Assembly (NCBI GenBank): GCA_944391625.1
Contig: CALXUG010000002.1
Location: 102,168 to 166,167, forward strand
Direction: 5' to 3'
From: an uncultured Clostridia bacterium
GTDB taxonomy: Bacteria; Bacillota; Peptococcia; Peptococcales; Peptococcaceae
Length of the DNA: 64,000 bases
Shown here: piece after piece, positions 1 to 64,000 of the stretch
Layout: each line of letters opens with the position of its first letter
Position numbering within the stretch: position 1 is the stretch's first letter
Made by a program: the position numbers and the translations under genes
The notes under the pieces: model-generated
What the model was told of the DNA's origin: nothing
Database searches by the model: none
Seen by the model: only the letters and a program-made list of their open reading frames with translations

Positions 1-539
1 ATATGACTATGATTGCGCCCTGTGATGCCAACCAGTGTGTAAAAATGCTGGATGCGTCTTTAACCTATCCGGGTCCAATTTATATCCGCATTCCTCGCGG
101 CGAAGAACCAGCGGTTTACAATACAGACTATGACTATCAGATCGGTAAAGCTATCGAAGTAAAAGCCGGTAAAGATGCCACCATCATTGCCACCGGCAGC
201 GGCGTTTACAACAGCCTGCAGGCCGCACTGCTGCTGCAGGAACAAGGATTGGATGTGGCTGTTATCGACATGCACACCATCAAACCAATTGATAAAGATG
301 CCATTGTCAAAGCAGCGCAAGCCACAGGCAACCTCATTACCGTAGAAGACCACAACATCTTGGGCGGCCTGGGAAGCATTGTGGCCGACGTATTAATGGA
401 AGCCGGCGTACCGGCCCGCTTAAAGAAAATCGGTATTCCGGATACATTTATCTCCTTGGGCTATCCAGAAGAAATTTATCCATACTTAGGATTTGATGGC
501 CCAGGCATTGCCAAAACAGTTTTGGAATTTTGCAAATAA
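1..539 (+). CDS. Transketolase, C-terminal subunit (5' truncated by window edge)
   Basis: Only the last about 178 residues are in the window; the reading frame is open to the left edge, so the ATG at position 3 is probably internal. The visible part has the end of the pyrimidine-binding domain (PGPIYIRIPRGEEP) and the transketolase C-terminal domain (DATIIATGSGVYNSLQAA, VIDMHTIKPID, VEDHNILGGLGS). These motifs are typical of split transketolases, where a separate small subunit of about 310 aa carries them. Together with the N-terminal subunit it would move two-carbon ketol units in the non-oxidative pentose phosphate pathway, which also supplies erythrose-4-phosphate to the aro genes of this window. 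DXS-type synthases share this domain, but the short Rossmann-like C-terminus fits split transketolase better. Confidence 0.85.
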   Translation, partial: MTMIAPCDANQCVKMLDASLTYPGPIYIRIPRGEEPAVYNTDYDYQIGKAIEVKAGKDATIIATGSGVYNSLQAALLLQEQGLDVAVIDMHTIKPIDKDAIVKAAQATGNLITVEDHNILGGLGSIVADVLMEAGVPARLKKIGIPDTFISLGYPEEIYPYLGFDGPGIAKTVLEFCK

Positions 540-581
540 TACAGCAGTTGTAACTCTAAAAAATAATATTTTTTCTAAAAT

Positions 582-623
582 AAAACCGCCTCTGGATTAT
601 AAGTAATTCCAAAGACGGTTTTA
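582..623. terminator. Bidirectional intrinsic terminator between transketolase and the defence operon
   Basis: An inverted repeat (AAAACCG-CT-TGGA paired with TCC-AAG-ACGGTTTT) is flanked by A-rich sequence on the left and TTTTATTT on the right. It sits between the converging transketolase gene and the last gene of the minus-strand defence operon, so it can stop transcription in both directions. Confidence 0.75.
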
Positions 624-731
624 TTTACTTTACCTAATATTTTACAATGATAATTATCTATTTGCTTTCATCTAATTTATATACTCTAAAATCATTTAAA
701 CAATTTTCATTATATACATTCAAAAAATATT

Positions 732-1307
732 TTAAGTAGTCGCTAATTGACAAAGAGAATAAATTTCCTGATTGATTTCATCTCGATAATATCTGTCTTG
801 AAAATCCTTTACAAAAAGATAGATATTATCCACATAATCATCTAATGTTTTACTAGGTTCTATTAATTTCTCATAAAGAACTTCTAATCCACCTAATACG
901 TAGTGCATAAATATCTTTTCACATTCTTTTTGCTTTTCTAAATCCCTATCATAACGAAATGCCCGATTAATTCTTTCTTCAATATCCAATGTTTCTCGAT
1001 CCTCTAATAACATGATCATTCTATAATTTAATTCAAGTTCTGGACGAACGCTATTAATTTGATCTAAAAACATTGTAACTTTATTTTCATTGCCTTCGCT
1101 ATCTTTCAAAGGTTCCAATTCCGCTTTTCTAGAAAAAATCTTTCCTACAACAGATGCCATTACTAATACATCTACTTGTCGATTAAAAATTCCCTGCTTC
1201 AAGTTTAAATCTGGTTTCGCGACTAACGCTTTCATATATTCAGAATGTTTTCCTGTTATTATTATATTTTTTTGAAATAGACCTTTTACTTCACTCATTT
1301 CATTCAT
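732..1307 (-). CDS. Uncharacterised last protein of the PT defence operon (191 aa)
   Basis: I do not recognise a domain. The protein is soluble, mostly charged and predicted helical, with no signal peptide, membrane segment or Cys/His cluster. A central SVRPELELNYRMIMLLEDRET stretch and a C-terminal acidic/aromatic stretch (YVDNIYLFVKDFQDRYYRDE) stand out. Its start overlaps the stop of the DndD-like gene by 4 bases (ATGA), a translational-coupling arrangement, so it is the last gene of the same operon. The context suggests an accessory subunit of the SMC-type ATPase/nuclease module, perhaps like the accompanying subunits of DndFGH- or SspFGH-type restriction complexes. That role is inference from position only. 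Confidence 0.6.
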   Translation of the reverse strand: MNEMSEVKGLFQKNIIITGKHSEYMKALVAKPDLNLKQGIFNRQVDVLVMASVVGKIFSRKAELEPLKDSEGNENKVTMFLDQINSVRPELELNYRMIMLLEDRETLDIEERINRAFRYDRDLEKQKECEKIFMHYVLGGLEVLYEKLIEPSKTLDDYVDNIYLFVKDFQDRYYRDEINQEIYSLCQLATT

Positions 1308-3319
1308 CTCTTTTCAATTATAGATTCTGTTTTTGTTTTAGCTTTTAAGAGCCATCTCTCCCCTATTTTATCTCCCATATGTTCTTTGGCAATATTTCCG
1401 TCCGTATCTTTAATAAAAATAATAATCTGGTCTGCAATTTGAGGGAGCGTGTCACAGATATTTTTTATTCTTTTCGTATCAAATGCAGAAAGAGGTGCAT
1501 CCATCACTAACGGATAGTGATTTGCCACATTTGACATATCCTCATCCATAAACTCTTCATAACTTTTGCTTTTTTCTTTTGCCAATTTTATGATGCCCGA
1601 AATAAATGCGAAAACAATCGCATAATTTTGTGCAGTATTTCGTTCTAGTTCATCACCAGATACTGCTGAAGTGTCTGTAACAATTACTTTTAGATTATAT
1701 TTTTCATCTACAGACAATTTTATTCCACCATCATAAATATCTACAAAAATTTGATTGATTGTATCTTCTAATTTATGCCGTGTCTGTTTTTCTCTCCTTT
1801 TAAAGTCATTATCAATAAGTTCAAAAACATATTTCGCATATTCTCGTAAAATAATGTTATCTTTATTCTTTTTATCGACCAAAATTAGTTTTTCTCTTTT
1901 ACTTTCTAGTAGAGCAATATCACGATCCGCTCGTTCTATTTTTACCTTTAAATCTACCACTTCGTCATTTATTCTTTTGTTCTCGTCTTTATAGAGTTGC
2001 AAGTCTTTCTTTAATTTATCGGAACGGCTCGTATCAGATAAAGATTCAAATAAATTATCCACAGCCTTACTTATTTTTTCAGTATCATTAATATTTTCGC
2101 GCACTAACCGGTAATGCGTTTCAATGGTGTCATAAAAATCTTCTCCCGCTTTAGTACGATTCCGGCAATTATCTGAGTACGCTCCAACCATTTGTCCTAC
2201 TGTTTTTGGTGGTACTTTATCCAACAATTCTGTCACTTTTTTCAATTCTTCAATATGGTCTTTATCTAAAGGGGTACCACAAATACAATATTTTCTATCT
2301 AATAAATATTGTATTGTATCCGCATGTAAAGCAGGAATTCCAGCATCTAAATCGCCTACATCCTTTAAAATCGATAAGCTATCTTTCACCAATGGTTGCG
2401 TATAAAAATCTGCTACTTTTTTTGAAAAGATACTAAATAATTTGTTGGTCGCATCCAACTTGGCGCTTTTCAAATTTTCTAATTTTTTCTGCATCTCATT
2501 ATACTTTTCACGTTGTTCTATTAATGGAGCCATTGCTAAAATCTCTTGCGTTGTTTTTGCTATTTTATCAACATAATGATTTGGCAAATTTTCTATCTCG
2601 TCCAGTCTTTTTTTAGTTGGTTCAAGATCCATTTCAATTTTCTGAATTTTAGTTGTATATTTTGCTAATTCTTGCTCCCCATGCGCATCAATTTCTTTAT
2701 TAATCTTACCTATAACGGTATTTGTGCCATTCGATGGCTTTAGATGATTGATCGCGGACATCATAGCCGTAAGCCCCACCAAATTCTTTACTGCATCAGC
2801 AAATTCTTTGCTTTTCCCTTTTTCTATTTCATCACTTAAATTTTGTATGCGTTCTCCATCAAAAAAGAAAAATCTAGATAGTTCCACAGGCAACATTCTT
2901 TTTATAAATCCTGCTTCTTCACCTTCATTTAAATAATCCCATTCTCCAGTTTGCACATTTTTTGAAGCAATCGAAAAAGAATCATCAACCCGCTTAAAAC
3001 TTGTTCGTTCTCTTAATATTCTCTGTCGTCTGCGAATCTGATATTCTTTTCCTTCTTGTTTAATATACAATTCTACTTTTACATCTGCCGTCTCATTTGG
3101 TTCTAATCCATCTCGCACATCACGATTAATCAATTCTTTTATTTTAAACTCTGTTTTTCCATACAATGCCCATTGGAACGCTTGCGCTAATGTAGTTTTG
3201 CCAGAACCATTGTCACCCATAATAATTGTAATATTCTTACTTTCATCGGTAGAAAATGTTATACTATGTTTTCCAGAGAACTGACGAAAGTTATACAGTT
3301 TAATCTCATTTATAAGCAT
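1304..3319 (-). CDS. DndD-like SMC/Rad50-family ATPase of the PT defence operon
   Basis: The 671-aa protein has an N-terminal P-loop (GDNGSGKTTLAQAFQWAL, about residues 35-52) preceded by the typical 'LYNFRQFSG' beta-strand entry. A long central coiled coil follows (about 200-500) with a CxC pair (YCICGTPLD) near its middle, like a reduced zinc hook. The C-terminal half has a signature-like SGDELERNTAQNYAIVF and a Walker B (YPLVMDAPLSAFD). This is the architecture of DndD/Rad50/SbcC ATPases that couple ATP hydrolysis to DNA nicking or remodelling. The start is supported by AAGGAGG 6 bases upstream. It overlaps the 60-aa gene by 14 bases and the 191-aa gene by 4. In PT systems, SMC-like proteins occur both in Dnd modification and in restriction modules; the position here, after SspE and a helicase, argues for restriction. 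Confidence 0.85.
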   Translation of the reverse strand: MLINEIKLYNFRQFSGKHSITFSTDESKNITIIMGDNGSGKTTLAQAFQWALYGKTEFKIKELINRDVRDGLEPNETADVKVELYIKQEGKEYQIRRRQRILRERTSFKRVDDSFSIASKNVQTGEWDYLNEGEEAGFIKRMLPVELSRFFFFDGERIQNLSDEIEKGKSKEFADAVKNLVGLTAMMSAINHLKPSNGTNTVIGKINKEIDAHGEQELAKYTTKIQKIEMDLEPTKKRLDEIENLPNHYVDKIAKTTQEILAMAPLIEQREKYNEMQKKLENLKSAKLDATNKLFSIFSKKVADFYTQPLVKDSLSILKDVGDLDAGIPALHADTIQYLLDRKYCICGTPLDKDHIEELKKVTELLDKVPPKTVGQMVGAYSDNCRNRTKAGEDFYDTIETHYRLVRENINDTEKISKAVDNLFESLSDTSRSDKLKKDLQLYKDENKRINDEVVDLKVKIERADRDIALLESKREKLILVDKKNKDNIILREYAKYVFELIDNDFKRREKQTRHKLEDTINQIFVDIYDGGIKLSVDEKYNLKVIVTDTSAVSGDELERNTAQNYAIVFAFISGIIKLAKEKSKSYEEFMDEDMSNVANHYPLVMDAPLSAFDTKRIKNICDTLPQIADQIIIFIKDTDGNIAKEHMGDKIGERWLLKAKTKTESIIEKR

Positions 3320-3488
3320 GGACAGCCTCCTTGATCGTTTTTAAATGTAGATTTACCATGTCCGCCCCATCTTTATCTTTCGTGCGTAAATTTACATTTT
3401 CATCAAAAAGTATTTTTGAAATAATTTGATTCGCTACTACCGTATCAATTTCAACACCATTTCTTACAATAATATTTTTTTCACTCAT
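3306..3488 (-). CDS. Small conserved-position protein (60 aa) of the PT defence operon
   Basis: A 60-aa acidic/basic soluble protein lies between the helicase and the DndD-like ATPase. It has no recognisable motif; the end (DMVNLHLKTIKEAVHAYK) looks helical. It is likely real: GGAGAG precedes the ATG, it starts 6 bases after the helicase stop, and it overlaps the next gene by 14 bases, so translation appears coupled on both sides. A bridging subunit between helicase and SMC ATPase would fit, but this is inference from position. Confidence 0.65.
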   Translation of the reverse strand: MSEKNIIVRNGVEIDTVVANQIISKILFDENVNLRTKDKDGADMVNLHLKTIKEAVHAYK

Positions 3489-3494
3489 TTAAAT

Positions 3495-5699
3495 TCACTC
3501 TCCATACAATTCCAACTCGGGTTCTTTATATAACTGATATATTTCAACTAGTTCATCTATTAGTTCATTTGAATCATAAGGATTTAAAGCTAATCTTTTA
3601 AATTCTAACACTCTATTTAGCTCATTAATAATCAATCGTTTTTCTTGTTCTATTTCATCTGCTGTGGCCTCTGGCATTTCTTCTAGTGTTCTAGGTAAAC
3701 AAACAAAATCATATATTTTCGCATATAATTTATTTGGAGCCAATCGCAATACACGACCACGCCTTTGGATGTATTCTTTTTTATTGGTACTACTAGCTAA
3801 AATAAACGCTGTTTTTACGCTAGGTATATTTACACCTTCATCTAAGCATTTAATCGCTATTAAAGCCTGTATATCCTTTTCCAAAAACATACGCTTTCGC
3901 CGTTCTCTTTCTAGGATATTTTCATTGGATGTATATTTCGCCACTTTCATGCCTAATTCATTGCCTAATCTTCTAGTCACTAGGTCTATTTGGCGAATTC
4001 CGATATCATCCGCTTCCCGTTCATCCGTTAACTGCGCAGCACCACAATAAATTAACATATTATCATCATCTTTGTACTCTTGCATTATTTCTATCAACCG
4101 TTCTACTTTCTCACTAGCACCCGCTATAATACGAGAACGCTTTATTGCTAACATTTCCCCTTTTTTACTTAGCTTTGTTTTTCCATTTTTACTCTTTGTA
4201 ATGCATCTTCCTATCTCACGGGTTAATTCTGTATAACTACCGCGTTCCTCTTCCGTTAACGCAATCACAATGGGATAATAATAGTATTCGGTTAACATTT
4301 TATCCCGAATAGCCTCTTCTAAAGTGTACTCAATTGCTTTCTTTCCAAAGAATTGATATAACCGTTCTGTACCTTCTTCATCATGATGTCGATCAAAAGT
4401 AGCCGATAAAGCAAGCCGATATTGATAGTTTCCACTTAGACATTTACTAATACTATCTGCTCCTGCATTATGCGCTTCGTCGATTACTAAAAGCATATCT
4501 TTTTCAACTTTACTTAGCTCACTTTGAATCGCTTTCGATGCAAATGTAGCATTCGTACAAATAAAGCAAAAATTTTTTATAACCTCTAGATTGTAATCTA
4601 AAATTTTATTTTTCAGTCTTTTTTTGTACTCCCTATCCTTACTCCCACTATAACCAATGATTGGATCTAATCCAAACGCCTCTATATCCTCTACCCATTG
4701 CTCTACTAGATGCTGATATGGTACCACAATAATGATTGCCAACTTATCATGCAAATGTTCAGCTAAACGAACAATTGCAGCCAAACCTGTAATTGTTTTC
4801 CCGGTTCCTGTAGCCATATCAAAAATACCACGAAACCCTGCTGTTTGCCAATTATCAATCGCTTTTATTTGATAATCTCTTAACTCTATACTGCTAGGTA
4901 AATGAATAGTCCCAACTTGATATTCTACTTCTCGTTCTGCCAAATAAGCGTCGAACCCCATAGTTAAATCATATCTTACTGATTTAGTGTTTTCTTTTCT
5001 ATACTTCTTTACAATTGCATCTTTTAGTTTAGGAAATTCATATACAAAAATATGTTCTTCACTATTATTCCACAACTTATCAAATGCCTTGATCTTATCC
5101 TCTACACGCTCTTTCGATTCACTCCAAGATGTATATACATCTATCGTTTCATAATTGGTTTTCATACCTGTTGCCGTTTCATTCATCGAGCCACTAAAAG
5201 CCACCGTATTCCCGTCTTTATCAGAAATAAGTCCTAACTTTTCATGATACATCCCAATACCAGTTGAATCAGACAACACTACAATTTTGATTTCTAAAAT
5301 ATTCAATGCAATTAAAGCCGCTAAATATGCCATACTTTTTTCTTCATATGGTTTTAATTCTTTTGCTTTGTCTAGTTCACGAAGTAAACACTTTTCGATT
5401 ATCTGTTCACGCTTTTCATATCCTTTATCAATCGCCTGTAAATCTTCTTCTGACAACTTAGGAGAAGCGATCAACTGAATTACGCCTTCATTTTTTACAA
5501 GTTGCTCTAATCCAATTGATATTTCCACTAAAGAAGATGATGAAAAAAAACCAACAGAACGCTTATAAGCTACAGCTTCTTTTAAGGCTGGAATATAGAA
5601 ATGTCTACAAATATCTGTTGATAAAGAACGGTACTCACGCTCAAACGTAATGTCTTGTAAACTCATCTCTGCATCATTCCCATCTAATTTCTTCAACAA
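3495..5699 (-). CDS. PLD-nuclease / DEAH superfamily-2 helicase of the PT defence operon
   Basis: The protein has 734 aa. The N-terminal part (about 30-220) is a phospholipase-D-like domain with an HxK signature at H152/K154 (HEKLGLI) followed by SGSMNET, as in PLDc_2 nucleases. The helicase core has Walker A ATGTGKT (about 296-302), DEAH (407-410), SAT, and motif VI QRRGRVLR. Such fusions occur in restriction and phage-defence systems, where they translocate on and cut DNA. The frame opens with TTG directly after the sspE stop; the ATG at codon 12 (MSLQDITF) is an alternative start and neither has a strong ribosome binding site. It probably forms the second restriction module with the next three genes, comparable to SspFGH, although I cannot match it to a particular letter. 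Confidence 0.85.
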   Translation of the reverse strand: MLKKLDGNDAEMSLQDITFEREYRSLSTDICRHFYIPALKEAVAYKRSVGFFSSSSLVEISIGLEQLVKNEGVIQLIASPKLSEEDLQAIDKGYEKREQIIEKCLLRELDKAKELKPYEEKSMAYLAALIALNILEIKIVVLSDSTGIGMYHEKLGLISDKDGNTVAFSGSMNETATGMKTNYETIDVYTSWSESKERVEDKIKAFDKLWNNSEEHIFVYEFPKLKDAIVKKYRKENTKSVRYDLTMGFDAYLAEREVEYQVGTIHLPSSIELRDYQIKAIDNWQTAGFRGIFDMATGTGKTITGLAAIVRLAEHLHDKLAIIIVVPYQHLVEQWVEDIEAFGLDPIIGYSGSKDREYKKRLKNKILDYNLEVIKNFCFICTNATFASKAIQSELSKVEKDMLLVIDEAHNAGADSISKCLSGNYQYRLALSATFDRHHDEEGTERLYQFFGKKAIEYTLEEAIRDKMLTEYYYYPIVIALTEEERGSYTELTREIGRCITKSKNGKTKLSKKGEMLAIKRSRIIAGASEKVERLIEIMQEYKDDDNMLIYCGAAQLTDEREADDIGIRQIDLVTRRLGNELGMKVAKYTSNENILERERRKRMFLEKDIQALIAIKCLDEGVNIPSVKTAFILASSTNKKEYIQRRGRVLRLAPNKLYAKIYDFVCLPRTLEEMPEATADEIEQEKRLIINELNRVLEFKRLALNPYDSNELIDELVEIYQLYKEPELELYGE

Positions 5700-7949
5700 T
5701 TAAACTCTTATTACTGTATCATCTTTTGCTTTCAATAAAATAGCTAAAAAATACTTTTGCAGACGTTTTTTCCTTTCAGTAAAAAACTTTTCATTAGGAA
5801 CCCGAATCCCATCTACAAGTGTACTGTAGTTGTCGTCCTCTAACATTGTTGCAATTTCTTCAACCAACCAATGTTTACCGAGGCTCCCTGATGCCCTATA
5901 ATTCGTTAAAGCTTCATATAGCGGTCTATTATCTTTGTCATTGTTATTTTTCCCGTCTAACAACATAAAATTTCCTAAAGAATTCACAAAACTATCACGA
6001 CTGGCATTTTCATCCTCAGGCTTAAAATAATACCTCTTCGATAGATCAACATTAGAAATACTATTCGGTTCTAAATGATCTAATTGTATTGTCTTGGTAT
6101 TACTAAAGACAGAAACTGTCGCTGTATATTTTAATGCATCATCTGTTTTATCGGTTTTTAACAAATCCAGGAACAATAATTTTATTTTTAAATCATTACT
6201 CCCTTTATACTGCCACTTTTCTGTCCAGTTTGAGTATTGGTCTTTTAACGCTGATAGTTCTGTTGTGGTTATTTCTAACAAACTCAAGTGATTTTCTCTT
6301 ACGTTCACTTTTTCTATTATTTTTTTTGCCATTTCGCGTGGAGTATGATAATCATTGGAAAGTAACACAACAACCCAAAGGTTATATGCCGTTTTATGAA
6401 TATTTTTAAATTCCTCCACATTTTCATTGTCTTTGTCTTTTAATTTTTCAACAAAAGATTTGAACTCTTCAATATCTATATCGCTCTTTCCTTTTTTCAT
6501 CTGCTTATCTATAAAAGTTTTAACGATAAAATTCGTGATGATTGGCATAACGCCAATCAGTTCTAATGCATTAAGTAAATGCATCGTTTTACACGTAATC
6601 GATTTAACCTCTTGGCATTCAACACTAATAGCTTTTTCAGCTTTTTTTTGATACGCTAACTCAAAACTGTCTGTGATAATTTTTATCATTTGAAAAATTC
6701 TAAAGTCATTTATTACATTTTGTCTGGTATATTTTTTTTCTTGATAAAATTTATTAAAATATTGTTTTTCAATAACTTCCCTATATTTTTCTGTTTTTTT
6801 GGTAACTACGCTTTCATCGGCAGTTAAATATATTGTGCCCAAATAAGCAATCAACTTTGTTTGCGTAGTTCCTATATCCGCAAATGTTTCATTAACCCAA
6901 ATATTGTCCAAAATTTCAATGGTTTTATCAATTTCTTTTTCCGTTTCTTTTGATAACAAACAATATTTCTTAAAGAATAAATTTTTAATTAAATCCAAAT
7001 CATCAACTTGTAATGATCTATCATTTAACACTTCAAATAGCGTATACGCATCCCGCTCATTGCCTGTTACGATAACACAAAATTGAATATTCTCTAACAT
7101 GACGTCTATCAAATCTATCATTTTTGCGCACGTTTTCATTGAGTTTTTTTCATTAATTGCACTCTCCAGCAAAATATCAAACTCACATTTCAACGCATTG
7201 ATATACTGTTCAACCGTGCTATCCTCTAAACACTCGTCATCAACTACTCTCAGCTCAGGTCCTTCCGCATTCGTCATTCTTATCCAAACATTCGCCATCG
7301 CAGTTTTTAATTTATCATTATAGGTCTTTCTGCTATACCGTAATGCCAGTTCTTCATCTTCAAAAAAATCCTTTAATTCAGCACCATAGGCTTTTTTATA
7401 AGCTTTTTCATCATTGAAATTTTTCACTGGCAGATATAATTTTTCATGATAAACTTCCAATATGTTTTCCCATAGTTCATCTTTTTCTTCATCATCAGCT
7501 TCTTCAATCTCTTCTAGGGATTTTTCAATTGCCACAGACAACTCTTTCTTTATCCCTAGCAGTTTAGATGCTTTTTCCAAGTTTTTAAACGTGCTTTCTA
7601 TTTTAGAACCTTTTTTCGATAATAATAATTCTTCTACATAGGCTCTCAGTAACAAAAATTTTAAATAATTTAACAGAAAAATCGTCGTAACTCTTTGTTG
7701 ACCATCAATAATATCATGGCAATTTTCTTTTACTACAGTTACTACCGAACCTACAAAATACTCTGCTGAAGCATCCTCTGTTTCTTTATTCTTTTTAAAA
7801 TCTTTGAATAAATTTGTAATTTGGTCATTACCCCATTTATATGGGCGTTGATAGTGTGGAATATTTACACTTAATCTCGTCTCTTTGGTGCCATTAATTT
7901 CCTGACATAAACTGTAAATATTTCGTATTTGTGCACCTTTTAAATCCAT
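5700..7949 (-). CDS. sspE: SspE-like PT-sensing NTPase/nickase (DUF262 + DUF1524)
   Basis: The 749-aa protein has the DUF262 ParB-like NTPase fold at its N-terminus: IPHYQRPYKW (about 30-39) and DGQQRVTT (82-89). A long helical middle follows, then a C-terminal DUF1524 His-Me (HNH) nuclease with the conserved DHLEP histidine and the NSLGNFMLL...N pattern. This domain pair is found in SspE, which uses the phosphorothioate state of DNA to stimulate NTPase activity and nicks invading DNA, and in GmrSD type IV enzymes that cut glucosylated cytosine DNA. The immediate SspD-SspB-SspC neighbours favour SspE. It lies 37 bases after sspC and abuts the helicase gene. Not provable here: whether the residues of the PT-sensing pocket are kept. 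Confidence 0.8.
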   Translation of the reverse strand: MDLKGAQIRNIYSLCQEINGTKETRLSVNIPHYQRPYKWGNDQITNLFKDFKKNKETEDASAEYFVGSVVTVVKENCHDIIDGQQRVTTIFLLNYLKFLLLRAYVEELLLSKKGSKIESTFKNLEKASKLLGIKKELSVAIEKSLEEIEEADDEEKDELWENILEVYHEKLYLPVKNFNDEKAYKKAYGAELKDFFEDEELALRYSRKTYNDKLKTAMANVWIRMTNAEGPELRVVDDECLEDSTVEQYINALKCEFDILLESAINEKNSMKTCAKMIDLIDVMLENIQFCVIVTGNERDAYTLFEVLNDRSLQVDDLDLIKNLFFKKYCLLSKETEKEIDKTIEILDNIWVNETFADIGTTQTKLIAYLGTIYLTADESVVTKKTEKYREVIEKQYFNKFYQEKKYTRQNVINDFRIFQMIKIITDSFELAYQKKAEKAISVECQEVKSITCKTMHLLNALELIGVMPIITNFIVKTFIDKQMKKGKSDIDIEEFKSFVEKLKDKDNENVEEFKNIHKTAYNLWVVVLLSNDYHTPREMAKKIIEKVNVRENHLSLLEITTTELSALKDQYSNWTEKWQYKGSNDLKIKLLFLDLLKTDKTDDALKYTATVSVFSNTKTIQLDHLEPNSISNVDLSKRYYFKPEDENASRDSFVNSLGNFMLLDGKNNNDKDNRPLYEALTNYRASGSLGKHWLVEEIATMLEDDNYSTLVDGIRVPNEKFFTERKKRLQKYFLAILLKAKDDTVIRV

Positions 7950-7986
7950 CTCTACATCAACTCCTACTACGTCTAAACTACATCTA

Positions 7987-10900
7987 TTACAATTTCTTCA
8001 ACAATTCAGTTAATACTGTTCTTTTTTCCCGATTTGATACAGCCTCTCCGTAATCATCCTCTAGTAAACTTTGCAAATCCTTCAATAACATCTGCCCACT
8101 ATGGGATAACTCCACTATGGAACCGTCTGCTAAGCTATCTTGCCCAGCGTTTGAAGATACCTCTTCTGTTTGTTCAACTACTTGTTTTAAATCTTTTAAC
8201 GCATCTTTAAACATCAACACATGTTCATTTTTCCAATCCGCTACACGCAAACCAACAATCTGTTTGCCTAGCTGCTGAATCATCTCATACTCCGTAGCAT
8301 CTTGCTGTAATATGTTTATCATGCGTTCTTGCTGATTGGTTAGTGTTGCTGCTGCAATTTTATCTTGGTTCAAGTTCCACCAATCTTCCAATACCGACTG
8401 GAATGACATCTCCCAATTATACTCTTTAACAAAAAATTCTTCTTGGAAACTACATAACATTCCCTCTATTAAATTGCGATACACCCTATCAAATTGATAT
8501 TTCGTGTCCGCAATCTGTTGAATAATCGTTGTTTCCAGATCATCCGTTGAAAATATAGTTGGTAACGATTCAAACAAAAATTTCTTTACACCTAATTCTG
8601 GATTGCGTAACAATTCAACAAAACGCAACATTTCCGTTGTGTATGGCACAAATTTATGATTTTCTACATCAAAATAGAATGTCATGTTTTTTGTTACTTT
8701 CGGTAAACTCAAGAACCAGCGTTGTACCGCTTTTGCAACATATGAAAATCCATTAAATTCTTTTTCTTTTGTCTCAATAAATTCAGCAAATATATCTTCT
8801 AATTGTTCTATATATTGTTGCTTTTCTTCACTCCAGCTCTCTAGTGATACCGTATAGGCTTTCGGATTTTCATTGACATTTACTAAGAGTTCAGCTGAAA
8901 GTTCCACTTCCTTACCATCTTTTTCGATTATAATCTGCGTTTTCTGGCTATGTAACACAGCTGCTAACAAAACAGGTATTACACCTTTTTTCAAACCAAT
9001 ATGATATTCTGGTAATATCAGTTGATTATATAATAATTCGAAGTTTTGTCCTTTTTGTTGGCCTGCTCGCCGTAAAAAATTTTGAATCGTATTAAACACA
9101 TATTGCAAATTTTCATTTGCTAAACCGTATGTGCGAACCATTAGGCCATTTTCAGTTTCTTCTAAAACACCTGTATTTACTAATAAGACACGGGTCAATG
9201 ATACTTCTGGACCATTACCTGTCAAACCTAACATGGGATCTAAAAATGATTCTAACAAACCCGTTACAATTTTATTTCTAGCAGATATGATTGATTTTTC
9301 AATCATATCTTTATTAATCATTTCGTTATTAATGATCGGCGTTTTATAATAACTGTCCTCACAAATCTTACTCAGTAAATTTGTAAACTGTGTTTTTCGA
9401 TAAACCTCTTGTCGTTTTCCATGATAGTAATAGTCTGCTTTTAATTGCTCGGGCATCGTGTACTGGAAGAAATAATTCCTCAGTACAGTTTCTAAGTCTT
9501 CTTGCTGAAATAGCAATTCTTCTAAATCAGCTATATCATTCTTACACTGTTCTTTTAATGTTAGAATTGCTTGATAACGATAGCTAACAGCAACAATATC
9601 TTGATAATCTTTTAAAAGAATGAAGATTTTTCTATCTTTCTGTACCGTTTTTTCTAAAAGATGCTGTTTAATATCCTTTATGGTATCTTCCCGTTCCGGA
9701 ATAATACCATAAATCATTCCATCCAAATTGTCATCTAACAGAGTATCTTCATATAGAGCATACTCTGTTATAAATACAAATTTAAAATAACGTGTCACCG
9801 CATAATCTTCATTATAGCGAGTTGGATAAAAATAGTTTTCTAACATTGCATGATTTAAAATATCTGTTAACGCATATTTGACTTTTATTTTTTCAACTGT
9901 ATCAGAAATCATCCGGTCGACATCATGTTGGGAACCACTTTTCAATTCTAAAAAACCGTTGTTCTCTCTTTGATACAACAAATGTATTTCTTTCACTAGT
10001 TCTCGCAAAGTTTCTGCGATTTCAACATTAGAATAACCCGCATGACTATACACTAAAGACAAGGTTTCATCGTTTGATGGAATTACGTCAGGCTCATTAC
10101 AAATCAAAAGCAATGCTATTGTTTTTATTGCTTTTTCATGCAACGAACCTTTTTTTACTTTTTTTAACGCTGCTGCCGTCGTTATATATATCTTATGAAT
10201 TTCTGTCTGATAGGCTTCTTTTTTAAATTGCTGTTCAAAATAATCATAGATATAATCTGGTGTTAACAACTGAAATCCGTTAAACTGAGTTTCTAAAAAT
10301 TCTTTTAATGTATTTTTTTGATTTGAAGCTAAAAATGTAAATAATGTCCTTTCATTTTGTGCTACTTTTTCAGAAATGCGCGGTAATAAAAATACCGTAA
10401 CGGGATGTAACGGATAGCAAACATCAATTAAGTGCTCCACTTGAACATAAGAATAATATGGAAACAAATTTTTTGCGTGAACCATATTAGTCAAATTTAA
10501 AAATTCATTTGCATATTGTTGCTTCAGATTTTCATAATAGTTTTTCTCTTTCTGAATGACAGTTCCTATCAGCTCATAAGTTTGTTCTACATTACCATTC
10601 ATTTCCAAATATTCAAAACGTTCTGCTATTCCCCGCCAACCATCTGTTTTTTCTTTTGGTAACAAATCAATATAATTATGGATATCTTTATGGGTTATCA
10701 ATAATAAATGCATTTGTTTATGTCCACTACGTGTACATTTTTCAGCAAAATCTTGCAGTAACTTAATATCTACAATAGAGGCTTCTTTTATGTTAGCCTC
10801 CAAATATTTACTAAACTCATCATAAATCACATAGATTCCCATATAGCCAAAATCAGTTAACTTTTCAATTACACTACTATATAATTCAACAATATCAAAG

Positions 10901-11559
10901 CCCAAAAAAGGATTAAATTCGCTACCAGCTGTAAGTAATGGATACATTGCAACAAATTTTTTATAAGCATCTTCTTCAAAATTATCTAGCTTTGCACAGT
11001 ATTCATTCATGGGCTCCGCAACTAATTGATTGAATTGTTTATAGGTTTCTGGATATTCTTTCTTCCACTTTTCAATCATATTAAGAGCAGCTGTAAAATG
11101 AGTTTCAGGCATAATACTTGCTAAATTTTCTCTCTGCAATGCTTCTTGTAATGCTGCCAAAAATGACTGACTAATACTTACGCTATTTCCTGAAATAATA
11201 ACAGGTAATAATCGTTGCTGATTTGTAATATAATCTATAAGATATTCATACAATACCATATCATGTTGCTTTATCTGACTAAGCAAACTGCTGCAGCTTT
11301 TGCTACTTCCACTGCATAATAAAGTAAGCAATACTAATATTAAATGAGATTTCCCTCGACCATATGCCCCAATTAAAATATTAGCTCGATTTGTAACACC
11401 ATTTGCGGTACTCCAAACTAATTTTCCTAATAAATCCAAGGAATCAGATGATGCAATATAATCTTGAACTTTTGCTTCATCACCATAATCATAACGAATA
11501 TTAACTGATTTTTGAAAAGCCTCTTTTAGTAGAATATTCCCCATATATTTTTCACTCAT
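7987..11559 (-). CDS. sspC: SspC-like large P-loop ATPase of PT modification
   Basis: A protein of about 1190 aa has a Walker A (GAYGRGKSH, around residues 64-72 from this start) and a Walker B (IYVIYDEFSKYLEA, around 242-255), followed by more than 900 residues of helical sequence with no other recognised domain. Large ATPases of this kind sit between DUF4007 and PAPS-reductase genes in ssp modification cassettes, where the ATPase is needed for single-stranded phosphorothioation. I chose the ATG at 11559 because GGTGGAG precedes it with 6-base spacing; a GTG four codons upstream is the alternative. It overlaps the sspB stop by 8 bases. BREX-type PglY/BrxC ATPases are similar in size, but none of the other BREX genes is present. 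Confidence 0.75.
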   Translation of the reverse strand: MSEKYMGNILLKEAFQKSVNIRYDYGDEAKVQDYIASSDSLDLLGKLVWSTANGVTNRANILIGAYGRGKSHLILVLLTLLCSGSSKSCSSLLSQIKQHDMVLYEYLIDYITNQQRLLPVIISGNSVSISQSFLAALQEALQRENLASIMPETHFTAALNMIEKWKKEYPETYKQFNQLVAEPMNEYCAKLDNFEEDAYKKFVAMYPLLTAGSEFNPFLGFDIVELYSSVIEKLTDFGYMGIYVIYDEFSKYLEANIKEASIVDIKLLQDFAEKCTRSGHKQMHLLLITHKDIHNYIDLLPKEKTDGWRGIAERFEYLEMNGNVEQTYELIGTVIQKEKNYYENLKQQYANEFLNLTNMVHAKNLFPYYSYVQVEHLIDVCYPLHPVTVFLLPRISEKVAQNERTLFTFLASNQKNTLKEFLETQFNGFQLLTPDYIYDYFEQQFKKEAYQTEIHKIYITTAAALKKVKKGSLHEKAIKTIALLLICNEPDVIPSNDETLSLVYSHAGYSNVEIAETLRELVKEIHLLYQRENNGFLELKSGSQHDVDRMISDTVEKIKVKYALTDILNHAMLENYFYPTRYNEDYAVTRYFKFVFITEYALYEDTLLDDNLDGMIYGIIPEREDTIKDIKQHLLEKTVQKDRKIFILLKDYQDIVAVSYRYQAILTLKEQCKNDIADLEELLFQQEDLETVLRNYFFQYTMPEQLKADYYYHGKRQEVYRKTQFTNLLSKICEDSYYKTPIINNEMINKDMIEKSIISARNKIVTGLLESFLDPMLGLTGNGPEVSLTRVLLVNTGVLEETENGLMVRTYGLANENLQYVFNTIQNFLRRAGQQKGQNFELLYNQLILPEYHIGLKKGVIPVLLAAVLHSQKTQIIIEKDGKEVELSAELLVNVNENPKAYTVSLESWSEEKQQYIEQLEDIFAEFIETKEKEFNGFSYVAKAVQRWFLSLPKVTKNMTFYFDVENHKFVPYTTEMLRFVELLRNPELGVKKFLFESLPTIFSTDDLETTIIQQIADTKYQFDRVYRNLIEGMLCSFQEEFFVKEYNWEMSFQSVLEDWWNLNQDKIAAATLTNQQERMINILQQDATEYEMIQQLGKQIVGLRVADWKNEHVLMFKDALKDLKQVVEQTEEVSSNAGQDSLADGSIVELSHSGQMLLKDLQSLLEDDYGEAVSNREKRTVLTELLKKL

Positions 11560-12472
11560 TCCATTCTCCACCTACATTATTTATGGCTCTATAATATTGT
11601 TCTACACTTTCTAAGAACGTCCATTTTGTTTTCACTTTCACTACATCCAGCCCCGCTGTTCTAACTACAGAAATATGTCCTAACCGTTCAATTTTATTCA
11701 ATAACTCTAGCAATGAAATCATATCAAGGTTGAATATTTTGCCTAAACTATTTTTTTCTTTTAACAATGTCTGTATTTTTATTTCTGCATTATCTGCTTG
11801 CGCCACAATAATAGCTAAAGCAATTAACGGATGTATGCTCGCCTTCGGTGGTATTACCTTCGTATATATTCTATCTTTTTTATTCTTTATATCTAATAAA
11901 TTCAATTCACCTAACGGGCAGTCGATATTATTTTCTGGATCTACTTTTTTAGGATTGGACTTAGCTCTAGCAATATAAGTATTAACCAAACAATCAAAGT
12001 CACCTTCTAAAGAACTATCAGCTACTTCTTGTTTTGAATTAATACTTATAAATTTCTTCAACGCTAAACAAAAATCATCTTTTGTAAATTCCTGCATCTG
12101 AAATTCGTTAAAAAAGAAATACCAACTTGTTGCATCTGTAATATTTTTTGCTAAATTATAATGAAGCAACCATAATGTCCCTAATTCTTCAAAATACGGG
12201 TCATTTTCATAAATTACTTTACCTAATTCAGTTATAATCTGCTCGCGTTTTCCATTTTTTTCCCCTCTTATCTCAGTTGTCAAACCTACAACCTGCAACC
12301 AATATCGCAAAGATTTTACCATATTAGTGCCAATACCCAATACATCTGTAGGTAATTTATCTTTATTCACAAAAAGTGTTGCATCATTCAATACATTTTT
12401 TATACCTTTACGTAACCAACCCTTGCGTATAAAAAAAGTTTCATGTCCACGAAACTTCATTTTTTCAATCAT
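11552..12472 (-). CDS. sspB: SspB-like DUF4007 protein (PT-system nickase)
   Basis: The 306-aa protein opens with the DUF4007 signature GHETFFIRKGWLRKG (about 9-23) and the LGIGTNMVKSLRYW motif (about 45-58). A middle helical domain follows, then a winged-helix-like C-terminus (LLELLNKIERLGHISVVRTAG). DUF4007 proteins in ssp cassettes are reported as DNA nickases that open one strand for sulfur insertion. AGAGG lies 7 bases before the ATG. The gene is 44 bases downstream of sspD and overlaps sspC, so it is within the operon. The exact biochemical role is known-family inference; no catalytic residues can be pinpointed by eye. Confidence 0.8.
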   Translation of the reverse strand: MIEKMKFRGHETFFIRKGWLRKGIKNVLNDATLFVNKDKLPTDVLGIGTNMVKSLRYWLQVVGLTTEIRGEKNGKREQIITELGKVIYENDPYFEELGTLWLLHYNLAKNITDATSWYFFFNEFQMQEFTKDDFCLALKKFISINSKQEVADSSLEGDFDCLVNTYIARAKSNPKKVDPENNIDCPLGELNLLDIKNKKDRIYTKVIPPKASIHPLIALAIIVAQADNAEIKIQTLLKEKNSLGKIFNLDMISLLELLNKIERLGHISVVRTAGLDVVKVKTKWTFLESVEQYYRAINNVGGEWNE

Positions 12473-12516
12473 CTTTCATCCTCTTTTTCTACTTAATTTT
12501 ATCTATCATTCTTAAT

Positions 12517-14241
12517 TTACCCTTTGATGTATAAGTACTTATGCATCAAACAACCACCGGTTAAATATTTATCTGTAACACACATCTGACAGTGTGTACA
12601 TTTGTTCGGATCAATACGATACACGCCACCTTTTAAAGAGATAGCACCAAATTTACATAATGATTCACACTTCAAACAACCACGACAAGCATTATATTTT
12701 CTAATTTGGTAACCAAACATACGAAAATAGGCTTCACGTTCTGTTTTCTTACTACAATGCAATAAATCTATTTGAACCGCATACGGATAACTTTCTAACT
12801 CAACTGGCCGCACTGCTATAATTGGTTCTCTTGTTTTTACATCTAATAATATCGTTTCACTACCATCAGCTTGACTGTAATCATCAGAAATAATTCCTAA
12901 CGGACACAACAGCCCAATAAACTCTAAACTAAACGGTTTCTTCAAACGATAAATTCTACTATTTTTATTTTTTGGATCTATTTGATATACAATTCTAATA
13001 TCATCTGATGCAGGAACACCATTTCCACCTTGCCTAGCTTTCCACTTACCCTCATCTACATAAACTTCCGGATCAGGTTTCCCTATCATTTTTGCAAACT
13101 CTAATAAAAAATTTCTCCATATTTGATACTGTTCTGGCATATAGACACTTGACAAAAATTGTGACCGTGCAGAATTATTAGGACAACACCAACAGCCAAC
13201 ACGATCATACCCCAAACGGTACGCATCATTAAAATCCACATCTTCACCTAATAAATATAACCAAACATCAGCATCTATCCAATCAATAATAGGTGCAGCA
13301 ACTGTTTGTTTTTGTATTTTCACTGATTCTGCACGGTTCTCTACCCGATTATATTTGCTACGTGCCGTTGACTCTGAATGCCGTATACCATAGAATGTTA
13401 AAATCTGTTGATTTGCAAATAAAGTATCCAACACTCTTGCTAGTGGACCGGTTTTAAACATAAAACAACAAAACCGCAACATTCTTGCTGGCGGTCCAAT
13501 TTCCTTGCAAACTTCATAGAAATCTTTTTCTTTATTTTTGGCTATTTTAAAAATTGATTTAGGATTATTTTTCCGATATCGCTTTGCATATTCCATCGTC
13601 AAGGGAAATTCTAATGTTGTATCACTAAAAATATGCAGTATGCTAGGATTAGCCAATGCCTTTATCGTCAAATCTGCAACTACGGTAGAATCCTTCCCAC
13701 CAGAAAACGAAATAACAATGTTTTCATTTGGAAATTTTTTTGCTTCTTGCCGGATAAAATCAGATGCCTCATTCACAATAAAATCTAATCTATTTTTATT
13801 CGCTTGAATAAACCGTTTTACATAAAAAATAAATGAATTATTTTCATTTTGTTCTCGATAAAATTCTAATTGTTCTCTCACATCTTCTGGCATCAGTTTC
13901 TTATAATGCTCTTTGGTCAATAAAATGGATTTTCCATCTATATAATATCGATTTGTAGAACACCATACAGATTGATGTTGGTATGCTAATGGTCTTCCTA
14001 ACAAAATTTCAAGTAACAATCTTTCTTCTGGAAAAACAGGACGAATATCTGTTGTCATTAATGAAACTTTTCCACCACACAATGGGCAACTATCTAAATC
14101 TATTTCATCAGCATATCTAACAACTGGAACTTTACACTCTGAACACCAATATACATCAGATGGGGCAATTAGATCTGTTTTTTCACCACAAATATCACAA
14201 TATTCTCCATAAGCTTTTTTTCCACAATTTGAACACCACAT
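12517..14241 (-). CDS. sspD: SspD/DndC-like PAPS-reductase-family sulfurtransferase with zinc ribbons and ferredoxin tail
   Basis: The 574-aa protein starts with two zinc-ribbon modules (CxxC at 3/6, 15/18, 33/36, 52/55). It then has an adenine-nucleotide alpha-hydrolase PP-loop, SGGKDSTVVADL (180-191), typical of ATP pyrophosphatases such as DndC and SspD. Cys-rich FCCFMFKTGP and GCWCCPNN segments probably hold an Fe-S cluster, as in DndC. From about 516 to the end is a ferredoxin-like region (Cys 519, 522, 525, 529 and 548, 551, 554, 564). It would activate the DNA backbone or transfer sulfur to it during phosphorothioation. It is the first gene of the operon; AAGGTGGTG lies upstream of the ATG. 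A generic phosphoadenosine phosphosulfate reductase is the alternative label, but the context argues against sulfate assimilation. Confidence 0.85.
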   Translation of the reverse strand: MWCSNCGKKAYGEYCDICGEKTDLIAPSDVYWCSECKVPVVRYADEIDLDSCPLCGGKVSLMTTDIRPVFPEERLLLEILLGRPLAYQHQSVWCSTNRYYIDGKSILLTKEHYKKLMPEDVREQLEFYREQNENNSFIFYVKRFIQANKNRLDFIVNEASDFIRQEAKKFPNENIVISFSGGKDSTVVADLTIKALANPSILHIFSDTTLEFPLTMEYAKRYRKNNPKSIFKIAKNKEKDFYEVCKEIGPPARMLRFCCFMFKTGPLARVLDTLFANQQILTFYGIRHSESTARSKYNRVENRAESVKIQKQTVAAPIIDWIDADVWLYLLGEDVDFNDAYRLGYDRVGCWCCPNNSARSQFLSSVYMPEQYQIWRNFLLEFAKMIGKPDPEVYVDEGKWKARQGGNGVPASDDIRIVYQIDPKNKNSRIYRLKKPFSLEFIGLLCPLGIISDDYSQADGSETILLDVKTREPIIAVRPVELESYPYAVQIDLLHCSKKTEREAYFRMFGYQIRKYNACRGCLKCESLCKFGAISLKGGVYRIDPNKCTHCQMCVTDKYLTGGCLMHKYLYIKG

Positions 14242-14360
14242 ACCATATACACCACCTTAGTTATATAACAATATTAAATTATAATTTTATCATACTTCTC
14301 GCTTTTCCATCCATTAATAACTCACTTTTCATTAACTTTTCTAACAACTATGTATATTGT

Positions 14361-14438
14361 GACAAACGTATGAAAAGATTTCTTAAATATTTATCCTTAT
14401 TGATAACTATTTAAACATTCTTACATCATACGTTTGTC
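14361..14438. promoter_or_regulatory. Long-spaced perfect inverted repeat upstream of the PT operon
   Basis: GACAAACGTATG (14361-14372) and its exact reverse complement CATACGTTTGTC (14427-14438) are separated by 54 AT-rich bases, about 120-200 bases upstream of the sspD start. Paired half-sites at this distance could be an operator for a looping repressor or the edge of the inserted island. The region 14242-14472 holds no gene; a TATAAT-like box on the minus strand (14278-14283) is a possible -10 without a good -35. Confidence 0.4.
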
Positions 14439-14472
14439 CTTTATTTCTTACTATTCTTCATTTCTATTCTAT

Positions 14473-14886
14473 TTATCCACGCCAGATTTGCACCAGCTGC
14501 GCCAGACACATACCCAGCGCCATCATTACAAATACGATACCCGTCGTATGCATGCGCTGTTTCTTTTTCTCCAGCTCTTCCCAACGGGAGCCTACCATCA
14601 TAATGGCTCCGCAAGAACCCATCAGCACATAACACAATACCTGCAGCCAAGCGTAAATGGGCTGCCCGTAAAAAGAACCGGACCAAAAGCTGAGTACAAC
14701 AGCCAGAAATGCTACCACCACTGATGCAGCATAACACCGTTTTCGTTTTGTCAAGTTTTCCTTCTTAATTCGCTCCGCCTCTGCCTTCTTTTCCTTTTTC
14801 AACTGCGCCGCTGTTTTGGCGGCTGTCACTGTTTGCCCTGCATCGGCAGCAACTGGTTTCTTCTTCCGTTTTTTATTTTGACTCAT
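14473..14886 (-). CDS. Hypothetical membrane protein with Lys-rich N-terminus (137 aa)
   Basis: The first 50 residues are very basic and Ala/Lys-rich (KKRKKKPVAAD, AQLKKEKKAEAERIKKEN) and look disordered or cytoplasmic. Three hydrophobic segments follow (about 52-70, 77-97 and 116-133). No family is recognised. It begins 9 bases after the stop of the upstream transglutaminase-like gene, so the two are probably co-transcribed. GGAGG precedes the ATG. Confidence 0.7.
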   Translation of the reverse strand: MSQNKKRKKKPVAADAGQTVTAAKTAAQLKKEKKAEAERIKKENLTKRKRCYAASVVVAFLAVVLSFWSGSFYGQPIYAWLQVLCYVLMGSCGAIMMVGSRWEELEKKKQRMHTTGIVFVMMALGMCLAQLVQIWRG

Positions 14887-14895
14887 ACAATCCTC

Positions 14896-15504
14896 CTATA
14901 ACCGTTCCGGCAATTTATGCTGCAATACATCCATACAATCGGTGTTTTCCTCCAACACCCTGGTAGTTGCCACAGGCGGCTCGGCATAAATGACAGGATA
15001 GTCAATTTCGTCAGCCTCCGGACGAATGGTAAACACCAACTGCTCCCGATCGGGCGCATTCACATCAAACTGCGCTTCTTTTCCCGGCAAATTGCCGCGG
15101 GCATCTACTCGCACCCATTTCTCCAGGTCAGAAAGATATACGGCATTCAGCGCATGAATGATATGGTCATTGGCTCTGGCCAACCGCTGATAGCACAACC
15201 CTGCGGCAATCCCCTGACTGCGCAGCAGCGCTGCCAGCAGCATAGATTTTACATAGCATACCCCTTCCCCTTCCTGCAAAGCCTCGGAAGCAGTATGGGT
15301 AATTTTGTGACTGCCAATATCACCGGAATGGGGAATCTGATCCCGCACAAAATCAAAAGCAGCCTTTATTTTTTCCCACTCATTCGTACAATCGGCAAAC
15401 AACTCTGCCGCTTTCTGCACAATCAGCGGATGCTGCCAGTCAATGTAATGGGTAGAAGCCAAGTAAGCCTGTTTATTGTCCTGTTCTAACTGATACTTCA
15501 ACAC
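14896..15504 (-). CDS. Transglutaminase-like cysteine peptidase-fold protein
   Basis: The core matches the transglutaminase/protease superfamily: a catalytic Cys in GEGVCYVKSMLLAALLRSQGI, a His in HIIHALNAVYL and an Asp in KWVRVDARGN, in the usual order C-H-D. There is no signal peptide, so it should act in the cytoplasm; the substrate is unknown. The open frame runs upstream to an ATG at 15564, but AAGGAG lies just before a GTG (15504) or TTG (15501), giving a protein of about 202 aa. That start fits better, because the longer N-terminus (FVWQKCGILRT) would be read from the leader. Confidence 0.75.
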   Translation of the reverse strand: MLKYQLEQDNKQAYLASTHYIDWQHPLIVQKAAELFADCTNEWEKIKAAFDFVRDQIPHSGDIGSHKITHTASEALQEGEGVCYVKSMLLAALLRSQGIAAGLCYQRLARANDHIIHALNAVYLSDLEKWVRVDARGNLPGKEAQFDVNAPDREQLVFTIRPEADEIDYPVIYAEPPVATTRVLEENTDCMDVLQHKLPERL

Positions 15505-15761
15505 AACCCTCTCCTTTTTATCAATTGTTCTCAGTATACCACATTTTTGCCAAACAAAAAGCATGGAAATTAATTTTTAAACATTCCTAAACAATGCTTA
15601 TAACAACAGTTGATAAAATCATAAGAAATCCGTTTTTATCAAGCTCCCGGCCATACATACAGCAAATAAAAAGAATTTCCGCAGAAAAAATCTTCTGTTT
15701 CAGCTCTTGACAGATGGTGTATAATAGTAATAAGATTTTTTATTATCGAGGAGGTTTTTCC

Positions 15762-16292
15762 ATGAAATACGCAATTTTATATGACAGTCACAGCGGCAAC
15801 ACCGCTCACGTAGCACAAACAATCCGTGATACCCTGCCTCAGGAAGAATGTTTGTGTGTGTATTCTACCTTAGAAGCGCTGAAGCACCCGGAAACATTTG
15901 CTGACGCCGATCTCATTTTTTACGGCTTTTGGACCGATCGTTTAAGCTGTCCGGAACAATCGCAAAAATTGATGCCCCAGCTGCCTGCAACCAAAATCGC
16001 TTTATTTGCCACTGCAGGTTTTGGTGAAGGCCAGGAATATTTTCAGAAAATTATGGACAATGCAGCCCAGTATCTGCCGCAAGGCGCTACCTTACTGGAT
16101 ACCTTTACCTGCACCGGCAAAATGCCTATGTCTGTACAGGAACAATATATCAAATTGCTGCAAGATCCGGTTATTGGCGAGCAAGCAAAAACCATGCTGC
16201 AAAATTACGATCTGGTAAAAGGTCATCCTGACAAAGCCGATTTGGAAGCAGCCGCCGCTTTTGCAAAAAAACAATACGACGCAGTAAAATAA
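15762..16292 (+). CDS. Flavodoxin-family protein
   Basis: The 176-aa protein has the flavodoxin fold with an FMN phosphate-binding loop near the N-terminus (YDSHSGNTAHVA) and a second loop around FYGFWTD. The start is the ATG 7 bases after GAGGAGG; the frame is open farther upstream without a ribosome site. It carries electrons or acts as a small flavin reductase; partner and substrate are not evident. The tryptophan-containing FYGFWTDRL and the length resemble the flavodoxin-like partner found with bilirubin reductase (BilS type), but no bilR neighbour is present, so I leave it generic. It is monocistronic, with a TATAAT (15720-15725) upstream and a strong terminator downstream. Confidence 0.8.
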   Translation: MKYAILYDSHSGNTAHVAQTIRDTLPQEECLCVYSTLEALKHPETFADADLIFYGFWTDRLSCPEQSQKLMPQLPATKIALFATAGFGEGQEYFQKIMDNAAQYLPQGATLLDTFTCTGKMPMSVQEQYIKLLQDPVIGEQAKTMLQNYDLVKGHPDKADLEAAAAFAKKQYDAVK

Positions 16293-16298
16293 ACAGCA

Positions 16299-16346
16299 AA
16301 AAACCTCCTGGCACCATATCACAACATGGTGTCAGGAGGTTTTTGT
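16299..16346 (+). terminator. Intrinsic terminator of the flavodoxin gene
   Basis: A near-perfect stem, CCTCCTGgCACCAT paired with ATGGTGtCAGGAGG, is followed by TTTTTGTTTT. Confidence 0.9.
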
Positions 16347-16427
16347 TTTAAATACTTCCCCATAAAAAATTCACTATCAATTCATTTTTCAAGCACCCTA
16401 TCTATAATAACTATCCAAATAAAACAA

Positions 16428-17000
16428 TCAGAATAAAACTTCACTTTTCTTTAAAAATTGAAACTGCTCCACAATTTTTCTGGTTAACTCCTCAGCGTTT
16501 TCTTTTCTTCCACGATCAATCCACGTTTTAATTACACCAATAAAAATTCCTACACGAACAGCCAAAAAATATGCATCATCCACTTCTTCAGACGCAGAAT
16601 TTCTACTTTTAAAATAATCCACCACAATCGGAGAACGTTCTAAAAAACACCTAAAAATGATATCCAAACGATTAATCGAAATTAACTGACTTATAATTTC
16701 TGAATGGGTTTCCCAATATCGAAAAACATGAAGCAAAAAATCAATATCAGACTCCGGTTCCTTTTTTTGAGCCACGTAAGCAGATAACATTTCCACAAAT
16801 TGTGTATCACACTTCCAAAACAAAATATCTAAAATTTCATCAAAACCACGATAAAAAGTTGCTCGACTGACAGTAGATACTTTCGATATATCTGAAACTG
16901 ATATTTTACTAAACTCCATATTATTCATACATACACTAAGCCCTTGATACAATAATTGAGCTGATTTCCGTGCCCGAATATCATCTTTAATGTGATACAA
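16428..17000 (-). CDS. TetR/AcrR-family transcriptional repressor
   Basis: The 190-aa protein has a typical TetR N-terminal helix-turn-helix (about 8-55): SAQLLYQGLSVCM, then ISVSDISKVSTVSRATFYRGFDEILDIL. The C-terminal part is helical and ligand-binding with no obvious family. It is divergent from the DAPG-hydrolase-like gene, and a 28-bp palindrome in the shared promoter region (17021-17048) is the likely operator for both genes. The likely inducer is the substrate of the neighbouring hydrolase, by inference from context. AGGAGG stands 11 bases upstream of the ATG. Confidence 0.85.
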   Translation of the reverse strand: MYHIKDDIRARKSAQLLYQGLSVCMNNMEFSKISVSDISKVSTVSRATFYRGFDEILDILFWKCDTQFVEMLSAYVAQKKEPESDIDFLLHVFRYWETHSEIISQLISINRLDIIFRCFLERSPIVVDYFKSRNSASEEVDDAYFLAVRVGIFIGVIKTWIDRGRKENAEELTRKIVEQFQFLKKSEVLF

Positions 17001-17020
17001 AATAACGCCTCCTGTCCTAC

Positions 17021-17048
17021 AACTTATGAGAATATTGTATCATAAGTT
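17021..17048. promoter_or_regulatory. Probable TetR operator palindrome
   Basis: AACTTATGA and TCATAAGTT form perfect 9-bp arms around a 10-bp spacer, in the 159-bp divergent promoter region and 21 bases upstream of the TetR gene start. Size and position are those of a TetR dimer or double-dimer site. A TTGACA (17083-17088) on the plus strand is the likely -35 of the hydrolase gene. Confidence 0.65.
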
Positions 17049-17159
17049 TATTCATGTTACAATCAATTTGCTAAAAATATTATTGACACATGGAATCCTT
17101 ACTCTAATGCATATTTCAAAATCATCAAAATTTAATACATTTACAGGAGGTACATTTCT

Positions 17160-17870
17160 ATGAATGACAAAGAAAAAATACTAAGAAAACAACGACTTCA
17201 AGCCAGAAAAACATTGGAGAATGTAAATCATCTGCCGTTCAAATCTGAAACCACGGCAAAATGGTGTAATATCAAACGAAAGTGGAACGGCTCTATTTTA
17301 GTGCAAATTGAACACGATACCATTAAAGGAGTTAATCCAGAAATGATGCAATGGTGGTTTGAAAATCTCTCCCAAACCACCAGGTGGAACGGCATTGATT
17401 TCAGCGGACCTGAGATTTTTAATTATCATTTATGGCATCACCGAGATCATATCGCTGTAACCCCTTTAAACAATGCTATTGATGGACGAATTAACCGTGG
17501 TTTTTTAGAGGGATGTGATAGCAAAATAGAAGAAATTTTTAACGAAGTACATTTTCATGTCAACACCCGAATGCACACTACAAAATTAGATGACAAAGAA
17601 TTTACTTTTTTAATTAAAGCTGCAGGACTTACAATTGGTCATATCACCCATTTATATACCCAAGAAAATAATGGTCTTGCTTTTTATGCTGAAACCGAAA
17701 TCGGTTGCCAAATTCCCATCATTGGGTGGTTTCTGAATTGGCTTATACTTCCGTTTATTTATAACAAAAAAACTGGAATGCATTGGATTAAACATAATAT
17801 AGAAGAAACCGGAAGAACGGAAGATATTCTACCAATCCTTTATGCCAATAGAAAAAATACTACACTTTAA
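17160..17870 (+). CDS. DAPG/phloretin hydrolase-like protein (PhlG-like C-C hydrolase fold)
   Basis: The 236-aa protein contains EMMQWWFENL, NYHLWHHRDHI and a late HNIEE, in the order seen in the 2,4-diacetylphloroglucinol hydrolase PhlG and phloretin hydrolases. In that family a zinc is held by two His and two Glu, the last pair spaced H-x3-E as here. These enzymes break a carbon-carbon bond next to a phloroglucinol ring, for example in gut flavonoid breakdown. Substrate here is unknown. It is expressed from a TetR-controlled divergent promoter, with a perfect AGGAGGT ribosome site. A short hydrophobic stretch (IPIIGWFLNWLILPFIY) is unusual and could hold it near the membrane. Family assignment rests on motif recall. 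Confidence 0.65.
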   Translation: MNDKEKILRKQRLQARKTLENVNHLPFKSETTAKWCNIKRKWNGSILVQIEHDTIKGVNPEMMQWWFENLSQTTRWNGIDFSGPEIFNYHLWHHRDHIAVTPLNNAIDGRINRGFLEGCDSKIEEIFNEVHFHVNTRMHTTKLDDKEFTFLIKAAGLTIGHITHLYTQENNGLAFYAETEIGCQIPIIGWFLNWLILPFIYNKKTGMHWIKHNIEETGRTEDILPILYANRKNTTL

Positions 17871-17943
17871 TCTTTTGTAAATATTATTCGTTTTTCTGAC
17901 ATGCAATTTTAATACCCCTTGTTTCATTTTCTAATAGAAATAG

Positions 17944-17979
17944 AAAAGACTGGAAGTATATTTCCCCCCAGTCTTTTTC
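17944..17979 (+). terminator. Intrinsic terminator after the DAPG-hydrolase-like gene
   Basis: AAAAGACTGG and CCAGTCTTTTT flank a 15-base loop; the T-run lies on the plus strand. The A-run on the left may let it also serve the converging GNAT gene. Confidence 0.8.
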
Positions 17980-18027
17980 TTATCTATATTATATTGTACG
18001 TGCTATTTTTCTTCCTACAACCCATCC

Positions 18028-18468
18028 CTACTTCAACTTCTTTGTCATATACACAATATCCTGACTGGTGGTCATGCCCTGGCGCTGATAAAATCCTTCA
18101 GCGGCTTTATGCTGCAAGGTGTACAGCACAATTTCGCAAATTCCCCGTTGGCGCAGCCGCTGCTCCAGTTCCTGATAAATGGCTGTACCCAAACCCTGGC
18201 CTCTGCGGCTGTTATCCACACAAAATTCACGAATCTGAAACTGCGGGCCATAATAAAACTGTTCCTCATCGCCAATAATCAAACCGCACACGCCCTGCGC
18301 ATCATAAGCCAGCAAACCATAAGCGCTGTCTCTCCGCAGCATTTGAGTCAACCGTTTGGCAGCGCTCTCCTCTGTCCATTTATCATGCCATGGCGCTGCA
18401 TTAAACGATGCCACATATAATGCAGTCACCATTGGAATGTCTGCCACCGTCATCTCTCTGTATTCCAT
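18028..18468 (-). CDS. GNAT-family N-acetyltransferase
   Basis: A 146-aa protein spanning a single GNAT domain. The acetyl-CoA pyrophosphate-binding motif is RRGQGLGTAIYQELEQRL (about 88-105), with the beta-4 strand QIREFCVD just before and the C-terminal AEGFYQRQGM typical of the family. The substrate is not predictable. AAGGAACG precedes the ATG. It is an isolated minus-strand gene converging with the hydrolase gene. Confidence 0.85.
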   Translation of the reverse strand: MEYREMTVADIPMVTALYVASFNAAPWHDKWTEESAAKRLTQMLRRDSAYGLLAYDAQGVCGLIIGDEEQFYYGPQFQIREFCVDNSRRGQGLGTAIYQELEQRLRQRGICEIVLYTLQHKAAEGFYQRQGMTTSQDIVYMTKKLK

Positions 18469-18594
18469 ATCATCGTTCCTTTCTTTACACGCAAAAGTCT
18501 ATTGCCAAAACCGACTTTCTAACTGTAACATCAACAGCTTTGTTCCATCAGTTGATATTTTCGGTTTTCACCATCTTAATCTTATAGCAGAATC

Positions 18595-18634
18595 AAAAAA
18601 ATGCACCCACTGCGTACAAACAGCGCGGGCGCAT
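18595..18634 (-). terminator. Intrinsic terminator after yqeY
   Basis: On the minus strand ATGCGCCCGC pairs (with two G-T pairs) with GTGGGTGCAT, followed directly by seven Ts. It ends the aro/yqeY transcript. Confidence 0.7.
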
Positions 18635-18642
18635 CTCCATTT

Positions 18643-19080
18643 TTATTTTAACAAAGCATCTACCGCAGCACCGATCACTTTACCGTCGGCTTTTCCTTTT
18701 AATTCGCCCATCACAGTTTTCATGATCATGCCTTTATTTTTTACAGTGGTTTCCAGACCGGCCTGTGCAACCAGCTGGGCAACAGCGGCAGCCACTTCTT
18801 CAGCGCTCATCTGTTTTGGCAGATAGCTTTCTAAAATGGCGATTTCAGCCTCCAGTTCCGCTACTTTATCTGCTCTGTCTTTGGATAATTCCAACGCTTC
18901 CCGTTCCTGTTTCAGTTCTTTGGCAATCACATCCAGGCATTCCTGCTCGGTGCAGTCGCGGCCCAATTCTTTATGCTTATAGGTCAAACCGGAAAGCAAT
19001 AAGGTAATTACTTTATTTTTCACTGTATCTTTTTCTTTCAGCGCAGCCATTTTATCTGCGCGCAAACGTGCTGTATACAT
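18643..19080 (-). CDS. yqeY: GatB/YqeY domain protein
   Basis: The 145-aa protein has the YqeY pattern: an N-terminal helical start with KDTVKNKVITLLLSGL, the central ELEAEIAILESYLPKQMS and the C-terminal NKGMIMKTVMGELKGKADGKVI. This is the tRNA-binding tail domain also found at the end of GatB of the Asp/Glu-tRNA amidotransferase; free-standing YqeY is of uncertain function. The typical family length is 147-150 aa, so it is complete. It lies about 50 bases after aroH on the same strand and may share its transcript. Confidence 0.9.
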   Translation of the reverse strand: MYTARLRADKMAALKEKDTVKNKVITLLLSGLTYKHKELGRDCTEQECLDVIAKELKQEREALELSKDRADKVAELEAEIAILESYLPKQMSAEEVAAAVAQLVAQAGLETTVKNKGMIMKTVMGELKGKADGKVIGAAVDALLK

Positions 19081-19131
19081 GATTCATTCCCTCTTTCTGT
19101 TATTTATAATCTACCGCAATACGCCAGCCCA

Positions 19132-19491
19132 TTACCGGCGTTTTAAATCCGGGCGCAGACGCACAGCCTCACCCAGATAAACATGCTGCACCTGTGCAGA
19201 ACGTTCCTGCTCGGTCAGCATCATCACGCGGATACAAGAAGGCAGCGAGCCTTCCACATACATCTCCTGCACACAAAACAGCGGCACCTGATCCCAGCCT
19301 GCCAGCTCCCGGGCAAATTTAGCCGGATAGGCAGCAGTCAAGTCTCTGGTGGCAGTAAAGGTTACATTCACAATATCCTCCGCCTGCAGATGATTTTCCT
19401 GCATGATGGTCTCCAGCAGTTCCAGCGTACAGCTGCGGATCGCTTCTGCTGTATTGGCCTGCGCCGTATGGGCACCACGAATGGCTTTCAT
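19132..19491 (-). CDS. aroH: Chorismate mutase, monofunctional AroH type
   Basis: The 119-aa protein has the AroH trimeric fold signature: AIRGAHTAQANTAEAI at the N-terminus (catalytic Arg), the central FTATRDLTAAYPAKFARELAG and the late MYVEGSLPSCIRVMML with active-site Glu, Cys and Arg. It turns chorismate into prephenate, the branch to Phe and Tyr. It starts 11 bases after aroB with GAAGGTG as ribosome site and completes the aroC-K-B-H block. It is unrelated to the helical AroQ mutases. Confidence 0.92.
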   Translation of the reverse strand: MKAIRGAHTAQANTAEAIRSCTLELLETIMQENHLQAEDIVNVTFTATRDLTAAYPAKFARELAGWDQVPLFCVQEMYVEGSLPSCIRVMMLTEQERSAQVQHVYLGEAVRLRPDLKRR

Positions 19492-19502
19492 ACTTTCACC
19501 TT

Positions 19503-20603
19503 CTATACTTCAAATTCTTTCTGCAAAAGAGCCGCAATCTCCTCCTGCGAAACATCTTTTATTATTTTAACACGCCCTAACGCTTCCGGCAAGATAAAAA
19601 CCAGCTTGCCGTCCTGCACCTTCTTATCCAGCATCATGCTGTCCATCACTTCTGTCAGAGCCAAGGCTGCATCCGCTTTTGTGGGCAGCATAAACTGCCG
19701 CAGCAACGCCGCCACTTCTGTTTCCACCTCGGCATCGCACATACCCTTTTGTGCTGCATACCGGGCTGCCAGCACCATGCCCACTGCCACAGCTTCGCCG
19801 TGCAAATAGCCCTGATAATGTCCGGCCAACTCCAAACCGTGACCAATGGTATGCCCATAATTAAGCTTGGCCCGCACGCCGCCTTCCCGTTCATCCAGTG
19901 CAACCACTTCCGCTTTCAGACGACAGCAGTTGGCAATAATTTCCGCCGCTGCTTGCAGATCCCGCTGCAAAATAGCCGCAGTATGCTGCTGTAAATAACG
20001 GAAAAATTCTGCATCATAGATAACACCGTATTTCACCACTTCCGCCAAGCCATTCTGCCAATGCCGCTGCTCCAAAGTCTGCAACGTATCCAAATCAATC
20101 AGCACCAGCCGCGGCTGATAAAAAGCGCCAATCATATTTTTTCCCAAAGCATGATTGACTGCCACTTTACCGCCCACACTGCTGTCTACCTGAGCCAGCA
20201 AAGAAGTCGGTATCTGCACAAAAGCAATCCCCCGCTGGTACACACTGGCCACAAATCCAGCCAAATCACCAACCACGCCGCCGCCCAGTGCAATCACACA
20301 ACTATCGCGATGAAAGCGATGCTCCAGCAGCACGGTTAAAATCTGCTCCGCCTGCTGCCAGCTTTTGCTGCTCTCACCGGCAGGAATGGTAACTACAGTT
20401 ACAACAAATCCCTGCTGCTCCAGACTTTTTTGCACCATAGCGCTGTATAATGGCCCCACATTGCTGTCTGTCACCACAGCCGCCTGCCGGCCTTTTACCA
20501 GCGGCGCAATTTTTTCTCCGCACTGTTCCAAAAGCCCAGTGCCAATCTCTATCTGATAGCTGCGCGCTTCCAGCGCAACCTCCAGTTCTTTTAAAACAGT
20601 CAT
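19503..20603 (-). CDS. aroB: 3-Dehydroquinate synthase
   Basis: A 366-aa enzyme converting DAHP to 3-dehydroquinate with NAD+ and a divalent metal. Visible signatures are IPAGESSKSWQQAEQIL, GGGVVGDLAGFVASVYQRGI (NAD-binding) and GHTIGHGLE (metal-binding His), with the KYG region in between. Length matches the family. I chose the second of two close ATGs (20603), because GGAGG is 7 bases ahead of it; the frame is open farther upstream into aroK. It follows aroK with only 2 bases between stop and start. Confidence 0.95.
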   Translation of the reverse strand: MTVLKELEVALEARSYQIEIGTGLLEQCGEKIAPLVKGRQAAVVTDSNVGPLYSAMVQKSLEQQGFVVTVVTIPAGESSKSWQQAEQILTVLLEHRFHRDSCVIALGGGVVGDLAGFVASVYQRGIAFVQIPTSLLAQVDSSVGGKVAVNHALGKNMIGAFYQPRLVLIDLDTLQTLEQRHWQNGLAEVVKYGVIYDAEFFRYLQQHTAAILQRDLQAAAEIIANCCRLKAEVVALDEREGGVRAKLNYGHTIGHGLELAGHYQGYLHGEAVAVGMVLAARYAAQKGMCDAEVETEVAALLRQFMLPTKADAALALTEVMDSMMLDKKVQDGKLVFILPEALGRVKIIKDVSQEEIAALLQKEFEV

Positions 20604-20605
20604 TG

Positions 20606-21136
20606 TCATTCCTCCGCCTGTTTCCCTATCCATGCCACAACCTGCTCTACCAGTGCTTCCACACTTTTGTCCGATGTATCCAGCACCAAATCGGCCTCTT
20701 GATAAAATGGCAACCTCTGCGCCAGCACCTGCTCAATACGCTGCAGTTTGCTCTGCCCCGGCTCCCGCTGTTCCAAAACAGGCCGCACTGTGCTGTCGCC
20801 ATTGACCCGTTGCAAAATCACTTCCGGCCGCGCCATCAGACTGATTACCAAGCAGTGCTTTTGCAGCACAGCCCGATTTTCCTCCCGCAGCACAGCGCCG
20901 CCGCCCGGCGACAAAATCAAATCCGGCTGCGCCGCATAACGGCACAACACCTCATGCTCAATTTGCCGAAACCGTTCCTCACCGTCGCGGGCAAAGATGG
21001 CGCCAATCTCCATCTGCTGCTCCTGCACAATCACGCCATCCAAATCTACCAACGGCAAATTCAACCGCTGAGCCAACCCTTTGCCCAAGGTGGATTTTCC
21101 CGTACCCATAAAGCCGATTAACGCAATACTCTTCAT
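20606..21136 (-). CDS. aroK: Shikimate kinase
   Basis: The 176-aa protein has a P-loop GFMGTGKSTLG at residues 8-18, the substrate-binding DLDG pattern, a GGGA loop (LSPGGGAVLREENR) and the lid segment with the Arg of RPVLEQREPG. It phosphorylates shikimate at O3 using ATP. The start overlaps the aroC stop by 4 bases (ATGA), so translation is coupled. Confidence 0.95.
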   Translation of the reverse strand: MKSIALIGFMGTGKSTLGKGLAQRLNLPLVDLDGVIVQEQQMEIGAIFARDGEERFRQIEHEVLCRYAAQPDLILSPGGGAVLREENRAVLQKHCLVISLMARPEVILQRVNGDSTVRPVLEQREPGQSKLQRIEQVLAQRLPFYQEADLVLDTSDKSVEALVEQVVAWIGKQAEE

Positions 21137-22290
21137 TGCATCGCCGCCTTTACCGCATCCAGATAACTGTCATAATTGCGTTTTACTTCCTGCCAGTTGT
21201 CGCCGCCGAATTTTTCCAGCATACTTTCCAGCACTGTCCATGCCACTGCATTCTGCATCACAATGGCCGCTGCCGGCACAGCGCAGGCATCCGACCGCTC
21301 TACCGAAGCAAGCCCTTCCGCATGGGTAACAAAATCCGCACTGCGCAGCGGCTGATATAAGGTAGGAATCGGCTTCATTGCACCGCGGATTACCACCGGC
21401 TCTCCGTTGGTCATGCTGCCCTCCAAACCGCCGCACCGATTGGTTTTATGATAAAAGCCTCTGCCTGCTTCATAAAAAATTTCATCGTGCGCCTGCGAAC
21501 CCGGCACCTGAGCAGCCTGAAATCCCATACCAATCTCCACACCTTTAAAAGCCTGAATACTCATAACAGCCTGCGCCAAACGGCCGTCCAGCTTGCGGTC
21601 ATAGTGTACATAGGTGCCAATTCCCAACGGCAATCCCAGCACCACCACTTCTGCCACGCCGCCCAAGGTGTCGCCCTGCTCCTTGGCTTCATCGATAATC
21701 TTTATCATATCCCGTTCCGCTTCCTCATCGGTACAGTATACCGGCGTATCATACAAAGCATCATTCAATTTGGTGTAATCAGGCAGCGCTTCCACAGAGC
21801 CAATGCTCACCACATGACTCCACAGCTCCACGCCAAACTGCCGCAGCACACTCTGCGCCAGTGCGCCCACCGCCACACGAATGGCAGTTTCTCTGGCGCT
21901 GGCCCGCTCCAGAATATTGCGCAGATCCTGATGACCATATTTAATGCCTCCTGTTAAATCAGCATGACCGGGACGAGGCAACGTTACCCTTTTCTGGTCA
22001 ATGGCTGCGCCTTCCTCTGCCGCCATAATCTGCTCCCAGTTGGCCCAGTCCTTATTGTGAATCATCAGCGTAACCGGAGAGCCCAGCGTTTTTCCATTGC
22101 GCACCCCTGTCAGCACTTCCACCTTGTCCTTTTCAATTTTCATTCTGCCGCCGCGGCCATGACCACCCTGCCGCCGCGCCAGCTGCTGATTGATAAATGC
22201 TATATCAATAGAGATTCCTGCTGGCAGCCCTTCAATAATGGCTACCAACCCTTTTCCATGGGATTCTCCTGCTTCTAAATAACGAATCAA
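21133..22290 (-). CDS. aroC: Chorismate synthase
   Basis: The 385-aa enzyme eliminates phosphate from EPSP to give chorismate, using reduced FMN. It carries GESHGKGLVAIIEGLPAG at the N-terminus, GGRMKIEKDKVE, RASARETAIRVAVG (a family signature) and GRGFYHKTNRCGGLEGSMTNGEP. Full family length. It is the first gene of the aroC-K-B-H block and is separated from aroE by a small membrane protein gene, a structured repeat and a DUF4279 gene. Confidence 0.96.
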   Translation of the reverse strand: MIRYLEAGESHGKGLVAIIEGLPAGISIDIAFINQQLARRQGGHGRGGRMKIEKDKVEVLTGVRNGKTLGSPVTLMIHNKDWANWEQIMAAEEGAAIDQKRVTLPRPGHADLTGGIKYGHQDLRNILERASARETAIRVAVGALAQSVLRQFGVELWSHVVSIGSVEALPDYTKLNDALYDTPVYCTDEEAERDMIKIIDEAKEQGDTLGGVAEVVVLGLPLGIGTYVHYDRKLDGRLAQAVMSIQAFKGVEIGMGFQAAQVPGSQAHDEIFYEAGRGFYHKTNRCGGLEGSMTNGEPVVIRGAMKPIPTLYQPLRSADFVTHAEGLASVERSDACAVPAAAIVMQNAVAWTVLESMLEKFGGDNWQEVKRNYDSYLDAVKAAMQ

Positions 22291-22332
22291 CGTAAATCAA
22301 CTCCTCCGTTTTTCATAAACGTTCATCATATA

Positions 22333-22653
22333 CTATGTTTTCCTCTTGCCAAATGAGTCACCCAGAAAGTTTCCTGCCATCAGAATAATAACATAAATCG
22401 GAATATACATTCCTCCATATTCCCAATAATAAGAAAACATCTTCGGCAGAAACAACCAAATTAGAAGTATCGTATAGAGCCAGTGAAAGGCATGTTTTTT
22501 TCCATACACAAAGGATATTGCAAAACATATCATCGGTATGCCAAACATCAAAATCACCATATCGCTTCCGGTGTCTTTTGTCAACAACGGCAATAAATAA
22601 AAAACCGCTATATTACAAATCAGATATGGCAGCATATTTTTGAAGTTTTCCAT
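22333..22653 (-). CDS. Hypothetical small membrane protein (106 aa)
   Basis: Nearly the whole protein is hydrophobic with four likely membrane segments (about 8-24, 30-48, 56-72 and 80-95), ending with a basic tail SFGKRKT. No family recognised. It lies 42 bases upstream of aroC on the same strand and is AT-richer than the aro genes, so it may be an insertion into the aro cluster. Translation start MENFKNML follows a weak AAGGATG. Confidence 0.6.
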   Translation of the reverse strand: MENFKNMLPYLICNIAVFYLLPLLTKDTGSDMVILMFGIPMICFAISFVYGKKHAFHWLYTILLIWLFLPKMFSYYWEYGGMYIPIYVIILMAGNFLGDSFGKRKT

Positions 22654-22700
22654 CTACATCACATCCTTCACAGTTTCTGCTTCATAAACAAGTCACAAGA

Positions 22701-22844
22701 GGGAGCATTATCTTTGCTGGAAGTCCACCTCTAGATGGAGATTTCTGCAAGCTGTCTAAATCGTGGCAGACAAAGTCTGACAAAGATAGACAGCTTAAGA
22801 AATGTCCAGAGTAGCGTGTGGACGCAGCAAAGGGTAATGTTCCC
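22701..22844. repeat. Structured palindromic repeat, copy A1
   Basis: About 144 bp of nested inverted repeats: outer GGGagCATT / AATGttCCC, TTTGCTG / CAGCAAA, TCCAC / GTGGA, then inner AGCTGTCTA (22750) / TAGACAGCT (22787) and CAGAC / GTCTG. A second copy at 47050-47189 keeps the same plan with different but paired stem sequences. It fills most of the 284-bp gap between the membrane protein gene and the DUF4279 gene; the rest of the gap holds nothing I recognise. Confidence 0.75.
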
Positions 22845-22937
22845 GACAATCCAGAACAATAATACATATATCTTTTACGTACATTTTTTCACCCAACTGT
22901 ATCCCCAAAACACATTTGCCGATTCACTGCCAAAATT

Positions 22938-23348
22938 CTACTCTACTTCATTGACATACAAATCTATATCAATACTGGTGTCTGTTTCACAGCAAAATTT
23001 TATCACTTCTTTGCTGGGTGCTAAACATGGTGTAGGTTCTCCTGGAAATATAGATGGCACAATCTCTAACCAATAGTCTACATCATATTTTTCTTTTATT
23101 TTTTGCAATTCTGAAATCTTATCTAAAAATGGCGCTATCGTCTGCATCATTTGCTTTTCTACTAAAATATCATACATATTACATCGACTAAAGGTACAGC
23201 AAGAATGCTCATATACTGTGCCATTCTTTCTTTTATCGCCAGCTCGTTGCATTTCTACAGGTTCTAAACCAAGTTCTTTAGAAACTTCATCAGGATCAAA
23301 AACACCAATAATTTTAAAATACGTATAGCAGCTATTCTGATTCCCCAT
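22938..23348 (-). CDS. DUF4279 domain protein
   Basis: The 136-aa protein fits DUF4279 across its length: the opening strand YFKIIGVFDPDEVSKELGLEP, a middle acidic helix after LVEKQMMQTIAPF, and the closing pattern of FCCETDTSIDIDLYV. The function of this domain is unknown; it is often found as a short cytoplasmic protein near toxin-immunity or housekeeping loci. It lies between aroE and the A1 repeat and is unlikely to be part of the aromatic pathway. Confidence 0.7.
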   Translation of the reverse strand: MGNQNSCYTYFKIIGVFDPDEVSKELGLEPVEMQRAGDKRKNGTVYEHSCCTFSRCNMYDILVEKQMMQTIAPFLDKISELQKIKEKYDVDYWLEIVPSIFPGEPTPCLAPSKEVIKFCCETDTSIDIDLYVNEVE

Positions 23349-23357
23349 ACATTTACG

Positions 23358-24221
23358 CTACTTCCCGCTCAACCGTTCCATAAGCAGCTGCTCCATCTGG
23401 CCGGTATCCGGGCGCACACCGGTCCATGCTTCAAAAGCCAACACACCCTGATACAAAAACATTCCCAAGCCGGATGCTGTCTGCGCACCCTGCTCACGGG
23501 CAAGGCGCAGCAGCTTAGTTTCCAGCGGATTATAAATCAAATCCACCACCAAATGACGGGATGTCAACCCCTCAATGCAAATAGGAATCATATCGTCCAC
23601 ATGGGGCGACATCCCCAACGAGGTGGTATTGACAATGGTGCCATACTGCTCATACAACGCCCTATCCTGCAACCCATCTAAAGAGACAACTTCTGTCTGT
23701 GTATCACTTATTTGAGCAATCTGCGCCGCCAATTGCTCCGCTTTCTCCACACTGCGGTTGGCAATGCAGATTTTGGCAGCGCCCTGCAGCGCCATAGCCA
23801 CTGATACGCCCTTGGCTGCGCCGCCTGCGCCCACCAACAAAATATTTTGTCCCGCCGCTTTCCAGCCATGCTTGACTTCCAGCGCAGCCAACAAACCGGC
23901 ACCATCGGTATTATCCCCATAGTATCCTTCCGGCGTATAAATTAACGTATTCACCGCACCGCAAGCCTCTGCTGCTTTGCTCATGCCGCACAAATAAGGA
24001 ATCACCGCCTCCTTATGAGGAATGGTCACATTACAACCTTGCACACCCAACGCATACATACCCTGCATGGCTGCGCCCACCTGACCGGATTCCATCGCAA
24101 AAGCCAGATAAACACCATTTACACCACATTGCTGCAAAAAGATATTGTGCATAAAGGGCGACATAGAATGCCCTACCGGATTTCCCAGCAACCCAAACAA
24201 CTTTGTCTTTGCATCTATCAT
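23358..24221 (-). CDS. aroE: Shikimate dehydrogenase
   Basis: The 287-aa NADP-dependent enzyme reduces 3-dehydroshikimate. It has the substrate-binding SMSPFMHN, the catalytic Lys in NVTIPHKEAVIP, the Asn/Asp pair (GAVNTL, GDNTDGAGLL), the nucleotide-binding GAGGAAKGVSVA and NTTSLGM. Start ATG follows the aroA stop directly; the ribosome site GAGGTGAG lies inside the aroA end, so the two are translationally linked. Length is that of the family. Confidence 0.95.
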   Translation of the reverse strand: MIDAKTKLFGLLGNPVGHSMSPFMHNIFLQQCGVNGVYLAFAMESGQVGAAMQGMYALGVQGCNVTIPHKEAVIPYLCGMSKAAEACGAVNTLIYTPEGYYGDNTDGAGLLAALEVKHGWKAAGQNILLVGAGGAAKGVSVAMALQGAAKICIANRSVEKAEQLAAQIAQISDTQTEVVSLDGLQDRALYEQYGTIVNTTSLGMSPHVDDMIPICIEGLTSRHLVVDLIYNPLETKLLRLAREQGAQTASGLGMFLYQGVLAFEAWTGVRPDTGQMEQLLMERLSGK

Positions 24222-25511
24222 CTATCTCACCTCTAACGCCTGCATATCTGTCCAGAAGGACGGCCAGGAAACCGACACCGCTTCAAAATTCTCAATCTCA
24301 GCTGCGCCCTGAGCTGCCAACCCGGCCACTGTCATACTCATAGCAATACGATGATCGCCAAAACTATGGCACACAGCGCCCGCCTGTAATGGCACACCGC
24401 CATAAATGCGCAGCCCGTCTTCCAGCACATCCACCTGACAACCAAAAGCGCGCAAACCCTGCGCCACTGTTTCTAAACGATTGCTTTCCTTCACTTTCAA
24501 TTCCTGCGCATCGTGAATTTCTGTCACACCATCAGCACAGGCAGCAGCCACCGCAATCACAGGCACCTCGTCCACCAGACGAGGAATCAATTCTCCGGCA
24601 ATGGTAGTACCATGCAGCTTGGCACTGCGCACAGTGATATCTCCCATCAGCTCACCGCCGCTGCTGCGTGTATTGGCAATGGTCAAATCGGCGCCCATAT
24701 CCAGCAGTACATCAATAATACCGGTGCGTGTCGGATTCAGCCCCACATTTTTCAAACAAATCTCACTGTTGGGAATGATACTGCCGGCCACCAGCAAATA
24801 CGCCGCCGATGAAATATCGCCAGGCACTTCAATCCGCTGCCCCTTTAACCGGGGATGTCCTTTCACCCGCGCCCGATTGCCCTCGCTCTCTATCTCTGCC
24901 CCAAAAGATTGCAGCATCAGCTCCGTATGATTGCGGGACAAACTTGGCTCTATCACCTCTGTCCAACCATCAGCATACAGGCCGGCCAGCAATACAGCCG
25001 ATTTCACCTGCGCGCTGGCCACCGGCGATTGGTATTGCATAGCATGCAGCTTGGTCCCTTCCACACACAACGGCGCTAGGGTATTGCCCTGCCGTCCGGT
25101 AATCTTAGCCCCCATAGCGGTCAGCGGCTTAATCACCCTGCCCATGGGCCGTTTACGGATAGAAGCATCACCGGTCAGCACTGTGTTAAACTCCTGCCCC
25201 GCCAGAATGCCGGAAATCAGCCGGATGGTAGTGCCAGAATTACCCACATCGATAACATTGTCCGGCTCCTGCAAACCATGCAGCCCTTTGCCATGCACCA
25301 CAATTTTTTCTTCTGCTACATCAATTGTAATCCCCATACTGCGGAACGCACCTACTGTGCTCAGACAATCATCACCATATAAAAATCCGGTAATCTCCGT
25401 ATCACCTTCCGCCAAAGATCCAAACATGATAGAACGATGCGAAATGGATTTATCGCCCGGAATCGTTACCGTACCCCGCAGCCCCTTGCTGGGCGTAATC
25501 TGCTGTTTCAT
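24222..25511 (-). CDS. aroA: 3-Phosphoshikimate 1-carboxyvinyltransferase (EPSP synthase)
   Basis: The 429-aa enzyme joins PEP and shikimate-3-phosphate. Signatures: GDKSISHRSIMFGSLAEG (N-terminal Lys), DVGNSGTTIRLISGILAGQ, RPMGRVIKPL, and the C-terminal ESNRLETVAQGL and GDHRIAMSM. The loop around residue 93 reads GNSGTTIRL with Ala-containing GILAG nearby, as in class II (glyphosate-tolerant) Bacillus/Gram-positive enzymes; the assignment to class II is tentative. It is the first gene of an aroA-aroE unit. An 8-bp inverted repeat (ATTTCTAT / ATAGAAAT, 25568-25599) lies upstream and could be a control site. Confidence 0.95.
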   Translation of the reverse strand: MKQQITPSKGLRGTVTIPGDKSISHRSIMFGSLAEGDTEITGFLYGDDCLSTVGAFRSMGITIDVAEEKIVVHGKGLHGLQEPDNVIDVGNSGTTIRLISGILAGQEFNTVLTGDASIRKRPMGRVIKPLTAMGAKITGRQGNTLAPLCVEGTKLHAMQYQSPVASAQVKSAVLLAGLYADGWTEVIEPSLSRNHTELMLQSFGAEIESEGNRARVKGHPRLKGQRIEVPGDISSAAYLLVAGSIIPNSEICLKNVGLNPTRTGIIDVLLDMGADLTIANTRSSGGELMGDITVRSAKLHGTTIAGELIPRLVDEVPVIAVAAACADGVTEIHDAQELKVKESNRLETVAQGLRAFGCQVDVLEDGLRIYGGVPLQAGAVCHSFGDHRIAMSMTVAGLAAQGAAEIENFEAVSVSWPSFWTDMQALEVR

Positions 25512-25691
25512 AAAATCCCGCCTTCCCTATTCTGCCGCCGCAGTCTTTCTATAATTTTTGTCGTTATATTTCTATCATAAAATGTATCCTAATAGAAATC
25601 TTACCTTTAAAAATATCACACTCTACCCCATTTGAAAAGATATCTTCTCAGAAGTATACTATATAAATTTGATAAAAACCTTTGTCTTTGA

Positions 25692-26537
25692 TTAGTTTCT
25701 GTTCATTCCATACATAGTGGTAAGCAATTTCTTTTTATACAGCATTTCCGTTTGAATTACTTCTTCACTGGTTGCTGTTTTTGAAAAAACTTGAAGAATG
25801 GAGAATTGAAAATCCTGATATCTTTCTGGTGAACTAACCAGTACTTCTTTCATACCCTTATTTCCCCCGTGTTTTGACTGGACATAACTGGCCCAACGGG
25901 ATAACAAACCGCCTTCTCCATAAGCTGAACCCACATAAAGAGCCCCATTCCGTTTATCTGCAATTAAATAAACCGCCGAAACAGCAGACAACGCAGTATG
26001 CCAGTTTTCATACACAATCGGGTCTGATATGATTTCCTGTAATTCCTGATAAGATAACAAAACATTTTCATATCCAACAAATTGAACTTTCTGTTTCGCC
26101 TGTATTGCCAGCACTGCTTTCTCATTGGTAGCTTTCTGATGCCATGATACTGTTGCTTTTCCCCAGTCAATAATCAGCCTTCCTTCCAGTTCTTTCAGTA
26201 GATCTATTTCTTCTAAATCATAAAAACCGCTTTCTCCTGTAAACCATTCTGGATATAAAAAATTAGGGGGACATACATCGGGCATATCCGACACACAACC
26301 ATTTACTTTATAACAAGCGTATAATTTACAACTCGTTCCTTTATCACTGACAAATACTACCCAATAATCAAAATCCTTAGAAAAATTTAAGTTTTGCCGC
26401 TGTGTATATTCTTTTACATTATCAGCGTCAAAACAATCACGAAAACCTTTGTCATTTAATGAATGTCGAATTAATTTTGTCCTGTTCAAATCCAAACCTG
26501 CACGTTTCAAAATATCTGATAAATATAACAAACTCAT
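25692..26537 (-). CDS. GIY-YIG nuclease family protein
   Basis: The 281-aa protein has a C-terminal GIY-YIG domain (about 188-270): SAVYLIADKRNGALYVGSA is the double-strand hallmark, with the Arg of SRWASYV and a Glu (TEMLYKKKL) placed as in the catalytic centre. The N-terminal 180 residues contain an aromatic-rich domain of unknown type (DYWVVFVSDKGTSCKLYACYKV, followed by YDLEEIDLLKELEGRLIIDWG). Proteins of this layout appear as accessory or defence genes, but the target is unknown. GGAGG precedes the ATG. It sits alone between aroF and aroA. Confidence 0.75.
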   Translation of the reverse strand: MSLLYLSDILKRAGLDLNRTKLIRHSLNDKGFRDCFDADNVKEYTQRQNLNFSKDFDYWVVFVSDKGTSCKLYACYKVNGCVSDMPDVCPPNFLYPEWFTGESGFYDLEEIDLLKELEGRLIIDWGKATVSWHQKATNEKAVLAIQAKQKVQFVGYENVLLSYQELQEIISDPIVYENWHTALSAVSAVYLIADKRNGALYVGSAYGEGGLLSRWASYVQSKHGGNKGMKEVLVSSPERYQDFQFSILQVFSKTATSEEVIQTEMLYKKKLLTTMYGMNRN

Positions 26538-26583
26538 AAAGTTTCCTCCATAGCTAACAAATAAGACCCTGCATTTTTCTTAC

Positions 26584-26618
26584 AAAAAAGGCCATTGCAC
26601 AAAAATGCAATAGCCTTG
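26584..26618 (-). terminator. Intrinsic terminator of aroF
   Basis: On the minus strand AAGGCTATTGCA pairs with TGCAATGGCCTT, followed by TTTTTT. It separates aroF from the GIY-YIG gene, so aroF is monocistronic. Confidence 0.9.
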
Positions 26619-26623
26619 TACGC

Positions 26624-27640
26624 TTATATTGTTTTTCCCATAGCCTGCGCCATTTTTTGCAGTTCCTGCATCACTGCGTTAAATTTATGAGGCTTTAACG
26701 ACTGAGGTCCGTCAGACAAAGCATGCAGCGGATCCGGATGCACTTCTATCATCAAACCGTCAGCACCGGCAGCAATGGCCGCTCTGCTCATCGGCTCTAC
26801 CAGATTCCATTTACCGGTAGCATGACTTGGGTCTACTATAATAGGCAGATGGGTCAGATTTTTGATAATCGGTACAGCAGACAAATCCAGTGTGTTGCGG
26901 GTGAATGTTTCAAAAGTACGAACGCCCCGTTCGCACAATATGACCTGCTCATTACCGCCGGACAGCACGTATTCGGCAGCCATAATCCATTCCTCAATGG
27001 TAGCGGACAAGCCCCGTTTCAGCAAAACCGGCTTATTGATTTTGCCAACCTCCCGCAACAGATTAAAGTTCTGCATATTGCGGGCGCCAATCTGCACAAT
27101 ATCACAGTATTCGGCCACCAACGCCACACTGCGAGGGTCCATCACTTCGCTGACAATTTTTAATCCGGTTTTCTCCCTTGCCTCGGCCATGTACTGCAAA
27201 CCGACTTCTTCCAGACCGGCAAAGGAATACGGCGATGTTCTAGGTTTAAACGCGCCGCCCCGCAAAATCCGCGCGCCGGATGCTTTGACAATTTCAGCAA
27301 CTTCCAGCATTTGTTCCCGGCTTTCCACAGCACAAGGACCGGCCATCACCTGCAGTTCATTGCCGCCTATGGTCAAATCACCAATTCTGATGATGGTATC
27401 CTCAGGATGAAATTCGCGGCTGGCCAGTTTGTACGGTGTTACCACCGGCATAACCTTTTCCACCCCATCCAAAGATTCCACATTCAGATTTTGCTTTTGC
27501 TCCTGGGTTGCGCCAACCAGACCGATAATGGTTCGTTCTTCCCCCCGGGAAATATGCAGCGTTAACTGCTGTGCCTCCAAGTATTGAATCACACTCTGCA
27601 GTTTTTGTTCATCGGCTCCATTTTTTACTACAATAATCAT
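26624..27640 (-). CDS. aroF: 3-Deoxy-7-phosphoheptulonate synthase, type I-beta with regulatory N-domain
   Basis: The 338-aa protein catalyses the first step of the shikimate pathway (PEP + erythrose-4-phosphate). The first about 70 residues are a ferredoxin-like domain ([19 protein letters not shown], then [10 protein letters not shown]), as in Thermotoga-type enzymes where it gives feedback control by Tyr/Phe. The barrel has [42 protein letters not shown] and [14 protein letters not shown] is 8 bases before the ATG. The mRNA leader (27685-27815) has a short Trp/Phe peptide and a terminator, suggesting attenuation. It forms the entry point for the aro genes that follow downstream. Confidence 0.95.
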
Positions 27641-27684
27641 AAATACATACCTCCTACTATGGATCTGTATAGCAGGAAAAGGCT

Positions 27685-27711
27685 AAAAAAACACACCGGA
27701 GAAGGGTGTGT
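27685..27711 (-). terminator. Leader terminator (attenuator) upstream of aroF
   Basis: On the minus strand ACACACC-CTTCTCC-GGTGTGT is followed by a run of Ts, about 45 bases before the aroF ATG. A competing pairing exists: GTGTG just after the leader-peptide stop can pair with the CACAC of the terminator's left arm, giving an antiterminator. Confidence 0.75.
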
Positions 27712-27728
27712 ATATTTACCAATTCACA

Positions 27729-27779
27729 CTACCATACAACCGTCCTGCAAATAATTTCTGGTGATAAAAACCACTTCAT
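27729..27779 (-). CDS. Putative aroF leader peptide (16 aa, Trp/Phe-containing)
   Basis: The short ORF encodes MKWFLSPEIICRTVVW, with Trp at positions 3 and 16 and Phe at 4, directly followed by the antiterminator/terminator pair. A weak GGTGAT ribosome site lies 10 bases upstream. It lies between a consensus promoter and the attenuator hairpin, as leader peptides do. Two Trp in 16 residues is far above background, but conservation would be needed to prove translation. Confidence 0.55.
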   Translation of the reverse strand: MKWFLSPEIICRTVVW

Positions 27780-27814
27780 ACTTTTGTCTATCACCCTACC
27801 ATGCTACATCTTTA

Positions 27815-27843
27815 TTTATACTCTTTTTTGCTGCAAAAAGCAA
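27815..27843 (-). promoter_or_regulatory. Sigma-A-type promoter of aroF
   Basis: On the minus strand TTGCTT (27838-27843), a 17-bp spacer and TATAAA (27815-27820). It lies in the gap between the XRE regulator stop and aroF. Confidence 0.7.
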
Positions 27844-27877
27844 GCCTTTTTTCAGACAGACGATTTTTACCGCGCCC

Positions 27878-28633
27878 TTATTCATACTTTTTAGCCACTG
27901 CATACAAAGGCACAAAGATACTGCCCAAAGTCAATGCCAACGCCAACCAGTTCCAGATACGCGCAACGGGCGCCATCTGTTCTGCCAACAGATATAACAG
28001 TGGATAACTAATCAGCGCAGCCGCTGTCCAAATGCGGCAGTAGCCCACAATATAGGGCCAGTTTCCGTTATGAAACCGCACACCGGGCAAATTTAACCGA
28101 AATACGCCGTCCACATAAGCATTGACAGAATAGGCATCATAATAGGCTGGCAACTGTTCCTGAACCAGAAAATAGAAATAATAGCTGAACACGGCAAACA
28201 GTGCTTCCGGCAGTAAAACATCTGTTATCTTCATTTCGTAGCCCAAAAATAAAAGCATGCCCAATTCCAGCGCAGCCACACATACACAACCAAGCCACAT
28301 CGCCATTCGTTTTGTTTTTTGCTGCTCTCGATGCCGCTTTTCCTGCTCCGATAATTGAATGGTGGTTTTCACCAGCGCTTCCACCTGCTGTTCATCCAGC
28401 AAAGCTTCCTGTTCTTGCCGTTTGCACTGCAGCAGCTCTGTCACCGTCACATCCAACAAATCAGCCAACGGAACCAGCAACGCAATATCCGGTACGCTCA
28501 AACCCCGTTCCCATTTACTGACTGCCTTATCAGATATAAACAGCTGCTGCGCCACCTCTTTCTGGGTCAGTCCCTTTTCCTTGCGCAGCTGTGATACCAA
28601 TGCGCCAAACTGCTCCTTATCAATCGCAAACAT
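27878..28633 (-). CDS. XRE-family regulator with membrane C-terminal domain
   Basis: Residues 9-66 form a Cro/CI helix-turn-helix (FGALVSQLRKEKGLTQKEVA, then SDKAVSKWERGLSVPD). After a charged linker the C-terminal half has four to five hydrophobic segments (about 105-125, 132-153, 196-214 and 222-243). Membrane-bound XRE regulators of this sort are common in Firmicutes and usually sense envelope stress or peptides; the signal is unknown. I use the ATG at 28633, 10 bases after AAGGAG; a GTG two codons upstream is possible. A consensus promoter lies just upstream. Confidence 0.8.
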   Translation of the reverse strand: MFAIDKEQFGALVSQLRKEKGLTQKEVAQQLFISDKAVSKWERGLSVPDIALLVPLADLLDVTVTELLQCKRQEQEALLDEQQVEALVKTTIQLSEQEKRHREQQKTKRMAMWLGCVCVAALELGMLLFLGYEMKITDVLLPEALFAVFSYYFYFLVQEQLPAYYDAYSVNAYVDGVFRLNLPGVRFHNGNWPYIVGYCRIWTAAALISYPLLYLLAEQMAPVARIWNWLALALTLGSIFVPLYAVAKKYE

Positions 28634-28659
28634 TTGCACCCATCTCCTTTCCTGCCCCC

Positions 28660-28688
28660 ATCATAGCCAGTCAAGACAGGATTGTCAA
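28660..28688 (-). promoter_or_regulatory. Sigma-A-type promoter of the XRE regulator gene
   Basis: Minus-strand TTGACA (28683-28688), 17-bp spacer, TATGAT (28660-28665), about 30 bases before the start codon. Confidence 0.75.
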
Positions 28689-28797
28689 TCGCCCCGCAGT
28701 AGAACCCACTACACGCAGGCAAAATCCACAGGGAAACCAACAGTAGAGAAGGTTTAAAACAGCTCTGTTGACAGGGTTTTGCAATGCAGTCATGCCG

Positions 28798-28956
28798 TTA
28801 TTTTTCCCCCAATGATACTTGCAATTTTTTCTGTGACAATGTAGGTTCCTCTTGAATTACTTTCAGAATCCCTGTGACCACTAAATACTCGTCAGCTTGG
28901 TTAGCTTGGTTAGTAACTTGGTCAGTATCACTAACCAAGCTCTTGAACATCACCAT
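28798..28956 (-). pseudogene. Remnant of a winged-helix (AlbA/ATP-binding regulator-like) C-terminus
   Basis: The 3' part of an open frame that otherwise only shadows the histidine kinase encodes TDQVTNQANQADEYLVV and then ILKVIQEEPTLSQKKLQ. A 'DQVTNQ' repeat linker followed by a short winged helix is typical of the ends of AlbA-domain DNA-binding proteins. No N-terminal part or start signal is present, so I read it as a decayed gene. Short direct repeats (AACCAAGCT) mark the linker. Confidence 0.4.
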
Positions 28957-29041
28957 AATAGCTTCCTTTTGGATGACGATCCCAATGACCCGGACAATAT
29001 AAAAAAGAAAAAACGGACAAATAATTATCATTTCAACATTA

Positions 29042-30403
29042 TCAGTAAGGAATTTGTATTGTAACTTTAGCACCGCCTGCTTCCGTGGCATTCTCCAAAG
29101 TAAGCTGACCTCCATGTTGCTCTGCAATAGAATTAGCAATAGAAAGCCCCATGCCAAAGTGCATTTCTCCATTGCGGCTCTGGTCAGCCATATAAAATTG
29201 TTCTTTTGCATGATGCAAATCCGCTTGTGAAAAACCGTTCCCTTCATCAATTACGGATAGCTGCACACAACTGTTGGCTTTGCCAACAGACACATAAATG
29301 GTTCCGCCTTGCGGGGAATGCTCCAATGCATTATTTAATACATTCATGACCGCACGTTCCAAAAGCATTTTATCCATGGTAAGATAGGCCGGAACATCTG
29401 ACACATTCATTTGCAGAGCCATTCCTTTTGTCCTGCAAAGTGCATCCATTTGCAGGACAAGCTGCTTTAGATAAGCCGGAAAATCAACCCTTTCTTTATG
29501 AAAAAAATATCCCGCTGCTGCTCTGGATGTGTCAATTAAAAGTTTCATATAACGCTGCATCTGTTCAGAGCTGGTAAGCAGATAGTCGACATATTGCTGC
29601 TGCTCTGCATCCAGGTTGGTTTCGCTGAGCAAATCGGCGTTTCCCTGCATAATGGTCAGAGGGGTTTTCAAATCATGGGCTAAGGCTGCAATCTGTTCCT
29701 TTTGCGCCCGCTCTGCCTTCCACTGCTGTTCCAGGGAGCGTTTCAAACTATCCTTCATGCTGGAAAAGGATTGCAACCCATCTTCAAACTCCCTGATTCG
29801 CGAATGGCCCACTTCAAAATCAAGATTTTGCTGCGCCACCTGAGCAGTGGCTGCAAAAAGCGGGACAAGCTGTGTGCGCAAATGATCAGCAAATCTTGTG
29901 GTCAAAAACACACATACTGCAATACAGTTGCCGCCAATCAGGAGATACAACAAAATCTCCGGCGATGGCAGATGTTGGTTCAGCCATGGGTTCGTAAACT
30001 GAGAACCAATATAATATTGAAGAATGACAAATTCATCATCGCGGGTGACAAGCAGATATTGTTTGTTCAGGCTTCTGCCCGTTGAACCGGTGGCTGCATA
30101 CACCATAGCCTGTTCCAGTTCTTCGCCTTCCAGATTGGTATCCAAAATTTGATACTGCTTATCCAACACCAGATAGCTGCACCCCACAGGCAGCGTTACC
30201 TCTGCCCAATCCGGTGCAGCCGCAATCACAGGCGCAATTTCCCGCACACTCCGTTCCGAATAATCGGCATAAGCAGTAATGCCCAGCGTATTACTCAATA
30301 ATAATAGGCCAAACGGAATGGCCACTGCTGCAGCCAGTCCGGCAAGCAACATAAACAGAAATCTCCAGAAAGCTGTTTTTAATGTGATTGTTTTTAGTCC
30401 CAT
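29042..30403 (-). CDS. Sensor histidine kinase (two-component, OmpR-partner type)
   Basis: The 453-aa protein has an N-terminal membrane segment (LFMLLAGLAAAVAIPFGLLL), an extracellular region of about 110 aa, a second membrane segment (ILLYLLIGGNCIAVCVFL) and a linker. Then come the H-box ALAHDLKTPLTIMQGN with its phospho-His, the N-box NVLNNALEHSP and glycine boxes DEGNGFSQ and FGMGLSIAN. It is complete. The start overlaps the end of the response-regulator gene by 10 bases. With the upstream regulator and lipoprotein it resembles VanRS-like envelope-sensing sets. Stimulus unknown. Confidence 0.9.
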   Translation of the reverse strand: MGLKTITLKTAFWRFLFMLLAGLAAAVAIPFGLLLLSNTLGITAYADYSERSVREIAPVIAAAPDWAEVTLPVGCSYLVLDKQYQILDTNLEGEELEQAMVYAATGSTGRSLNKQYLLVTRDDEFVILQYYIGSQFTNPWLNQHLPSPEILLYLLIGGNCIAVCVFLTTRFADHLRTQLVPLFAATAQVAQQNLDFEVGHSRIREFEDGLQSFSSMKDSLKRSLEQQWKAERAQKEQIAALAHDLKTPLTIMQGNADLLSETNLDAEQQQYVDYLLTSSEQMQRYMKLLIDTSRAAAGYFFHKERVDFPAYLKQLVLQMDALCRTKGMALQMNVSDVPAYLTMDKMLLERAVMNVLNNALEHSPQGGTIYVSVGKANSCVQLSVIDEGNGFSQADLHHAKEQFYMADQSRNGEMHFGMGLSIANSIAEQHGGQLTLENATEAGGAKVTIQIPY

Positions 30404-31056
30404 CTGTACCCAATCCCCCAAACCGTTGTGATTGGCTGTATATTCAGTTTCGCTAATTTTGCCCGAATATTTTTGATGTGGGTTGCAATGGTGGAACTAT
30501 CACTCTCTCCATCCAAATAGAATACCGCTTCATAAATCTGTTCTTTTGAAAACACCTGCCCTTTATTTCGGGCAAGATATTCACAAATCAGATACTCACT
30601 TTTCGTTAACGGAACCGGTGTACGATCCACCTGCAGTTCTTTCGCCGACAAATCAATCCGAACGCTGCCCAGCACAAGAGATGCGTGCCGTTCTCTGCTT
30701 TCTCTGCGCAGATGGGCATTGATTCTGGCTCGCAGCTCTGCCATGCGGAACGGCTTAGTCAGATAATCATCTGCTCCAAGGCCAAGACCAAAGGTGATAT
30801 CATTCTCCATTGTCTTGGCTGTTAAAAACAGAATGGGACAATCGACCAACGGCCGTATTTTTTCACAAAATGCAAAACCATCCATTCCCGGCATCATAAT
30901 ATCCAGAATCATTAAATCATAGTGCCTCAGTTTATCCAACGGAACCTGCTCCGCTGTTTCGTAAACAGAAACGATATGCCCATCCTTCTGTAAACCATTT
31001 TTGATAAGTTCCAAAATAGCCCTTTCATCATCCACAACAAGTATCATGGCCATCAT
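30394..31056 (-). CDS. Response regulator, OmpR/PhoB family
   Basis: The 220-aa protein has a receiver domain (VVDDERAILELIKN, phospho-acceptor Asp in MILDIMMPGMDG, LFLTAKT, and Lys in DDYLTKPF) and a C-terminal winged helix (LTKSEYLICEYLARNKGQVFS, then HIKNIRAKL). It is the partner of the overlapping histidine kinase. I start at the ATG at 31056 with GGAGAGAGGG just before; an in-frame upstream ATG has no ribosome site. Confidence 0.93.
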   Translation of the reverse strand: MMAMILVVDDERAILELIKNGLQKDGHIVSVYETAEQVPLDKLRHYDLMILDIMMPGMDGFAFCEKIRPLVDCPILFLTAKTMENDITFGLGLGADDYLTKPFRMAELRARINAHLRRESRERHASLVLGSVRIDLSAKELQVDRTPVPLTKSEYLICEYLARNKGQVFSKEQIYEAVFYLDGESDSSTIATHIKNIRAKLAKLNIQPITTVWGIGYRWD

Positions 31057-31117
31057 ATCGCCCTCTCTCCGCAAAATATTTTTTAGTATAGCACACCCAT
31101 ATCCAATAGAAAAGTCA

Positions 31118-31930
31118 CTACTGCACTCCGGCCATATAGTATTGATTATTTACCATTACCGCTACTGCTTCTGCCGGATCGGTGCCGGATATACTATACA
31201 CATCTGTATAAAACCATGTTTCACGCCGGGCAGTTTCAGAACCGGACCAATCCACCTGATAAAGTGCTTCTTTGCTCAATGGCTTCTTGCTGTCGGCATC
31301 AAAAATCATATTCACTGCCAATAGATCAAGATATTGTTCCAGGTTGTGGCCGTCTATCACTTGAGAAGTCACTTGATAAACCCTTCCGTTGCAGAGCAGC
31401 TGCGTAGCATTATCGGGATTTATTTCAAACCTTCCGTCAGTCATTGGCCTTTGGGCAGTAAAATCAATGACTGACGTACCTTCCACAACTGTATCGCTGG
31501 GAATTGCTTTGTGATAACCGCCGTTTACATCCACAATGAAACAGGTATCCTCATTGGGAGCGGCATATACATTGAGAAACGGAATCAGATATGCCCCATC
31601 CGGAGCAGCCTCTGCCAAATCGGCCAAAGTTTGAACATCATCGGTTTTCATATCCGCTTGCGCCACAACACTGCCCTTTGCATCCACAACAACAAATTGA
31701 CGGATATAACCAACCCATTCCCCTAATTCGCCATTAGAAACCTGATCTTCTAAAATAGTGTAGCCTTTTGATTGGTAAAAAAATTCTGCTGCATGTTCCT
31801 GATTTAAAGAACATAACTCTTTACTGCTAGAATACTGATCAATTTTCTCCTGCAAAGGAGCGCAGCCGGCAAACAAACTGCATAACGCCACCATAATCAA
31901 TAATCCTGCCAATCTAATTCTTTTGTTCAT
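31118..31930 (-). CDS. Predicted lipoprotein of unknown function, upstream of a two-component system
   Basis: The 270-aa protein has a lipoprotein signal peptide (RLAGLLIMVALCSLFAGC, lipobox LFAGC with Cys at about 23). The mature part has no recognised domain; it contains a strand-rich region (YTILEDQVSNGELGEWVGY, VVVDAKGSVVAQADM) and a conserved-looking end AVAVMVNNQYYMAGV. Since it directly precedes the response regulator by 60 bases on the same strand, it may be a surface sensor or target for that system, by inference. The gap upstream (31931-32158) shows no gene. Confidence 0.75.
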   Translation of the reverse strand: MNKRIRLAGLLIMVALCSLFAGCAPLQEKIDQYSSSKELCSLNQEHAAEFFYQSKGYTILEDQVSNGELGEWVGYIRQFVVVDAKGSVVAQADMKTDDVQTLADLAEAAPDGAYLIPFLNVYAAPNEDTCFIVDVNGGYHKAIPSDTVVEGTSVIDFTAQRPMTDGRFEINPDNATQLLCNGRVYQVTSQVIDGHNLEQYLDLLAVNMIFDADSKKPLSKEALYQVDWSGSETARRETWFYTDVYSISGTDPAEAVAVMVNNQYYMAGVQ

Positions 31931-32158
31931 ACTGTTTTCATCCTTTCCTGTACTTTGTTAAGAAAAGAATAACAAGTAATTTTAAAGATTTCATAAAGAT
32001 ATAAAAAGAATCATAATTAGAATTATGACTGTTTTTTTTTATCCTCAGCCACTTTATACAAAGAGCCCCTTACTGATACACAACTGCCTACAGCCGTACT
32101 CCCATCGTTTTCCGCGCTGTGGTTTGCCTGTAGATTGCCACTGCATCACCACACAATC

Positions 32159-33250
32159 CTACCGTCTCTTTTTGGCCTGGTCATGGCGTACCAGCTTTTC
32201 ATAATACAAATCCATGGTCAACGGCGCATTGTACAAGATTGTCAATAAATAGCCGTACACATTCTGCACTTTACTGGTGTTGTACTGCAAATATTCCAAT
32301 ACATATTCAATATGGCCGCTGTCCAACTGTAACAACTGCTCCTTCACATCATCCATACGGCGTTCTCTGCCGCCTACTCTTACCACTGCATCATCAGCGC
32401 TGTTCATAGCATCAGCAATGATAGTCACCATTGTCTTGATGGCAGACTGGTTGTGTGGATAACTTTCTAACAGCCAGTCATATTCCAATTGCTCTTGCAC
32501 AATATTTTTCCAGCTGCGGGGCGCAGCCTCCCCCTCCTCTTTTTTATTTCGCTCAGTATAACTTCTCTCAGTCTTATTACATTGTACTTTTTTCACTTCC
32601 GGAAGTGTACTTTCTTCACTTCTGTAGTTGTATGTTTTACATGTCACCATACATAATGATGCCATGTTTTGTTCCTGACGATTTACAGCAGCATTATCAT
32701 TCCAACTTGCTGTGTAACTTTCCGCTTGATATTTTTTCGCTTTCTGCATCTGCTCATTACCATATTCTTTTACATCATCAGCAGTTTTCTCAGCAGAACT
32801 ATTTGCATATTCATATGCCCGATACATGGTTCTGCTCTGCCGTTGCTGCTGTTTTCTAAGCCGACGCGGGGATACCGCCGGTTCACTCTGCTGAATCTGC
32901 TTCACATAAATCAGACTGGGCTTGCCCAATCCCTGCCGCTGGCGCACGATTAAATCGCTCTGTTCCAGTTCCCGCAATAATTTGATGGCTGTTTTATTGG
33001 AGTAGCCAAAGTCCTCCATTAATTCTTCCACCGTATAGATGATGAAAACTTTGCCGCCTGCATCACACCAGTCGTTTTTGCCGGATAAACTCATGCGGTC
33101 TAATAAGATACCGTACAGTAATTTGGCTTCCATGGTAACATGCTGATAGCGCACCCCTTTGATTAACGCTTTGGGAATGCGGTAAAAGGTATATTGATCC
33201 TGCTGGTTTTGGTAGAAATATTGGCTGGATGTGTTTGTTGTGGTTGTCAT
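32159..33250 (-). CDS. Orphan replication-initiator A-like protein (RepA N-terminal winged helix)
   Basis: A 363-aa protein. The N-terminal about 110 residues have the RepA_N winged-helix pattern of plasmid and ICE initiators: YTFYRIPKALIKGVRYQHV, MEAKLLYGILLDRMSLSGKNDW and IIYTVEELMEDFGYSNKTAI. A low-complexity charged middle and a C-terminal helical domain (YVLEYLQYNTSKVQNVYGYLLTILYN) resemble the DUF6017 tail of the same proteins. There is no plasmid or conjugation gene near it, so it is either a relic or a domesticated regulator. I start at the ATG at 33250, with CAGGAGGAG upstream, not at the open-frame ATG at 33292. Confidence 0.75.
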   Translation of the reverse strand: MTTTTNTSSQYFYQNQQDQYTFYRIPKALIKGVRYQHVTMEAKLLYGILLDRMSLSGKNDWCDAGGKVFIIYTVEELMEDFGYSNKTAIKLLRELEQSDLIVRQRQGLGKPSLIYVKQIQQSEPAVSPRRLRKQQQRQSRTMYRAYEYANSSAEKTADDVKEYGNEQMQKAKKYQAESYTASWNDNAAVNRQEQNMASLCMVTCKTYNYRSEESTLPEVKKVQCNKTERSYTERNKKEEGEAAPRSWKNIVQEQLEYDWLLESYPHNQSAIKTMVTIIADAMNSADDAVVRVGGRERRMDDVKEQLLQLDSGHIEYVLEYLQYNTSKVQNVYGYLLTILYNAPLTMDLYYEKLVRHDQAKKRR

Positions 33251-33610
33251 AGTAATCTCCTCCTGATTGTAAATGAAAAAAGTTGCTTTCACTACTCAGG
33301 AGAAAAACAGGCAAAAACCGGCTACCTAAAATGAAAAAATTTTTGCAAAAGTCAATAAATACAATTTATAGTTCCGGTAATATGCCATTTAGAGGGAAAA
33401 AAGAAAGACAAAAAAAGATGACAACTTTTTAAAAATCATCATCTTTTTCTGTCACAAATCAAATTTTATTTATTTTCTAACTAGGCAGACTATCATTGCG
33501 CGCATTCCGACTTAGGATGGATTGGACGCAGGCTGCTCTTATAAAGGCGGATAGACTGCGGAGGGACGGCAATGGTGATTTTGCCTGAATATTATACAAT
33601 ATAAAAATGT
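33251..33610. other. Intergenic stretch upstream of the replication-initiator gene, no gene
   Basis: About 360 bp with no credible ORF. The left half is AT-rich and probably carries the promoter of the initiator gene. At 33485-33570 a near-palindrome (GCAGACTATC ... GATAGACTGC, one mismatch) encloses a GC-richer stretch, a possible structured element of unknown kind. Confidence 0.4.
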
Positions 33611-33652
33611 AAAAAAGACCGCAAATTCCTCAGAACCTGCAGTCTTTTTCTT
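33611..33652 (-). terminator. Intrinsic terminator of pnp
   Basis: Minus strand AAAAAGACtGCA pairs with TGCgGTCTTTTTT across a 14-base loop. Confidence 0.85.
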
Positions 33653-33664
33653 ATATGGTTACAA

Positions 33665-35773
33665 TTAATTTTCTTCTTTGCTTAACAACACTTTGCGGGA
33701 CAGATTTACGCGGCCCTGTTTGTCGATTTCTATACATTTTACCATGATTTCATCGCCAACTTTTACCACATCTTCTACCTTTTTCACCCGTTCTAATGCC
33801 AACTGAGAAATGTGTACCAAGCCATCTTTCCCTGGCAGCACTTCTACAAAAGCGCCAAAATCGGTAATGCGTACAACCTTACCCATATATACGCCGCCAA
33901 CTTCTATTTCCTTGGTAATATCTTCAATGATTTTTACCGCTTTATCAGAAGCTGCTGCATCGTTGGACATAATCATAACCCGTCCGTCATCTTCGATATC
34001 GATTTTCACGCCGGTATCTTCTACAATTTTCTTAATCACTTTACCGCCAGGCCCGATAACATCACGAATCTTATCTGGATTGATCATCATAGTAATCACT
34101 CTTGGCGCATATTTGGACAATTCTTCCCGAACAGTTGGAATGGCTTCCAACATTTTGCCCAGAATAAACATCCGGCCATCATGGGCTTGTTTCAAAGCCT
34201 GTTCCAGAATGGCCCGGTTGATCCCGGCAATTTTAATATCCATCTGAATAGCAGTAACCCCTTCTGTGGTACCTGCCACTTTAAAGTCCATATCACCCAG
34301 TGCGTCTTCCAGCCCCTGCAGGTCGGTCAATACGCTGAATTCGTTTTCTTCCCGAATCAGACCCATAGCAACACCGGATACAGGCCGTTTGATTGGTACG
34401 CCGGCAGCCATCAGAGACATGGTGCTGCCGCAAACACTACCCATGGAAGTAGAACCATTGGATTCTAATGCTTCTGATACCACGCGGATTGTATATGGGA
34501 ATTCTTCATCACTTGGAATCACTGGTTCCAGCGCCCGTTCTGCCAACGCACCATGACCAATTTCCCGACGGCCGGGGCCACGCATTGGGCGCGCTTCCCC
34601 AACACTGTATGGTGGGAAGTTATAGTGATGAATGTAACGTTTACTGCTTTCATTGTCCAGACCATCCAGAATCTGTTCTTCTCTGGCTGCACCCAGGGTA
34701 ACGGTAGATAAAATCTGTGTCTGACCACGGGTGAACAAAGCACTACCATGCGGGCGAGGCAGAATATCTACTTCACAGGTGATTGGACGCACTTCGGTCA
34801 TTTCACGACCGTCCGGACGAATTTTATCAACTGTGATCAAGCGACGTACAATATATTTCATCAGGCCATCCAGCGCAGCCCGCAGATCATCTTCCTGTTC
34901 CGGGAACTGTTCCAGCAAATGTTCCACTGCTTCTTCTTTAACAGCTTCGGCAGCAGCATCCCGCGCATGTTTTTCTTTAATGCGGATGGCTTCCAGCAGA
35001 TTTTCATAGGCATATTCTTTTACAGCAGCTTCGATTTCTTCCGGAATTACTTTCAGCTCCGGCATTACTTTTTCTTTGGCCAGTTCCAGTTCCAATGCTT
35101 CTGCACGGAATTCTTCAATGGCTGCTACGATCTTTTTGATTTCTTCATGACCAAACATGATTGCATCCAGAATGGTCATTTCCGGTACTTCCTGGGCGCC
35201 GGCTTCTACCATCATAACCGCATCGGCAGTCCCTGCTACTGTCAGGTGCATGATGCTTTTTTCTTCCTGTTCCTGATTTGGATTGATGATAAATTCGCCA
35301 TCCACCAAACCTACTACTACGCCAGCAATTGGCCCCATAAATGGGATCTGGGACAGATGCAGCGCTGCAGAAGCGCCCACCATAGCCAGTACATCCGGTG
35401 TGTTGTCCATATCCACAGACAATACGGTAGCTACCACCTGTACATCATTGCGATATCCTTTCGGAAACAACGGACGGATTGGACGGTCAATCAAACGGCT
35501 GCATAAGATTGCTTTTTCGCTGGCCTTCCCTTCCCGTTTTAAAAAGCCGCCAGGAATTTTTCCGGCTGCATATAATTTTTCTTCATAATCAACAGTCAGA
35601 GGGAAAAAGTCTACCCCATCTTTTGGTTCTTTGGCACCTACAGCAGTAACCAAAACCGCTGTTTCACCATAGGTACAAAATACTGCACCGCTGGCCTGTT
35701 TTGCCATACGACCGGTTTCCAGCGTCATAGCGCGGCCGCCTACCTGAATTGATTTTCTTAAAATATTTCCCAT
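33665..35773 (-). CDS. pnp: Polyribonucleotide nucleotidyltransferase (PNPase)
   Basis: The 702-aa protein shows two RNase PH domains (first: [19 protein letters not shown], second: [19 protein letters not shown] with [17 protein letters not shown]), a KH domain ([20 protein letters not shown]) and an S1 domain ([20 protein letters not shown]). It degrades RNA 3' to 5' using phosphate and is part of the degradosome. I choose the ATG at 35773, with TAAGGAGGAG upstream, over an ATG 21 codons earlier. The 5' leader has an inverted repeat (AAACAAGA / TCTTGTTT), which could serve the RNase III-dependent autoregulation known for pnp in other bacteria (inferred only). Confidence 0.97.
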
Positions 35774-35910
35774 AGTGCTCCTCCTTAAAATTAAACTTGT
35801 TTCAATCTTGATTTCGGCGGAGCAATTAACAAACAAGAAAAAACCACCTGATTTCCTCTTGTTTATTAATTACACCCCCGAAGGAAAGAAACAGAAAAGT
35901 GATAAACCAC

Positions 35911-35939
35911 AAAAAGAGCAGCACAGGGCTGCTCTTTCT
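35911..35939 (-). terminator. Intrinsic terminator between rpsO and pnp
   Basis: Minus strand AAAGAGCAGC - CCTGT - GCTGCTCTTTTT. Read-through would feed pnp. Confidence 0.9.
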
Positions 35940-35945
35940 AAGTTA

Positions 35946-36215
35946 CTACCGACGGATACCCATAACACTGATAATTTTACGATATCTTTCGACGTCTTTG
36001 GATTTTACGTAGTTCAACAGGGAACGACGCTGACCAACCATTTTTAACAGACCACGACGAGAATGATGATCTTTTGGATGCTGTTTTAAATGTTCGGTTA
36101 AATATCCGATTTTGTTTGTCAGAATTGCGATCTGCACTTCTGGAGACCCAGTGTCTGTTTCATGCAGCTGGAATTCTCTGATTAACGCCTGTTTTGTTTC
36201 TGTGTCTAATGCCAT
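35946..36215 (-). CDS. rpsO: 30S ribosomal protein S15
   Basis: An 89-aa protein with the full S15 signature ([42 protein letters not shown]). It binds the 16S rRNA central domain early in 30S assembly. The start is the ATG at 36215, with CAGGAGGTG upstream; the longer open frame reads through the leader. It has its own promoter and a hairpin leader that may mediate autoregulation. Confidence 0.98.
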
Positions 36216-36295
36216 GATGGCACCTCCTGAAAAATAATAATCGCCGCATGCTAAGTTTTCGTTGGAGAACGAAAAACTGAGTACGCGGTTCACAA
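36216..36295 (-). promoter_or_regulatory. rpsO 5' leader hairpin, candidate S15 autoregulatory element
   Basis: The 80-nt leader folds as CCGC...GCGG closing an AGTTTTtCGTT / AACGAAAACT stem with a 4-base loop, just before the ribosome site. S15 represses its own mRNA via leader structures in several phyla; sequence match to a known class is not claimed. Confidence 0.45.
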
Positions 36296-36301
36296 TTACT
36301 G

Positions 36302-36330
36302 ATTATACATGAATTTCACCGGTTTGGCAA
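36302..36330 (-). promoter_or_regulatory. Sigma-A-type promoter of rpsO
   Basis: Minus strand TTGCCA (36325-36330), 17-bp spacer, TATAAT (36302-36307). Confidence 0.85.
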
Positions 36331-36476
36331 GTAGTTTTCCAAGAAGATTGCAACATATACCAATTTTTATTTGTACAACCGTTCCTGTTTTACAACGCTC
36401 CGGCATCCGGTTTTTCGTTTTTACGGCAACAATACGTTATTTCCATTCTATTGTTAACTGCTTATTGGTTACAGAC

Positions 36477-36530
36477 AAAAAGAATCCTCTGTCAGATATA
36501 CTATCATCAACAGAGGAATCATCTTTTTGC
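36477..36530 (-). terminator. Intrinsic terminator of the rimP-ribF operon
   Basis: Minus strand TTCCTCTG pairs with CAGAGGA across a 19-base loop, extended by AAAAGA / TCTTTTT. It ends the nine-gene transcript before the rpsO promoter. Confidence 0.8.
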
Positions 36531-36581
36531 AACAAAATTGGTTTTCTAAGCGCAATTATTTTCTATATCATCTTATATGCC

Positions 36582-37472
36582 TTATAATTGAAACAATTGC
36601 CTGGTCTGCACCTTATCTTTTTCCAACTGCGCTTTCAATGCTTCTAAACCGGAAAATTTTACTTCGCTGCGCAAAAAATATCGAATACCGATTTCAATTT
36701 CTTTGCCGTAGATATCCGCATCAAAATCAAACAGATTCACTTCAATATTAATCCCTACACTATTTTTAATGGTAGGCCGCAGTCCAATATTTAAAATTCC
36801 AGGATAGGTTACACCATCCACTTTGGTCAAAGCAGCATAAACACCATTGGCCGGCAGCAGCAACTTTGGCGGCGCCATAATATTGGCGGTAGGAAAGCCG
36901 ATGGTTCTGCCAATCTGGTTACCCTGACAAACCACACCACTGACCGTATACACATAACCAAGCATCTCATTTACTTTTTCAATGCGACCCTCTTTCAAAT
37001 AAGAGCGAATGGTGGAACTGCTGACAATTTCATCATCTACGCAGCATGGTTCCATCACCGTAACCGATATCCCATACTGACTGCACAATTCCTGCAGTTT
37101 TTCTGGATTACCAGCGCCCTGATAGCCAAAGGTATAGTTGAATCCCACCACTACATGCTGCGCATGCATAGTTTCTACCAAAATGGTTTTTACAAAGGCT
37201 TCCGGTGTTAATCGGGCAATTTGTGCGTCAAAAGGCACTGTCTGCAAAACATCCACACCGAGCTTACGCAGCCGCTCTGCTTTTTTCTCTTCAGGCAGCA
37301 AATAACAAAAGGCCGGGTCAAAAAGCTCCTGAATCTGCGGATAAAAGGTGAATACAGCCAATTCTTCCCCATTTTGATCAGCAATTTCTCTCCCCAGCCG
37401 GATCAACTGCTGGTGCCCTTTATGTAAACCATCAAAATTTCCTAACACAACAGTACGATACTTTTGCGTCAT
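36582..37472 (-). CDS. ribF: Bifunctional riboflavin kinase / FAD synthetase
   Basis: The 296-aa protein has an N-terminal FMN adenylyltransferase domain (GNFDGLHKGHQQLI, then GFNYTFGYQGAG and SSSTIRSYLKEGRIEKVNEM) and a C-terminal riboflavin kinase domain (GRTIGFPTANI, then GVYAALTKVDG, PGILNIGLRPT). It makes FMN and FAD from riboflavin. It overlaps the truB stop by 4 bases and ends the operon. Confidence 0.96.
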   Translation of the reverse strand: MTQKYRTVVLGNFDGLHKGHQQLIRLGREIADQNGEELAVFTFYPQIQELFDPAFCYLLPEEKKAERLRKLGVDVLQTVPFDAQIARLTPEAFVKTILVETMHAQHVVVGFNYTFGYQGAGNPEKLQELCSQYGISVTVMEPCCVDDEIVSSSTIRSYLKEGRIEKVNEMLGYVYTVSGVVCQGNQIGRTIGFPTANIMAPPKLLLPANGVYAALTKVDGVTYPGILNIGLRPTIKNSVGINIEVNLFDFDADIYGKEIEIGIRYFLRSEVKFSGLEALKAQLEKDKVQTRQLFQL

Positions 37473-38365
37473 TCTCCTGTTTCACCACACTTGAACACTT
37501 TATTGGGCTGAAAGGATTCTCCTTCCGCTGTGCCAATGGCTAATAGCTGTCCCTGCGCCGATACAGCGCGGCAAACTGTGCCGGGCTCCAACTGCTCTAC
37601 TCCCGGCAATCGCTGAGAAAGACCATTTAAAAGCCTGGTCTGCACCGCCGGTTTGTCCACGGTCAACATGGGCATTCCATGCAGACTGGTATTCATATCC
37701 TGCAAAAAGCATTCCGGTTCCTGCGCCTGCTGCAATTTTTCCAGCGTCACTGCTGTTTCAATGTCAAAAGAACCGCTGGCAGTCCGCATCAGATAAGCCA
37801 TGTGAGCGCTGCTGCCGCAAGCACGGCCTAAATCCTGACATAACGTACGGATATAAGTCCCTTTGCCGCAGCGCACTTCCAGCATGGCATGCTCCTGATT
37901 ATACATCAACACACGGATCTCATGGATAACCACCGGTCTTGGCGCCACTTCCACATCAATACCCTGGCGGGCCAGCTTATACAACGGCTGTCCATCCTTT
38001 TTGATTGCTGAATACATAGGCGGCACCTGCTGAATCTCACCCAAAAACTGCTCTGTCACCGCACAAAACGCTTCTTTATCTAATGTAGGCAACGCAGTGC
38101 GCACAGTAACTTCTCCCGAAGCATCCTGGGTGTTGGTTTCATGACCAAAGGCCAACACCACTTTATAGGTCTTGTCCTTTTCGGTCAGGTATTCCACCAA
38201 CCGCGTTGCCTGTCCTACGCACACCGGCAGCACACCTACCGCATCCGGGTCCAGTGTGCCGGTGTGTCCCACTTTTTTGGTATGATAAATTTTACGCAGC
38301 TTGGCTACCACATCATGGGAAGTCATTCCTGCCGGTTTTAATACATTTACAATTCCGTCTATCAT
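37469..38365 (-). CDS. truB: tRNA pseudouridine-55 synthase
   Basis: The 298-aa enzyme has the catalytic Asp motif HTGTLDPDAVGVLP and KPAGMTSHDVVAKL at the N-terminus. RTLCQDLGRACGS and the C-terminal PUA-like part complete the family pattern. It modifies U55 in the T-loop of tRNAs. The ATG at 38365 overlaps the nrnA stop by 4 bases; the longer open frame would read through nrnA sequence. Confidence 0.97.
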   Translation of the reverse strand: MIDGIVNVLKPAGMTSHDVVAKLRKIYHTKKVGHTGTLDPDAVGVLPVCVGQATRLVEYLTEKDKTYKVVLAFGHETNTQDASGEVTVRTALPTLDKEAFCAVTEQFLGEIQQVPPMYSAIKKDGQPLYKLARQGIDVEVAPRPVVIHEIRVLMYNQEHAMLEVRCGKGTYIRTLCQDLGRACGSSAHMAYLMRTASGSFDIETAVTLEKLQQAQEPECFLQDMNTSLHGMPMLTVDKPAVQTRLLNGLSQRLPGVEQLEPGTVCRAVSAQGQLLAIGTAEGESFQPNKVFKCGETGE

Positions 38366-39345
38366 AACTGCTGTTCCGTTTCTAAATATTTTTTTACAGC
38401 CGGTACCAGCTGCTCTGCTGCTTCTTCCACATTGCCGGCAATGGTGCATCCCGCTGCGCGCACATGACCGCCGCCGCCAAACTGCCCTGCAATCTGATTG
38501 ACATCCGACCACATTTTGCTGCGCAGACTGACCTTGGTTTTGTCCTCTGCCACCCCGCGGAACAGCATTGCCACTTCTACACCCTCAATATTTTTAATGG
38601 TGTTAATCAAACCGTCAATATCGGTGCTGTCCGGGCACAGTTGCTGCATCATTTGATAGTTAAGCTTGCTCCAGGCATATTTCCCGTTATAAGAAATATG
38701 CAAATCGTTGAGAATATATTTCATCAGCTCAATCCGTTTGTGGGAGCAGCTTTCATACATATACCAGCGCAAGCTGTTGGCATCTGCGCCGCAATCTATC
38801 AAATCAGCAGCAATCCGCAATGTTTCCGATGTCACATTATCAAATAAAAAATTGCCGGTATCGGTGCTCAATCCCATATAAAGCGCTGTTGCAATTTCCG
38901 GCGTTACTTCCACTTCCAGCGCTCGAACCACATCATAAATATTCTGACAGTTGGCAGCTGCTTCCCCTCTTACATAATTGACCGTACCATACCGCTTATT
39001 GCTGGTATGGTGGTCAATATTGATTATCGTTTTATTCTGCAAAAAGGGCGTGTCTTGATCGTATCCTGCCAGTTCCAAACTGGCGCAGTCAACAAAAACA
39101 ACCACCTCCGGCAGCTGCATGGTTTCCTGATATGGCTGAATACGCTCACAGCCTGCCACAAAATTATATTTTTCCGATATCGCATCATTATTGATTAAAA
39201 CCGTTTCAATCTTTCTGGCACTCAAGGCACCGGCCAAAGCCAGCTGAGAACCCAGTGTATCGCCATCTGGATTATTATGAGAAACGATAGCGACACACTT
39301 CTGACTGAGCAGGATTTCTTTGATTTGCGCCATTGCCTGCTGCAT
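38362..39345 (-). CDS. nrnA: DHH-family oligoribonuclease / pAp phosphatase
   Basis: A 327-aa protein with the DHH phosphoesterase motifs: SHNNPDGDTLGSQLA, VVFVDCASLE, NIDHHTSNKRYG, and the DHHA1 closing GGGGHVRAAGCTI. It degrades 2-5 nt RNAs and dephosphorylates pAp. The start is the ATG at 39345, which has ACAGGAGG and an 8-base spacing; upstream in-frame ATGs overlap rbfA. It links rbfA and truB in the usual Firmicutes order. Confidence 0.93.
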   Translation of the reverse strand: MQQAMAQIKEILLSQKCVAIVSHNNPDGDTLGSQLALAGALSARKIETVLINNDAISEKYNFVAGCERIQPYQETMQLPEVVVFVDCASLELAGYDQDTPFLQNKTIINIDHHTSNKRYGTVNYVRGEAAANCQNIYDVVRALEVEVTPEIATALYMGLSTDTGNFLFDNVTSETLRIAADLIDCGADANSLRWYMYESCSHKRIELMKYILNDLHISYNGKYAWSKLNYQMMQQLCPDSTDIDGLINTIKNIEGVEVAMLFRGVAEDKTKVSLRSKMWSDVNQIAGQFGGGGHVRAAGCTIAGNVEEAAEQLVPAVKKYLETEQQL

Positions 39346-39385
39346 CTTATTTCCTCCTGTAAACCCTTCTCCTGCCTGAGAGCAG

Positions 39386-39739
39386 CTATTGCTGCTCATC
39401 CTCATGAATCTGGTGCAGGATTGTTTCAATTTTTGCGCCGTATTCCAGCGAGTCATCCAGTTTGAAAATCAGTTCCGGAACAGTCCGCAATTTCAATCGT
39501 CTGCTTAACTCACTGCGAATAAAACCGGCTGCCGCTTTCATGCCGTCCAGCGCGTCCTGACGCTGCTGTTCCGAGCCATAGCGGCTGATATAGATGGTTG
39601 CGTAGCTCAAATCTCTGGTGACTTCAACATCTGTAATACTGAGCAGACTGTCAACCCGCGGGTCTTTGATTCCGTTGCGAATCAGCAACACCACTTCTTT
39701 TTTGATTTCCTCTCCAATTCGATTCGGACGTACTTTCAT
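39386..39739 (-). CDS. rbfA: 30S ribosome-binding factor RbfA
   Basis: A 117-aa KH-like protein needed for 16S maturation, with VRPNRIGEEIKKEV at the start and LSYATIYISRYGSEQQRQDALDG plus RTVPELIFKLDDSLEYGAKI as family patterns. The ATG at 39739 has GAGAGG 8 bases upstream; the GTG three codons earlier is less likely. Confidence 0.95.
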   Translation of the reverse strand: MKVRPNRIGEEIKKEVVLLIRNGIKDPRVDSLLSITDVEVTRDLSYATIYISRYGSEQQRQDALDGMKAAAGFIRSELSRRLKLRTVPELIFKLDDSLEYGAKIETILHQIHEDEQQ

Positions 39740-39757
39740 TATGCTCACCTCTCAGGC

Positions 39758-42436
39758 TTATAATGCCCGTTTTACTTCTTCAAATGTATATGCTTCCAGA
39801 ACATCGCCTTCTTTGATATCATTGAACCGTTCAATGCTCAGACCGCATTCATATCCGCTGGCCACATCCTTCACATCATCTTTGAATCGTTTCAGAGAAG
39901 CCAGATTGCCGTCATGAATTACCACTCCGTCACGCACCACACGCACCCGAGCATTTCTGTTCAGTTTACCCTCTGTAACATAGCAGCCGGCAACAGCGCC
40001 AACTTTCGGCACTTTAAAGATGCTGCGGATTTCCGCCTGGCCCAGTTCCACTTCTTTGATATCCGGATCCAACATACCACTTAACGCAGATTTCACATCT
40101 TCGATGGCTTCATAAATAACGCGGTAGGTATTAATCTGGATTTCTTCTTTTTCAGCAAGACGTTTGGCGCCGCTGTCCGGACGCACATTAAAGCCGATAA
40201 TCAAAGCGTTGGAGGCCGCAGCCAGCATAACGTCAGCTTCACGGATACCGCCCACTGCTGTGCGGATAATATTAACACGCACTTCTTCATTGCCCAGTTT
40301 TTCCAAAGACTGACGAATGGCTTCAATAGAACCCTGTACGTCCGCTTTCAGAACAATGTTCAATTCTTTAATTTCGCCTTCTTTGATCTGCGCAAACAAA
40401 TCTTCCAGTGTTACCTTGGTATTTCTGGTAATCTCCTGCTGATGTTTTTCTTTCTGTCGTTTATCTGCTACCTGTTTTGCCAGTTTTTCATTGTCAACTG
40501 CAATGAAATCATCACCGGCTTCCGGCACTTCATTTAAGCCCAAAATTTCAACAGGATCAGATGGTCCTGCCGTTTTCAGCGAATGCCCTTTGTAATCAAA
40601 CATAGCACGGATTCTTCCCTGTGTAGTTCCCACAATCAGGAAGTCGCCCACATGCAATGTACCGGCCTGCACCAGCAATGTAGCAACCGGACCGCGGCCT
40701 TTATCCAGCTTGGATTCAATTACTTTCCCTTTGGCATTGCGGTTCGGATTTGCTTTCAATTCACTAACCTCTGCCACCAGTAAAACCATATCCAGCAGTT
40801 CGCTGATACCAATGCCTTTTTTAGCAGACACCGGCACCATAATGGTTTCACCGCCCCATTCTTCCGGCACCAGACCATAGTTAGTCAGTTCCTGTTTGAT
40901 GCGGTCTGCATCTGCTTCCGGTTTGTCGATCTTATTAATGGCAATGATAATCGGTACATTAGCAGCCTTTGCATGGTCAATGGCCTCAATGGTCTGCGGC
41001 ATAACACCGTCATCGGCAGCTACTACCAAGATGGCAATATCAGTTACCTGCGCTCCACGAGCACGCATTGCTGTAAAGGCCTCATGGCCCGGTGTATCCA
41101 GGAAAGTAATCTTCTGTCCCTGTGTTTCTACCTGATACGCACCAATGTGCTGGGTAATGCCGCCGGCTTCGGTAGACGTTACATGGGTAGAACGGATTTT
41201 ATCCAACAGCGATGTTTTACCATGGTCAACGTGACCCATAATGGTAACAACCGGCGGACGGTGCTGCAAATCTTCCGGTTTATCCTCTACATCGGTAAAC
41301 AGTTCTTCCTCTTTGGAAACTTTAATTTCCACTGTTGCGCCAAATTCTTCCGCAATAATGGTTGCAGTATCCACGTCCAAATCCTGGTTGATGGTAGCCA
41401 TGACACCCATTGCCATCAGTTTCATGATTACATCTGTAGCCTTTTTCCCCATCTGATGGGCCAAATCCTGTACAGAAATGGTATCCTCCAGCACAACATG
41501 ATGTTTTACTTCTGCAAATTCTCTTGGCGGTTCTTTCTTCATATTTTTGGTATTTTTACCTTTGCCGCGGTTATTCTTCGGCCGTTTATTCTGGAAATTG
41601 CTGTTTTCATTCCGTTTTGCTCTGGAAATCTGTTCCGGCTTTGTTTTTGACGCTTCGTCACTGTTGCTCCAATCCTGATAGCGTTCTTCCACCGCATCTT
41701 TGGAAAAATGCTCGTTGTTGCTGTTGGCAACCTGAGCAACCCTGTTATTTTGTGGTCTGACCGGCGCCGATGGGGTAGCCCGGTTGGCATTTACACCCAC
41801 TCTGCGGTTGCTGGCAGATTCCTGATTATTTTTACGGAAACCGCCGTCTTTACCATTATCATCCCGATTTTTTCTAGGACCATTCTCTCCATGATTTCGG
41901 TTATTCTGACCGCCGTCCTGATTGTATTTTTTATTTTGTCCTTTATAATCGCCTCTATGCTCTTTATCTTTATTAAAGCGATTATCTCTGTTATTATCCC
42001 TATTTCTGTTATCGCGGTTTTCGCGATTATCTCTGTTATCCCTGTTGTCTCTCTGATCCCGGTTCTGACGATTTTCTCTGTTATCATTACCTGCAGGTCT
42101 AGATTGATTACTTGGCTGTTTCTGACCGGTTTTCTGTGACATATCCTTTTTCCCATTCTCCCTATAACTGTTATTTCGATTTTGATTTGCAGCATCCTGT
42201 TTTTGACGTTCTTCCTGCGGCCGCGCTGCAGGTTTCTTGCCGGCAGTTTCTCTTACCGGCTCCTGCTGTTTTGCTGCAGGCTTTTGAAAAGCCTGTCTGA
42301 CTTTCATACTTTCTTCTTCTGTAATAGAACTCATATGATTTTTTACATCTACATTCATTTCTTTTAATTTTTCTACAATTAATTTACTGTCTATGTTCAA
42401 TTCTTTGGCAATTTCATAAATACGAGATTTACCCAT
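39758..42436 (-). CDS. infB: Translation initiation factor IF-2
   Basis: The 892-aa protein has an N-terminal IF2_N domain ([22 protein letters not shown]). A long disordered, strongly biased region follows (about 60-300) with many Asn-Arg-Asp/Glu repeats, then a second IF2_N ([20 protein letters not shown]) and the GTPase core: [34 protein letters not shown]. Domains II-IV follow to the end. It brings fMet-tRNA to the 30S subunit. The repeat tract near 41960-42090 (plus-strand numbering) is the only unusual part. Confidence 0.97.
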
Positions 42437-42458
42437 TAAACCACCCCCAAAAAATTTT

Positions 42459-42767
42459 TCAGTCCTGTATCTTCTTCATAATAGCCTCCGCCATACTTTG
42501 ATCCATAACTCCAACTATACCGCGGGGGGACAATCCTACTGCCGCCCCCAATTCAACTTTTGTAATATTTACACAAACCCATGCCGTTTCATATGCTTCG
42601 GCCTGTTTCTGCCATTCAGCCTGTCTGTTTTGCGACAATTCCTCAGATAACAGCAGCAGCTTCAGCCGTCCTTTTTTTAAAAAATTTTCCACAGCAGCTT
42701 CCCCTGCTGCCAGCTTCCCTGCTTTTTGCGCAAATCCCAACAGCGTTAAAATTCCTTGTTTATTCAT
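42459..42767 (-). CDS. ylxQ: L7Ae/L30e-family ribosomal-like protein YlxQ
   Basis: A 102-aa protein with the L7Ae-type RNA-binding core: [21 protein letters not shown], a middle [11 protein letters not shown] and late [17 protein letters not shown]. It is a putative K-turn binding protein always found between ylxR and infB. The start overlaps the ylxR stop by 4 bases. Confidence 0.9.
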
Positions 42768-43021
42768 GACAGCTGTTCCTTTAATGTTTCATAGACTTCT
42801 TCCGAAATTACAGTTTCCAGACTGCGTTCCAGCCGCTTACTTTTTACGACCTTATTCAGACATTCCAAATCAGGACAGATATAAGCCCCTCTGCCAGGTT
42901 TTTTTCCGGTTAGATCGACAGAGATTTCACCCTCCGGAGAACGCACAATCCGCACCAGCTCCCGCTTATCCTTTTTAGCCTGACAGCCCATACAGGTTCG
43001 CTGTGGTATTTTTTTCGGCAT
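42764..43021 (-). CDS. rnpM: YlxR/RnpM family RNA-binding protein (DUF448)
   Basis: An 85-aa basic protein with RTCMGCQAKKDKRELVRIVR and GKKPGRGAYICPDLECL, the DUF448 signatures. In B. subtilis the family has been reported to bind RNase P RNA. It is 2 bases after nusA and overlaps ylxQ. Confidence 0.92.
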   Translation of the reverse strand: MPKKIPQRTCMGCQAKKDKRELVRIVRSPEGEISVDLTGKKPGRGAYICPDLECLNKVVKSKRLERSLETVISEEVYETLKEQLS

Positions 43022-43023
43022 AC

Positions 43024-44118
43024 TTATTCCTCCAGATAATCGTCTAACTCTTCATATTCCTGGTCTTCATACTGAATACCGGCTTCCTGCGCCTGAGATT
43101 CACTCTTAATATCAATTTTCCAGCCGGTCAGCTTAGCAGCCAGACGGGCGTTCTGACCTTCCCTGCCAATCGCCAGCGACAGCTGATAATCAGGCACGAT
43201 CACCCGCGCCTTTTTTTCTTCCTCATTGACCTGTACATCAATCACTTTAGCCGGACTCAAAGCACTGGCAATATAAATGCCCGGATCCTCATTCCATTTT
43301 ACAATATCAATCTTTTCGCCCCGCAGCTCATCTACAATGGCCTGAACCCGGGCGCCTTTTGCACCGATACAAGCGCCGATGCAATCTACGTTTTCATCAT
43401 GAGAATATACCGACAGCTTAGAACGAGCGCCGGCTTCCCTTGCAACCGATTTGATTTCTACCACACCATCCTGAATCTCCGGCACTTCCAGTTCAAATAA
43501 ACGTTTCAGCAGCCCCGGATGGGTACGGGACACCATGATCTGCGGCCCCTTCGAGGATTTGCGCACTTCCACAATATAAGTTTTAATACGCTCAAACATC
43601 TCGTAGCTTTCCCCCGGAATCTGCTCTGTAGGTCCCAGTACAGCCTCAATCTTGCCCAGATCAATATAATAATTACGATTTTCGATACGCTGAATGGTTC
43701 CGGTTACAATATCGCTTTCCCGTTCGGAAAACTCACTGTAAATCATGCCCCGTTCTGCTTCCCGAATGCGCTGCACCACTACCTGTTTGGCAGTCTGCGC
43801 AGCAATCCGACCAAAATTGCGCGGTGTTACTTCTTCTGTCACCAGATCGCCCACCTGATAACCGGGATTTTTTCTCTGTGCATCGGCCAAAGCAATTTCG
43901 GTTTTGTCATTGATCACTTCTTCCACTACATTGTAACAGGTATATACATGAAACTCCCCCGTCACCCTATCAACAACCACCTGTACATTCTGAGCAGAGC
44001 CAAAATTTTTCTTATATGCAGAAATTAAGGCAGCTTCTACAGCCTCCATAATCACTTCCGGCTCAATACCTTTCTCTTTACCCAGATCACTCAACGCCTG
44101 TAATAATTCTGTACTCAC
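43024..44118 (-). CDS. nusA: Transcription termination/antitermination protein NusA
   Basis: The 364-aa protein has the N-terminal RNAP-binding domain, an S1 domain (ERESDIVTGTIQRIENRNYYIDLG), then two KH domains (CIGAKGARVQAIVDELRGEKIDIV, and LSLAIGREGQNARLAAKLTGWKIDI). The tail is short and acidic, without the E. coli acidic repeats, as in Firmicutes. It modulates pausing and termination and probably controls its own operon. Confidence 0.97.
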   Translation of the reverse strand: MSTELLQALSDLGKEKGIEPEVIMEAVEAALISAYKKNFGSAQNVQVVVDRVTGEFHVYTCYNVVEEVINDKTEIALADAQRKNPGYQVGDLVTEEVTPRNFGRIAAQTAKQVVVQRIREAERGMIYSEFSERESDIVTGTIQRIENRNYYIDLGKIEAVLGPTEQIPGESYEMFERIKTYIVEVRKSSKGPQIMVSRTHPGLLKRLFELEVPEIQDGVVEIKSVAREAGARSKLSVYSHDENVDCIGACIGAKGARVQAIVDELRGEKIDIVKWNEDPGIYIASALSPAKVIDVQVNEEEKKARVIVPDYQLSLAIGREGQNARLAAKLTGWKIDIKSESQAQEAGIQYEDQEYEELDDYLEE

Positions 44119-44136
44119 TTTTCCGTGTCCTCCTCG

Positions 44137-44607
44137 TCAAAACTCCCATACCAGATTGGCTTTACTAATCTGCTTTCTCGGGATAGAAATTACCGTTCCA
44201 TCTATATCTATCGCTGCACATTCCTCTGTGGTTTCACCCAGAATTCCAATAAACTGTTTTCTGCCTTTTATTTCAGAAAATGTTTTTATCTGCACCTTTT
44301 CTCCTGCAAACCGCTGGAAATCCTTTGTGCGCTTTAAAGGCCGTTCTATCCCTGGCGAAGATACCTCCAAACGATACGCCTGCGCAATTGGATCTTCTGT
44401 TTCCAATATATCACTGAGTTTACGGCTAATCAGCTCGCAGTCATCCAAATCGACACCGGCTTCATCATCCTTATCTAAGAACAGCCGCAAATACCATTCC
44501 GTTCCTTCTTTTACATATTCCACATCAATTAATTCCAGTCCATGCTCCGCCGTCAGCGGCTCTGCCATTTTCCAGATTACATCCTCAATTTTTCCCATTT
44601 GCTCCAC
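44137..44607 (-). CDS. rimP: Ribosome maturation factor RimP
   Basis: The 156-aa protein has LIDVEYVKEGTEWYLRLFLDKD, VDLDDCELISRKLSDILE and VSSPGIERPLKRTKDFQRFAG, the family hallmarks. It acts in 30S assembly. AGGAGGTGG stands before the ATG. It is the first gene of the nine-gene operon. Confidence 0.96.
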   Translation of the reverse strand: MEQMGKIEDVIWKMAEPLTAEHGLELIDVEYVKEGTEWYLRLFLDKDDEAGVDLDDCELISRKLSDILETEDPIAQAYRLEVSSPGIERPLKRTKDFQRFAGEKVQIKTFSEIKGRKQFIGILGETTEECAAIDIDGTVISIPRKQISKANLVWEF

Positions 44608-44656
44608 CTCCTAATCATTCATATCACAGGCCGTTTCAAATCCTCTGATATAAACA

Positions 44657-44685
44657 AGAAAGAGCGGGAAATTCCCACTCTTTTG
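44657..44685 (-). promoter_or_regulatory. rimP leader hairpin (possible attenuator)
   Basis: On the minus strand AAAGAGtGGGAA pairs with TTCCCgCTCTTT, followed by CTTGTTTA, within the leader about 50-80 bases before the rimP start. It looks terminator-like; NusA-dependent attenuation of its own operon is a plausible role. Confidence 0.5.
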
Positions 44686-44710
44686 GTAAAAATCTTTTCG
44701 GTTATATTTA

Positions 44711-44739
44711 ATAATAGCACAACCCCAGATAGATAGCAA
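44711..44739 (-). promoter_or_regulatory. Sigma-A-type promoter of the rimP operon
   Basis: Minus strand TTGCTA (44734-44739), 17-bp spacer, TATTAT (44711-44716). Confidence 0.75.
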
Positions 44740-44897
44740 GTAAAAATTAACGGTTTTTCTAGTCACTAAGCCACTTACAGCCAATTTTGTTTCCTGATAC
44801 TTTGACAAATTCTACTTATAAAATACAACTCTGAAAGGCAAACAGAAACAATGCCATAAAAAATTGCTTCCTATTTTATTTTTATATTCTCTTTCGT

Positions 44898-45298
44898 GTG
44901 AAAGATCGCGTGATCGGCTGTCCTACCTTTGCATATCTCTTGTTGAAGCAAGTGTGCGGTCGGCTTGTCCTACCTTTGCCGCTCCCTCAATTTACCCGAC
45001 CAGAAAAGCGTCGGGCATCTGGACAATCGCTGAAATGTCTGCCTCAGTTTGGACTTCGTCCACTTCGGTTCAGACATTTGGTGCGATAATCCATCCCAAT
45101 TCGGAATTTTGGCAAAGGATAGGCCAGCCTTATGCGCACAAGTCAGGGAGATGTTTTGTTGCCGTTGTCGACATTGAAGCGAACAGATGCGCAGTCTGTC
45201 TTGCTGAACTGGACGTAGTCCAAAGTGAAGCAGACATACAAGCAGATGTCTGCTGAAGGAGGACCGGCAACAAACAATCTCCCGACATTCTTTCATTC
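44898..45298. repeat. Large structured repeat, copy B1
   Basis: About 400 bp, non-coding, with many nested inverted repeats, ends GTGAAAGA / TCTTTCAT, a CCCGACcagaaaagcGTCGGG hairpin and TGGAC-3nt-GTCCA hairpins. An inverted copy lies at 53800-54186; 43 bases (45091-45133) are identical between them. ORFs on both strands inside it look incidental. The rest of the 44608-45440 gap holds the rimP leader and promoter and the terminator at 45350. Confidence 0.8.
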
Positions 45299-45349
45299 CT
45301 ATTTATGCTAGCCGCAAATTGGCTAACAGAAAGGTTTCACGTTCAAACA

Positions 45350-45392
45350 AAAATCAGGGACAAAACCGCTGTTTCCGGCTTTGCCCCTGATT
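45350..45392 (-). terminator. Intrinsic terminator of the small membrane protein gene
   Basis: Minus strand ATCAGGGGCAAAGCCG pairs with CGGTTTTGTCCCTGAT, followed by TTTTTG. Confidence 0.85.
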
Positions 45393-45440
45393 CCTCTCAT
45401 TATTCTGCACATACCGCATTTTTTAAACAGCAGATTTGCA

Positions 45441-45671
45441 TCAGGCCAGTCCCAACCCCAATACAGATACAACAGTAAAAAATCCAACATATGCTGCGCC
45501 TTTCCATTTTTGCGACTCCGCTTGCATCCGAACACCCATATTCATGGATACCGTAATCATAAAGAGCAGCCAAGTTGCCTGGGTGTATAAATTTCTCTCT
45601 TGGAAAATCAAAGAAACCGCCAGAAACAAAACTGCAGCAGCAAGCACAAAGTAGTTCATCATTTTTTTCAT
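45441..45671 (-). CDS. Small hypothetical membrane protein (76 aa)
   Basis: Two to three hydrophobic segments (NYFVLAAAVLFLAVSLIF, TWLLFMITVSMNMGV, AYVGFFTVVSVLGLGLA) with a Lys start. No family recognised. I choose the ATG at 45671 because GGAGG is 9 bases upstream; the ATG three codons earlier lies too close to it. A strong terminator follows about 50 bases after the stop. Confidence 0.65.
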   Translation of the reverse strand: MKKMMNYFVLAAAVLFLAVSLIFQERNLYTQATWLLFMITVSMNMGVRMQAESQKWKGAAYVGFFTVVSVLGLGLA

Positions 45672-45914
45672 GTCCCTCATCCTCCCATTTATTGCGATAT
45701 ATTTTCATTTTTATTATAGCAAACAATAGGGACTTTGACAATGGAATTTGGTAAAAATAGAATAGGGAACAATGAAAAAATACCGGTCAGAATTACTCCC
45801 ACCGGTATCCATACCCTTTTGCCCAATAACGCCATACGCCAGCAGCGACTCTTCCGTTTCTCTCTGTCATTCACTCCAACTGTCATTCATTGCATGCGCC
45901 TTTGACACTGCTGT

Positions 45915-46592
45915 TTATTCCCGCAGTTTGGCAGCCTCCGTCAGTTTTTCCAACGCTTTTTTCTCAATACGGCTGACATAAGAACGGGAAACATGCAACC
46001 GCATACCCACTTCTTTTTGGGTGATGGGCTCATCGCCATTCAAGCCGTAACGCAGCTCCAGCACCGTTCGCTCCCTATCGGTCAGGCAATGAAGTTTTTT
46101 CAGCAGATGTTGATATTCGCAGGTCAGCTCCACTGTTTCTGCCACCATGTCTCCCTCTGTCCCCAATATATCCCGCAGGCTGATCTGATTGCCGTCGTGG
46201 TCGGTGCCGATAGGCTCGTTGAGCGATACCTCACACTTGCGTTTTTTCTGCGACCGCAGATACATCAAAATTTCATTTTCCACACACCGGGCTGCATAAG
46301 TGGCCAGCTTTACCTTTTTATCCGGCTTAAAGGTGTTAATCCCTTTAATCAGCCCAATGGTGCCGATGGAAATCAAATCATCCTGTTCTTCCGTCGAACT
46401 GTCAAACTTTTTGGCAATATGGGCCACCAACCGCAGATTATGCCGGATCAGCAGATCTCTGGCCTCTGCATCTCCCTGCTGCAGCCGCTCTAAACACTGT
46501 GCCTCCTCCGCTTCATTTAGCGGCTGAGGGAAAGCGTTCTGGGTGATATAGCCGGTCAGCAGTACCAATTCTTTTACAAACTCTAATAGCAA
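45915..46592 (-). CDS. sigK: RNA polymerase sporulation sigma factor SigK
   Basis: The 225-aa protein aligns by eye with B. subtilis pro-sigma-K. It has a hydrophobic pro-sequence (FVKELVLLTGYITQNAFPQPL), region 2 (LIRHNLRLVAHIAKKF, DLISIGTIGLIKGINTF, KLATYAARCVENEILMYLR) and region 4 (LTDRERTVLELRYGL, RLHVSRSYVSRIEKKALEKL). It is one uninterrupted ORF with no skin element. In endospore formers it drives late mother-cell genes after the pro-peptide is cut. The pro-sequence is somewhat shorter than in Bacillus. No other sporulation gene is in the window. Confidence 0.92.
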   Translation of the reverse strand: MLLEFVKELVLLTGYITQNAFPQPLNEAEEAQCLERLQQGDAEARDLLIRHNLRLVAHIAKKFDSSTEEQDDLISIGTIGLIKGINTFKPDKKVKLATYAARCVENEILMYLRSQKKRKCEVSLNEPIGTDHDGNQISLRDILGTEGDMVAETVELTCEYQHLLKKLHCLTDRERTVLELRYGLNGDEPITQKEVGMRLHVSRSYVSRIEKKALEKLTEAAKLRE

Positions 46593-46774
46593 TACGCTCC
46601 CTCCTATCCCTTTCTTCTATCACCTTATGTCGGACTGCTGTCCCATTATGAAAGATTTTTGGAGTGCGCAATAACTTTTTTAGAATCCCTTGCTGTACCG
46701 GCCTAGTCAACCCCTTTCCTGAATCTATCTAGTTTCAACATACAATGCCACCTCGATATTTAATAACGAACCTC

Positions 46775-46992
46775 AATTAGTGCCATTCCACGCTCATATT
46801 CCTGTTGCTGTCTTCAGAATTTACGTAGCGCATAATCAAAGCCTCCACATTAGGATAATGGATATCATATACTTTCATATTCATACATTCACATCTTTCA
46901 GACCATCAAAGTTCATATCAATGTAAATCTTCAATGACTCATAGGTTTCTATATTTACCCAGTAACGATGGTGTAACTTTACTGTAGGAAAA
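46775..46992 (-). pseudogene. Decayed fragment of an AAA-ATPase-like / PD-(D/E)XK family gene
   Basis: One frame encodes HRYWVNIETYESLKIYIDMN then FDGLKD and a stop (46881). A frame-shifted continuation gives YPNVEALIMRYVNSEDSN. 'ETYE.LK.YI.MNFDGLKD' is a hallmark of the middle of AAA-ATPase_like proteins with a C-terminal PD-(D/E)XK domain, which are abundant in gut Firmicutes. Walker A and nuclease parts are missing, so this is a remnant. Recognition is from memory of the family. Confidence 0.5.
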
Positions 46993-47485
46993 AAGATAGC
47001 ACTATCCTAAATACAATAACTTGTAATAACGTTTCTTAACCCATTAAGAGGGCAATCTCTTTGCAGAAAGTCCACCTCTGGATGGACTGTAGCAAGCGTA
47101 TTTTATGGAGCTGGACGGAGTCCAAAGCGACAAAAATACGTGCAGCTACTGTCCAGAGCAGCGTGTGGACGCTGCAACAGATATTGCCCGATAATCCGTA
47201 ATTTTCTTTACACTTAATCGGATCTATTTATCACCATTTTCTTCAAAACCACACTGTCAGCAATCGCTGAATTTTATCCTGCCAGTATTTTATCATGGCC
47301 TGTATTTACTCAATCCCAAAACCTTCTATCCAAAATTTTTTATTTAACTCATACCCATCAATATAAAAACTATCCATACATAACAAATACCTGATATTGC
47401 TGCAAGCAAATTCTTCACGGAATCAAGATGCCAAGGCGTTCAATAAATGATTGCATTTGCGTTGTCGGTATGTTATATTTTTTTG
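46993..47485. other. Gene-free stretch with repeat A2 and unidentified remnants
   Basis: Apart from repeat A2 and the sensor-kinase promoter/leader, this part of the about 1.1-kb gap after sigK contains only short frames. A 23-codon minus-strand piece near 47300-47375 (DSFYIDGYELNKKFWIEGFG) may be another gene remnant, but I cannot name it. Confidence 0.35.
47050..47189. repeat. Structured palindromic repeat, copy A2
   Basis: Outer GGGCAAT / ATTGCCC, TTGCAG / CTGCAA, TCCAC / GTGGA, inner CGTATTTT (47097) / AAAATACG (47133) and TGGAC-gga-GTCCA (47112-47124). The layout is that of copy A1 (22701-22844), with different but still complementary stems. Confidence 0.75.
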
Positions 47486-47640
47486 TATAATAAATCGTAG
47501 ATAAGCATAAATTTGTAATGCATCTATGCGTATGAATCATATACGGTTTATGCGGCGCTCTTACCGAATCATCAAAATTATTCGTAGACGCTCAATCGAA
47601 AGAGCAGAGCTTGTTTGAACCAAGTCTCTGCTCTTTTCAT
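47486..47640 (+). promoter_or_regulatory. Promoter and structured leader upstream of the hybrid sensor kinase
   Basis: TATAAT (47486-47491) with a TTGTCG 18 bp upstream is followed by a leader with several small stems (GCATA / TATGC, CGTAT / ATACG, CCGAAT / ATTCG inside GCG / CGC). Then comes a strong terminator hairpin (47598-47638) about 58 bases before the GTG start. This is the layout of a riboswitch/attenuator or a short RNA gene. I recognise no known class. Confidence 0.5.
47598..47638 (+). terminator. Intrinsic terminator in the sensor-kinase leader
   Basis: AAAGAGCAGAG pairs with CTCTGCTCTTTT, extended inside by CTTG / CAAG, with a T-run. Confidence 0.8.
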
Positions 47641-47695
47641 TCTATTTACAGCCATAAACACCGACTTTTGCAACGAATCCGAGAGGAGGAACTCA

Positions 47696-49906
47696 GTGGA
47701 CGCTCAAAATAAAAATCCAAACAAACTGCGGTTAATTCGCTCTGCCTTTGTGCTGTGCATCACTCTGATCGCCTTTGTTATGGTATTTATAACACAAACT
47801 GTAGTAGACCAGGGTATGCGGAACCACCAGCTTCAAATGGTAGAAATGGTGGCCAGCCGCATCACCGAAAATATGAACCATTATTTTCAGGGGCAATGGG
47901 ATAATATACAGTATGTCCGCAACACTTTGACACAGCGTTCTTTTACAGAAGAAGACGAAATTTTAAACTGTCTTGCCGAAGAAGAAACTGCGCTCAAAAC
48001 AAGCTATAACGAACTGTTACTGCTGCTGATCGATGACCAGGGTTTTTACTATTCTGCCAATGGCGGTAAAATTGCCCTATGGCGCGGAACAAATACCGCC
48101 TTTGCGTCAAGCGAACTGGACAGAGAAAAGTCAGTAACCATCAACAGTCTGGCCGAGCTTTCCTCGGAATCCAAGGAATATCTTTGCTTCACCCAAAAAC
48201 TAGAGGCGCCCATAACAGCAGCAGACGGCAGCTGCTTTACCCACATGGTCCTGGCCACAGATAAGAGCATCTTTGATATCGATCTCTCTCTGGCCAGCTT
48301 TGGCACTATAACCGACGTCTTTATTATGAACAGTCTGGGCAAAACCATCAATGCCCAGGAGCTGAATACCGATCTGGCCAAAACATATAACCTGTTAAAA
48401 ACACTGGAAAAAGCCGAATTTTTCATTGGCAATACCTACGAAGAAGTAAAAACATCTATGACGCTTCACACCAGCGCAACCAGTATGATCGAATTTGATA
48501 ATCGAGAATACTATATCTCTTTTCAATCTATGGGGATCGAAGACTGGTACGCAGTCTTTTTGATCGACCAGTATGATATGCACAGCAGTGTGACGCAAAT
48601 CATGTATGACATGAGCCTGGGGCTTGCAGTAGGCTTTATCCTGATGGGGATCGTACTTGCCGGTTTCTTGCTCTACAACACGCGGATCTATCTGGCGGAA
48701 GAACGCAAAAACAAAGAACAGCTGCGTCTTGCCATGGAAGCAGCCAAACAGGCCAGCCAGGCCAAAAGTGAATTTTTGTCCCGCATGTCCCATGATATTC
48801 GCACACCGCTCAACGGCATCATTGGGATGACCGATATGGCAGAAGCAAAAGCCGATGATAAACCGGCGCTTATGGACTGCCTCAAAAAAATTCACGGCGC
48901 TTCAAGACATTTACTGACCCTTGTCAATGAGTTGCTGGATATTGCCCGCATTGAAAGCGGAAAAATCTCCGTCAACGAAACACAAATTGATCTATATGAA
49001 TCCATGGCTGTGGTGCATGACATTATCGAAAGCCGGGCATTGAGCCGAAATCAAACCTATCAGACCGATTTCAGCGGAATCAGCCATCCACTGGTAATCA
49101 CCGATGACAATCTACTGACCCAGATTTTGCTCAACCTGTTGGGCAACTCGGTAAAATACACCCAAGAAGGCGGCAATATCAAATTTACAGTGTTTGAAGA
49201 AGCGGCAGATGCCCAATCGGCAATGTATCACTTTATCATAGAAGACAACGGTATCGGCATGAAACCGGAATTTTTGGAGCATATTTACGAACGCTTCTCT
49301 CAGGAAACCATCAGCGCCCGGTCAAGCTACGAAGGCACCGGTTTGGGCATGGCCATTGTGAAGGAATTTGTAGACCTTCTGGACGGAGTCATTACCATTG
49401 AAAGTGAAGTAAATGTCGGCACTAAATTTGAGGTTATCTTTACCTTCCCATTTCTGTTAGAAACACAAGTCGCAGTATCTGACGAAGCGCATTTTTCAGG
49501 CGCAAAACAGTCCTACCATATCCTTCTGGCAGAAGATAATGACATTAACAGAGAAATTGCCCAATTTATGCTGACAGAAAACGGCATGACCTGTGTAACG
49601 GTAAACGATGGGCAGCAATTGGTGGAAGTATTCAGCCAGTCTGCTCCCAACCAGTTTGATGCCATTGTGACGGACATTCGTATGCCTGTTTTGGATGGTC
49701 TGGACGCAGCAAAAATTATTCGCGCCCTCAATCGGGATGATGCAGAAACCATTCCTATCATCGCCATAACAGCAAATGCCTATGAAGACGATAAAGACCT
49801 TTCATTAAATGCAGGAATCAATGCCCATCTGACCAAACCACTGCATGAAGAACAACTTTTAAAAATATTACATCAATTGTGTGGAATCGGAAAGGAAACA
49901 ACATGA
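47696..49906 (+). CDS. Hybrid sensor histidine kinase / response regulator
   Basis: The 736-aa protein has a membrane segment near residue 20 ([19 protein letters not shown]), an extracellular sensor domain of about 270 aa of dCACHE-like size and a second membrane segment ([18 protein letters not shown], about 315-335). HisKA ([17 protein letters not shown]), HATPase ([35 protein letters not shown]) and a C-terminal receiver ([24 protein letters not shown]) follow. GTG start with GAGGAGG 7 bases upstream. It overlaps the next gene, a solute-binding fusion lipoprotein, by 4 bases; that protein could present ligand to the sensor domain. No output regulator is adjacent, so the phosphate may go elsewhere. 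Confidence 0.92.
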
Positions 49907-51807
49907 TAAAACGAAGCAAAAAATTTTTAATATCTGCGCTGATGTTATTGCTGACAGCAGGATTACTTGCCGGCTGCAGCAATGCCCAAGAGGCAGAATC
50001 TACAAGCCTGTTTACCGGTGATCCGGATGCAATACAGATTTTTATCTGGGGAAACTCTGACCATAAAGATATTCTGACCGAAAAATTTCCAGATATCAAA
50101 TTTGATTTTTATGAGTACAACGGAATAAATATCACCGCTACCATAGCCAAACTTCTGGAAAAAGACGAACTGGGAGATATCCATATCAACAGTCTGCGCG
50201 TAACAGATGAAAACGCAAAAGAACATTTAATGGATCTTTCCGGAATGACGCTCTGTAATAAATATGAACCATCCATGCTGAATCAATATGATATAGACGG
50301 CGCAATCTACCAGCTGCCCGGCAGTGTTTCAGTCAGATGCATTTTATACAATAAGGGAATGTTTGAAGAATACGGCTGGAAAGAGCCCCAAAGCTTTGAT
50401 GAACTGGTGACCCTTTGCAAACAGATTCGTGAAGAAACCAACGGCATTACCCCCATTGTAATGGGCGGCGCAACCTGCGGATATTATTTCACCACCATGA
50501 CCACATTCTCCCAAGCCGAATACCTGTACACACCGGAAGGCGCAGAATGGGCAAAAAAATATGCTGCAGGTGAAGCAAGCGCAAAAGACGGCTTTGCATC
50601 CGGCTTTGAGATGATGCAAGAACTCATTGACGCGCGGGCATTTGACTATGAAAAAAATGAAGGTCTGTGGGATACCGAATTGTTCAAAGCAAGAATGAAC
50701 ACCAATGAAGCCGCCATGATGTTCCTGTGGGGCTCTCAGGACGCAGTAGCCCGTGAAATAGAACATTCTTCTAACGAATATGGCGTGATGCCGTTTCGGA
50801 ACAGAGAAGGCACTGCATTTCTGAGTAATACCGTATCCTACAATATCAGTCTGTCCAAAAAGTTGGAGGAAAAAGGGAATGAGAAAAAACTGGCAGATGC
50901 CCAGCGGATTATAGAGTGGCTTTCCTCCAGCGAAGGCATTTACGCAATAACCAACGATACTTCGACCTCCATCTTTCCGCTAAAAGAGGAAGAAAATCCA
51001 TACTCTTTCAAACTGTATCAGGATTTATGGGAAGAAAATCTGGACTGCATTAAAGCACCCATGCTGTATGCCGGCTATGAAGATGTTTTGGTTCCTACCG
51101 GCGATGCCATTATGGCTGCGGTAAAAGAAAACGGTTCTTTGGATCAAATACCCGGCATGATGGACACACTCCACCAAGAGTATCTCAAAGGCGGCAAAGA
51201 AGCCATTGAGATTGGCAATTTTGCAGAAGATTTCTCCCACGAAGAAACTGTGCAGCTGCTGGCAATTACCCTGCAAGAAATGGGGGACAGCGATATCAGC
51301 CTGGTCAGCGACGGCATCATCAAAGGCAAAGTTTCCAATAACTCCGGCGGCCATCTGAAATTCTATAAAGGACCTCTCGTAGAAGAACAGCTTGCCTGCA
51401 CCCTGCCCGGCAATAATCAACTGACACCATGTGTGCAAATGAAATTGACAGGAGCGCAAATCAAAACTCTGCTCGAAAAAGGCAAACAAGTTGTTATGTT
51501 TGAAGGTGAAAGATCCGGAAAATATCTGGATTCCACCGAAGGCGCTGTTGCCTGGGATTATTTTGATTACTACTGGGCCGGAATGAACGTAGATATGAAG
51601 GACGGGAAAGTTATCTCCATGACCTTGGATGATGGTACCAAGATGGAAGACGAACAAACCTATACCGTTACATTTGCACCAACCGATTATACCGATGGAA
51701 TTGAGCAAATAGGAAATCCCGTTAATCTGGACTATCCCGCCAAAGAAGCGCTGCGCACCTATATCCAGAAGCATTCCCCTGTCACTCCGGTGGAACTTTG
51801 CAGATAA
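49903..51807 (+). CDS. Lipoprotein fusing a solute-binding domain with a 5'-nucleotidase C-terminal-like domain
   Basis: The 634-aa protein has a lipoprotein signal (LMLLLTAGLLAGC, Cys about residue 25). Residues about 40-430 follow the family 1 extracellular solute-binding fold (QIFIWGNSDHKDILTEKF, GAIYQLPGSVSVRCILYNKGMFEEYGW). The last 180 residues look like the substrate-specificity domain of 5'-nucleotidases: SDGIIKGKVSNNSGGHLKFYKGP, LTGAQIKTLLEKG, GMNVDMKDGKVISMTLDDG and TYTVTFAPTDYTDGIE. The metallophosphatase domain is absent. The ATG overlaps the kinase stop (ATGA). It likely binds a sugar or nucleotide-like ligand and signals to the kinase; no ABC permease is nearby. Confidence 0.75.
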   Translation: MIKRSKKFLISALMLLLTAGLLAGCSNAQEAESTSLFTGDPDAIQIFIWGNSDHKDILTEKFPDIKFDFYEYNGINITATIAKLLEKDELGDIHINSLRVTDENAKEHLMDLSGMTLCNKYEPSMLNQYDIDGAIYQLPGSVSVRCILYNKGMFEEYGWKEPQSFDELVTLCKQIREETNGITPIVMGGATCGYYFTTMTTFSQAEYLYTPEGAEWAKKYAAGEASAKDGFASGFEMMQELIDARAFDYEKNEGLWDTELFKARMNTNEAAMMFLWGSQDAVAREIEHSSNEYGVMPFRNREGTAFLSNTVSYNISLSKKLEEKGNEKKLADAQRIIEWLSSSEGIYAITNDTSTSIFPLKEEENPYSFKLYQDLWEENLDCIKAPMLYAGYEDVLVPTGDAIMAAVKENGSLDQIPGMMDTLHQEYLKGGKEAIEIGNFAEDFSHEETVQLLAITLQEMGDSDISLVSDGIIKGKVSNNSGGHLKFYKGPLVEEQLACTLPGNNQLTPCVQMKLTGAQIKTLLEKGKQVVMFEGERSGKYLDSTEGAVAWDYFDYYWAGMNVDMKDGKVISMTLDDGTKMEDEQTYTVTFAPTDYTDGIEQIGNPVNLDYPAKEALRTYIQKHSPVTPVELCR

Positions 51808-51881
51808 CACCATCTACAGTAGCCTGGCGCAAACCTGCTCTATCACAACAGCAGCGATACTTACGCAAATAATATCAAAAT

Positions 51882-51930
51882 AAGGCTCGGTCCACTGATA
51901 AAAAACAACTTATCAGTGAGCCGAGCCTTC
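51882..51930. terminator. Bidirectional intrinsic terminator
   Basis: AAGGCTCGG..CACTGATAA pairs with TTATCAGTG..CCGAGCCTT between the converging fusion-lipoprotein and GHKL kinase genes. Confidence 0.9.
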
Positions 51931-51943
51931 CCTTTTGTAACCA

Positions 51944-53278
51944 TCATACCCTTACATTTTCCAACACAATATTTAACACAAACAATTTATCAGAACACTG
52001 CATATCAAAAGTGCCGTGATATTTTTGCATAATGGTTTTCATATTGGAAATGCCAAAGCCATGCAACTCCCGATCCTTTTTGCCGGAAACGATGGTCTGG
52101 TTTTCAATCACTACCTGTTCCGCTACCGGATTTTCAACCTGTATATGCAAAATATTCTGCTGCAGCTTCATCGTCAGCCAAATCTTCTTTTCCTCTGTCT
52201 GCACAACTGCCTCGGTGGCTTCAATGGCATTATCCAACGCATTGCCCAGCAGCAGTACCAAATCAAGAAACTCAATCATAATCTGCCCATGCAGCATAAT
52301 GATCGGCTGCAGCGTGATTCCCTGCTTGCGGGCTTCCTCCACCTTTGCAGTCAAAACCGTATCCAAAGCAATATTGCCTGTATAATCGGTGATGGTGCTC
52401 ATCAGCTGCTTTCTTTGCCGTTCCACCTCTGCCAGAGCCGCATCAATCTCCCCACTTTTCAAATAACCTTCCACCCCCAGCAGAAAATTCTTCTCATCAT
52501 GAACAATCTTTTTCAACTGCTGATTCTTCTGTATAGCTTCTTTATAAAAAGCCTGCTGCGCCTCATTCTGCTGAAAAACCAACGCCGATTTCAGTTTTTC
52601 CTGCTGCAGCCGCTCCATCTTCTGAAAAATGTAAAAAATGCCGATATCAAAAATGATCAGCAGACATTCCAATAGCACGAAAATAAATAAACCATATTCC
52701 ATCCCTCTTTTGATTGTCAGGTAATCAATGGCAAGAGAAAACAGAATTGTAATAATAATTAATACAAAAAAGAGCATATCCCAGTAAGTATTTAACGAAT
52801 GGGCTGATAAATCAAATTTTGGAAACTTCTTCTGTAAAACAATCCAAATCAAACCAATTACAATCAAAAAGGAACCATTAGCGCATACAAGCCCCAACAG
52901 ATACCCTTCCATACTATTCCCCATCCCAGCTAAAAAAGAATCGGGCATCAACATTGTTAATAATAATGCTGCAACCGTTTCTATGATAATACCCACACCT
53001 GCATAGATCACTGTCAAGACCAGTTTATAACTGTAAGAACCATAATAACAAACACTAATCAAAAAACAAACGAACAAATAAACAATTGTTTTTTGATATG
53101 CCTCTGTTAAATAATTAGAACTGCAATAATAAATAACAATTGCAGACAAATAAATGACACCTACTACCTTTTTGGAAAACGCTGTTTTTTTAAAAAAAGT
53201 GCAAAAGTAGATTGTTAAAAGACCAACATCAAATAATATTGCAACGATATTTCCAAAATGAACCAAATTGATATCCAT
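51944..53278 (-). CDS. GHKL-domain sensor kinase (AgrC/CitA-like, six TM)
   Basis: The 444-aa protein has six to seven N-terminal membrane segments (to about residue 225), a coiled-coil linker, a KIVHDEKNFLLGVEGYL phospho-His region and a GHKL ATPase (LGNALDNAIEA, then GFGISNMKTIM). This is the AgrC layout used for peptide sensing. No LytTR response regulator or pre-peptide is in the window. The last 14 codons and following bases are duplicated almost exactly upstream of the gene (53339-53383). GAAAGGGTG precedes the start. Confidence 0.85.
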   Translation of the reverse strand: MDINLVHFGNIVAILFDVGLLTIYFCTFFKKTAFSKKVVGVIYLSAIVIYYCSSNYLTEAYQKTIVYLFVCFLISVCYYGSYSYKLVLTVIYAGVGIIIETVAALLLTMLMPDSFLAGMGNSMEGYLLGLVCANGSFLIVIGLIWIVLQKKFPKFDLSAHSLNTYWDMLFFVLIIITILFSLAIDYLTIKRGMEYGLFIFVLLECLLIIFDIGIFYIFQKMERLQQEKLKSALVFQQNEAQQAFYKEAIQKNQQLKKIVHDEKNFLLGVEGYLKSGEIDAALAEVERQRKQLMSTITDYTGNIALDTVLTAKVEEARKQGITLQPIIMLHGQIMIEFLDLVLLLGNALDNAIEATEAVVQTEEKKIWLTMKLQQNILHIQVENPVAEQVVIENQTIVSGKKDRELHGFGISNMKTIMQKYHGTFDMQCSDKLFVLNIVLENVRV

Positions 53279-53341
53279 TTATTCACCCTTTCAAATCATA
53301 ATCCACATACTTTGGCTTTCAATAAACACTGAATCCAGCCA

Positions 53342-53491
53342 TCATACCCTTATATTTTCCAACACAATATTTAACACAAACAACCTAACCAGCCTTGCCT
53401 CTGCCGAACCAAATTCGTATCGTTGCATTCTCAGTTGTCCGCAAAAGTTCCAAACAGCACAACGAGCCTCTCCGGTCATTGTTCCTATCAT
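53342..53491 (-). pseudogene. 3' stub of a second GHKL kinase gene
   Basis: The last codons of a 49-codon frame encode LFVLNIVLENIRV and stop, nearly identical to the end of the downstream kinase (LFVLNIVLENVRV). The 45 bases 53339-53383 match 51941-51985 with one mismatch. The preceding 35 codons do not resemble a kinase. This is probably what is left of a tandem kinase copy after deletion. Confidence 0.5.
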
Positions 53492-53766
53492 ACAATATTA
53501 TTTGGAATAAAATCAACTGTACAATAACACAATCAAAAAAATTGTCCCTTTAACTATAACTCAAGAAAACTTTTTATTTATCAGCTTTTCTGTAAAAGTT
53601 AATTCAAATCATTTATTCCATTTTTGTTGAATATTCTGTCAATCTGCGTTATACTATTATTAACAATTTGTAGAATGTTTTAGCACTAAGCAGATCTCAT
53701 TGCCGCCAATACACAACTTGACGATAAAACCATACCGGAGCTGAACATATATTTGGTTATTATCTA

Positions 53767-53782
53767 TGTTTCACGTGAAACA
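53767..53782. promoter_or_regulatory. parS: parS, chromosome-partition (ParB/Spo0J) binding site
   Basis: TGTTTCACGTGAAACA is a perfect 16-bp palindrome identical to the consensus parS of Firmicutes and other bacteria. It lies in non-coding DNA beside repeat B2, as parS sites may. ParB loads here and spreads, assisting SMC loading and origin segregation. A chance exact occurrence of this 16-mer in 64 kb is negligible. Confidence 0.9.
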
Positions 53783-53799
53783 ATTTTGTTTGTACTGTT

Positions 53800-54186
53800 C
53801 CATCATCGGAAGACTGTTTGTTGCCTGCCCTCGTACCCGACTAGAAAAGCGTCGGGCACCGGACATTTGCTCGTATGTCTGCCTCACTTTGGACTGCGTC
53901 CAGTTCGGCTAAACAGACTGCGCATCTGTCCGTTTCAATCTCGACAACGGCAACAAAACATCTCCCTAAGTTGCACGTATAAGGCTGGCCTATCCTTTGC
54001 CAAAATTCCGAATTGGGATGGTCAGCAACGCAGATTGTTTTTGCCGAGCTGGACGCAGTCCATGGCGAGGAAAACAATCAAGTTGATGTCCAGACCATTG
54101 AGGGAGAGGCAAAGATAGGACAAGCCGACCGGCATAATCGTTAGCGTGGGCAAAGACAGGATATCCGACCACGCAATCTTTCATAC
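53800..54186. repeat. Large structured repeat, copy B2 (inverted relative to B1)
   Basis: The reverse complement of this segment aligns with 44898-45298 end to end with variable internal stems. 53979-54021 is identical to 45091-45133 on the opposite strand. It carries the CCCGAC...GTCGGG hairpin, but on the opposite side of the element compared with B1. Remaining parts of the 53279-54326 gap contain the kinase stub, parS and AT-rich DNA without genes. Confidence 0.8.
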
Positions 54187-54326
54187 TAAACATTTTTTCA
54201 TTTCAGTGTAGCATTTTGACTCTCTGGTGATCGACAAAAGCCAGAATTGGAACATCTTATTATTCAATTCCTGGTGTTATAAAAACGTACTCATACATTC
54301 TGATTCAATAAAGGAGCCGACCTATC

Positions 54327-55979
54327 ATGCACAAAAAATTCATCGCAACCACAATACTATCCGCTTTTCTCTGCACCTTCTCACCCGTTCCGTCGGCACT
54401 GGCTGCGGATACGGTGCCGGTGACACTGCCCAGCTTTACTGTTACGCTGAACGGACAGGTGATTGACAACAGTTATCGCCAGTATCCATTACTGGTATAT
54501 AAGGATATCACCTATTTTCCCATGACCTATTACGACTGCCGCTTTTTGGGCGTGGAAACAGACTGGACAAAGGAGAATGGGCTGCGTATCAAAGCCTCTG
54601 ATCTGGTGGGCGCATACCATGACCAAACCAAAAAACAAAAAAATAAACGTCAGGATTCTGCTCAGGTTGCTGCAGGCACCATCACCGTCAACGGCAAAAA
54701 CATTCACAACAGCAAGGAAGAATATCCGCTGCTGTCATATCGGAATGTCACCTATTTTCCGCTAACCTGGCGCTTTGCCGTCAATGAGTTTGGCTGGCAA
54801 TACAGCTTTGACAATCAAAAAGGGTTGCAGATTAACGCCGGAGATAGCCAAACCAGCAATATTATTTTAAAAGATGCCAAACAATCTGCCAACGAATTTG
54901 ATTCCTTTTCCTTTGCCATTGACACCAAGTATCTCTATTACCAAGGGGAAAAAGGCGCTGTTTATCGCCGTCCGTTAAACGCTCTGCGGGACGATAAACA
55001 ACGCAAAACCGTTTACAACATCCCTTATGAAGATTCCACCTATTTTGAAGGATACCGCACTGCCAATCTACAAGAGTCTATGGGGAAAATTTATCTTAGT
55101 TATCATTATGGCGGCGCTACTATGGGACACGATAGGTTGTACCGGATTGATGAAACTGCTGTTTCTGAAGAATTGAACTGGTATCAATACAGCCCTTACC
55201 ATGATTTTGGAGATTTCCAGATACAGACAATGGGCGTTGGAGTAGCCGGACCCATGTGGGGGCCTATGCGTTTAACAAATCCGTCAGGCAGCAGAGAAAT
55301 TGGCCAACAAGATTATTACTACAGCTTGGATCAAGGAGATACGCCGCCTTACGACAGCGCCAAAAATCTTCTTTATGTGGAGGCCTATCCCCGTGATGAA
55401 AACAGCGGGAATCTGGAACGAGGTTATCTATTTGCCATGGACTTGACCAGCGGCAAAATGACACAACTGCTTTCGGAGTCCATTACATCTTATAGCTATC
55501 ACAATAGCTCTATCTATTATACCACCTATCTGAATGAGACGGATGCAGCAGCGCGGAACCGTAAGCGCCACGCACTTTCTGTGTTAAACTTGAGCAATCA
55601 GCAAACGCAGAAAATTGCCGACGCTGCTTCTTGGGGCGACGTTTACAGCTACGTCAGCGCTGCCAATGGGGTGTATTACCGTCCGAATGGTGCCGATGGA
55701 CTTTATTTCTGGAATAAACATACCGGTATTTCGGAACCAATTAACAAAGGTGCCGCTGTTACTGCTCTGTATAGTCAAAACGGTTATGTAATCGCGCACT
55801 TTGCCGAGACACCGCAAAATCCCTATCGGCTTATGGTCTTCGCTCCATCCGGCAAGACGATGAAACAAGTCTGCGCCGCTGCTGATGTCAGCGACAAAGC
55901 GGTTATCAATAAAAACGGTCTGCTGGTCTATCGGCTCAGCGGCACTAAGCAATTGGTTATGACACAACTGCCAACTTAA
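54327..55979 (+). CDS. Secreted protein with two stalk-like repeats and a DUF5050-like propeller
   Basis: The 550-aa protein has a signal peptide (FIATTILSAFLCTFSPVPSALAA, cut after about 26). Two copies of a 50-aa module follow (FTVTLNGQVIDNSYRQYPLLVYKD with DITYFPMTYYDCRFLG; ITVNGKNIHNSKEEYPLLSY with NVTYFPLTWRF), similar to copper-amine-oxidase-N/stalk repeats. The rest has repeated YY/W-rich strands (TKYLYYQGEKGAVYR, SSIYYTTYL, NGVYYRPNGADGLYFW) as in DUF5050 beta-propellers. It is likely exported and cell-wall or surface associated; role unknown. AAAGGAG precedes the ATG. Confidence 0.75.
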   Translation: MHKKFIATTILSAFLCTFSPVPSALAADTVPVTLPSFTVTLNGQVIDNSYRQYPLLVYKDITYFPMTYYDCRFLGVETDWTKENGLRIKASDLVGAYHDQTKKQKNKRQDSAQVAAGTITVNGKNIHNSKEEYPLLSYRNVTYFPLTWRFAVNEFGWQYSFDNQKGLQINAGDSQTSNIILKDAKQSANEFDSFSFAIDTKYLYYQGEKGAVYRRPLNALRDDKQRKTVYNIPYEDSTYFEGYRTANLQESMGKIYLSYHYGGATMGHDRLYRIDETAVSEELNWYQYSPYHDFGDFQIQTMGVGVAGPMWGPMRLTNPSGSREIGQQDYYYSLDQGDTPPYDSAKNLLYVEAYPRDENSGNLERGYLFAMDLTSGKMTQLLSESITSYSYHNSSIYYTTYLNETDAAARNRKRHALSVLNLSNQQTQKIADAASWGDVYSYVSAANGVYYRPNGADGLYFWNKHTGISEPINKGAAVTALYSQNGYVIAHFAETPQNPYRLMVFAPSGKTMKQVCAAADVSDKAVINKNGLLVYRLSGTKQLVMTQLPT

Positions 55980-56026
55980 CATGCCACTTCAAAAGATAAT
56001 CGGTTACGCTCCTATTTTGCCCATTA

Positions 56027-56098
56027 ACAAAACAAGCATATCCCAGAGCATTCAAAACGCTTTCGCAAAAGCCGCTCTGTTGGATATGCTTGTTTTTG
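56027..56098. terminator. Long bidirectional terminator hairpin
   Basis: AACAAGCATATCC (56031) pairs with GGATATGCTTGTT (56082), with CAGAGC / GCTCTG inside, flanked by A and T runs. It separates converging genes. Confidence 0.85.
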
Positions 56099-56104
56099 TT
56101 CTGC

Positions 56105-56653
56105 TTATTTTGGGATGTAAATCCCCCGGCTGTCTGTGCCACAATTGCTGTTTTCTTTTAACCACACCATATCATAAGCCGCCCAATCTGCGCCCTGCCA
56201 CTGCAATGCCGCCGGATGATAGGCTTCATCCACAAAGCCGAGCTTCTGATAACACTTCCGCGCAGCAGTATTTTGGGCAAACACCCGCAAAGTGATGCGC
56301 TCCATCTGCAGTAAATCGACAGCATAACCGATGGCCTGCTGCAGCATTTGTGTGCCATACCCTTTGCCTCTGCTTTGATTGGTGACCACAATAAAGCAAA
56401 CATGAATCCGCTTCTGTTGGTAATCCGCCCTGGTCATGCACAAAAAGCCTACCGGCTCGTTTAATTCATCTATGGCAGTGATCAACATGGTGCGGGGCTG
56501 CTGCAACTGCTCCGCTGCAAAATTCTGAAACTGCTCCCTGGTCAGCGGCCACTGCATACGCCCGGCAGACCACAGAAACAGCTGTCTTTCATCCTCCAGC
56601 CAGGCAGCAATTCGCTCCGCATCACTGCTTTGATATGCGCGCAAACGCAACAT
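56105..56653 (-). CDS. GNAT-family acetyltransferase (RimJ/RimL-like)
   Basis: The 182-aa protein starts LRLRAYQSSDAERIAAWLED, typical of RimJ/RimL enzymes. It has the acetyl-CoA motif QSRGKGYGTQMLQQAIGYA and the ending TLRVFAQNTAARKCYQKLGFV. Substrate unknown. A short extra tail (NSNCGTDSRGIYIPK) reads into the terminator. Confidence 0.85.
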   Translation of the reverse strand: MLRLRAYQSSDAERIAAWLEDERQLFLWSAGRMQWPLTREQFQNFAAEQLQQPRTMLITAIDELNEPVGFLCMTRADYQQKRIHVCFIVVTNQSRGKGYGTQMLQQAIGYAVDLLQMERITLRVFAQNTAARKCYQKLGFVDEAYHPAALQWQGADWAAYDMVWLKENSNCGTDSRGIYIPK

Positions 56654-56809
56654 TTGGTATCACACTCCAATCTTTCTGATCGTTATAGAATTAGTGTAGC
56701 ACAAGCGGAAAGTTTGTACAAATAAAAAGATATTTCAATTACAACCTTTACTTGTAATTATCTGTGATTCTGCTTAAAAATCCTGTTATGCATAAAAAAG
56801 TACAATGTA

Positions 56810-56837
56810 TATAATAAGTTTATAGATAAGCTTATCT
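56810..56837 (+). promoter_or_regulatory. -10 box and 14-bp palindrome upstream of the SLC13-type transporter
   Basis: TATAAT (56810-56815) is followed by AGATAAGCTTATCT (56824-56837), a perfect palindrome positioned over the likely transcription start and a candidate operator. No clear -35. No other gene lies in the 56654-56871 gap. Confidence 0.5.
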
Positions 56838-56871
56838 TTAACGCCAAAAATATAGAAGGGAGAGATTTACC

Positions 56872-58323
56872 ATGAGAAAAAATGCAATGTATTACATTCA
56901 CATTGGTATATTTTTATTAATCACATTTGGAATTGGATTTCTACCACCATTTGCTCAAGTCACAGAACTTGGGATGCGCGTTTTAGGGGTATTTTTAGGT
57001 ATCATTTACGGCTGGCTCTTCGTAGGCTTAGACTGGCCAAGCTTGATTGCATTATGTGCATTGTCTATTATTGGTTACGGAGAAAGTGCAGACAGTTTAT
57101 TCTTAATTGGATGGTCTTTCATGACAATTCCACCTATGATCTTATCTTTTATCTTAGCAGAAGGGTTGGCACAAACAAAATTAACAGACTATATCGCCAA
57201 TAAATTATTATCCATTAAATTATTTGCTGGAAAACCTTTTGCATTAATGACTGGTATTCTAATCGCACAAATGCTTATGGCTTTAACCCAATCCCAGTAT
57301 GCAAGTTTATTTTTATTATGGAGTTTAGCCGCAACAATTGCCGCTAAAGCCGGTTATCCTAAGAAAAATATCTTTACAACTACAATCGTGACATCAACTG
57401 TTGCAGTATTTGTATGGTCCTCCTTTGTATTCCCATTTGCCCCTGGTACTTTAGCACAAATTGCATTCTTTAAACAAGGTATGCCAAATGCTGACATTCC
57501 GTTCTTTGGTTGGATTATTGTATGGTTAATTTTCACATTAGTTTATTGTCTGATTTGGCCTCTAATTGCAAAATACATTTTACGTTTGGATTTTTCACCA
57601 GTTTCCAATATTGATCTTTCTGATTTAGTAAAAAATAAAGATTCTATGCATTTAACCAAAGAACAAAAATTCGGTCTTGTTGTTTTAATTGGCTTTATGG
57701 TTGCAATGTTTGTTCCAAAACTACTTCCGGCAGAATGGATGCTCACGCAGGCACTTAACAAATTAGGTCTGACAGGTTGTCTGGCAATTGCAGTTAGTAT
57801 TATGGCCGCTTACAAAAAAGAAGACGGTACACCTTTCTTAACTTTACAAAAAGCTGCCAATGCAATTAGTTGGAATGTCATCTGGTTATTAGTTGCTACA
57901 CAACCCATCGCAGCTGCTTTTAATGCGCCAGAATGCGGCATTATGCCCTCTCTCATGGCGGTCATTACACCAATTTTAACTACATTAGATCCAACTGTAT
58001 TTATGCTTGTCTGTATTCTCATTTTAGGATTAGTTACACAATTTGTTCATAACATGGTTTTGATGGTTGTATTTTATCCGATTTTATGTCCGTTATATCT
58101 CCAAATGGGTGGAAATCCGTTCGTAATGTTTATGGGATTATTAATTGGTATGAATGCTGCATTTGCAACACCGGCAGCAAGTTGGAACTCCGCTATGATG
58201 TTTGGGGTAGATGGGGCAATTAAATCTAAATTGTATATCCAGGGCATCTTGCATTTCCTCTTATCAATATTATTATTCTTTATAATTGGTCTACCTCTGG
58301 CAAAAATATTCTTACCATATTAA
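56872..58323 (+). CDS. SLC13/DASS-type anion permease
   Basis: The 483-aa protein has about 12 membrane segments over its whole length and the two re-entrant loops of the DASS family, each with a Ser/Thr-Gln-type motif (LTQSQYASLFLLWS and NAAFATPAASWNSAMM). Such carriers move dicarboxylates, sulfate or other anions with sodium. Substrate is not predictable. It is AT-rich, like the cluster downstream. A perfect palindrome lies at its promoter and GAAGGGAGAG before the ATG. Confidence 0.8.
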   Translation: MRKNAMYYIHIGIFLLITFGIGFLPPFAQVTELGMRVLGVFLGIIYGWLFVGLDWPSLIALCALSIIGYGESADSLFLIGWSFMTIPPMILSFILAEGLAQTKLTDYIANKLLSIKLFAGKPFALMTGILIAQMLMALTQSQYASLFLLWSLAATIAAKAGYPKKNIFTTTIVTSTVAVFVWSSFVFPFAPGTLAQIAFFKQGMPNADIPFFGWIIVWLIFTLVYCLIWPLIAKYILRLDFSPVSNIDLSDLVKNKDSMHLTKEQKFGLVVLIGFMVAMFVPKLLPAEWMLTQALNKLGLTGCLAIAVSIMAAYKKEDGTPFLTLQKAANAISWNVIWLLVATQPIAAAFNAPECGIMPSLMAVITPILTTLDPTVFMLVCILILGLVTQFVHNMVLMVVFYPILCPLYLQMGGNPFVMFMGLLIGMNAAFATPAASWNSAMMFGVDGAIKSKLYIQGILHFLLSILLFFIIGLPLAKIFLPY

Positions 58324-58325
58324 TA

Positions 58326-58372
58326 AAAAAGAAGCTGTAAAATGTAGGTTATCATTTTCGCAGCTTCTTTTC
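58326..58372 (+). terminator. Intrinsic terminator of the SLC13-type gene
   Basis: AAAAAAGAAGCTG pairs with CAGCTTCTTTT across a 23-base loop. Confidence 0.85.
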
Positions 58373-58445
58373 CATATTAAATAAGGTTTTCATTTTAAGT
58401 TGCATTCCACCATAATATTTCACAGTAAAACACTTGTAATAAATT

Positions 58446-59255
58446 TTAAGATAGCTGTAAAGCATTTGCTTTCATTTCCAGCATAAACTGCAATCTCCCA
58501 TTCTCTTGCTTACGAATTTGTACCTGTCTGTCAAAAAACATGGAAAGTGTTTCCTGCCTTATAACGTCTTCTAGGTCACCTTTTTTATAAATTCTCCCAT
58601 TTTGCAGCAACATCGCTTTATTCATGAACGGTTGTATCTCTTCTGGATAATGAGTCACATAAATAATCGTTACCTTACTTTGTTCTGCTAATGTTGCAAC
58701 AGAAGTCATCATATATTCCCTAGCTTCAATATCTAATCCCGTTCCAGGCTCATCTAATAATAAAATCTTAGGTTTACTGATTAAAGCTCTTGCAATCAAA
58801 ACATTTTGTCTTTCCCCTTTACTCATCATATAAAAAGGTTGCTTCATCTTATATTCCATATGAAGTTCTCGCAACAATGCCTTAGCTGTACGTACATCCT
58901 GATCACGTACATCATAATCAATATTAAATGTTCCAAATAGACCAGATAACACAATCTGCAATGCAGATTCGTTTTTAAAATAATTATCAAAAAAAGAGCT
59001 ACTTACCCAGCCAACTTTCTTTCGCAACGAAAAAATATTTTCGGCAGTATATGTTTCTCCTAATACTTTCACCATTCCAGATGAGACAGGTTTAAAACCA
59101 GCAATACAACTTAATAAAGTAGTCTTTCCACAACCATTTTTCCCAAATACAAGCCAATGTTCCCCATCGTTCACCTGCCAATTGATATTGTGCAAAATAT
59201 ACCGATTTCCTGATTTACAGCTCAAATTTTCAATACTTATAATTGGTTCTAGCAT
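58446..59255 (-). CDS. Orphan ABC transporter ATP-binding protein (YlmA/ModF-like)
   Basis: A 269-aa protein with Walker A (FGKNGCGKTTLLSCIAG), Q-loop region (VGWVSSSFFDNYF), signature MSKGERQNVLIARAL, Walker B (ILLLDEPGTGLD) and H-loop (IYVTHYPEEI). Its length and GEHWLVFGKNGCGK opening resemble YlmA/ModF-type ATPases, which lack a known permease. No permease gene is nearby. It starts at the ATG at 59255, with GAGGAGG upstream and 1 base after the previous stop; the longer frame overlaps that gene. Confidence 0.85.
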   Translation of the reverse strand: MLEPIISIENLSCKSGNRYILHNINWQVNDGEHWLVFGKNGCGKTTLLSCIAGFKPVSSGMVKVLGETYTAENIFSLRKKVGWVSSSFFDNYFKNESALQIVLSGLFGTFNIDYDVRDQDVRTAKALLRELHMEYKMKQPFYMMSKGERQNVLIARALISKPKILLLDEPGTGLDIEAREYMMTSVATLAEQSKVTIIYVTHYPEEIQPFMNKAMLLQNGRIYKKGDLEDVIRQETLSMFFDRQVQIRKQENGRLQFMLEMKANALQLS

Positions 59256-59256
59256 T

Positions 59257-59727
59257 CTATTTTCCCTCCTCCTCTTGCAAAACAACTTCTCGACTAGGTA
59301 AAACCAAACACTCAGACCAAGTATTTTCTTCAACGTTTAACGGAACAGTAAAGCCATCTTGATTTAAAAGCCCCATATTTTTGCAATTCCAACTTATAAT
59401 TTCACATATTTTTGCCACATTCATCTGATGTTTTTTCTCATTGGCATCCAAATTTTCATAGTAATCAAATTCTAAATTATCTATAAAATTATATGCACTA
59501 TAATAAATTTCTTTTTCTACACCAAACTCTATACGATTACAAAAATTACAATATAGCTCAACCTTCGCTTCGTTGATATCACTAAAAACAATGTGCCGCA
59601 ATGTTAGTTCTCGTCCACAATATTTACATACACATTGTTGTGTACGTCTTTTTAAACGTTCTATTCTGCCATCTACTTGAATATCAGACATTTTATCATC
59701 CACTCTTCTTATAAAATTTTTAAACAT
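59257..59727 (-). CDS. Hypothetical protein with one zinc-ribbon (156 aa)
   Basis: Residues about 32-70 hold two CxxC pairs (CVCKYCGRE and YCNFCNRIE), 28 residues apart, forming a likely zinc ribbon. The rest is acidic and aromatic with no known family. It starts directly after the LysR gene stop and its own stop is 1 base before the ABC ATPase start, so the three are co-translated. Function unknown. Confidence 0.7.
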   Translation of the reverse strand: MFKNFIRRVDDKMSDIQVDGRIERLKRRTQQCVCKYCGRELTLRHIVFSDINEAKVELYCNFCNRIEFGVEKEIYYSAYNFIDNLEFDYYENLDANEKKHQMNVAKICEIISWNCKNMGLLNQDGFTVPLNVEENTWSECLVLPSREVVLQEEEGK

Positions 59728-60606
59728 CTACCAAGCGTTCAATATCTCTTTCAAAAGCTTTTCTTTGGGCATTTTTTTATTAAAAAGAATACCAGATACA
59801 AGTGTTTCTGCATCCTCCAATAAAATATTTACCATCTCATTTTCATAATTCCGTAATATCGGACCGTTTTCTATATTCAAAGCAAAACCCAGATTACCTG
59901 CCACCATTTTTTGCTTTGCGTAAAATGAATTTACTTCCACAATTTTACTCGTTGAATTTTCACCCAAAAATTCTCGATACATATCCATCTCTTGTTTCAT
60001 ATTTTTTTCAACAATACAGCATTGTTCTTTCAAATCATTTACACATATTGTTGCTTTTTTTGCTAATGCTGATTGCTTACCAAGTAAAACTGTTACACGA
60101 ATTTGCTTCTTTAGAACAAATTCTAACATTGGATATTTCAATAAAAGTTCATCCATTTTACTGCGTAAAAGGCAAAGTGCCGCTAAATCAATTTGATTGT
60201 TTTTCAAAGCAATCGCTGCATCATTTGCCTGTAAATTTATGACTTCCAACTGAACAGGCAGATGATGTTTTTCTATATATTCCAACAATTTTACATAATA
60301 ATCATCTTCCAACAGTGGGGCAATTGAAACCTGCAACTCTCCAGACAACCACTCATCTTTCAAATTAGCTTGTAACACTTCCCATCGCTCAACAATTTCA
60401 TTCGCACCTAAAAAAAACTCTTTGCCTTTTTCAGTCAATACAATGCCTTTATGGCTTCGTATCATAAGTTCAATACCCATTTCTTTTTCTAAATTACGCA
60501 TAGACTGGCTTAACGCCTGTTGGCTAATATGCAAGCTTTCACAAGCTAAATTTATGGATCCTTTTTTTACTACTTCAATAAAGTAACTTAACTGTTCTAT
60601 CTGTAT
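59728..60606 (-). CDS. LysR-family transcriptional regulator (probable non-AUG start)
   Basis: A 292-aa LysR protein with an N-terminal winged helix (QIEQLSYFIEVVKKGSINLA, ESLHISQQALSQSMRNLEKE) and a substrate-binding domain. The only annotatable ATG/TTG/GTG start is at 60534 and would cut off half of the helix-turn-helix. Reading upstream the frame gives the expected family start 'xQIEQLSYF', where the initiator is ATA at 60606 (ATT two codons farther), 8 bases after AAGGGGG. Full length needs this rare start. It is followed without a gap by the zinc-ribbon gene. Ligand unknown. Confidence 0.7.
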   Translation of the reverse strand: MQIEQLSYFIEVVKKGSINLACESLHISQQALSQSMRNLEKEMGIELMIRSHKGIVLTEKGKEFFLGANEIVERWEVLQANLKDEWLSGELQVSIAPLLEDDYYVKLLEYIEKHHLPVQLEVINLQANDAAIALKNNQIDLAALCLLRSKMDELLLKYPMLEFVLKKQIRVTVLLGKQSALAKKATICVNDLKEQCCIVEKNMKQEMDMYREFLGENSTSKIVEVNSFYAKQKMVAGNLGFALNIENGPILRNYENEMVNILLEDAETLVSGILFNKKMPKEKLLKEILNAW

Positions 60607-60630
60607 CGCAATCGCCCCCTTAAATATAAT

Positions 60631-61584
60631 TTAATATTTGTTCCATCTCACATCATAATAGCAAACACTTCGATACGCTTCTGGATACTGCATTAATTGC
60701 TTCTTTATCTGCTGCAATGCAACACTTGGTATAACTCCTTTTCGCATCCTAATTTTTTCTAATCGTTGAAAGTATACTTCATTCTGAACTGCCCCTATCC
60801 ATTGTCTACACTGTTCACGAACAAACTGAATTTCCTGAAGTTCTTGAAAACAATATGACTTTTGAATAATAGAAGCTACAATATAGCCTTTTAATAATAA
60901 TGCATTTCTCTTATTTATAGCATTTTGCTTTCCTGCATCTGTAAATATTTTTTTTGTACCATCCGGCATCTTATAGACAAAACCATAAAAGGTTCGTTTA
61001 TAGGTTCCATCTATGATCGGTTCATCACTCATCTGACTACAAACAGTCTCATACCACGTCTTAAATTTCTGATAACTAGTTTGTTTCAACGTTTTTGATT
61101 CATACGCAACTTCCAAAAAGCCCTCAAAGTTTTGCAGCATTGTATTATCAAAATAACCTTCTATTTCATTACGATATTGATCTAATATCTCTGCACTTGC
61201 ATCATTTGCAGGCTCCGAAAAAAAAGGTTGCATCAGTGTAAAATATCCATATTCATATTGTTGTTTCATTTCTTTAAGTAAAGTATATTTGGTATCATAT
61301 AACATCTGCTCCTTTTGTTCCGAAAATATTTTGGTATAGTGCCTGTATGACATTATAGGAGTAAAATAAATTCCTTCATATTTCTTATGCTGCATATAAG
61401 CATATAATTTTTCCTCATGTTCTGTTGCACGATAATAAATTTCCCCATCTGCATTTTGATAAGCTGTTCCATACACTTGAAACTCTGTTGGAAATCTCCC
61501 AAACGCTTCCATTTTTCCTACATCGGCTGCACATTGCGCATCTCGATGCAGCATTTCCCGATTCGCCATTGTCAACAATGCCAT
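60631..61584 (-). CDS. Hypothetical protein (317 aa), first gene of the LysR cluster
   Basis: No family recognised. The protein is soluble, rich in Tyr/Gln, with no signal peptide or membrane segments. Features are an N-terminal EFQVYGTAYQNADGEIYYRATE strand pair, a middle helical region and the repeated TFYGFVYKMPDGTKKIFTD strand. The end is helical and basic. It is separated by 24 bases from the LysR gene on the same strand. A start further downstream (MANREML) is possible. Confidence 0.6.
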   Translation of the reverse strand: MALLTMANREMLHRDAQCAADVGKMEAFGRFPTEFQVYGTAYQNADGEIYYRATEHEEKLYAYMQHKKYEGIYFTPIMSYRHYTKIFSEQKEQMLYDTKYTLLKEMKQQYEYGYFTLMQPFFSEPANDASAEILDQYRNEIEGYFDNTMLQNFEGFLEVAYESKTLKQTSYQKFKTWYETVCSQMSDEPIIDGTYKRTFYGFVYKMPDGTKKIFTDAGKQNAINKRNALLLKGYIVASIIQKSYCFQELQEIQFVREQCRQWIGAVQNEVYFQRLEKIRMRKGVIPSVALQQIKKQLMQYPEAYRSVCYYDVRWNKY

Positions 61585-61686
61585 TTTTATATCACCATCT
61601 TTTGTCTATTATATTTGAACTTCTGTATAAGCAATTTCTGAAATTATTTAAAAGTAACATCAGCAATTTTATTATATAACATAAAA

Positions 61687-61738
61687 ATAGGCGATACACA
61701 AATAACGCAAATTTCTTGTTATATTGCTTATCGCCTAC
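61687..61738 (-). terminator. Intrinsic terminator of the phosphodiesterase-family gene
   Basis: Minus strand TAGGCGATA pairs with TATCGCCTA across a 32-base loop, followed by TTTTTA. Confidence 0.8.
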
Positions 61739-61756
61739 ATATTTACTATTTTTTAA

Positions 61757-63778
61757 TTAAAACTCTTCTGTTAAAATGGAATACATTGGTGCACCTTCAC
61801 ATTCATGTGGCATACGCACCCCACCTAAAACAGCCATAGTTGGTGCTACATCTACCTGACGTAAAACTCTATTTGTACGATGGTTTTCTTTAAAGCCAGG
61901 ACCTGCACCAATAAAAATTGGAGATAAAGATGTGTCATGTGTTCCTAATGTAGTAGATAAGGAATCTGCATGGTCATAGTTATAGCCTTCTGCTACAAAA
62001 TAAATAATGTCACCATTTTCAGGACCGCCCATCCCTAATACTGCAGCGTCTTTATTACGTAATGCCAACGCAACACAACGCTTTCCTGTGTCCGGATGTC
62101 TATAACCGTACAGCGCAGTCATAATGTCTTCTTCTACTTCATATTGGTCTTCTGGATCCACAATACCGTATTTATCACGGCCTTTTATATTTAAATAAAT
62201 ATCATTCTCACGAATTGCAATTGCCTTTGTATTTTTCCAATCAATTTCTCTTAATTCATTTCCGTTTTCATCATGCTTCAAAGCAGTAAAACCAAGTTCC
62301 TGCATAACTCTAATACTGATTGCATTACAGTCGCCTAAGAATGGAGGTTCATGCTGCGGACACCCTTGTGCATGGTCAGATACCAATATAATTGTCCAGT
62401 CTTCGTCTAGCAAATGTACATATTTTCCGATATAATAATCAGTCTGTTTATATACATCTTCCGTAAACTTCATATAAACTTCTTCTGGTTGCTTATTAAA
62501 ACCTTTATCAGTCAAATAATGAACAATTTTATGCATTTCTAAGTCCACATTGTGAAAATGAGAGAAAATCACATCAAAATCTTCATTTTCAATTAAATAA
62601 TTAATACAACTTGACTGCCAATCTGCTGCCAAATCCCAATTTGCCAAACGACAATCTGTTACCAAATCAATTTCATGTTCTCCAATCATGGTACCTGGCT
62701 GTGGATAACCAATATTATCAACGATTGTCTTATACAAAGATCTTGGATGGAATACACTATCATCGTGAATATTATTTGCGGCAGATACCCACATTTTTAA
62801 TTCACTACCGTCTTCGGTCAATTTCAAAAGACGCATATTTCTAATAACATCATAATGTTCTTCCTCTTTGATTGCTATATCTTGAATACAAGGATAAATT
62901 TTTCCCATTTTCAATACAACAATCGGTTCTGTTTCTTTTTTGGTTTTATAAATTGCAACACTATCATAAATACCATCTTCATTCTTCAAAATTAAACACG
63001 GACGACGAACCAACCCTTTACTCAACAACATAATAAATTCTTTTGCATCAGCAGGGGCTGCACTCCAACCCGTAGCCGGCTTGATATAAGATTGTGCAAT
63101 ATTAACTGGCAGCTCACAACTCTTGGAACCATCTCCGTATCCCAATACCATAGTTTTTGTATCACCGCCACCCATAACTGCATCCTCATCAAACCCACCA
63201 CCAGTTTGAGTTGGTGCTAAATCAGTGATAACACAAGGAGCGCTTACATCACCTGTATAGTTATTAATATAGGTAACAGCTTCATTTTTTTCGCTGGCTC
63301 CCAAAATAAATTCCTGTTCTACCTGAGCAGTTCCCATACCCACACAGCCTGGCTGGGTTCCATCAACAACATACAATAAAGGGCTATCGGAAGTTGGCGG
63401 CCAAGAACTTCCTGGCCAATGCCATACTAATGTTTTCTTACCAGCTTCAACAAAGACATCCCATAATTGTTCAGCTGTACAATTTCTGGAATCTAAATTA
63501 TATTGCATAACGTCTAGGTCTTCATGAGAGTGACGGAAGAAGCCGGTAATCCCATGAGTCATCGGGTAAGCTCCTGTAGATAATGTCGTCCACATAGGTG
63601 GTGTTACTGTAGGATTTGCACCTAACAAAACTAAATCTTCTCGACAAGAACCCTTTTCCATTAATTTTTTGACATTAGGCATTTTTCCTTCTTTAACAAA
63701 TTTCGCTGTTAAACGAGGATCCATTCCATCAATACCTAATACCATAATCTTTTTTGCTAATGCATCACGTTTTAACAT
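61757..63778 (-). CDS. Alkaline-phosphatase superfamily type I phosphodiesterase/nucleotide pyrophosphatase
   Basis: The 673-aa cytoplasmic protein has the metal/nucleophile pattern of this superfamily: VLGIDGMDPRLT (first metal Asp), VTPPMWTTLSTGAYP (nucleophile Thr), then LVSDHAQG, and a late LGTHDTSLSPIFIGAGPG (His). No signal peptide, so it acts on an intracellular phosphodiester, phosphonate or sulfate ester. The closest family is AP-superfamily NPP/phosphonoacetate-hydrolase-like; substrate unknown. A GAGGAGG and a TATAAT (63835-63840) stand upstream. It is monocistronic. Confidence 0.8.
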   Translation of the reverse strand: MLKRDALAKKIMVLGIDGMDPRLTAKFVKEGKMPNVKKLMEKGSCREDLVLLGANPTVTPPMWTTLSTGAYPMTHGITGFFRHSHEDLDVMQYNLDSRNCTAEQLWDVFVEAGKKTLVWHWPGSSWPPTSDSPLLYVVDGTQPGCVGMGTAQVEQEFILGASEKNEAVTYINNYTGDVSAPCVITDLAPTQTGGGFDEDAVMGGGDTKTMVLGYGDGSKSCELPVNIAQSYIKPATGWSAAPADAKEFIMLLSKGLVRRPCLILKNEDGIYDSVAIYKTKKETEPIVVLKMGKIYPCIQDIAIKEEEHYDVIRNMRLLKLTEDGSELKMWVSAANNIHDDSVFHPRSLYKTIVDNIGYPQPGTMIGEHEIDLVTDCRLANWDLAADWQSSCINYLIENEDFDVIFSHFHNVDLEMHKIVHYLTDKGFNKQPEEVYMKFTEDVYKQTDYYIGKYVHLLDEDWTIILVSDHAQGCPQHEPPFLGDCNAISIRVMQELGFTALKHDENGNELREIDWKNTKAIAIRENDIYLNIKGRDKYGIVDPEDQYEVEEDIMTALYGYRHPDTGKRCVALALRNKDAAVLGMGGPENGDIIYFVAEGYNYDHADSLSTTLGTHDTSLSPIFIGAGPGFKENHRTNRVLRQVDVAPTMAVLGGVRMPHECEGAPMYSILTEEF

Positions 63779-63870
63779 ATTATTTCCTCCTCACATATTG
63801 TATTACACTTATATAAATCTCTTCCAATATCTTTATTATACATGTTAAAAATTTTTATGTATAACAGGAG

Positions 63871-63935
63871 ATTTGCTTTAATTGCTATCACAGTTACAAG
63901 TTGTTGTTGTAACTGTGATAGCAATTAAAGCAAAT
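63871..63935. repeat. Perfect 29-bp inverted repeat (long hairpin)
   Basis: 63871-63899 is the exact reverse complement of 63907-63935, with a GTTGTTG loop. It lies about 30 bp upstream of the -10 of the phosphodiesterase gene. It lacks the T-run of a terminator. Nothing else is seen in 63779-64000. Confidence 0.75.
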
Positions 63936-64000
63936 ACAACTTTTCTAAACCTTAGGACAAATCGTAAACATGATACTGTACTAGAATTCTTTGAGGTCTA

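What the first reader, a model, noticed from the sequence alone, without database searches (positions are those of the whole stretch)
732..14241. Ssp-type phosphorothioate defence operon with two stacked effector modules and no SspA
Seen: an eight-gene, tightly overlapping minus-strand operon encoding a PAPS-reductase/PP-loop protein, DUF4007, a 1190-aa P-loop ATPase, a DUF262+DUF1524 protein, a PLD-DEAH helicase, a 60-aa protein, a DndD-like SMC ATPase and a 191-aa protein. Known: SspBCD makes single-stranded PT marks; SspE and SspFGH are alternative partners reported to be compatible with one SspABCD module. Inferred: this locus carries both an SspE and an SspFGH-like module in one transcript, and must borrow sulfur from a housekeeping cysteine desulfurase.
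Basis: partly seen in the sequence, partly recalled or inferred. Interest (0 to 1): 0.8.

Follow-up and report, generated by a model that had tools for sequence, protein, structure and literature searches.

The report
SspBCD-PbeABCD DNA-sulfur defence operon lacking SspA
An anaerobe-type bacterium carries one operon that joins a DNA-sulfur marking kit (SspBCD) to a DNA-restriction kit known only with other marking systems (PbeABCD); this pairing is common and ordered across many bacteria but unreported in the papers searched, and here the usual sulfur-supplying gene is gone from the operon and no substitute is visible in the genome.

Summary
The eight-gene minus-strand operon (732-14241) is real. 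The modification half is SspD-SspB-SspC, with SspD in the long, BrxP-like, ferredoxin-tailed form. The second half is not SspFGH. It is a complete PbeABCD cassette: HKD nuclease-helicase PbeA (PADLOC E 8.5e-242), 60-aa PbeB, CxC-type ABC ATPase PbeC, and PbeD (TIGR04062-related, DndE-like). A DUF262-DUF1524 nuclease lies between the halves and is closer to DndI than to SspE by PDB sequence search. Of 80 PbeA relatives fetched, 49 carry SspD-B-C-A-PbeA-B-C-D in that order and 13 truncated loci agree. In an even sample of 399 genomes of the phylum, 12 of 24 PbeA loci lie within about 10 kb of a DUF4007/SspB gene (14 genomes hold both; 1.9 expected). The two cassettes each co-evolve internally but are nearly uncoupled from each other. 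No held paper describes the pairing. The missing SspA is confirmed: 51 of 51 comparable loci have one. The proposed housekeeping substitute is not found: the 96%-complete genome and 4 of 5 near-complete family members show no cysteine desulfurase, although MnmA and an SmsCB-like pair are present. Sulfide-fed phosphorothioation is an open, testable possibility.

The parts
12517..14241 (-). SspD, long form (574 aa): N-terminal Cys pairs (zinc-ribbon-like), PP-loop SGGKDS at residues 180-185 (PAPS reductase domain), C-terminal ferredoxin-like Cys-rich region; closest PADLOC model is BrxP of type-4 BREX
   Evidence: PAPS_reduct 1.6e-31; PADLOC BrxP 5.1e-78, SspD 7.9e-13; long SspD relatives in 51 loci
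11552..12472 (-). SspB (306 aa), DUF4007, predicted DNA-binding/nicking component
   Evidence: DUF4007 8.9e-86; SspB model 7.8e-63; PDB 6juf SspB 7.3e-23
7987..11571 (-). SspC (1194 aa), ATPase related to BrxC, Walker A GAYGRGKS at residue 68
   Evidence: SspC model 4.2e-118, BrxC 1.1e-45
5700..7949 (-). DUF262-DUF1524 (GmrSD-type) nuclease, 749 aa, with YQR at residue 33, DGQQR at 82, LDH at 623 and LGN at 658; DndI/SspE-like accessory effector that occupies the slot next to where sspA normally lies
   Evidence: GmrSD_N 4.9e-28, GmrSD_C 7.1e-6; PDB 9jfl (DndI) 7.2e-11; PADLOC HEC-06 3.3e-31, Orf5 5.7e-27, SspE 1e-15
3495..5699 (-). PbeA (734 aa), HKD/PLD nuclease + SF2 helicase; invariant H152, K154, G170-S171, N173; DEAH at 407
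   Evidence: PADLOC PbeA 8.5e-242; TIGR04095 504 bits (curated cut-off 600); PLDc_2 7.1e-6
3306..3488 (-). PbeB (60 aa), small partner protein; shares the E-x-x-N-x-x-T-K ... M-V pattern with relatives
   Evidence: similar to PbeB of L060, L069, L073, L078, L108, L119 (35-41%); a small ORF in this slot in 74 of 74 loci
1304..3319 (-). PbeC (671 aa), CxC-type ABC ATPase, Walker A GDNGSGKT at residue 35, C-I-C at residue 345
   Evidence: PADLOC PbeC 4e-95; CxC in 74 of 74 relatives
732..1307 (-). PbeD (191 aa), DndE-like; TIGR04062-related
   Evidence: TIGR04062 4.3e-5 (below cut-off); model pLDDT 90.5, top two PDB fold matches are DndE (weak, E 0.45 and 1.1)

Best explanation
This is a phosphorothioate-based anti-phage operon made of two portable cassettes: a modification cassette (SspD-SspB-SspC) and a restriction cassette (PbeA-PbeB-PbeC-PbeD), with a DndI/SspE-type DUF262-HNH nuclease inserted between them. 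Most likely SspD activates backbone phosphate through its PP-loop and inserts sulfur at sites chosen and nicked by SspB with the SspC ATPase (inferred from characterised Ssp homologues). PbeC and PbeD scan DNA, and the PbeA nuclease-helicase blocks replication of, or cuts, DNA without the mark (inferred from PbeABCD of Haloterrigena and from the HKD motif). The DUF262-HNH protein is a second effector that reads the mark or another DNA modification (inferred). Shown here: gene content, intact catalytic motifs, a recurrent ordered linkage of the two cassettes, co-evolution within but not between cassettes, and the absence of sspA from an operon type that otherwise always has it. The sulfur source is unknown.
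For: Profile identities. The PbeABCD gene order and sizes match the founding description (PLD-helicase, 66 aa, AAA_23, 152 aa) and a Dnd-linked yardstick, Ruegeria pTHAF33_d. 49 of 80 loci have SspD-B-C-A-PbeA-C-D in this order and 13 truncated ones agree; a PbeB-like ORF is present in 74 of 74. Even phylum sample: 24 PbeA genomes and 31 DUF4007 genomes among 399, 14 shared against 1.9 expected, hypergeometric P 1.4e-11, 12 within about 10 kb. Distance correlations are 0.90-0.95 within SspA-D, 0.76-0.84 within Pbe and 0.07-0.18 between, in 49 loci. Missing sspA: 51 of 51 comparable loci have one.
Against: No phosphorothioate measurement exists for this organism. Neither sspA nor any cysteine desulfurase was found, so the modification half may be unfed. 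The weak between-cassette correlation could be read as loose association, although the order is fixed. PbeD's link to DndE is weak (Foldseek E 0.45). SspD resembles BrxP more than short SspD.
Confidence: 0.78

Rival explanations
1. As read in stage one: SspBCD with SspE plus an SspFGH-like module, fed by a housekeeping IscS.
For: SspB and SspC models match strongly and SspD weakly; the DUF262-DUF1524 architecture is that of SspE.
Against: The last four genes are PbeABCD by profile, order and size. No FtsK/HerA domain. The DUF262 protein matches DndI rather than SspE in PDB. No IscS/SufS/NifS found.
Confidence: 0.05
2. A decaying operon: sspA was lost in this lineage, phosphorothioation is off, and the Pbe and GmrSD parts are idle or act without the mark.
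For: sspA is the only expected gene missing, and no other cysteine desulfurase is seen.
Against: All eight ORFs are full length with intact motifs and tight junctions. MnmA, another PP-loop sulfur-transfer enzyme, is present without a desulfurase, so sulfur transfer may work without one.
Confidence: 0.2
3. A type-4 BREX variant: the PAPS reductase, DUF4007 and BrxC-like ATPase form BREX rather than Ssp.
For: SspD matches the BrxP model best (5.1e-78); SspB and SspC are homologues of BREX-4 parts (PMC12839542).
Against: No PglZ and no BrxL among the operon genes or the flanking and larger window ORFs tested; the ATPase prefers SspC to BrxC models (4e-118 against 1e-45).
Confidence: 0.05

Closest known systems
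DndCDEA-PbeABCD (Haloterrigena jeotgali A29; PMC6459918) and Dnd-linked PbeABCD such as Ruegeria pTHAF33_d
   Same: The same four-gene PbeABCD cassette in the same order, next to a phosphorothioate-making cassette
   Different: The marking cassette here is SspBCD, not Dnd; an additional DUF262-HNH nuclease lies between; no desulfurase gene
SspABCD-SspE and SspABCD-SspFGH (PMC8092258; PMC9646914)
   Same: SspB, SspC and SspD modification core; a DUF262-DUF1524 effector is also present
   Different: The restriction partner is PbeABCD instead of SspFGH; the DUF262 protein is nearer to DndI by sequence; SspD is the long ferredoxin-tailed form; sspA missing
IscS-DndBCDE-DndI (PMC11662687)
   Same: A DUF262-HNH effector beside another restriction module in one phosphorothioate locus
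   Different: Ssp marking core and Pbe module instead of Dnd core and DndFGH
Type-4 BREX, BrxPCZL (PMC12839542; PMC11931770)
   Same: Long PAPS reductase with 4Fe-4S region, DUF4007, BrxC-like ATPase
   Different: No PglZ or BrxL; a Pbe cassette instead
CxC ABC-ATPase-DndE systems (Rakesh et al. 2024, PMC10853773)
   Same: HKD-SF2 helicase, small protein, CxC ATPase and DndE cognate; a stated mix-and-match with modification modules
   Different: That text describes coupling to Dnd or methylases; Ssp coupling is not mentioned

Membership tests
PbeABCD | PbeA: PLD/HKD domain fused to SF2 helicase | tested here: met
   PADLOC PbeA 8.5e-242; TIGR04095 504 bits against a cut-off of 600; invariant HxK and GSxN residues
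PbeABCD | PbeB: small protein of about 60 aa between PbeA and PbeC | tested here: met
   60 aa, homologous to relatives; such an ORF in 74 of 74 loci
PbeABCD | PbeC: CxC-type ABC ATPase | tested here: met
   PADLOC PbeC 4e-95; CIC at residue 345; CxC in 74 of 74
PbeABCD | PbeD: DndE cognate (TIGR04062) | tested here: inconclusive
   TIGR04062 4.3e-5 but below cut-off; top fold matches DndE at E 0.45-1.1; 24-41% identity to 55 PbeD relatives in the same slot
SspBCD modification core | SspB (DUF4007) | tested here: met
   8.9e-86; PDB SspB 6juf 7.3e-23
SspBCD modification core | SspC ATPase | tested here: met
   SspC model 4.2e-118
SspBCD modification core | SspD PP-loop sulfurtransferase | tested here: met
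   PAPS_reduct 1.6e-31, SGGKDS; long BrxP-like form
SspABCD | Cysteine desulfurase SspA or an IscS substitute | tested here: not met
   None in the operon; none recognised among the 5 PF00266 hits of the genome
SspABCD | Single-stranded phosphorothioate, for example at CCA | not testable with these tools
   Needs LC-MS/MS or SMRT data
SspE | DUF262 with DGQQR and C-terminal DUF1524 HNH | tested here: met
   GmrSD_N 4.9e-28, GmrSD_C 7.1e-6, DGQQR at 82
SspE | Closer to SspE than to other DUF262 nucleases | tested here: not met
   HEC-06 3.3e-31 and Orf5 5.7e-27 beat SspE 1e-15; only PDB hit is DndI
SspE | Phosphorothioate-stimulated GTPase | not testable with these tools
   Biochemistry needed
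SspFGH | Three-gene module with an FtsK/SpoIIIE-like SspH | tested here: not met
   No FtsK/HerA domain in any operon protein
Type-4 BREX | PglZ and BrxL | tested here: not met
   No match among the operon, flanking and larger window ORFs tested
Dnd | DndC and DndD above their curated cut-offs | tested here: not met
   TIGR03183 38 bits (cut-off 290); TIGR03185 109 bits (cut-off 246)

The most novel reading that the evidence does not exclude
DNA phosphorothioation without any cysteine desulfurase: in a host lineage that appears to run on inorganic sulfide (SmsCB-like Fe-S assembly, solitary NifU, MnmA but no IscS/SufS/NifS), the operon has dispensed with SspA, and the ferredoxin-tailed SspD takes sulfur directly from sulfide to mark DNA for a PbeABCD restriction module.
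Probability: 0.3. Interest if true: 0.8.

Novelty: new variant of a known kind. Interest (0 to 1): 0.62.

Why it matters
Two published gaps meet here. About 84% of sspBCD loci were reported without a known restriction partner (PMC8092258), and 58% of PbeAC pairs without dndCD nearby (PMC6459918). A recurrent, ordered SspABCD-PbeABCD pairing would fill part of both, at least in this phylum, where half of the sampled PbeA loci sit beside SspB. Because the two cassettes do not co-evolve, it can be tested directly whether PbeABCD reads the sulfur mark regardless of sequence motif, or whether the motif is the same throughout. If sulfide can feed SspD, the accepted need for a cysteine desulfurase in DNA phosphorothioation falls.

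Tried and rejected
SspFGH identity of the second module: rejected by profile, gene order and lack of an FtsK domain. Type-4 BREX: rejected, no PglZ/BrxL found. A housekeeping desulfurase as sulfur donor: looked for and not found; the best PF00266 hit is beside serA and reads as serC. A shared origin of the window DUF262-HNH protein with the DUF262 nucleases of other composites (L036, L042, L063, L069, L073, L094, L095, L109, L119): none at E up to 10 by phmmer, so it was acquired separately or has diverged beyond recognition. Its relatives elsewhere: none in plasmids or phages at 1e-8; in 399 genomes one half-length relative, not beside Ssp or Pbe genes, and three weak N-terminal matches. A viral carrier: only two weak loci in viral contigs. 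Promoter and terminator scans do not exceed shuffles; no Rfam match; no tRNA in the window. Host taxonomy could not be named.

Full report
OBSERVATION. G+C over the operon is 0.32-0.34, while most of 16-56 kb is 0.42-0.49 and holds housekeeping genes such as those for IF-2 and PNPase. The operon is therefore probably a chromosomal acquisition.

WHAT THE GENES ARE. SspD (12517-14241) has a PAPS-reductase PP-loop domain (1.6e-31) with SGGKDS at residue 180, N-terminal Cys pairs and a C-terminal ferredoxin-like region; its best PADLOC model is BrxP (5.1e-78), far ahead of short SspD (7.9e-13). Rakesh and Krishnan 2026 note that a subset of SspD share this BrxP arrangement (PMC12839542). SspB (11552-12472) is DUF4007 (8.9e-86) and finds solved SspB, 6juf, at 7.3e-23. 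SspC (7987-11571) matches SspC models at 4.2e-118. The protein at 5700-7949 has GmrSD_N and GmrSD_C domains, DGQQR and the DUF1524 motifs, as in SspE and DndI; its only PDB sequence hit is DndI 9jfl (7.2e-11), and HEC-06 and Orf5 models beat SspE.

THE SECOND MODULE IS PbeABCD. PbeA (8.5e-242) and PbeC (4e-95) are unambiguous. The founding PbeABCD locus reads PLD-helicase, 66-aa protein, AAA_23 ATPase, 152-aa protein (PMC6459918), and a plasmid yardstick in Ruegeria shows dndBCDE, a desulfurase and then the same four genes with the last annotated 'DNA phosphorothioation-associated protein 4'. The window has 734, 60, 671 and 191 aa in that order; the last gives TIGR04062 at 4.3e-5, and its confident model (pLDDT 90.5) finds DndE as its top two, though weak, fold matches (E 0.45 and 1.1). 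PbeC has the CxC motif (residue 345), as do all 74 relatives checked, and all 74 loci have a small PbeB-like ORF in the slot. SspFGH is excluded: it was described as sharing nothing with annotated genes beyond a Walker A motif and an FtsK-like tail, and that tail is absent here.

THE PAIRING IS RECURRENT. Two gut contigs filed as phage carry SspD-SspB-SspC-desulfurase-PbeA-B-C-D. Of the 80 best PbeA loci in genome contigs, 49 have SspD-B-C-A-PbeA-C-D in this order, 13 truncated loci agree, and others are rearranged or have a 270-300 aa ORF in the place of the long SspD. Hosts named in the records include clostridial and oscillospiral MAGs, Selenomonas, Mitsuokella, Faecalibacterium, Fusobacterium, Treponema and a Methanobrevibacter MAG. 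That set was chosen by similarity to PbeA, so I also took an even draw of 399 genomes of the phylum: 24 hold PbeA, 31 hold DUF4007, 14 hold both against 1.9 expected (P 1.4e-11), and 12 of these lie within about 10 kb. Reading the neighbourhoods confirms adjacent Ssp genes in 11 loci besides the window and Dnd genes in two.

TWO CASSETTES. In 49 loci with all seven large genes, pairwise-distance correlations are 0.90-0.95 among SspA, B, C and D, 0.76-0.84 among PbeA, C and D, and 0.07-0.18 between the groups. Selecting loci by PbeA similarity compresses the PbeA range, but PbeA-PbeC still reach 0.84 in the same loci, so the low between-group values are not only a range effect. The modules are exchanged as units while the order is kept. 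Xiong et al. reported a similar figure, 0.107, for DndCD against PbeAC.

MISSING SspA AND THE SULFUR QUESTION. All 51 loci with long SspD, SspB, SspC and PbeA carry an SspA-type desulfurase; the window has only 37 bases between sspC and the DUF262 gene. In some selenomonads a DUF262 nuclease lies between sspA and pbeA (L073, L109, L119), so loss of sspA from such a layout is a simple route, although the window nuclease shows no detectable homology to those. A PF00266 search of the genome (96.2% complete) gives five hits, none of which I read as a cysteine desulfurase: a serC beside serA, an aminotransferase, an Orn/Lys-type decarboxylase, a glycine dehydrogenase subunit and a Cys/Met-metabolism enzyme (the assignments are my reading of the sequences). 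At E up to 1e-55, 1 of 6 family genomes of at least 90% completeness has a match, and 3 of 13 overall; the weaker hit in the complete G012 also reads as serC. The genome has a solitary NifU, an ABC ATPase plus SufB-like pair resembling SmsCB, and MnmA. SmsCB of M. jannaschii uses sulfide and that genome lacks a desulfurase (PMC12192291); H2S replaces IscS in anaerobic E. coli (PMC13015791). That SspD here is fed by sulfide is inference.

LITERATURE AND NOVELTY. Searches for papers with both Pbe and Ssp terms returned nothing that describes the pairing, and the text of the two most relevant surveys that I read in part or searched does not mention it. Subscription papers and supplementary tables were not searchable, so the pairing could be listed there. 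I file it as a new variant of a known kind.

Noticed in passing
G000 and family f1 genomes (G001-G012): No IscS/SufS/NifS-type cysteine desulfurase is visible in the 96%-complete window genome or in most family members, though NifU and MnmA are present and the window genome has an SmsCB-like pair. A desulfurase-free bacterial family would be of interest by itself.
   Followed up: partly
L042:14883-15971, L049:14905-15993 and similar ORFs directly downstream of PbeD in other loci: A family of 31 similar ORFs of about 360 aa follows PbeD in relatives; the two tested have sigma-70 regions 2 and 4 and a weak region 1.1 match, and one matches the PADLOC MzaA model. The window lacks it. It may be a dedicated sigma factor for the system.
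   Followed up: partly
L036 (MT835506.1) and L037 (MT835493.1): Two records filed as 'Bacteriophage sp.' carry complete SspD-B-C-A-PbeABCD operons; L036 or L037 genes are 93-100% identical over the Ssp genes, PbeC and PbeD to a goat-caecum Clostridia MAG (L110), so these may be bacterial contigs filed as phage.
   Followed up: partly
L044, L054, L061, L065, L071, L078, L084: A DGQHR (DndB-type) gene, confirmed as DndB by Pfam in L061 (9.5e-26), lies downstream of several Ssp-Pbe composites, often after a 170-190 aa protein with no Pfam match in the one tested.
   Followed up: partly
L043, L058, L059, L093, L112, L199, L212: A second Ssp-Pbe layout: SspB and SspC with a 255-300 aa ORF in the place of long SspD, and no SspA seen nearby.
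   Followed up: no
L224:9918-11000: A 360-aa ORF that matches only the C-terminal half (residues 395-749) of the window DUF262-HNH protein, without Ssp or Pbe genes nearby.
   Followed up: no

Follow-up and report, generated by a model that had tools for sequence, protein, structure and literature searches.

The leader of aroF, which encodes a type I-beta DAHP synthase in an uncultured member of the Peptococcaceae, is probably a transcription attenuator read by a HutP-family protein and not by a translating ribosome, a reading that we hold at a probability of roughly 0.74. We propose that the protein (G000:C8), together with an aromatic end product, would bind two clusters of UAG-containing repeats, block an antiterminator and mask the aroF Shine-Dalgarno sequence. 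The proposal was built from sequence comparisons, namely conserved repeats, a terminator, alternative pairings, the set of downstream genes, and the co-occurrence and neighbourhood of hutP. The window, meaning the whole 64,000-nt stretch of DNA analysed, contains the following features of the aroF leader, all on the reverse strand:

26624-27640 (-): aroF, type I-beta DAHP synthase of 338 aa, proposed controlled gene (ORF list; NCBIfam NF006421, E 6.5e-159; TIGR01361)
27838-27843 (-): -35 hexamer TTGCTT, with a 17-nt spacer to the -10 (by reading of the sequence)
27815-27820 (-): -10 hexamer TATAAA (by reading of the sequence)
27788-27806 (-): UAG cluster 1, UAG CAUGG UAG GGUGA UAG, three UAG with period 8, at the predicted RNA 5' end
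27760-27795 (-): hairpin 3' of cluster 1, GGUGAU/AUCACC, its stem varying on both sides among relatives
27729-27747 (-): UAG cluster 2, CAG GACGG UUG UAUGG UAG, repeat core and proposed HutP-family binding site (19-mer pattern match)
27706-27729 (-): antiterminator, GUGUG 27729-27725 with CACAC 27710-27706, overlapping the final UAG of cluster 2
27685-27711 (-): intrinsic terminator ACACACC-CUUCUCC-GGUGUGU (stem 27711-27691) followed by a U-run (27690-27685)
27667-27675 (-): CUGCUAUAC, complementary over 9 bp to the cluster 2 segment GUAUGGUAG (27737-27729)
27650-27679 (-): hairpin of 11 pairs sequestering the aroF Shine-Dalgarno AGGAGG (27655-27650)
27729-27779 (-): 16-codon ORF MKWFLSPEIICRTVVW of the first-pass annotation, judged a by-product of the repeats

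Parts of the leader and their conservation in the genus

The first-pass annotation had described a promoter, a 16-codon ORF, an alternative GTGTG/CACAC pairing and a T-run terminator before aroF, and all four are present. The promoter (TTGCTT-17-TATAAA, 27843-27815) was recognized by reading, the automatic scan reporting none at its threshold, and would place the transcription start at ~27808. The ORF lies at 27779-27729, the alternative pairing also occurs in relatives, and the terminator, whose 5' arm contains the CACAC of the antiterminator, is retained in 5/5 genus leaders. That annotation had overlooked the two UAG-repeat clusters (27806-27788 and 27747-27729) and the Shine-Dalgarno hairpin (27679-27650), in whose 5' arm CUGCUAUAC also takes part. 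It had moreover placed the DNA in the Negativicutes; the closest relatives that have a name, their AroF 90% identical, are MAGs of the Peptococcaceae.

We aligned the window leader with those of four same-genus relatives with orthologous aroF (G001, G004, G005 and G007). Three blocks were common to all five: UGUAG-N-AUGGUAGGG near the start site, AGGAYGGUUGUAUGGUAGUGUGAA at cluster 2, and the terminator CACACC...GGUGUG. The repeat unit is the 8-nt UAG-NAYGG, recurring with a period of 8; the first two UAGs of cluster 1 are retained in 5/5 leaders, and cluster 2 is nearly invariant, its middle triplet being UUG, not UAG. Compensating stems, which the first-pass annotation had suggested seeking in relatives, were found: the hairpin after cluster 1 changes on both sides across the five genus members (GGUGAU/AUCACC, GGCAAUG/CAUUGCC, GGCAGUG/CACUGUC, GGUAAU/AUUACC, GGCAGUA/UAUUGCC), and the Shine-Dalgarno hairpin forms in all five with paired changes. 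As a whole, the window leader folds only slightly better than its shuffles (z -1.78, 10/200 shuffles as good).

A gene with a GIY-YIG nuclease domain (25692-26537 (-), Pfam E 4.3e-6) lies between aroF and aroA in the window and looks inserted in this species, because aroA follows within ~170 nt of aroF in two relatives (L011 and L012). On the other side, a helix-turn-helix regulator gene with a membrane-like tail by eye (27878-28639 (-)) ends ~35 nt upstream of the aroF promoter; by eye, the 100 nt upstream in genus relatives bear no likeness to it.

Repeat sites and HutP-family genes across the phylum

An 11-mer motif was sought in the 600 nt upstream of aroF in AroF loci ranked by protein similarity, independently of the motif. 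It preceded aroF at 21 of the 27 nearest loci from other genomes (L011-L037, of which L031 was masked and L037 had 101 nt only) and at 1/53 of the next (L038-L090). Two simpler scans were uninformative: used singly, the 11-mer gave 11 matches in the window's own genome vs 26 for its reversed control, and a window-wide scan with one mismatch gave 12 matches vs 10.6 expected. A 19-mer core pattern, YAGNAYGGYWGNAYGGTRG, was run against its reversed form as control. It matched the 2.97-Mb genome of the window once, at cluster 2 (reversed 0), so that the strict site there precedes aroF only. In the order it matched 12 places among 21 genomes (reversed 0), in the class 24 places in 22 of 46 genomes (reversed 1) and in the phylum 68 places in 61/398 genomes (reversed 10).

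We read 86 distinct sites, and 74 of them stood before aromatic or closely related genes. The downstream genes were aroF-I-beta (41 sites), a TrpX-like binding protein/transporter (16 sites, 11 of which were tested and all fell below the cut-off of the TrpX model), aroH chorismate mutase (11), tyrA (2), and aroG-I-alpha, pheA, hisC and aroK (1 each); further sites preceded hutP-family genes (2), DctP (2), sodium symporters (2), a phenylacetate-CoA ligase (1) and a LarA-like racemase (1). Four sites (L129, L133, L149 and L150) had no assigned gene. Names rest on NCBIfam/Pfam for 23 proteins, the rest being assigned by BLAST or reading. No clear site was found at the TrpX genes of the genus. Cluster 1 was recognized at 37/86 sites, vs 6 when the pattern was reversed and 6 on the downstream side. 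The sites before the PaaK-like phenylacetate-CoA ligase (L141), the DctP transporters (L126 and L127) and the racemase, of the LarAH10 family (L113), hint that the breakdown or transport of aromatic amino acids is controlled as well.

Away from aroF, between a flavoprotein gene and cmk, the window's genome encodes a HutP-family protein of 137 aa (G000:C8), which matches PF09021 over profile positions 1-128 of 128 (E 3.4e-45 to 8.1e-45, 153.8 bits, cut-off 25). The family occurs in 8/8 genus genomes and in 256 of the 398 sampled phylum genomes, and it is enriched among motif genomes (57/61 vs 199/337 others, Fisher p 1.6e-8, a test that ignores relatedness); the 199 hutP-positive genomes lack the strict motif. 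Of the four motif genomes with no hutP match (G027, G046, G163 and G388), two are 80-87% complete, and the site in G046 (L149) may be a chance site.

The repeats and hutP also often lie near each other. Two sites lie directly before HutP-family genes (L142 and L197, Pfam E 5.5e-50 and 3.6e-46). By hand count over genomes with both places listed, site and hutP were ≤20 kb apart on the same contig in 19/36 motif genomes, four of the 19 within ~110 nt; the equivalent count for the TRAP gene was 1/29. Among the 30 best-scoring hutP loci, a sample picked by score and not at random, aroH stood directly 3' of hutP in 29, the exception being at a contig edge, and the 11-mer lay before hutP or between hutP and aroH in 12. 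In several loci (L202, L211, L221 and L224) the second cluster and the Shine-Dalgarno region of aroH overlap. At L181 (G343), where the repeat starts 25 nt past the hutP domain, it overlaps the start codon of aroH, which suggests purely translational control of that gene. In the window's class, hutP belongs to a flavoprotein-hutP-(aroH)-(aroF)-cmk cluster; across 30 hutP loci of the class, the gene directly after hutP was aroH in 12 and cmk in 10, and clusters were found beside hutP in 0/30.

A T-box or known riboswitch was rejected for lack of an Rfam match: at gathering score there were 0 matches in the window and none in the scanned aroF leaders of motif-bearing loci. An undescribed riboswitch has room in that result, and under such a reading the RNA itself would bind an aromatic amino acid or precursor, with the co-occurrence of hutP arising from a shared aromatic gene cluster. 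Riboswitches typically show the features seen here: conserved letters, alternative pairing and a consistent set of downstream genes. The conserved part, however, consists of a short tandem repeat whose copy number and spacing vary, with no conserved multi-helix core, and it overlaps the aroH Shine-Dalgarno in several loci and the aroH start codon at L181, as a protein footprint would. We consider a riboswitch unlikely.

Candidate readers of the repeats

The first-pass annotation had interpreted the leader as ribosome-mediated attenuation, in which a ribosome stalled at the Trp codons of a Trp/Phe leader peptide frees the antiterminator. Transcription attenuation is supported by the terminator in 5/5 leaders and the alternative pairing in relatives; the ribosome and its Trp peptide as the sensor are not supported, and we regard that reading as very unlikely. 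The order of promoter, ORF and terminator is classical, and in 5/5 genus leaders the open frame that runs into TGG-TAG extends over 21-24 codons from the preceding stop, which on sequence is the best remaining evidence for a peptide. Disruption of the ORF in close relatives had been named as what would count against it, and on this point the relatives divide: the frame to TGG-TAG is intact in all five leaders, yet the start codon, length and residues shift among the four relatives. Nor did the comparison for conserved Trp/Phe codons favour a peptide, the second Trp codon not being retained, and the region between the two clusters is the most variable part of the leader in the genus alignment. 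The sole recurrent Trp codon appears to be a by-product of the UAUGGUAG repeat, because its TGG belongs to that repeat and also reads CGG (TGG 29 and CGG 12 among the 41 aroF-type sites; 50/86 and 36/86 over all sites); the same repeats precede other genes, often with the C that gives a CGG codon. Ribosome attenuators are recognized by a conserved peptide with many codons for the regulating amino acid, and no such peptide was found in the genus leaders. We judge the leader ORF as a whole to be such a by-product.

A reader of a different kind would be TRAP (MtrB) or another ring protein, bound to the repeats in place of the HutP-family protein. TRAP is common in the phylum (200/398 genomes); it binds repeats of UAG/GAG, and its control of trp genes follows the same logic. 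Its family (PF02081) was nevertheless found in 0/8 genus genomes, with the B. subtilis control positive, is absent from 26/61 motif genomes and has no association with the motif (35/61 vs 165/337, p 0.14). TRAP sites have a repeat spacing of 2-3 nt, against 5 nt here. With no copy in the genus and no association with the motif, TRAP was rejected as the regulator, and a ring protein in this role seems highly improbable.

The HutP-family proteins linked to aromatic genes form a variant within their family. B. subtilis HutP itself matches PF09021 over its full length (E 2.4e-32). We take His73 and His77 of that protein, and also His138, to be the metal/histidine ligands. His73 and His77 are replaced by Gly in 12/12 aligned aro-linked proteins, the His138 column being ambiguous in the alignment, and second-type HutP copies from the same class have His at 73, 77 and 138 in 5/5. 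Because His73 and His77 are replaced, the substitutions suggest that the ligand of the aro-linked clade differs from histidine. Judged by the gene set, the obvious guess is an aromatic amino acid, and the TrpX-like genes favour tryptophan. A PDB search with the window's own HutP-family protein or a 10-sequence clade profile did not recover B. subtilis HutP, hhalign gave E 3.7e-4 but a probability of 36%, and an AlphaFold model of the HutP-family protein from a single sequence was of too low confidence for use (pLDDT 45).

Proposed mechanism and related systems

Pairing was tested in 41 non-redundant leaders, drawn from 66 with a usable terminator among the 86 sites, with swapped partners as control. 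The 3' flank of cluster 2 pairs better with its own terminator 5' arm than with swapped ones (z -4.1, 6/100000) and the preference is stronger still for the 28 nt that follow the terminator (z -5.2, 0/50000 permutations). Upstream control pairings gave p 0.08 and 0.19, the terminator arm had no pairing signal with the post-terminator segment, and the true antiterminator partner was the single best of 41 in one leader only. In thermodynamic folding of 40 of the 41 aroF sites, holding cluster 2 single-stranded lowered Shine-Dalgarno accessibility in 28/40 leaders and raised it in 2/40; in the window leader it fell from 0.66 to 0.11. The mean change was -0.19 for cluster 2 vs +0.02 for other 19-nt segments, and cluster 2 ranked within the most closing tenth of segments in 19/40 leaders, while in some members of the genus the Shine-Dalgarno is closed just as strongly by other segments nearby. 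The pairing and folding results together predict two effects of a protein bound at cluster 2: the terminator would be favoured, and the Shine-Dalgarno would be closed. That the repeats are DNA operators for a transcription factor near the promoter is hardly credible: cluster 1 does lie at the predicted transcription start, but cluster 2 adjoins the antiterminator ~60 nt further downstream. The 3' flank of cluster 2 also covaries with both the terminator arm and the segment beyond the terminator, and in other loci the cluster sits at the site where ribosomes bind an internal gene of an operon.

Attenuation by the HutP-family protein would work as follows. We infer that the protein binds the leader RNA directly, that its ligand is an aromatic end product, with tryptophan as the most likely candidate and phenylalanine or tyrosine as possible ones, that binding represses, and that control has a translational arm. 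When the end product is plentiful, the protein would settle on both UAG-NAYGG clusters. Occupied, cluster 2 could not join the GUGUG/CACAC antiterminator, so the terminator would form and aroF would not be transcribed; in read-through transcripts the same occupation would free CUGCUAUAC to pair with the Shine-Dalgarno region and lower translation. When the end product is scarce, the clusters would stay free, either the antiterminator or the pairing of cluster 2 with CUGCUAUAC would form, and aroF would be expressed.

HutP binds its leader RNA as a hexamer together with its ligand. To our knowledge, this textbook RNA-binding antiterminator is known only from one catabolic operon, for histidine use, in Bacillus and relatives. 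Among open-access papers, our search turned up none that connects HutP with aromatic genes. In the B. subtilis hut operon the target RNA carries UAG/NAG triplets in two clusters that precede a terminator (PMC7430163); the window likewise has two NAG-triplet clusters in the leader, though their spacing and the middle triplet of cluster 2 depart from a perfect UAG series, and its protein belongs to the same Pfam family (PF09021) over the full length. Unlike the hut system, the targets here are aromatic biosynthesis and uptake and not histidine use, the spacers are 5 nt with conserved NAYGG letters where the hut site has bare NAG triplets, and the site overlaps the antiterminator, so that binding should terminate rather than antiterminate. 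The aro-linked clade differs too in the Gly at positions 73 and 77, presumably ligand positions in HutP. We regard the leader system as a variant of HutP-type RNA control, sharing the protein family and differing in use, in the presumed ligand residues and in the probable direction of control.

In the read-through RNA of trpE, TRAP favours a Shine-Dalgarno hairpin, much as we propose for aroF. The HutP-family protein differs from TRAP in being of another family, in a genus where TRAP is absent, and its repeats have an 8-nt period (vs ~5 nt) and are few, in two clusters (vs 11). The logic is otherwise alike: TRAP, too, blocks the antiterminator, and its binding to repeats with ensuing termination is described in PMC4027176. 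Another leader before aroF with a terminator is the uORFC-13-1 motif of Acholeplasma (Brewer et al. 2021, PMC8632094); the motif described there is a coding uORF that occurs only in Acholeplasma and environmental sequences, whereas the window leader has no conserved uORF.

On balance we lean towards a wider reading, in which an uncharacterized and widespread HutP-family clade serves one phylum as a general sensor of aromatic amino acids. Having lost two presumed ligand residues, it would read UAG-NAYGG and govern DAHP synthase, chorismate mutase and Trp uptake, as well as its own gene in some species, through termination and masking of the ribosome site, in parallel to TRAP but with an unrelated protein. 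If this is true, an uncharacterized protein clade gains a function in a phylum where the family is present in 256/398 sampled genomes; its RNA code would be testable, its ligand pocket altered and its regulatory logic inverted, and the system would be an independent parallel to TRAP.

T-box leaders also attenuate in response to amino acids, and the window differs from them in having no T-box match. The one Selenomonas aroF locus scanned, from Selenomonas ruminantium, has a T-box leader (L038 2697-2939, RF00230), so the same gene is there under a quite different amino acid sensor. At L129 (G362, ~1500 (-)) UAG-repeat clusters directly follow what looks by eye like the terminator end of a T-box (AGGGTGGTACCGCGG), and stacked control is possible at this locus. 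The second HutP type, which keeps the three His, was seen in five genomes (L262-L266; G030, G024, G034, G033 and G032). In four of them its gene closely precedes one for a malonate decarboxylase alpha subunit (by Pfam in L263, by similarity in the others), and in L262 it lies beside genes read as trpB/trpA.
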